In this document: piece by piece, positions 1 to 10,784 of the stretch | Layout of the letters: each line of letters starts with the position of its first letter | Numbering within the stretch: position 1 is the stretch's first letter | Origin: Clostridia bacterium | GTDB lineage: Bacteria; UBA6262; WVXT01; JAUXBS01 | Assembly: GCA_030618495.1 (NCBI GenBank) | Contig: JAUXDE010000058.1 | Span: 1 to 10,784 of the forward strand | DNA length: 10,784 bases | Reading direction: 5' to 3' | Program-made: the position numbers and the translations under genes | The notes under the pieces: model-generated | Told to the model about the DNA's origin: nothing | Databases searched by the model: none | The model's input: only the letters and a program-made list of their open reading frames with translations

Positions 1-2
1 AT

Positions 3-1736
3 TCCAAGAACAGTATTATAAGAGACCCGGTTCTTCTGAATGATTACTTGAAGAATTCTGTAAAAAAAATGCATTTGCCCGAGGGTGTCGTAAGGGTTTT
101 CAGGAATAACGGGCTTAGCAATGCCGGGGATATTTTAGACAATTTTAACATGTTTGGTTCGCTGAAGTTTGAGGGGCTGGGTCGCGCGCCCAACGAGCGG
201 GTGATTAAAATGATAGCAGAAGATATTGAGCGGCATTTGAAACCAGGGCCCGCCAGGAGGGAGTTAATAAAAACAGGGAAAGGCCCCGGGAGAAGTAAAA
301 TCGTTACCATGACAGAAGGTATTCTCGGCCTTGTCTGTCAGAGCGAAGCGGATATTCTGTTAAAAATCATTAACATGCAAAGTGAGCCGGGGCATTTGCT
401 TAATGTTCCAATTGAATCCATTGACTGGACAGCCAGGAACCGGAGGTGCCTGAAAAAACTTCATGTAAACAGGATAAGCGACCTGTCAAAAATCGATGCC
501 AGCCGGTTACTGCGGATGAAGGGTTACGGCGAGAAGAGCCTTGTTGAGCTTGTGGTTAAACTGGGAAGGTATTTTGATGAGTATTACAGGGAGGTAGTCA
601 ATGATTCGGAGGCAGTGATAAATCCCCACGACCTGGGGAAACTGGTTAAGCATATGTTGTCCAAGCTCTCATCACAGCAGGAGCGGATACTCAGCAGGAG
701 GTACGGCCTGTGGGATGGAAAGAGGGAAACCCTTGCCGGACTTGGCAGGCAATTCGGTCTTTCACGAGAGAGGATAAGACAGATACAGGGAAATGCGATA
801 AAGAAACTAAGAAGGCTTAACTGGGTAAAAATAGTTGACCGCAGTAAAACCTTCAGCATGAAGGACGACCACCTGGCTGTCTTCATGAAGAAGCTGTTCA
901 ACAACAAAATGCTGCCCTTTATGAAACATAATCATAACGTGGCGATTGAATCCGAACTGCTGCAAATAATATATGCCATTGACGATGAGAGCGTTGAGGT
1001 TGACCTTGCGAACGAATTTCTTTCAGCGGTGTTCTTTGACAATAAATCAATCTTCAGGAATTTCGTTTTCAAGTTCACAGGCCAGATCGTTGGCCTTCAT
1101 GAAAAGGACCGCGATGTCTTACTTAAGATGGAAAGGACTGCCAAGGACTACCTGGTTGAAAAGGCTGTGCCGCTGAGTATGGACGAACTGCTGTCCATGT
1201 TTGAAGAGACAAAATTCTGCAAGAAATTCGAAATAAAAAGGAATAAGTTGAAGAGGTTCCTTACAATCAGTTCGATTGAAAGGGATTCAACCGGCAAATT
1301 CGGGCTCAGGCGCTGGAAATATTTTGATGCTTATACCATAAAGAGCATGGCGGAAAGAGCTGTTGTGGAAATCGGCAAACCTGCCCATTTCAAGGAAATA
1401 GCCGGGATAATGAGCGAAATGTTTCCGAAATACAGTCCCTTTGACTCTCATAGAATACACGCGAGGCTTGAGGCCAACAGGGATATATTTACCTGGACTT
1501 CGCCGGGTTATTACGGGTTAAAGAGCTGGGGGTACAAGCGTGTTCCGTCAGTAAAAAACTGTCTTGTTGAACTGCTGCAGCTTGCCGACAGGCCCGTGCA
1601 TAAAGATAGGCTTATTAAAGAAGTGCTCAAAAAACGAAAATCAACAGCATCTTCCATTTATACGACCCTGAGCGTCCACAAAGATGTCTTCAAGAAATTT
1701 CCCGACGGCTGCTTCGGTCTTGTTGAGTGGGAGTAA
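3..1736 (+). CDS. Sigma-70 region 4 / RNAP alpha-CTD-like / winged-helix fusion protein, 5' end outside window
   Basis: Probable DNA-binding protein built from RNA-polymerase-type modules; its target and role are unknown. Residues below are counted from the TTG at 48. Residues 13-64 and 119-172 resemble the helix-hairpin-helix C-terminal domain of RNAP alpha (second copy: NRRCLKKLHVNRISDL, then MKGYGEKSL). Residues 203-257 match sigma-70 region 4, with the helix-turn-helix signature FGLSRERIRQIQ and a trailing KKLRRL. After a helical linker, three C-terminal units end in FGLRRW (418-423), YGLKSW (489-494) and FGLVEW (556-561), like HARE-HTH winged helices and the RNAP delta subunit. The frame is open back to base 3 with coding-like residues (RDPVLLNDYLKNSV) and no ATG, so the true start probably lies left of the window; TTG 48 and ATG 69 are the internal alternatives. 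Sigma region 2 is not visible, so this is not an ordinary sigma factor. Domain assignment is fairly sure, function is not. Confidence 0.85.
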   Translation, partial: SKNSIIRDPVLLNDYLKNSVKKMHLPEGVVRVFRNNGLSNAGDILDNFNMFGSLKFEGLGRAPNERVIKMIAEDIERHLKPGPARRELIKTGKGPGRSKIVTMTEGILGLVCQSEADILLKIINMQSEPGHLLNVPIESIDWTARNRRCLKKLHVNRISDLSKIDASRLLRMKGYGEKSLVELVVKLGRYFDEYYREVVNDSEAVINPHDLGKLVKHMLSKLSSQQERILSRRYGLWDGKRETLAGLGRQFGLSRERIRQIQGNAIKKLRRLNWVKIVDRSKTFSMKDDHLAVFMKKLFNNKMLPFMKHNHNVAIESELLQIIYAIDDESVEVDLANEFLSAVFFDNKSIFRNFVFKFTGQIVGLHEKDRDVLLKMERTAKDYLVEKAVPLSMDELLSMFEETKFCKKFEIKRNKLKRFLTISSIERDSTGKFGLRRWKYFDAYTIKSMAERAVVEIGKPAHFKEIAGIMSEMFPKYSPFDSHRIHARLEANRDIFTWTSPGYYGLKSWGYKRVPSVKNCLVELLQLADRPVHKDRLIKEVLKKRKSTASSIYTTLSVHKDVFKKFPDGCFGLVEWE

Positions 1737-1824
1737 TTGATATTTCATACTCCCGCGCGCGTGGTTCACCCTCCTTTAGCTGCGAATCAAAAAATAAGTG
1801 ATATATATTTTTATGGTATTTTTA

Positions 1825-1853
1825 TTGAAATAATATAAGTAATTTAGTATTAT
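1825..1853 (+). promoter_or_regulatory. Sigma-70-type promoter for the response regulator (and perhaps the pyr genes)
   Basis: TTGAAA at 1825-1830 and TATTAT at 1848-1853 each match the consensus at five of six positions and are separated by exactly 17 bases. They lie in a strongly AT-rich part of the 147-base gap after the large fusion gene. Transcription would begin near 1860, giving a leader of about 24 bases that contains a good Shine-Dalgarno. This is a consensus match only. AT-rich DNA yields such matches by chance, but the position before the gene is right. Confidence 0.55.
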
Positions 1854-1870
1854 ATATAAAATATGTAAAG

Positions 1871-1878
1871 AAGGGGGA
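1871..1878 (+). promoter_or_regulatory. Ribosome binding site of the response regulator
   Basis: AAGGGGGA ends five bases before the ATG at 1884. It is the strongest Shine-Dalgarno in the left half of the window and fixes this start. Confidence 0.6.
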
Positions 1879-1883
1879 TATTA

Positions 1884-2564
1884 ATGTCTCAAAAAATACT
1901 GGTAATTGATGATGATAAACATATAGTAACTCTTATTAAAACCATGCTGAAGGAGAAAGGTTATGGTGTTATAAGCGCTTATAATGGCGAGGATGGAGTG
2001 ATGAAAGCAATCAAGGAAAAACCTGACCTGATTATTCTTGACAAGGTTCTTCCGAACATTGACGGGCTGGCAGTTTGCCAGAGTTTACGTAAGAAGCAAA
2101 AGACAAGAAGCATTCCCATTATAATACTTTCAGCCATTGCCGTTTCACCCGAAGACAAGATAATGGGGCTTGATGCAGGCGCCGATGATTATCTGGTGAA
2201 ACCTTTTCACCAGGGGGAGCTGCTTGCCAGGGTGAAAGCCCTGCTCAGAAGGGTTAATTTTGACGAGGAACCCGAAAGGGTTCTGAAGATCGATGATATT
2301 GCAATAGATATGGACAGGCATGAAGTTACCGTAAAGAATAAGCTTATAAGACTGACTCCAAAGGAATTTGACCTTCTCTTTGTTTTTATAAAGAAGAAGG
2401 GTAAGGTGTTAAGCAGGTCTTTTTTGACTGAAAGTGTCTGGGGCTACGAGTACTTTGGAACGACAAGGACGGTTGACATGACGGTCGGCCATTTAAGGGA
2501 AAAACTGGGGCATTGTTCCGGGAGAATAGAAACCATCGAGAAAATAGGTTATAAGTTTAATTAG
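1884..2564 (+). CDS. OmpR/PhoB-family response regulator (orphan)
   Basis: Two-component response regulator of 226 residues, acting as a phosphorylation-controlled DNA-binding protein. The receiver domain (about 3-118) has all the usual residues: acidic pocket Asp9/Asp10, phospho-acceptor Asp53 in LIILDKVLP, the switch Ser/Thr position as Ser83, and Lys106 in the VKPF motif. The C-terminal winged helix (about 130-226) is the OmpR/PhoB type, with LTPKEFDLL, the SRSFLTESVWGY segment and the recognition helix TRTVDMTVGHLREKLG. No histidine kinase is present in the window, so its partner is elsewhere. It has its own promoter and a strong ribosome site. Only 29 bases separate it from pyrR, with no terminator visible, so read-through into the pyrimidine genes is likely. 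Whether it regulates them cannot be told from the sequence. Family assignment is secure. Confidence 0.95.
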   Translation: MSQKILVIDDDKHIVTLIKTMLKEKGYGVISAYNGEDGVMKAIKEKPDLIILDKVLPNIDGLAVCQSLRKKQKTRSIPIIILSAIAVSPEDKIMGLDAGADDYLVKPFHQGELLARVKALLRRVNFDEEPERVLKIDDIAIDMDRHEVTVKNKLIRLTPKEFDLLFVFIKKKGKVLSRSFLTESVWGYEYFGTTRTVDMTVGHLREKLGHCSGRIETIEKIGYKFN

Positions 2565-2593
2565 GTTGTTTAACAAGGCACTGAGTACTGAAA

Positions 2594-3133
2594 ATGAAGA
2601 AAAACATTATAATGAATGAAAAGGAAATATACCGGGCAATCAAGAGAATGTCTCATGAAATTGTTGAAAAAAACTATGCCATGAAGAATCTTGTCATGAT
2701 AGGGATTCAGACAGAAGGGGTTTTCCTTGCAAGGCGGATTGCGAAGGAAATAGAGAATATTGAAGGCAAAAAGATACCGGTAGGGGTGCTTGACATTACA
2801 TTTTACCGTGATGATGCGGATTCTATTGCAAACCAGCCCAAGGTCAGGGAAACCAATATTCCATTCAATATAAAAAATAAAGTTATAGTGCTCGTTGATG
2901 ATGTCCTTTTTGCCGGCAGAACGGTCAGGGCCGCCCTGGATGGGATTATGGATTTTGGAAGGCCGAAGATTATAAGGCTTGCGGTTCTGGTTGACCGGGG
3001 CCTGAGGGAACTTCCCATAAGACCTGATTTTGTCGGTAAGAAAATAACGACCACGCCAAAGGACAGGATTGTCGTTGAATTAAAAGAAACGAAAAAAAAT
3101 GACAGGGTAATTCTTCAGGTAAAACCTGGATGA
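2594..3133 (+). CDS. pyrR: PyrR, pyrimidine operon regulator / uracil phosphoribosyltransferase
   Basis: PyrR binds pyr mRNA in a UMP-dependent way in Bacillus and relatives, and also makes UMP from uracil and PRPP. The 179-residue length is typical. The PRPP-binding signature VLVDDVLFAGRTVRAAL spans residues 99-115, and the family blocks YRDD (71-74), NIPFNI and LVDRGLRELPIRPDFVGK are clear. Residues linked to RNA contact in Bacillus are largely kept (Arg18, His21 and the arginines of RELPIR). One oddity is the pyrophosphate-loop motif, usually T-R-G, which reads T-E-G here (Glu41). The start has only a weak ribosome site; Met7 (2612) is an alternative. It opens the pyrRBCKD block, 14 bases before pyrB. 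No PyrR-type leader hairpin is visible in front of it. Confidence 0.95.
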   Translation: MKKNIIMNEKEIYRAIKRMSHEIVEKNYAMKNLVMIGIQTEGVFLARRIAKEIENIEGKKIPVGVLDITFYRDDADSIANQPKVRETNIPFNIKNKVIVLVDDVLFAGRTVRAALDGIMDFGRPKIIRLAVLVDRGLRELPIRPDFVGKKITTTPKDRIVVELKETKKNDRVILQVKPG

Positions 3134-3147
3134 GAGTTTAAGAATAA

Positions 3148-4083
3148 ATGGAATTAAAAAGCAAAGATTTGCTCGGGCTTGAATACCTTTCAAGAAAAGA
3201 AATACAACTTATCCTTGATACGACAATCCCATTTAAAAACCTGTTTACCCGTTCGGTGAAAAAAGTCCCGCCTCTGAGGGGAAAAACTGTCGTGATTCTT
3301 TTCTATGAACCTTCCACCAGGACAAGGGCATCTTTTGAACTTGCGGCAAAACGTCTTAATGCGGATACGCTTAACATAACTGTGTCATCATCCAGCGTGG
3401 TAAAGGGGGAGAGTTTAATTGATACCGGCAAGACGCTTGAAGCCATGAAAGCGGATTTCGTAGTTATCAGGCACGGCATGGCAGGCGCCGCGCATCTTCT
3501 TGCCAGGACTGTCAAGGCGTCTGTTATTAATGCAGGTGACGGAAGCCATGAACATCCCACCCAGGGACTTCTGGATATGTTTACCATGCGGGAGAAATTC
3601 GGAAGCATTTCGGGTTTGAAGGTGGCGATAGTGGGTGATATACTTCACAGCAGGGTTGCGAGATCCAATATATGGGGCCTGAACAAAATGGGGGCAAAAG
3701 TATACGTGGTCGGTCCGTCCACGCTTATACCCAAGTTTATTGAAGATTTAAATGTTACGGTATGCTACAATCTTAAGGAAATAATAGGAGAACTTGATGT
3801 TGTTAATATCCTGCGTATACAGAAAGAAAGGACGGTGGAAAGCCTGTTCCCGTCCCTGCATGAATACCACAAGATATTCGGAGTAACGGAAGAGATGCTG
3901 GGGAAGTCAAAAAAGAGTCTTCTTATAATGCATCCGGGGCCGATGAACAGGGGTATAGAAATATCATCGGTGGTTGCGGACAGCGAACGTTCCGTTATAA
4001 CGGAGCAGGTAACCAATGGTATAGCCGTACGGATGTCAATACTTTACCTCCTGGGGGGCAAAGCAAGTGAAATTAATTATTAA
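3148..4083 (+). CDS. pyrB: Aspartate carbamoyltransferase catalytic subunit
   Basis: Catalyses carbamoyl phosphate plus L-aspartate to N-carbamoyl-aspartate, the committed step of pyrimidine synthesis, in the cytoplasm. The 311-residue length is normal. The carbamoyl-phosphate loop YEPSTRTRASF is at 53-63, the catalytic lysine of the mobile loop is Lys86 in VVKGES, the substrate motif HPTQ is at 136-139, and the aspartate-side motif MHPGPMNRG lies near the C-terminus. No regulatory chain (pyrI) is adjacent, so the enzyme is probably either a simple trimer or, as in some bacteria where pyrB and pyrC are neighbours, a complex with dihydroorotase (inference). Its last 17 bases overlap the start of pyrC in another frame, which implies translational coupling. 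Confidence 0.97.
   Translation: MELKSKDLLGLEYLSRKEIQLILDTTIPFKNLFTRSVKKVPPLRGKTVVILFYEPSTRTRASFELAAKRLNADTLNITVSSSSVVKGESLIDTGKTLEAMKADFVVIRHGMAGAAHLLARTVKASVINAGDGSHEHPTQGLLDMFTMREKFGSISGLKVAIVGDILHSRVARSNIWGLNKMGAKVYVVGPSTLIPKFIEDLNVTVCYNLKEIIGELDVVNILRIQKERTVESLFPSLHEYHKIFGVTEEMLGKSKKSLLIMHPGPMNRGIEISSVVADSERSVITEQVTNGIAVRMSILYLLGGKASEINY
4053..4058 (+). promoter_or_regulatory. Ribosome binding site within pyrB for the GTG start of pyrC
   Basis: A run of six G lies eight bases before GTG 4067, inside the pyrB coding region. It supports GTG as the pyrC start; the next residues, MKLIIKGGRVIDP, match the beginning of the family. Confidence 0.5.
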
Positions 4084-5344
4084 AGGCGGCAGGGTGATAG
4101 ACCCTGCAAACGGTACGGATAAAAAACTTGATATTCTCGTTGAGAACGGAAAGGTCGTTAAGAAATCCTCCAACATAGACCTTAACGGCGAAAAAGTCAT
4201 TGATGCCGCGAATCTTATCGTTACTCCGGGATTTATTGATATGCATACACACCTGCGTGAACCGGGCAGAGAGGACAAGGAAACGATTGCTTCAGGAACC
4301 CGCTCAGCCGCGAGGGGAGGGTTCACGACCATATGCTGTATGCCAAACACGCAGCCTCCGGTAGATTCCATAGCCGGAGTGAAGTTCATCCTTGTCACGG
4401 CGGCCCAGGAAGGAATAATAAACGTGTTTCCGGTGGGTTGTATAACCAAGGGCAGGGAAGGAAAGGAACTTGCCGAGATAGGAAAGATGAATAATGCGGG
4501 CATAGTGGGTATTTCCGATGACGGCAGTCCGGTGATGAACGCTCAGATTATGAGGCATGCGCTTGAGTACACGAAAATGTTTGACATACCTGTTCTTGCT
4601 CATTGCGAGGACCTGAACCTTTCTGCCGGCGGGGTGATGAACGAGGGATTCATGTCGACCGTGCTGGGTTTAAAGGGAATCCCAAGGCAGGCGGAAGAGA
4701 CGATGGTGAGCAGGGATATTGAACTTACCGAACTTACCGGCGGGAAAATTCATATTCAGCATATTACGACCCTTAACTCTGTTGAAATAATCAGGCAGGC
4801 AAAGAGGAAAAAAATCAAGGTAAGCTGTGAAACCTGCCCGCAGTATTTCAGCCTTTCGGATGAAGCGGTTCGCGGGTATAACACCAGTGCAAAAGTGAAC
4901 CCGCCTTTAAGAACCGATAAGGATATAAAGGCAATTAAAAAGGGGATTGCTGACGGAACAATAGACTGCATTGCAAGCGACCATGCTCCGCATACGGATG
5001 TTGAGAAAGCCCAGGAATTCGATGCCGCGCCGTTTGGTACCATAGGGCTTGAAACAATGTTTCCGCTTATTATGACTAATCTTGTGGATAAAAAAGTCCT
5101 TACTCTGTCACGGGCAATAGCTAAAATAACCATAAATCCCGCAAGAGTGCTTGGATTGAATAAGGGAACGCTGTCAAAAGGCGCCGATGCGGACATTGCC
5201 ATAATTAACCCGAAACCGGTAAGTACCGTTACCGGCGATTTTGTTTCACTCAGCAAGAATTCCCCCTTCATAGGCATGAAACTTAAAGGTTCTATCGTAG
5301 CAACCATAGCAGGAGGAAAAGTTGTCATGCAGGACGGCAGGTAG
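4067..5344 (+). CDS. pyrC: Dihydroorotase, class I type
   Basis: Zinc amidohydrolase that cyclises N-carbamoyl-aspartate to dihydroorotate. The 425 residues match the 420-430 typical of the long bacterial form. Metal and catalytic residues can be placed at the Bacillus-type positions: His60 and His62 in DMHTHLREPG, Asp152 in the ISDDG segment, His179 in the HCED motif, His232 in IHIQH, and catalytic Asp305 in DHAPH. The substrate-binding MPNT motif is also present. The start is GTG, overlapping the end of pyrB by 17 bases. The C-terminus, with NPARVLGL and a GADADIAII beta strand, is the usual composite-barrel end, so the gene is intact. Confidence 0.97.
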   Translation: MKLIIKGGRVIDPANGTDKKLDILVENGKVVKKSSNIDLNGEKVIDAANLIVTPGFIDMHTHLREPGREDKETIASGTRSAARGGFTTICCMPNTQPPVDSIAGVKFILVTAAQEGIINVFPVGCITKGREGKELAEIGKMNNAGIVGISDDGSPVMNAQIMRHALEYTKMFDIPVLAHCEDLNLSAGGVMNEGFMSTVLGLKGIPRQAEETMVSRDIELTELTGGKIHIQHITTLNSVEIIRQAKRKKIKVSCETCPQYFSLSDEAVRGYNTSAKVNPPLRTDKDIKAIKKGIADGTIDCIASDHAPHTDVEKAQEFDAAPFGTIGLETMFPLIMTNLVDKKVLTLSRAIAKITINPARVLGLNKGTLSKGADADIAIINPKPVSTVTGDFVSLSKNSPFIGMKLKGSIVATIAGGKVVMQDGR

Positions 5345-5415
5345 CTGCTCCCATAATTCTAAACATATCAACTATAATCGATACTTTTGATTAATTGATT
5401 CTTTAAAACATCAGA

Positions 5416-6228
5416 ATGAAACAGATTAAAGCAAAAATAATATCAAACAGCCGGATAAAACCGTCTTACTTTAAAATGGTCATGCGCGCGCGAACTGCCG
5501 GTCCCGGAGAGCCCGTAAGGGCGGGGCAGTTTATCAACGTTCGCGTTACGGGGCGCGCGGGAGTTCTATTAAGAAAGCCTTTAAGTATTTACAGCGCTTG
5601 CGGGAAAGAACACTCCATAGAGGTGCTGTACAAGGTTGTGGGCAGGGGGACGGAGGTTCTTTCACGGAAGGCCGGGGGCGATGAGCTCGATATCATTGCG
5701 CCGCTTGGCAACGGTTATGAGTTGCCCAAAAAGCCACAACCCGTTATTCTTATCGGCGGCGGGACGGGAACGGCTTCAATTCATTTTCTGGCGGAGACGC
5801 TTATTGAAGCGGGTTTTTCCGATGTAAAGGCGCTGATAGGAGCAAGGGACAGGGAAAACGTTATCTGTGAAAAAGATCTTAATAAAGCGGGCTGTGAGGT
5901 TCAAGTTGCCACAGATGACGGCAGTAAAGGAATAAGAGGGTATGTTTCCTGTCTTTTTGAGTCACTGGCAGCAAGCGCAGGCCCGTCAATGGCGGTGTAT
6001 GCCTGCGGTCCCAGGCCAATGCTCAGGGAAGTCGTGAGGATTTCAAGGAAGTTCAAGGTGCCCTGCCAGGTGTCGCTTGAGGAGTATATGGCCTGCGGCG
6101 TCGGGGCATGCATGAGTTGTGTCGTGAAGACGAGAAAGCCCTCCGGGGGAAGCAGTAAACAATTCGTATACAAGCGGGTCTGCAGCGAGGGGCCGGTTTT
6201 TGATGGTTCGGAGATAATATGGGAGTGA
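5416..6228 (+). CDS. pyrK: Dihydroorotate dehydrogenase B electron-transfer subunit
   Basis: FAD and [2Fe-2S] subunit that passes electrons from PyrD to NAD+ in the heterotetrameric type 1B dihydroorotate dehydrogenase. It has 270 residues. The N-terminal ferredoxin-reductase-like barrel has the FAD motif RKPLSIYS, followed by an NAD-binding Rossmann segment with GGGTGTASIHF and the family-typical ACGPRPML. The C-terminal iron-sulfur site has Cys227, Cys232, Cys235 and Cys256, with the usual tight CGVGACMSC cluster and a last cysteine followed by EGPVFDG. It is separated from pyrC by 71 AT-rich bases and has no recognisable Shine-Dalgarno before ATG 5416. It overlaps pyrD by 10 bases, as expected for partners made in equal amounts. 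Confidence 0.95.
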   Translation: MKQIKAKIISNSRIKPSYFKMVMRARTAGPGEPVRAGQFINVRVTGRAGVLLRKPLSIYSACGKEHSIEVLYKVVGRGTEVLSRKAGGDELDIIAPLGNGYELPKKPQPVILIGGGTGTASIHFLAETLIEAGFSDVKALIGARDRENVICEKDLNKAGCEVQVATDDGSKGIRGYVSCLFESLAASAGPSMAVYACGPRPMLREVVRISRKFKVPCQVSLEEYMACGVGACMSCVVKTRKPSGGSSKQFVYKRVCSEGPVFDGSEIIWE

Positions 6229-7157
6229 AAAAAGGAAACGAGCTTACCGTTAACATCGGCGGTATCAAAATGAAGAATCCCGTGATGACCGCATCGGGCA
6301 CTTTTGGTTATGGTGAAGAGTACAGCCGGCTGGTGGATTTAAACAAAATAGGCGCTGTTGTGACAAAGACAATCACCCTTCAGCCCAGGCAGGGTAACCC
6401 TGTACCCAGGCTTGTGGAAACCCCCTCCGGAATCATTAATTCAATAGGCTTGCAAAATGTGGGGATTAAAATGTTTCTTAAGGAAAAACTTCCTTTTCTT
6501 ATAAAGTTCAAAACAAGAATAATTGTAAGTGTTGCCGGGGATAAAATAGAAGATTACGTCCGGCTTGCGGGGATGCTTGACGGGGAAAAGGTGGACGGTA
6601 TAGAGCTTAATATATCATGTCCTAACGTTAAAGGCGCCGGTAATTCCGGCAAGAGGAATAAACTATTTGCCCAGGATAAAGACATTACCCATGAGCTGGT
6701 AAGCAGGGTAAGGAAAGAGACCGGGTTACCCCTGATTGTAAAACTTACTCCTAATGTTACGGATATTGCGGCCATAGCGCTGGAAGCCGAAGCTGCAGGC
6801 GCGGATGCCATTGCGCTGGTTAATACTTTTCAGGCAATGGCTATTGATGTCGATAACAGGAAACCCGTTATTGCCGCAGGTTCGGGAGGCTTGTCAGGCC
6901 CTGCCATAAAACCGATAGCCCTGAGGATGGTTTGGGAAACAGCAAGGGCAATCAGTATCCCGGTTATCGGTATGGGCGGTATTATGAGCACAGGGGATGC
7001 CCTGGAATTTATTATTGCCGGAGCAAGCGCGGTCTCAATCGGTACGGGAATCTTCGTTAACCCGCAGCTACCGCTTGAAATTGCCAGGGGGATCAGGGAT
7101 TATATGACAAAGAACAGAATTAAAACAGTGAATGAAATAACCGGGGCCAGGTCTTGA
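6219..7157 (+). CDS. pyrD: Dihydroorotate dehydrogenase, class 1B catalytic subunit
   Basis: FMN enzyme oxidising dihydroorotate to orotate; with PyrK it uses NAD+ rather than quinone. It has 312 residues, and no membrane anchor is seen, in keeping with class 1. The active-site base is Cys134 in ELNISCPN, the mark of class 1 (class 2 uses Ser). Substrate and FMN contacts can be recognised in NPVMTASGTFGYG, VTKTIT, NSIGLQN and the C-terminal GMGGI and GASAVSIGTGIF phosphate-binding segments. The start ATG lies inside the end of pyrK and has GGAG six bases upstream; GTG 6225 is an alternative two codons later. It is the last pyrimidine gene, followed by a 147-base gap with a new promoter. Confidence 0.96.
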   Translation: MGVKKGNELTVNIGGIKMKNPVMTASGTFGYGEEYSRLVDLNKIGAVVTKTITLQPRQGNPVPRLVETPSGIINSIGLQNVGIKMFLKEKLPFLIKFKTRIIVSVAGDKIEDYVRLAGMLDGEKVDGIELNISCPNVKGAGNSGKRNKLFAQDKDITHELVSRVRKETGLPLIVKLTPNVTDIAAIALEAEAAGADAIALVNTFQAMAIDVDNRKPVIAAGSGGLSGPAIKPIALRMVWETARAISIPVIGMGGIMSTGDALEFIIAGASAVSIGTGIFVNPQLPLEIARGIRDYMTKNRIKTVNEITGARS

Positions 7158-7194
7158 ATTTCTTGAAAATAGGAGTCAAATCCCTATTATCTAC

Positions 7195-7222
7195 TTGACA
7201 TAATATAATATTTTGATAATAT
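7195..7222 (+). promoter_or_regulatory. Promoter for the alpha-oxoamine synthase - cdaA - pdxJ unit
   Basis: A perfect TTGACA at 7195-7200 is followed 16 bases later by TAATAT (7217-7222); TATAAA at 7220-7225 is an alternative -10 at 19 bases. The area is strongly AT-rich. The likely -10 is also the left arm of a small inverted repeat, TAATAT-N5-ATATTA (7217-7233), which could be a regulator site or chance in AT-rich DNA. The resulting leader would be about 75 bases. Confidence 0.55.
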
Positions 7223-7292
7223 AAATCATATTAATAACTTACCCGGGAAGCAGAGGGAACAACATTGCGGAAGGGTGAAATTATAAAACATT

Positions 7293-7297
7293 AGGAG
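7293..7297 (+). promoter_or_regulatory. Ribosome binding site of the alpha-oxoamine synthase gene
   Basis: AGGAG, with seven bases to ATG 7305, a near-ideal Shine-Dalgarno that fixes this start. Confidence 0.6.
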
Positions 7298-7304
7298 TGT
7301 TAGA

Positions 7305-8642
7305 ATGGATATTTTTGACAGACATAAGCAATTTACCGCAGCCCGTGTTGCGATAAGGGCGGGAATATACCCGTATTTTATAGAAATTGAATCAGGGCAG
7401 AAGCAGACTGTTAAGATAAACGGCAGGAAAATGATAATGATAGGCTCGAATGATTATCTTGGGCTTGCCCTGCATCCGAAATTGAAGGAAGCCGCAATAA
7501 AAACTATTAAAAAGTACGGGGTTGGCTGTACAGGTTCAAGGTTTTTGAACGGGACAATGGATATACATGTAAAGCTTGAAGAGAAGCTTGCAAGCTTCAT
7601 GGGTAAGGAAGCTGCTCTGGTTTTTACAACCGGCGCGCAGGCAAACCTCGGGGCTATTGCCGGACTGGCAGGCAAGGATGATATAATATATGCCGACCGC
7701 TTCAATCACGCGAGTATCATTGACGGATGCCGCATGTCCTTTGCTGAAACGAAAAGGTTCAGGCATAACAATATGGAGGACCTGGAAAGGATTCTTGCGG
7801 CTGCTGATCCCGGGAAAGGAAAACTCATCGTTGTTGATGGGATTTTCAGCATGGAGGGGGATATCGTGAATTTGCCTGCGATAATAAAAATCGCAAAAAA
7901 GCACAACGCCAGGGTTATGGTTGATGATGCGCACAGCGTGGGAATTCTCGGCAGGACCGGGAGGGGTACTGCGCAGCATTTCGGACTGGAAAAGGATGTC
8001 GATATATCCATGGGCACCTGCAGCAAGAGTTTTGCTTCCGTAGGGGGATTCATCTCGGGGTCGGAGGAAATGATACATTATCTCAAACACAATGCAAGGT
8101 CGTTGATGTTTACGGCAGCCCTCCCACCGGCGTCTGTTGCGTCCATATCGGCAGCCATAGATATCGTGAGGGCTGAGCCATGGAGGAGGAAGGCGTTGTG
8201 GATTAATGCAAAATTCATGCGTGACGGGCTCAGGTCTATGGGATATGATACAGGAGCAAGCGAAACCCCGATAGTTCCAATTGTGGTTGGGAATGATTCC
8301 ACGGCTCTTATGATGCGCAAACAACTCTTTGACGCAAAGGTGTTCACAACACCCGTTGTATCACCCGCTGTTCCGAAGGGCAGGTCAATGATAAGGACGA
8401 GTTACATGGCAACCCATACAAAGAAACAGTTGACGTACGTTCTTGAGGTTTTTAACAAAGTGGGCAGGAAGCTGGGTGTTGTTTCGGGTGTGCCTGCCGC
8501 ATATTATGAGAGAAAGAAGCATAAGATTGAATTAAAAGCCCGCGTGAGAAAGGGAAAGGCGGAAATCAAGAAGAAAATCAGGAACAGAACCGAAAAAATA
8601 AAACAGAAAATGAAAAACATGAAGAACGAACCGGAGAGGTGA
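7305..8642 (+). CDS. PLP-dependent alpha-oxoamine synthase, serine-palmitoyltransferase-like, with basic C-terminal tail
   Basis: Family enzymes condense an amino acid with an acyl-CoA and lose CO2; members are serine palmitoyltransferase, 8-amino-7-oxononanoate synthase (BioF) and 2-amino-3-ketobutyrate ligase (Kbl). Residues 1 to about 393 form a complete fold-type I core: glycine-rich CTGSRFLNGT, His135 that stacks on the cofactor (FNHASIIDG), Asp208 and His210 (DDAHSVG), and the PLP lysine Lys241 (GTCSKSFASVGG). The beginning GIYPYFIEIES and the segments HNARSLMFTA, ASETPIVPI and MATHTKKQL resemble, from memory, Bacteroides-type serine palmitoyltransferase more than BioF or Kbl, so a first step of sphingoid-base synthesis is the best guess. 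No biotin or threonine-degradation gene is nearby. Residues 396-445 are an extra tail with 20 Lys/Arg of 50, probably one long helix. The stop codon lies three bases before cdaA. Family is certain, substrate is moderate. Confidence 0.9.
   Translation: MDIFDRHKQFTAARVAIRAGIYPYFIEIESGQKQTVKINGRKMIMIGSNDYLGLALHPKLKEAAIKTIKKYGVGCTGSRFLNGTMDIHVKLEEKLASFMGKEAALVFTTGAQANLGAIAGLAGKDDIIYADRFNHASIIDGCRMSFAETKRFRHNNMEDLERILAAADPGKGKLIVVDGIFSMEGDIVNLPAIIKIAKKHNARVMVDDAHSVGILGRTGRGTAQHFGLEKDVDISMGTCSKSFASVGGFISGSEEMIHYLKHNARSLMFTAALPPASVASISAAIDIVRAEPWRRKALWINAKFMRDGLRSMGYDTGASETPIVPIVVGNDSTALMMRKQLFDAKVFTTPVVSPAVPKGRSMIRTSYMATHTKKQLTYVLEVFNKVGRKLGVVSGVPAAYYERKKHKIELKARVRKGKAEIKKKIRNRTEKIKQKMKNMKNEPER
8633..8639 (+). 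promoter_or_regulatory. Ribosome binding site selecting the TTG start of cdaA
   Basis: GGAGAGG lies at the end of the preceding gene, six bases before TTG 8646. It supports the non-ATG start; no in-frame ATG occurs before the first membrane helix. Confidence 0.6.
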
Positions 8643-8645
8643 CGC

Positions 8646-9404
8646 TTGAAGTTATTGATTGAAGTATGGAATAATTACATAATTAACGCGCTGGATATAC
8701 TTGTGGTTAGTTTAATCTTTTATTACCTGCTGGTGCTTATAAGGGGCACGAGGGCGGTCCTGGTGCTGCGCGGGATATTGATTCTTTTCATAACAACGAT
8801 GCTTGCGCAGGTTTTGCATTTTCAAGCCCTTAAATGGATATTGGGCAAGTTCTGGGTTGCCGGTATAATTGCAATCGTTATTGTTTTTCAATCGGAACTC
8901 AGAACCGCGCTTGCAAATCTGGGGCAGACTTCTTTTGGCAGGACTTCCTTCAAGGAACAGATGGCGTTTATTGATGAAATCGTAAAAGCAGTTGAAGTTA
9001 TGAAGAAAAAACGCTGCGGCGCGCTGATTGTCCTTGAGCAGAAAACAGGGCTGAGGAATTATATAGAGAGCGGCATACAGGTGAATGGAGATCTTTCTGC
9101 TGAAATTCTGATTTCAATTTTTCAGGTTACCTCACCCATACACGATGGGGCTGTGATAATCAGGCGGAATAAGATACTTGCGGCCGGCTGTATTCTGCCC
9201 CTGGCAAGCGAGTTGAATATAAAGAAGATTTTGGGGACACGCCACAGGGCAGCAATAGGTATTACCGAGGTGTCTGATGCCTGCTCTATCGTTGTTTCCG
9301 AGCAGTCCGGAAGAATATCCCTTGGTTACGGCAAGGACTTTGACAACAATATCGATATTGAAAAACTTAAAAGGAGACTCGTAGCAATATACAGGAAAAA
9401 GTAG
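8646..9404 (+). CDS. cdaA: Membrane diadenylate cyclase CdaA (DisA-N/DAC domain)
   Basis: Makes the second messenger c-di-AMP from two ATP at the inner face of the cytoplasmic membrane; c-di-AMP commonly controls potassium and osmolyte balance and affects the cell wall. It has 252 residues. Three hydrophobic helices (about 14-32, 37-57 and 67-83) precede a linker and the DAC domain (about 95-245), with the catalytic signatures DGA at 167-169 and GTRHR at 197-201. The later family motif usually reading V-S-E-E reads V-S-E-Q (Gln220). It starts with TTG behind a good ribosome site, three bases after the synthase gene, so the two are probably co-translated. In many bacteria the next gene is cdaR, the YbbR-domain partner; here only a 31-codon frame stands in that place. 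Confidence 0.95.
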   Translation: MKLLIEVWNNYIINALDILVVSLIFYYLLVLIRGTRAVLVLRGILILFITTMLAQVLHFQALKWILGKFWVAGIIAIVIVFQSELRTALANLGQTSFGRTSFKEQMAFIDEIVKAVEVMKKKRCGALIVLEQKTGLRNYIESGIQVNGDLSAEILISIFQVTSPIHDGAVIIRRNKILAAGCILPLASELNIKKILGTRHRAAIGITEVSDACSIVVSEQSGRISLGYGKDFDNNIDIEKLKRRLVAIYRKK

Positions 9405-9454
9405 TAGAGCGCCTGGCGCCGGGATTGCTTGACGGGTTCTTTTCTAAAACTGAA

Positions 9455-9550
9455 ATGATCAGAAACTTTAAAGAAAACATCTGGATAAAAATAATTGCGG
9501 TAATTCTTGCAACCGTGTTATGGTGGTATGTGAAATATATTGGAAAATAG
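9455..9550 (+). CDS. 31-residue single-helix membrane microprotein resembling the CdaR/YbbR N-terminus
   Basis: This short frame reads MIRNFKENIWIKIIAVILAT, followed by VLWWYV and a few more residues. It has a charged start, then one hydrophobic helix (about 9-26) ending in paired tryptophans. That pattern (a short basic segment, N-x-W-x-K-I-I-A, and a tryptophan near the end) is how CdaR/YbbR proteins begin, and the position between cdaA and pdxJ is where cdaR often lies. The family's YbbR repeats are entirely absent, because the stop (9548-9550) directly abuts the ATG of pdxJ. The frame is open upstream to 9371, so TTG 9425 (41 residues) is an alternative start. Neither start has a strong ribosome site. 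Zero spacing to pdxJ suggests coupled translation. It could be a functional anchor peptide or the leftover of a deleted gene. Confidence 0.5.
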   Translation: MIRNFKENIWIKIIAVILATVLWWYVKYIGK

Positions 9551-10270
9551 ATGTTACAACTTGGCGTGAACATTGACCATATTGCGACTCTGCGCCAGGC
9601 CCGCGGCGGGTCTGAGCCGGACCTGCTTTCAGGCGCCGTAATTGCTGAGAAAGCGGGAGCCGATGGCATTACCGTTCATTTAAGGGAGGACAGGCGCCAT
9701 ATCCAGGATGTTGATGTCTTTGAGTTAAGGAAAAGAGTAAAAACCAAGTTAAATCTTGAAATGGCCGTGTCTGAGGAAATTGTAGGAATTGCATTGAAAC
9801 TGAAACCCCACAATGTATGCATGGTCCCGGAAAAAAGGCAGGAACTTACCACCGAAGGCGGACTTGATGTTTGCGCCCGGAAGAAAAAAATCAGCGAGGC
9901 AGTAAAACGTTTAAGGAAAAAGAAAATAATTGTCAGTCTTTTTATTGACCCCGAATTAAAGCAGGTTAAGGCGGCAGGAGAAGTCGGGGCTGACTGTGTT
10001 GAACTCCATACCGGCGCCTATGCCAATGCGGGGACGCAGCGGCTAAAAGGAAAAGAACTGGCAAGGCTGAGGAAATCAGCGGAATTGGCTGTAAACCTTG
10101 GGCTGGTTCTGAATGCCGGCCATGGACTGGATTATAAAAATGTGACGCCCGTGGCGGGGATTTGCGGAATGAACGAGTTAAACATAGGCCATTCAATTAT
10201 TTCCAGGGCTATAACGGTTGGTTTGGAGAATGCTGTCAAGGAAATGAAAAATCTACTGAAGGTCAGGTAA
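9551..10270 (+). CDS. pdxJ: Pyridoxine 5'-phosphate synthase
   Basis: Last step in building the vitamin B6 ring by the deoxyxylulose-5-phosphate-dependent route: 1-deoxyxylulose 5-phosphate plus 3-amino-2-oxopropyl phosphate gives pyridoxine 5'-phosphate. It is a 239-residue TIM barrel of standard length. The start [17 protein letters not shown] is diagnostic. The catalytic set is His43 ([10 protein letters not shown]), Glu70 (NLEMA) and His191 (NAGHGL), matching His45/Glu72/His193 of the E. coli enzyme as I recall them. It begins right after the stop of the microprotein frame, with only a weak GGAAAA ribosome site. The cdaA - cdaR - pdxJ neighbourhood is known from other diderm bacteria. Its product is the precursor of the PLP needed by the synthase at the head of the unit. 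Confidence 0.97.
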
Positions 10271-10276
10271 TTTGCG

Positions 10277-10624
10277 TTAACTCATATATTCGTTTACAAA
10301 GTTCTCAACTGTTTCAAATTCATCTATGTTCAGGGTTAAGAACCTTACACCCAATCCGTTCTCTTCTTTTCTCACGATGACTCCGCTTACGGATATTATC
10401 TGTTTAAGGCCAGGAAGTTTAAAATCCATGTGAAGAACGCTTCCGATGTTAAAGGAAGTATCCCCTTTCAGGTATACTCCCCCGCAGCTAAGGTTTTTCG
10501 AATAAAAGTGCAGCAACCCGTTGCCGTGTTTGGGCTCACGGTCATAGCAGTGGAACTTTATTTCAATAGGCAGTCTCGGGTACCGTCTTTTCTCGATTTT
10601 TGACTCAGTATCTTTTTTCTGCAT
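10277..10624 (-). CDS. Single-domain PilZ protein (c-di-GMP receptor)
   Basis: PilZ domains bind cyclic di-GMP and relay it to motility, secretion or polysaccharide machinery. The 115 residues hold one domain and little else. The RxxxR motif is Arg13 to Arg17 in RRYPR, and the second motif, [D/N]xSxxG, is Asn44 to Gly49 in NLSCGG, followed by a beta-barrel pattern with PGLKQIISVSGVIVR and GLGVRF. Both ligand motifs are intact, so c-di-GMP binding is expected. There is no signal peptide or membrane segment. The gene runs toward pdxJ with only six bases between the two stop codons and no terminator visible. No start other than ATG 10622-10624 precedes the RxxxR motif. Confidence 0.92.
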   Translation of the reverse strand: MQKKDTESKIEKRRYPRLPIEIKFHCYDREPKHGNGLLHFYSKNLSCGGVYLKGDTSFNIGSVLHMDFKLPGLKQIISVSGVIVRKEENGLGVRFLTLNIDEFETVENFVNEYMS

Positions 10625-10630
10625 ACTCTA

Positions 10631-10659
10631 ATTATAACATATATTACTACAATTTACAA
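10631..10659 (-). promoter_or_regulatory. Promoter of the PilZ gene, possibly giving a leaderless mRNA
   Basis: On the minus strand, TTGTAA (10659-10654) and a perfect TATAAT (10636-10631) are spaced by 17 bases. The -10 element ends six bases before the ATG, so transcription would start at or beside the start codon. There is no separate Shine-Dalgarno; only AGAG, two bases from the ATG. Confidence 0.5.
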
Positions 10660-10725
10660 TGAAATATCTGCTTTATTCTATTGTTAGTAAGAATAAAAAA
10701 GAATTACAATGCCCCTGAATATATT

Positions 10726-10755
10726 TTGACTTTTAGCAATGGTTTATGCTAAAAT
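10726..10755 (+). promoter_or_regulatory. Outward promoter for a gene right of the window
   Basis: TTGACT at 10726-10731 and TAAAAT at 10750-10755 each match consensus at five of six, with an 18-base spacer. TG one base before the -10 makes it an extended -10 element. It is divergent from the PilZ promoter, and the downstream gene is not in the window. Confidence 0.5.
10731..10754 (+). repeat. Perfect 8+8 inverted repeat overlapping the outward promoter (candidate operator)
   Basis: TTTTAGCA (10731-10738) and TGCTAAAA (10747-10754) are exact reverse complements around an eight-base centre. The pair fills the spacer and touches both the -35 and -10 elements, where a dimeric repressor would block RNA polymerase. 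The half-site shares TTAGCA with the CIRCE element, but the CTC/GAG part and the spacing do not fit, so the regulator is unknown. Confidence 0.55.
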
Positions 10756-10784
10756 ATTATACCATACCAGTAACATTACACAGA

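Follow-up and report, generated by a model that had tools for sequence, protein, structure and literature searches.

Introduction

The locus that is analysed here raises the question of what is encoded in the short interval between cdaA, the gene of a diadenylate cyclase, and pdxJ, where the cyclase regulator CdaR might be expected. The window, i.e. the whole stretch of DNA that was analysed, comprises 10,784 nucleotides from the genome of a Clostridia bacterium. Canonical CdaR (YbbR), the regulator of CdaA (DacA), consists of a transmembrane domain and three or four extracytoplasmic YbbR domains (PMC10243994) and binds CdaA via the transmembrane domains (PMC10243994; PMC8573169); whether it raises or lowers c-di-AMP varies with the species and the conditions (PMC8573169; PMC9259658), and the mechanism of this control has been stated to be unclear (PMC8573169). 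The initial annotation of the window had claimed that the slot holds only a 31-residue peptide similar to the beginning of CdaR, and had offered two readings: a previously undescribed minimal CdaR, or the scar of a clean deletion.

Results

The interval between cdaA and pdxJ

The features of the locus are listed in Table 1. By its family matches (TIGR00159, 242.7 bits against a cut-off of 188.8; PF02457, 139 bits; CdaA_N, PF19293, 38 bits), the product of the upstream gene is an intact membrane diadenylate cyclase: the HDGAV (HDGA) and GTRHRA (TRHR) motifs can be read in its DAC domain, the definition of a CdaA-type cyclase (CdaA_N followed by a DAC domain with DGA and RHR motifs) is fulfilled, and no other DAC protein is encoded in the window genome. 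After a gap of 50 nt follows the open reading frame that we refer to as micro-CdaR, the stop codon of which directly abuts the start codon of pdxJ, just as had been described; pdxJ itself is an operon neighbour that lies outside the mechanism discussed below.

Table 1. Features of the window locus and loci of CdaA-helix fusions.
Feature	Position	Strand	Description
cdaA	8646..9404	+	membrane diadenylate cyclase by family matches, 252 aa, TTG start; CdaA_N membrane domain and DAC domain
micro-CdaR ORF	9455..9550	+	ATG 9455, TAG 9548-9550; 31 aa, MIRNFKENIWIKIIAVILATVLWWYVKYIGK; corresponds to the N-terminal membrane helix of CdaR and lacks YbbR domains
TTG-initiated N-terminal extension, possible but unlikely	9425..9454	+	in-frame TTG at 9425, would make 41 aa
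pdxJ	9551..10270	+	pyridoxine 5'-phosphate synthase; PF03740, 338.7 bits; ATG 9551 directly after the micro-CdaR stop
CdaA-helix fusions: L159, L214, L215, L216, L188			C-terminal CdaR-like helix; two phylum-level groups

The length of 31 residues is taken as the conserved one, because the open frame at this site in a relative of the same genus comprises only 37 codons from stop to stop, where the TTG extension is not conserved, and because the other relatives start at an equivalent ATG. No clear Shine-Dalgarno site precedes the ATG of micro-CdaR in the window or in the relatives of its order; over the micro-CdaR set as a whole, such sites are more frequent than expected (19 of 97, vs 8), an excess that the window's order does not share. 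With no Shine-Dalgarno-like site in the window group, the mode of translation initiation is left open, and translation itself is inferred.

Similarity to the N-terminus of CdaR

The comparison with CdaR is based on a helix profile to which 22 CdaR proteins with YbbR domains, of full or single-domain length, contributed nothing but their N-termini; all of them originate from outside Omnitrophota and outside the window's order. The window peptide scores 37.2 bits on this profile, while the best of 1110 shuffles, in which the pattern of hydrophobic and polar positions of each peptide was preserved, scores 15.1 bits; micro peptides from all sources (n=111) score between 19.5 and 50.4 bits, every one of them above 99% of the shuffles. 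The window peptide thus qualifies as a CdaR-type N-terminal membrane helix, which bears out the claim about the content of the slot, and a generic membrane helix without CdaR ancestry is ruled out by the shuffle scores. The weak short matches L178, L180, L182 and L183, together with L181, which has no profile match, have been set aside as probable chance matches.

Nearly invariant positions of micro-CdaR are occupied by N/H, L-K, L, A, W and Y, the invariance of the lysine being partly a matter of construction, since this residue served as the alignment anchor. The conserved residues are somewhat clustered on one face of the helix (100 degrees per residue, permutation p = 0.015); such clustering fits a packing surface, yet it is only moderately significant and constitutes weak evidence alone.

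Two further properties define CdaR. Its gene is located next to cdaA, as is the ORF of the window, and it carries extracytoplasmic YbbR domains, for which the ORF of the window leaves no room. The genome-wide search that the initial annotation had advised found no match to YbbR (PF07949) in the whole window genome (1.69 Mb, 98% complete), with positive results in genomes known to carry the domain, e.g. that of Bacillus subtilis. Because the YbbR property is missing, micro-CdaR is not an ordinary member of the CdaR family.

Conservation and selection

In each of the five relatives from the order, all represented by independent assemblies, cdaA is followed by a homologue of 31 residues and then by either pdxJ or glmM. 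One of them belongs to the same genus: its CdaA is 83-84% identical to that of the window, its micro-CdaR product, encoded at the same place, is 84% identical, and the stretches between cdaA and the ORF (50 nt vs 29 nt) have no visible similarity; for this pair, the pN/pS ratio amounts to 0.16 in micro-CdaR, 0.14 in cdaA and 0.27 in pdxJ. The other four genomes, from a sister family, encode exactly 31 residues and then glmM instead of pdxJ.

Over 19 independent species pairs with micro-CdaR ORFs of equal length, the summed pN/pS ratio is 0.235, whereas the ratio has a median of 0.91 and never falls below 0.66 in 500 simulations with the same number of randomly placed substitutions; strong purifying selection on micro-CdaR at the protein level is supported. 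Both of these checks, the search for the same short frame in related genomes and the test for selection, had been proposed beforehand, and their outcome, along with the absence of YbbR from the genome, supports the reading as a minimal CdaR.

Distribution in Omnitrophota

The same arrangement, an ORF of 31 residues between cdaA and pdxJ, occurs in a metagenome-assembled genome of Omnitrophota (locus L031). The CdaR helix profile matches 195 of the 237 Omnitrophota genomes, and the open frames fall into three classes, with lengths of about 310-340 residues, about 140-180 residues and fewer than 100 residues. We have read 109 closed cases individually: 91 are ORFs of 29-74 residues, each the next gene downstream of cdaA in the same orientation and, in 88 cases, followed by pdxJ, and the remaining 18 encode 135-150 or 307-325 residues, without exception in genomes with YbbR domains.

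YbbR domains are present in 97 of the 237 genomes, but in only one of the 91 micro-CdaR genomes; the other 90 lack the domain genome-wide. In the exception (G259), the YbbR match shares a single frame of 497 residues with a second DAC domain (G259:C2, about 16303-17103, minus strand) and is therefore attributed to a CdaA-CdaR fusion paralogue; this genome also carries a micro-CdaR beside another cdaA. Full, single-YbbR and YbbR-less forms coexist in Omnitrophota, which points to loss of the domain. By parsimony, the CdaA tree implies 5-6 changes within Omnitrophota, but its well-supported branches force only one, and we claim no count of independent YbbR losses because the other branches are poorly supported. 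The proportion of 91/237 is a lower bound on the frequency of the short form, since most of the 91 cases were chosen for their short frames; about 50 of the 237 genomes remain unclassified.

The YbbR matches of seven other Omnitrophota genomes (G241, G127, G154, G203, G218, G243 and G209) also lie in long frames, of 488-502 residues, which may be of the same fusion type.

Distribution in other phyla, fusions and unlinked copies

The phenomenon extends beyond the scope of the initial annotation, to Omnitrophota and to four other phylum-level groups. Most CdaR-type helices in 386 genomes sampled across the domain open longer proteins, and some frames stop right after the helix. In the phyla of four genomes with such frames, the helix profile matches 20 of the 31 genomes (phylum of G441), 13 of 16 (G454), 2 of 3 (G357) and 5 of 5 (G607); nearly all of the cases read in these four groups encode about 26-45 residues next to cdaA, and the short form is the rule there. 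Together with Omnitrophota and the window's own group, micro-CdaR is found in six phylum-level groups of the classification used. YbbR is absent from 42 of the 43 genomes that were checked in the four further groups and the window's order. CdaR-type helices occur in 23 of 51 sampled genomes with CdaA, as opposed to none of the nine without it (Fisher p = 0.008).

In some lineages, the helix is joined to the cyclase: it forms the C-terminal end of CdaA in a single frame of 296-298 residues in G607, G479, G665 and G666, and CdaA and helix share a frame of 293 residues in G634, which belongs to another phylum-level group. Three genomes have an unlinked copy, with cdaA on another contig: in G501 and G364 (L177, L179), neither of which has YbbR in its genome, a CdaR-like ORF of 34-35 residues is flanked by topA and panC, while in G572 such an ORF lies upstream of glmM. 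Taken together, fusions and unlinked copies speak for a product that works in trans and has CdaA as its partner.

Because the DAC domain that precedes the helix in the fusions is cytoplasmic, the fused helix must enter the membrane N-in, as CdaR does. Among 108 micro peptides, the positive charge of the N-terminal flank is higher than that of the other flank in 87 and lower in 13. The N-in/C-out orientation of micro-CdaR has only this indirect support, from the charge bias and from fusions in other lineages.

Proposed role of micro-CdaR and alternative explanations

A ybbR mutant of Staphylococcus aureus can be suppressed by the substitution G78V, which lies in transmembrane helix 3 of DacA (PMC5207132), and higher oligomers are needed for CdaA activity (PMC8573169). 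From these two observations and from the transmembrane contact of CdaR with CdaA, we infer that micro-CdaR is an extra subunit that sets the packing of CdaA. According to this explanation, which we consider the best one and hold with good confidence, the N-terminal transmembrane helix of CdaR would have been kept as an independent protein of about 31 residues, while the extracytoplasmic YbbR domains have gone; it would insert N-in/C-out as one more membrane subunit of the cyclase, packed against the transmembrane domain of CdaA, and this packing would set the assembly, and hence the activity, of the cyclase from inside the membrane, without an external sensor domain.

The homology to CdaR, the protein-level selection, the near-universal linkage to cdaA, the absence of YbbR and, indirectly, the topology are supported, while translation, direct contact between the helix and those of CdaA, and an influence on c-di-AMP synthesis, of undetermined sign, are inferred. 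That a lone helix could regulate the cyclase, as had been suggested for the window, likewise remains an inference, with no measurement of translation, binding or c-di-AMP. The lack of direct evidence for translation, the moderate clustering on the helix face and the three unlinked genomes weigh against the subunit explanation. No structure of the membrane part of a CdaA-CdaR complex was found, the best PDB match to CdaA (9g69) being a CdaA-GlmM complex, and no PDB chain matches the CdaR helix profile.

The maintenance of so small a gene by selection, in over 100 genomes of at least six phylum-level groups, makes it probable that the helix by itself is a functional component of the CdaA enzyme. 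We also lean, with more reserve, towards a broader proposal: the conserved core of the CdaA-CdaR system in many bacteria, across at least six phylum-level groups, would be a single helix of about 30 residues, an obligate extra helix of the cyclase, either separate or fused, and YbbR would be an accessory sensor, the loss of which leaves the partner in place.

Among the alternatives, the one that survives best is an assembly factor without regulation, i.e. a structural subunit that serves only the folding, stability or membrane insertion of CdaA. It remains a possibility to be kept in mind, though a tentative one; it overlaps with the preferred explanation, being a sub-case that differs only in whether activity is changed or CdaA merely supported. 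No sensor domain is left, the fused versions resemble a constitutive fourth helix of CdaA, and nothing decisive speaks against it.

It is unlikely that the peptide acts on another partner, e.g. GlmM or an envelope protein, and merely shares an operon with cdaA. The presence of glmM among the neighbours in several groups and the three unlinked copies are compatible with such a role, but all 91 Omnitrophota cases adjoin cdaA whatever comes next, the fusion partner is CdaA, and CdaA is the known partner of the homologous CdaR (PMC10243994). A leader or translational-coupling ORF, with an inert peptide and a translation that serves the expression of pdxJ or glmM, would explain why the stop codon abuts or nears the next start codon in many loci, including the window; we reject it as very improbable, because the downstream gene varies (pdxJ, glmM, panC) at a spacing of -19 to 171 nt, selection acts on the amino acids, unlinked copies exist, and CdaA and the helix form a single protein in two groups. 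Least tenable of all is a functionless 5' remnant of cdaR after a recent deletion or an assembly join: although the peptide resembles the start of CdaR and stops where pdxJ begins, this reading is refuted by the frame of exactly 31 residues and the recurrence of its junction in five independent assemblies with different downstream genes, by protein-level purifying selection, by more than 100 parallel cases, and by the absence of a full-length cdaR, or of any YbbR domain, from every close relative.

Comparison with known systems

Single-helix bacterial membrane microproteins of about 30-50 residues that bind larger membrane proteins include KdpF, CydX and AcrZ. Micro-CdaR resembles them, without a tested relation, in having one membrane helix that would act on a larger membrane protein, and differs from them in its origin, the anchor of a larger regulator that is already known, and in the inferred target, a nucleotide cyclase. 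With CdaR, it shares the position after cdaA, the profile match, an N-terminal membrane helix with the pattern N-x3-K-x6-A-x3-W-x-Y and, on indirect evidence only, the N-in orientation, but it lacks any YbbR domain. In the CdaA-CdaR fusions of some streptococci, the membrane helix of CdaR is physically joined to CdaA, as in G607 and G634; the streptococcal fusions contain the YbbR part (PMC10243994), whereas those of the G607 and G634 type stop immediately behind the helix.

Neither the window peptide nor the other tested peptides, from Omnitrophota, match any model of Pfam or NCBIfam. Within a literature search that left subscription journals and preprints largely uncovered, we found no paper joining Omnitrophota and c-di-AMP and nothing relevant on short or truncated forms of CdaR or on microproteins encoded next to a diadenylate cyclase; to that extent, the form is, as the initial annotation had supposed, previously undescribed. 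A widespread microprotein that the models of both databases miss is thereby revealed. That CdaR is reduced to a helix under selection in more than 100 genomes points to this membrane helix, and not to the YbbR domains, as the part that cannot be dispensed with, and micro-CdaRs and the natural CdaA-helix fusions offer minimal partners for structure prediction and for reconstitution of the cyclase.

Additional observations

Five Omnitrophota loci (L048, L061, L067, L073 and L075) encode 60-residue versions, in which about 30 conserved residues (KQLYKSS...KKPVK) extend beyond the helix as a tail that would lie on the outer side of the membrane. Elsewhere in the window, positions 48-1736 of the plus strand encode a protein of 562 residues with an unusual pairing of an RNA polymerase alpha C-terminal domain (PF03118) and a sigma-70 region 4 (PF04545).
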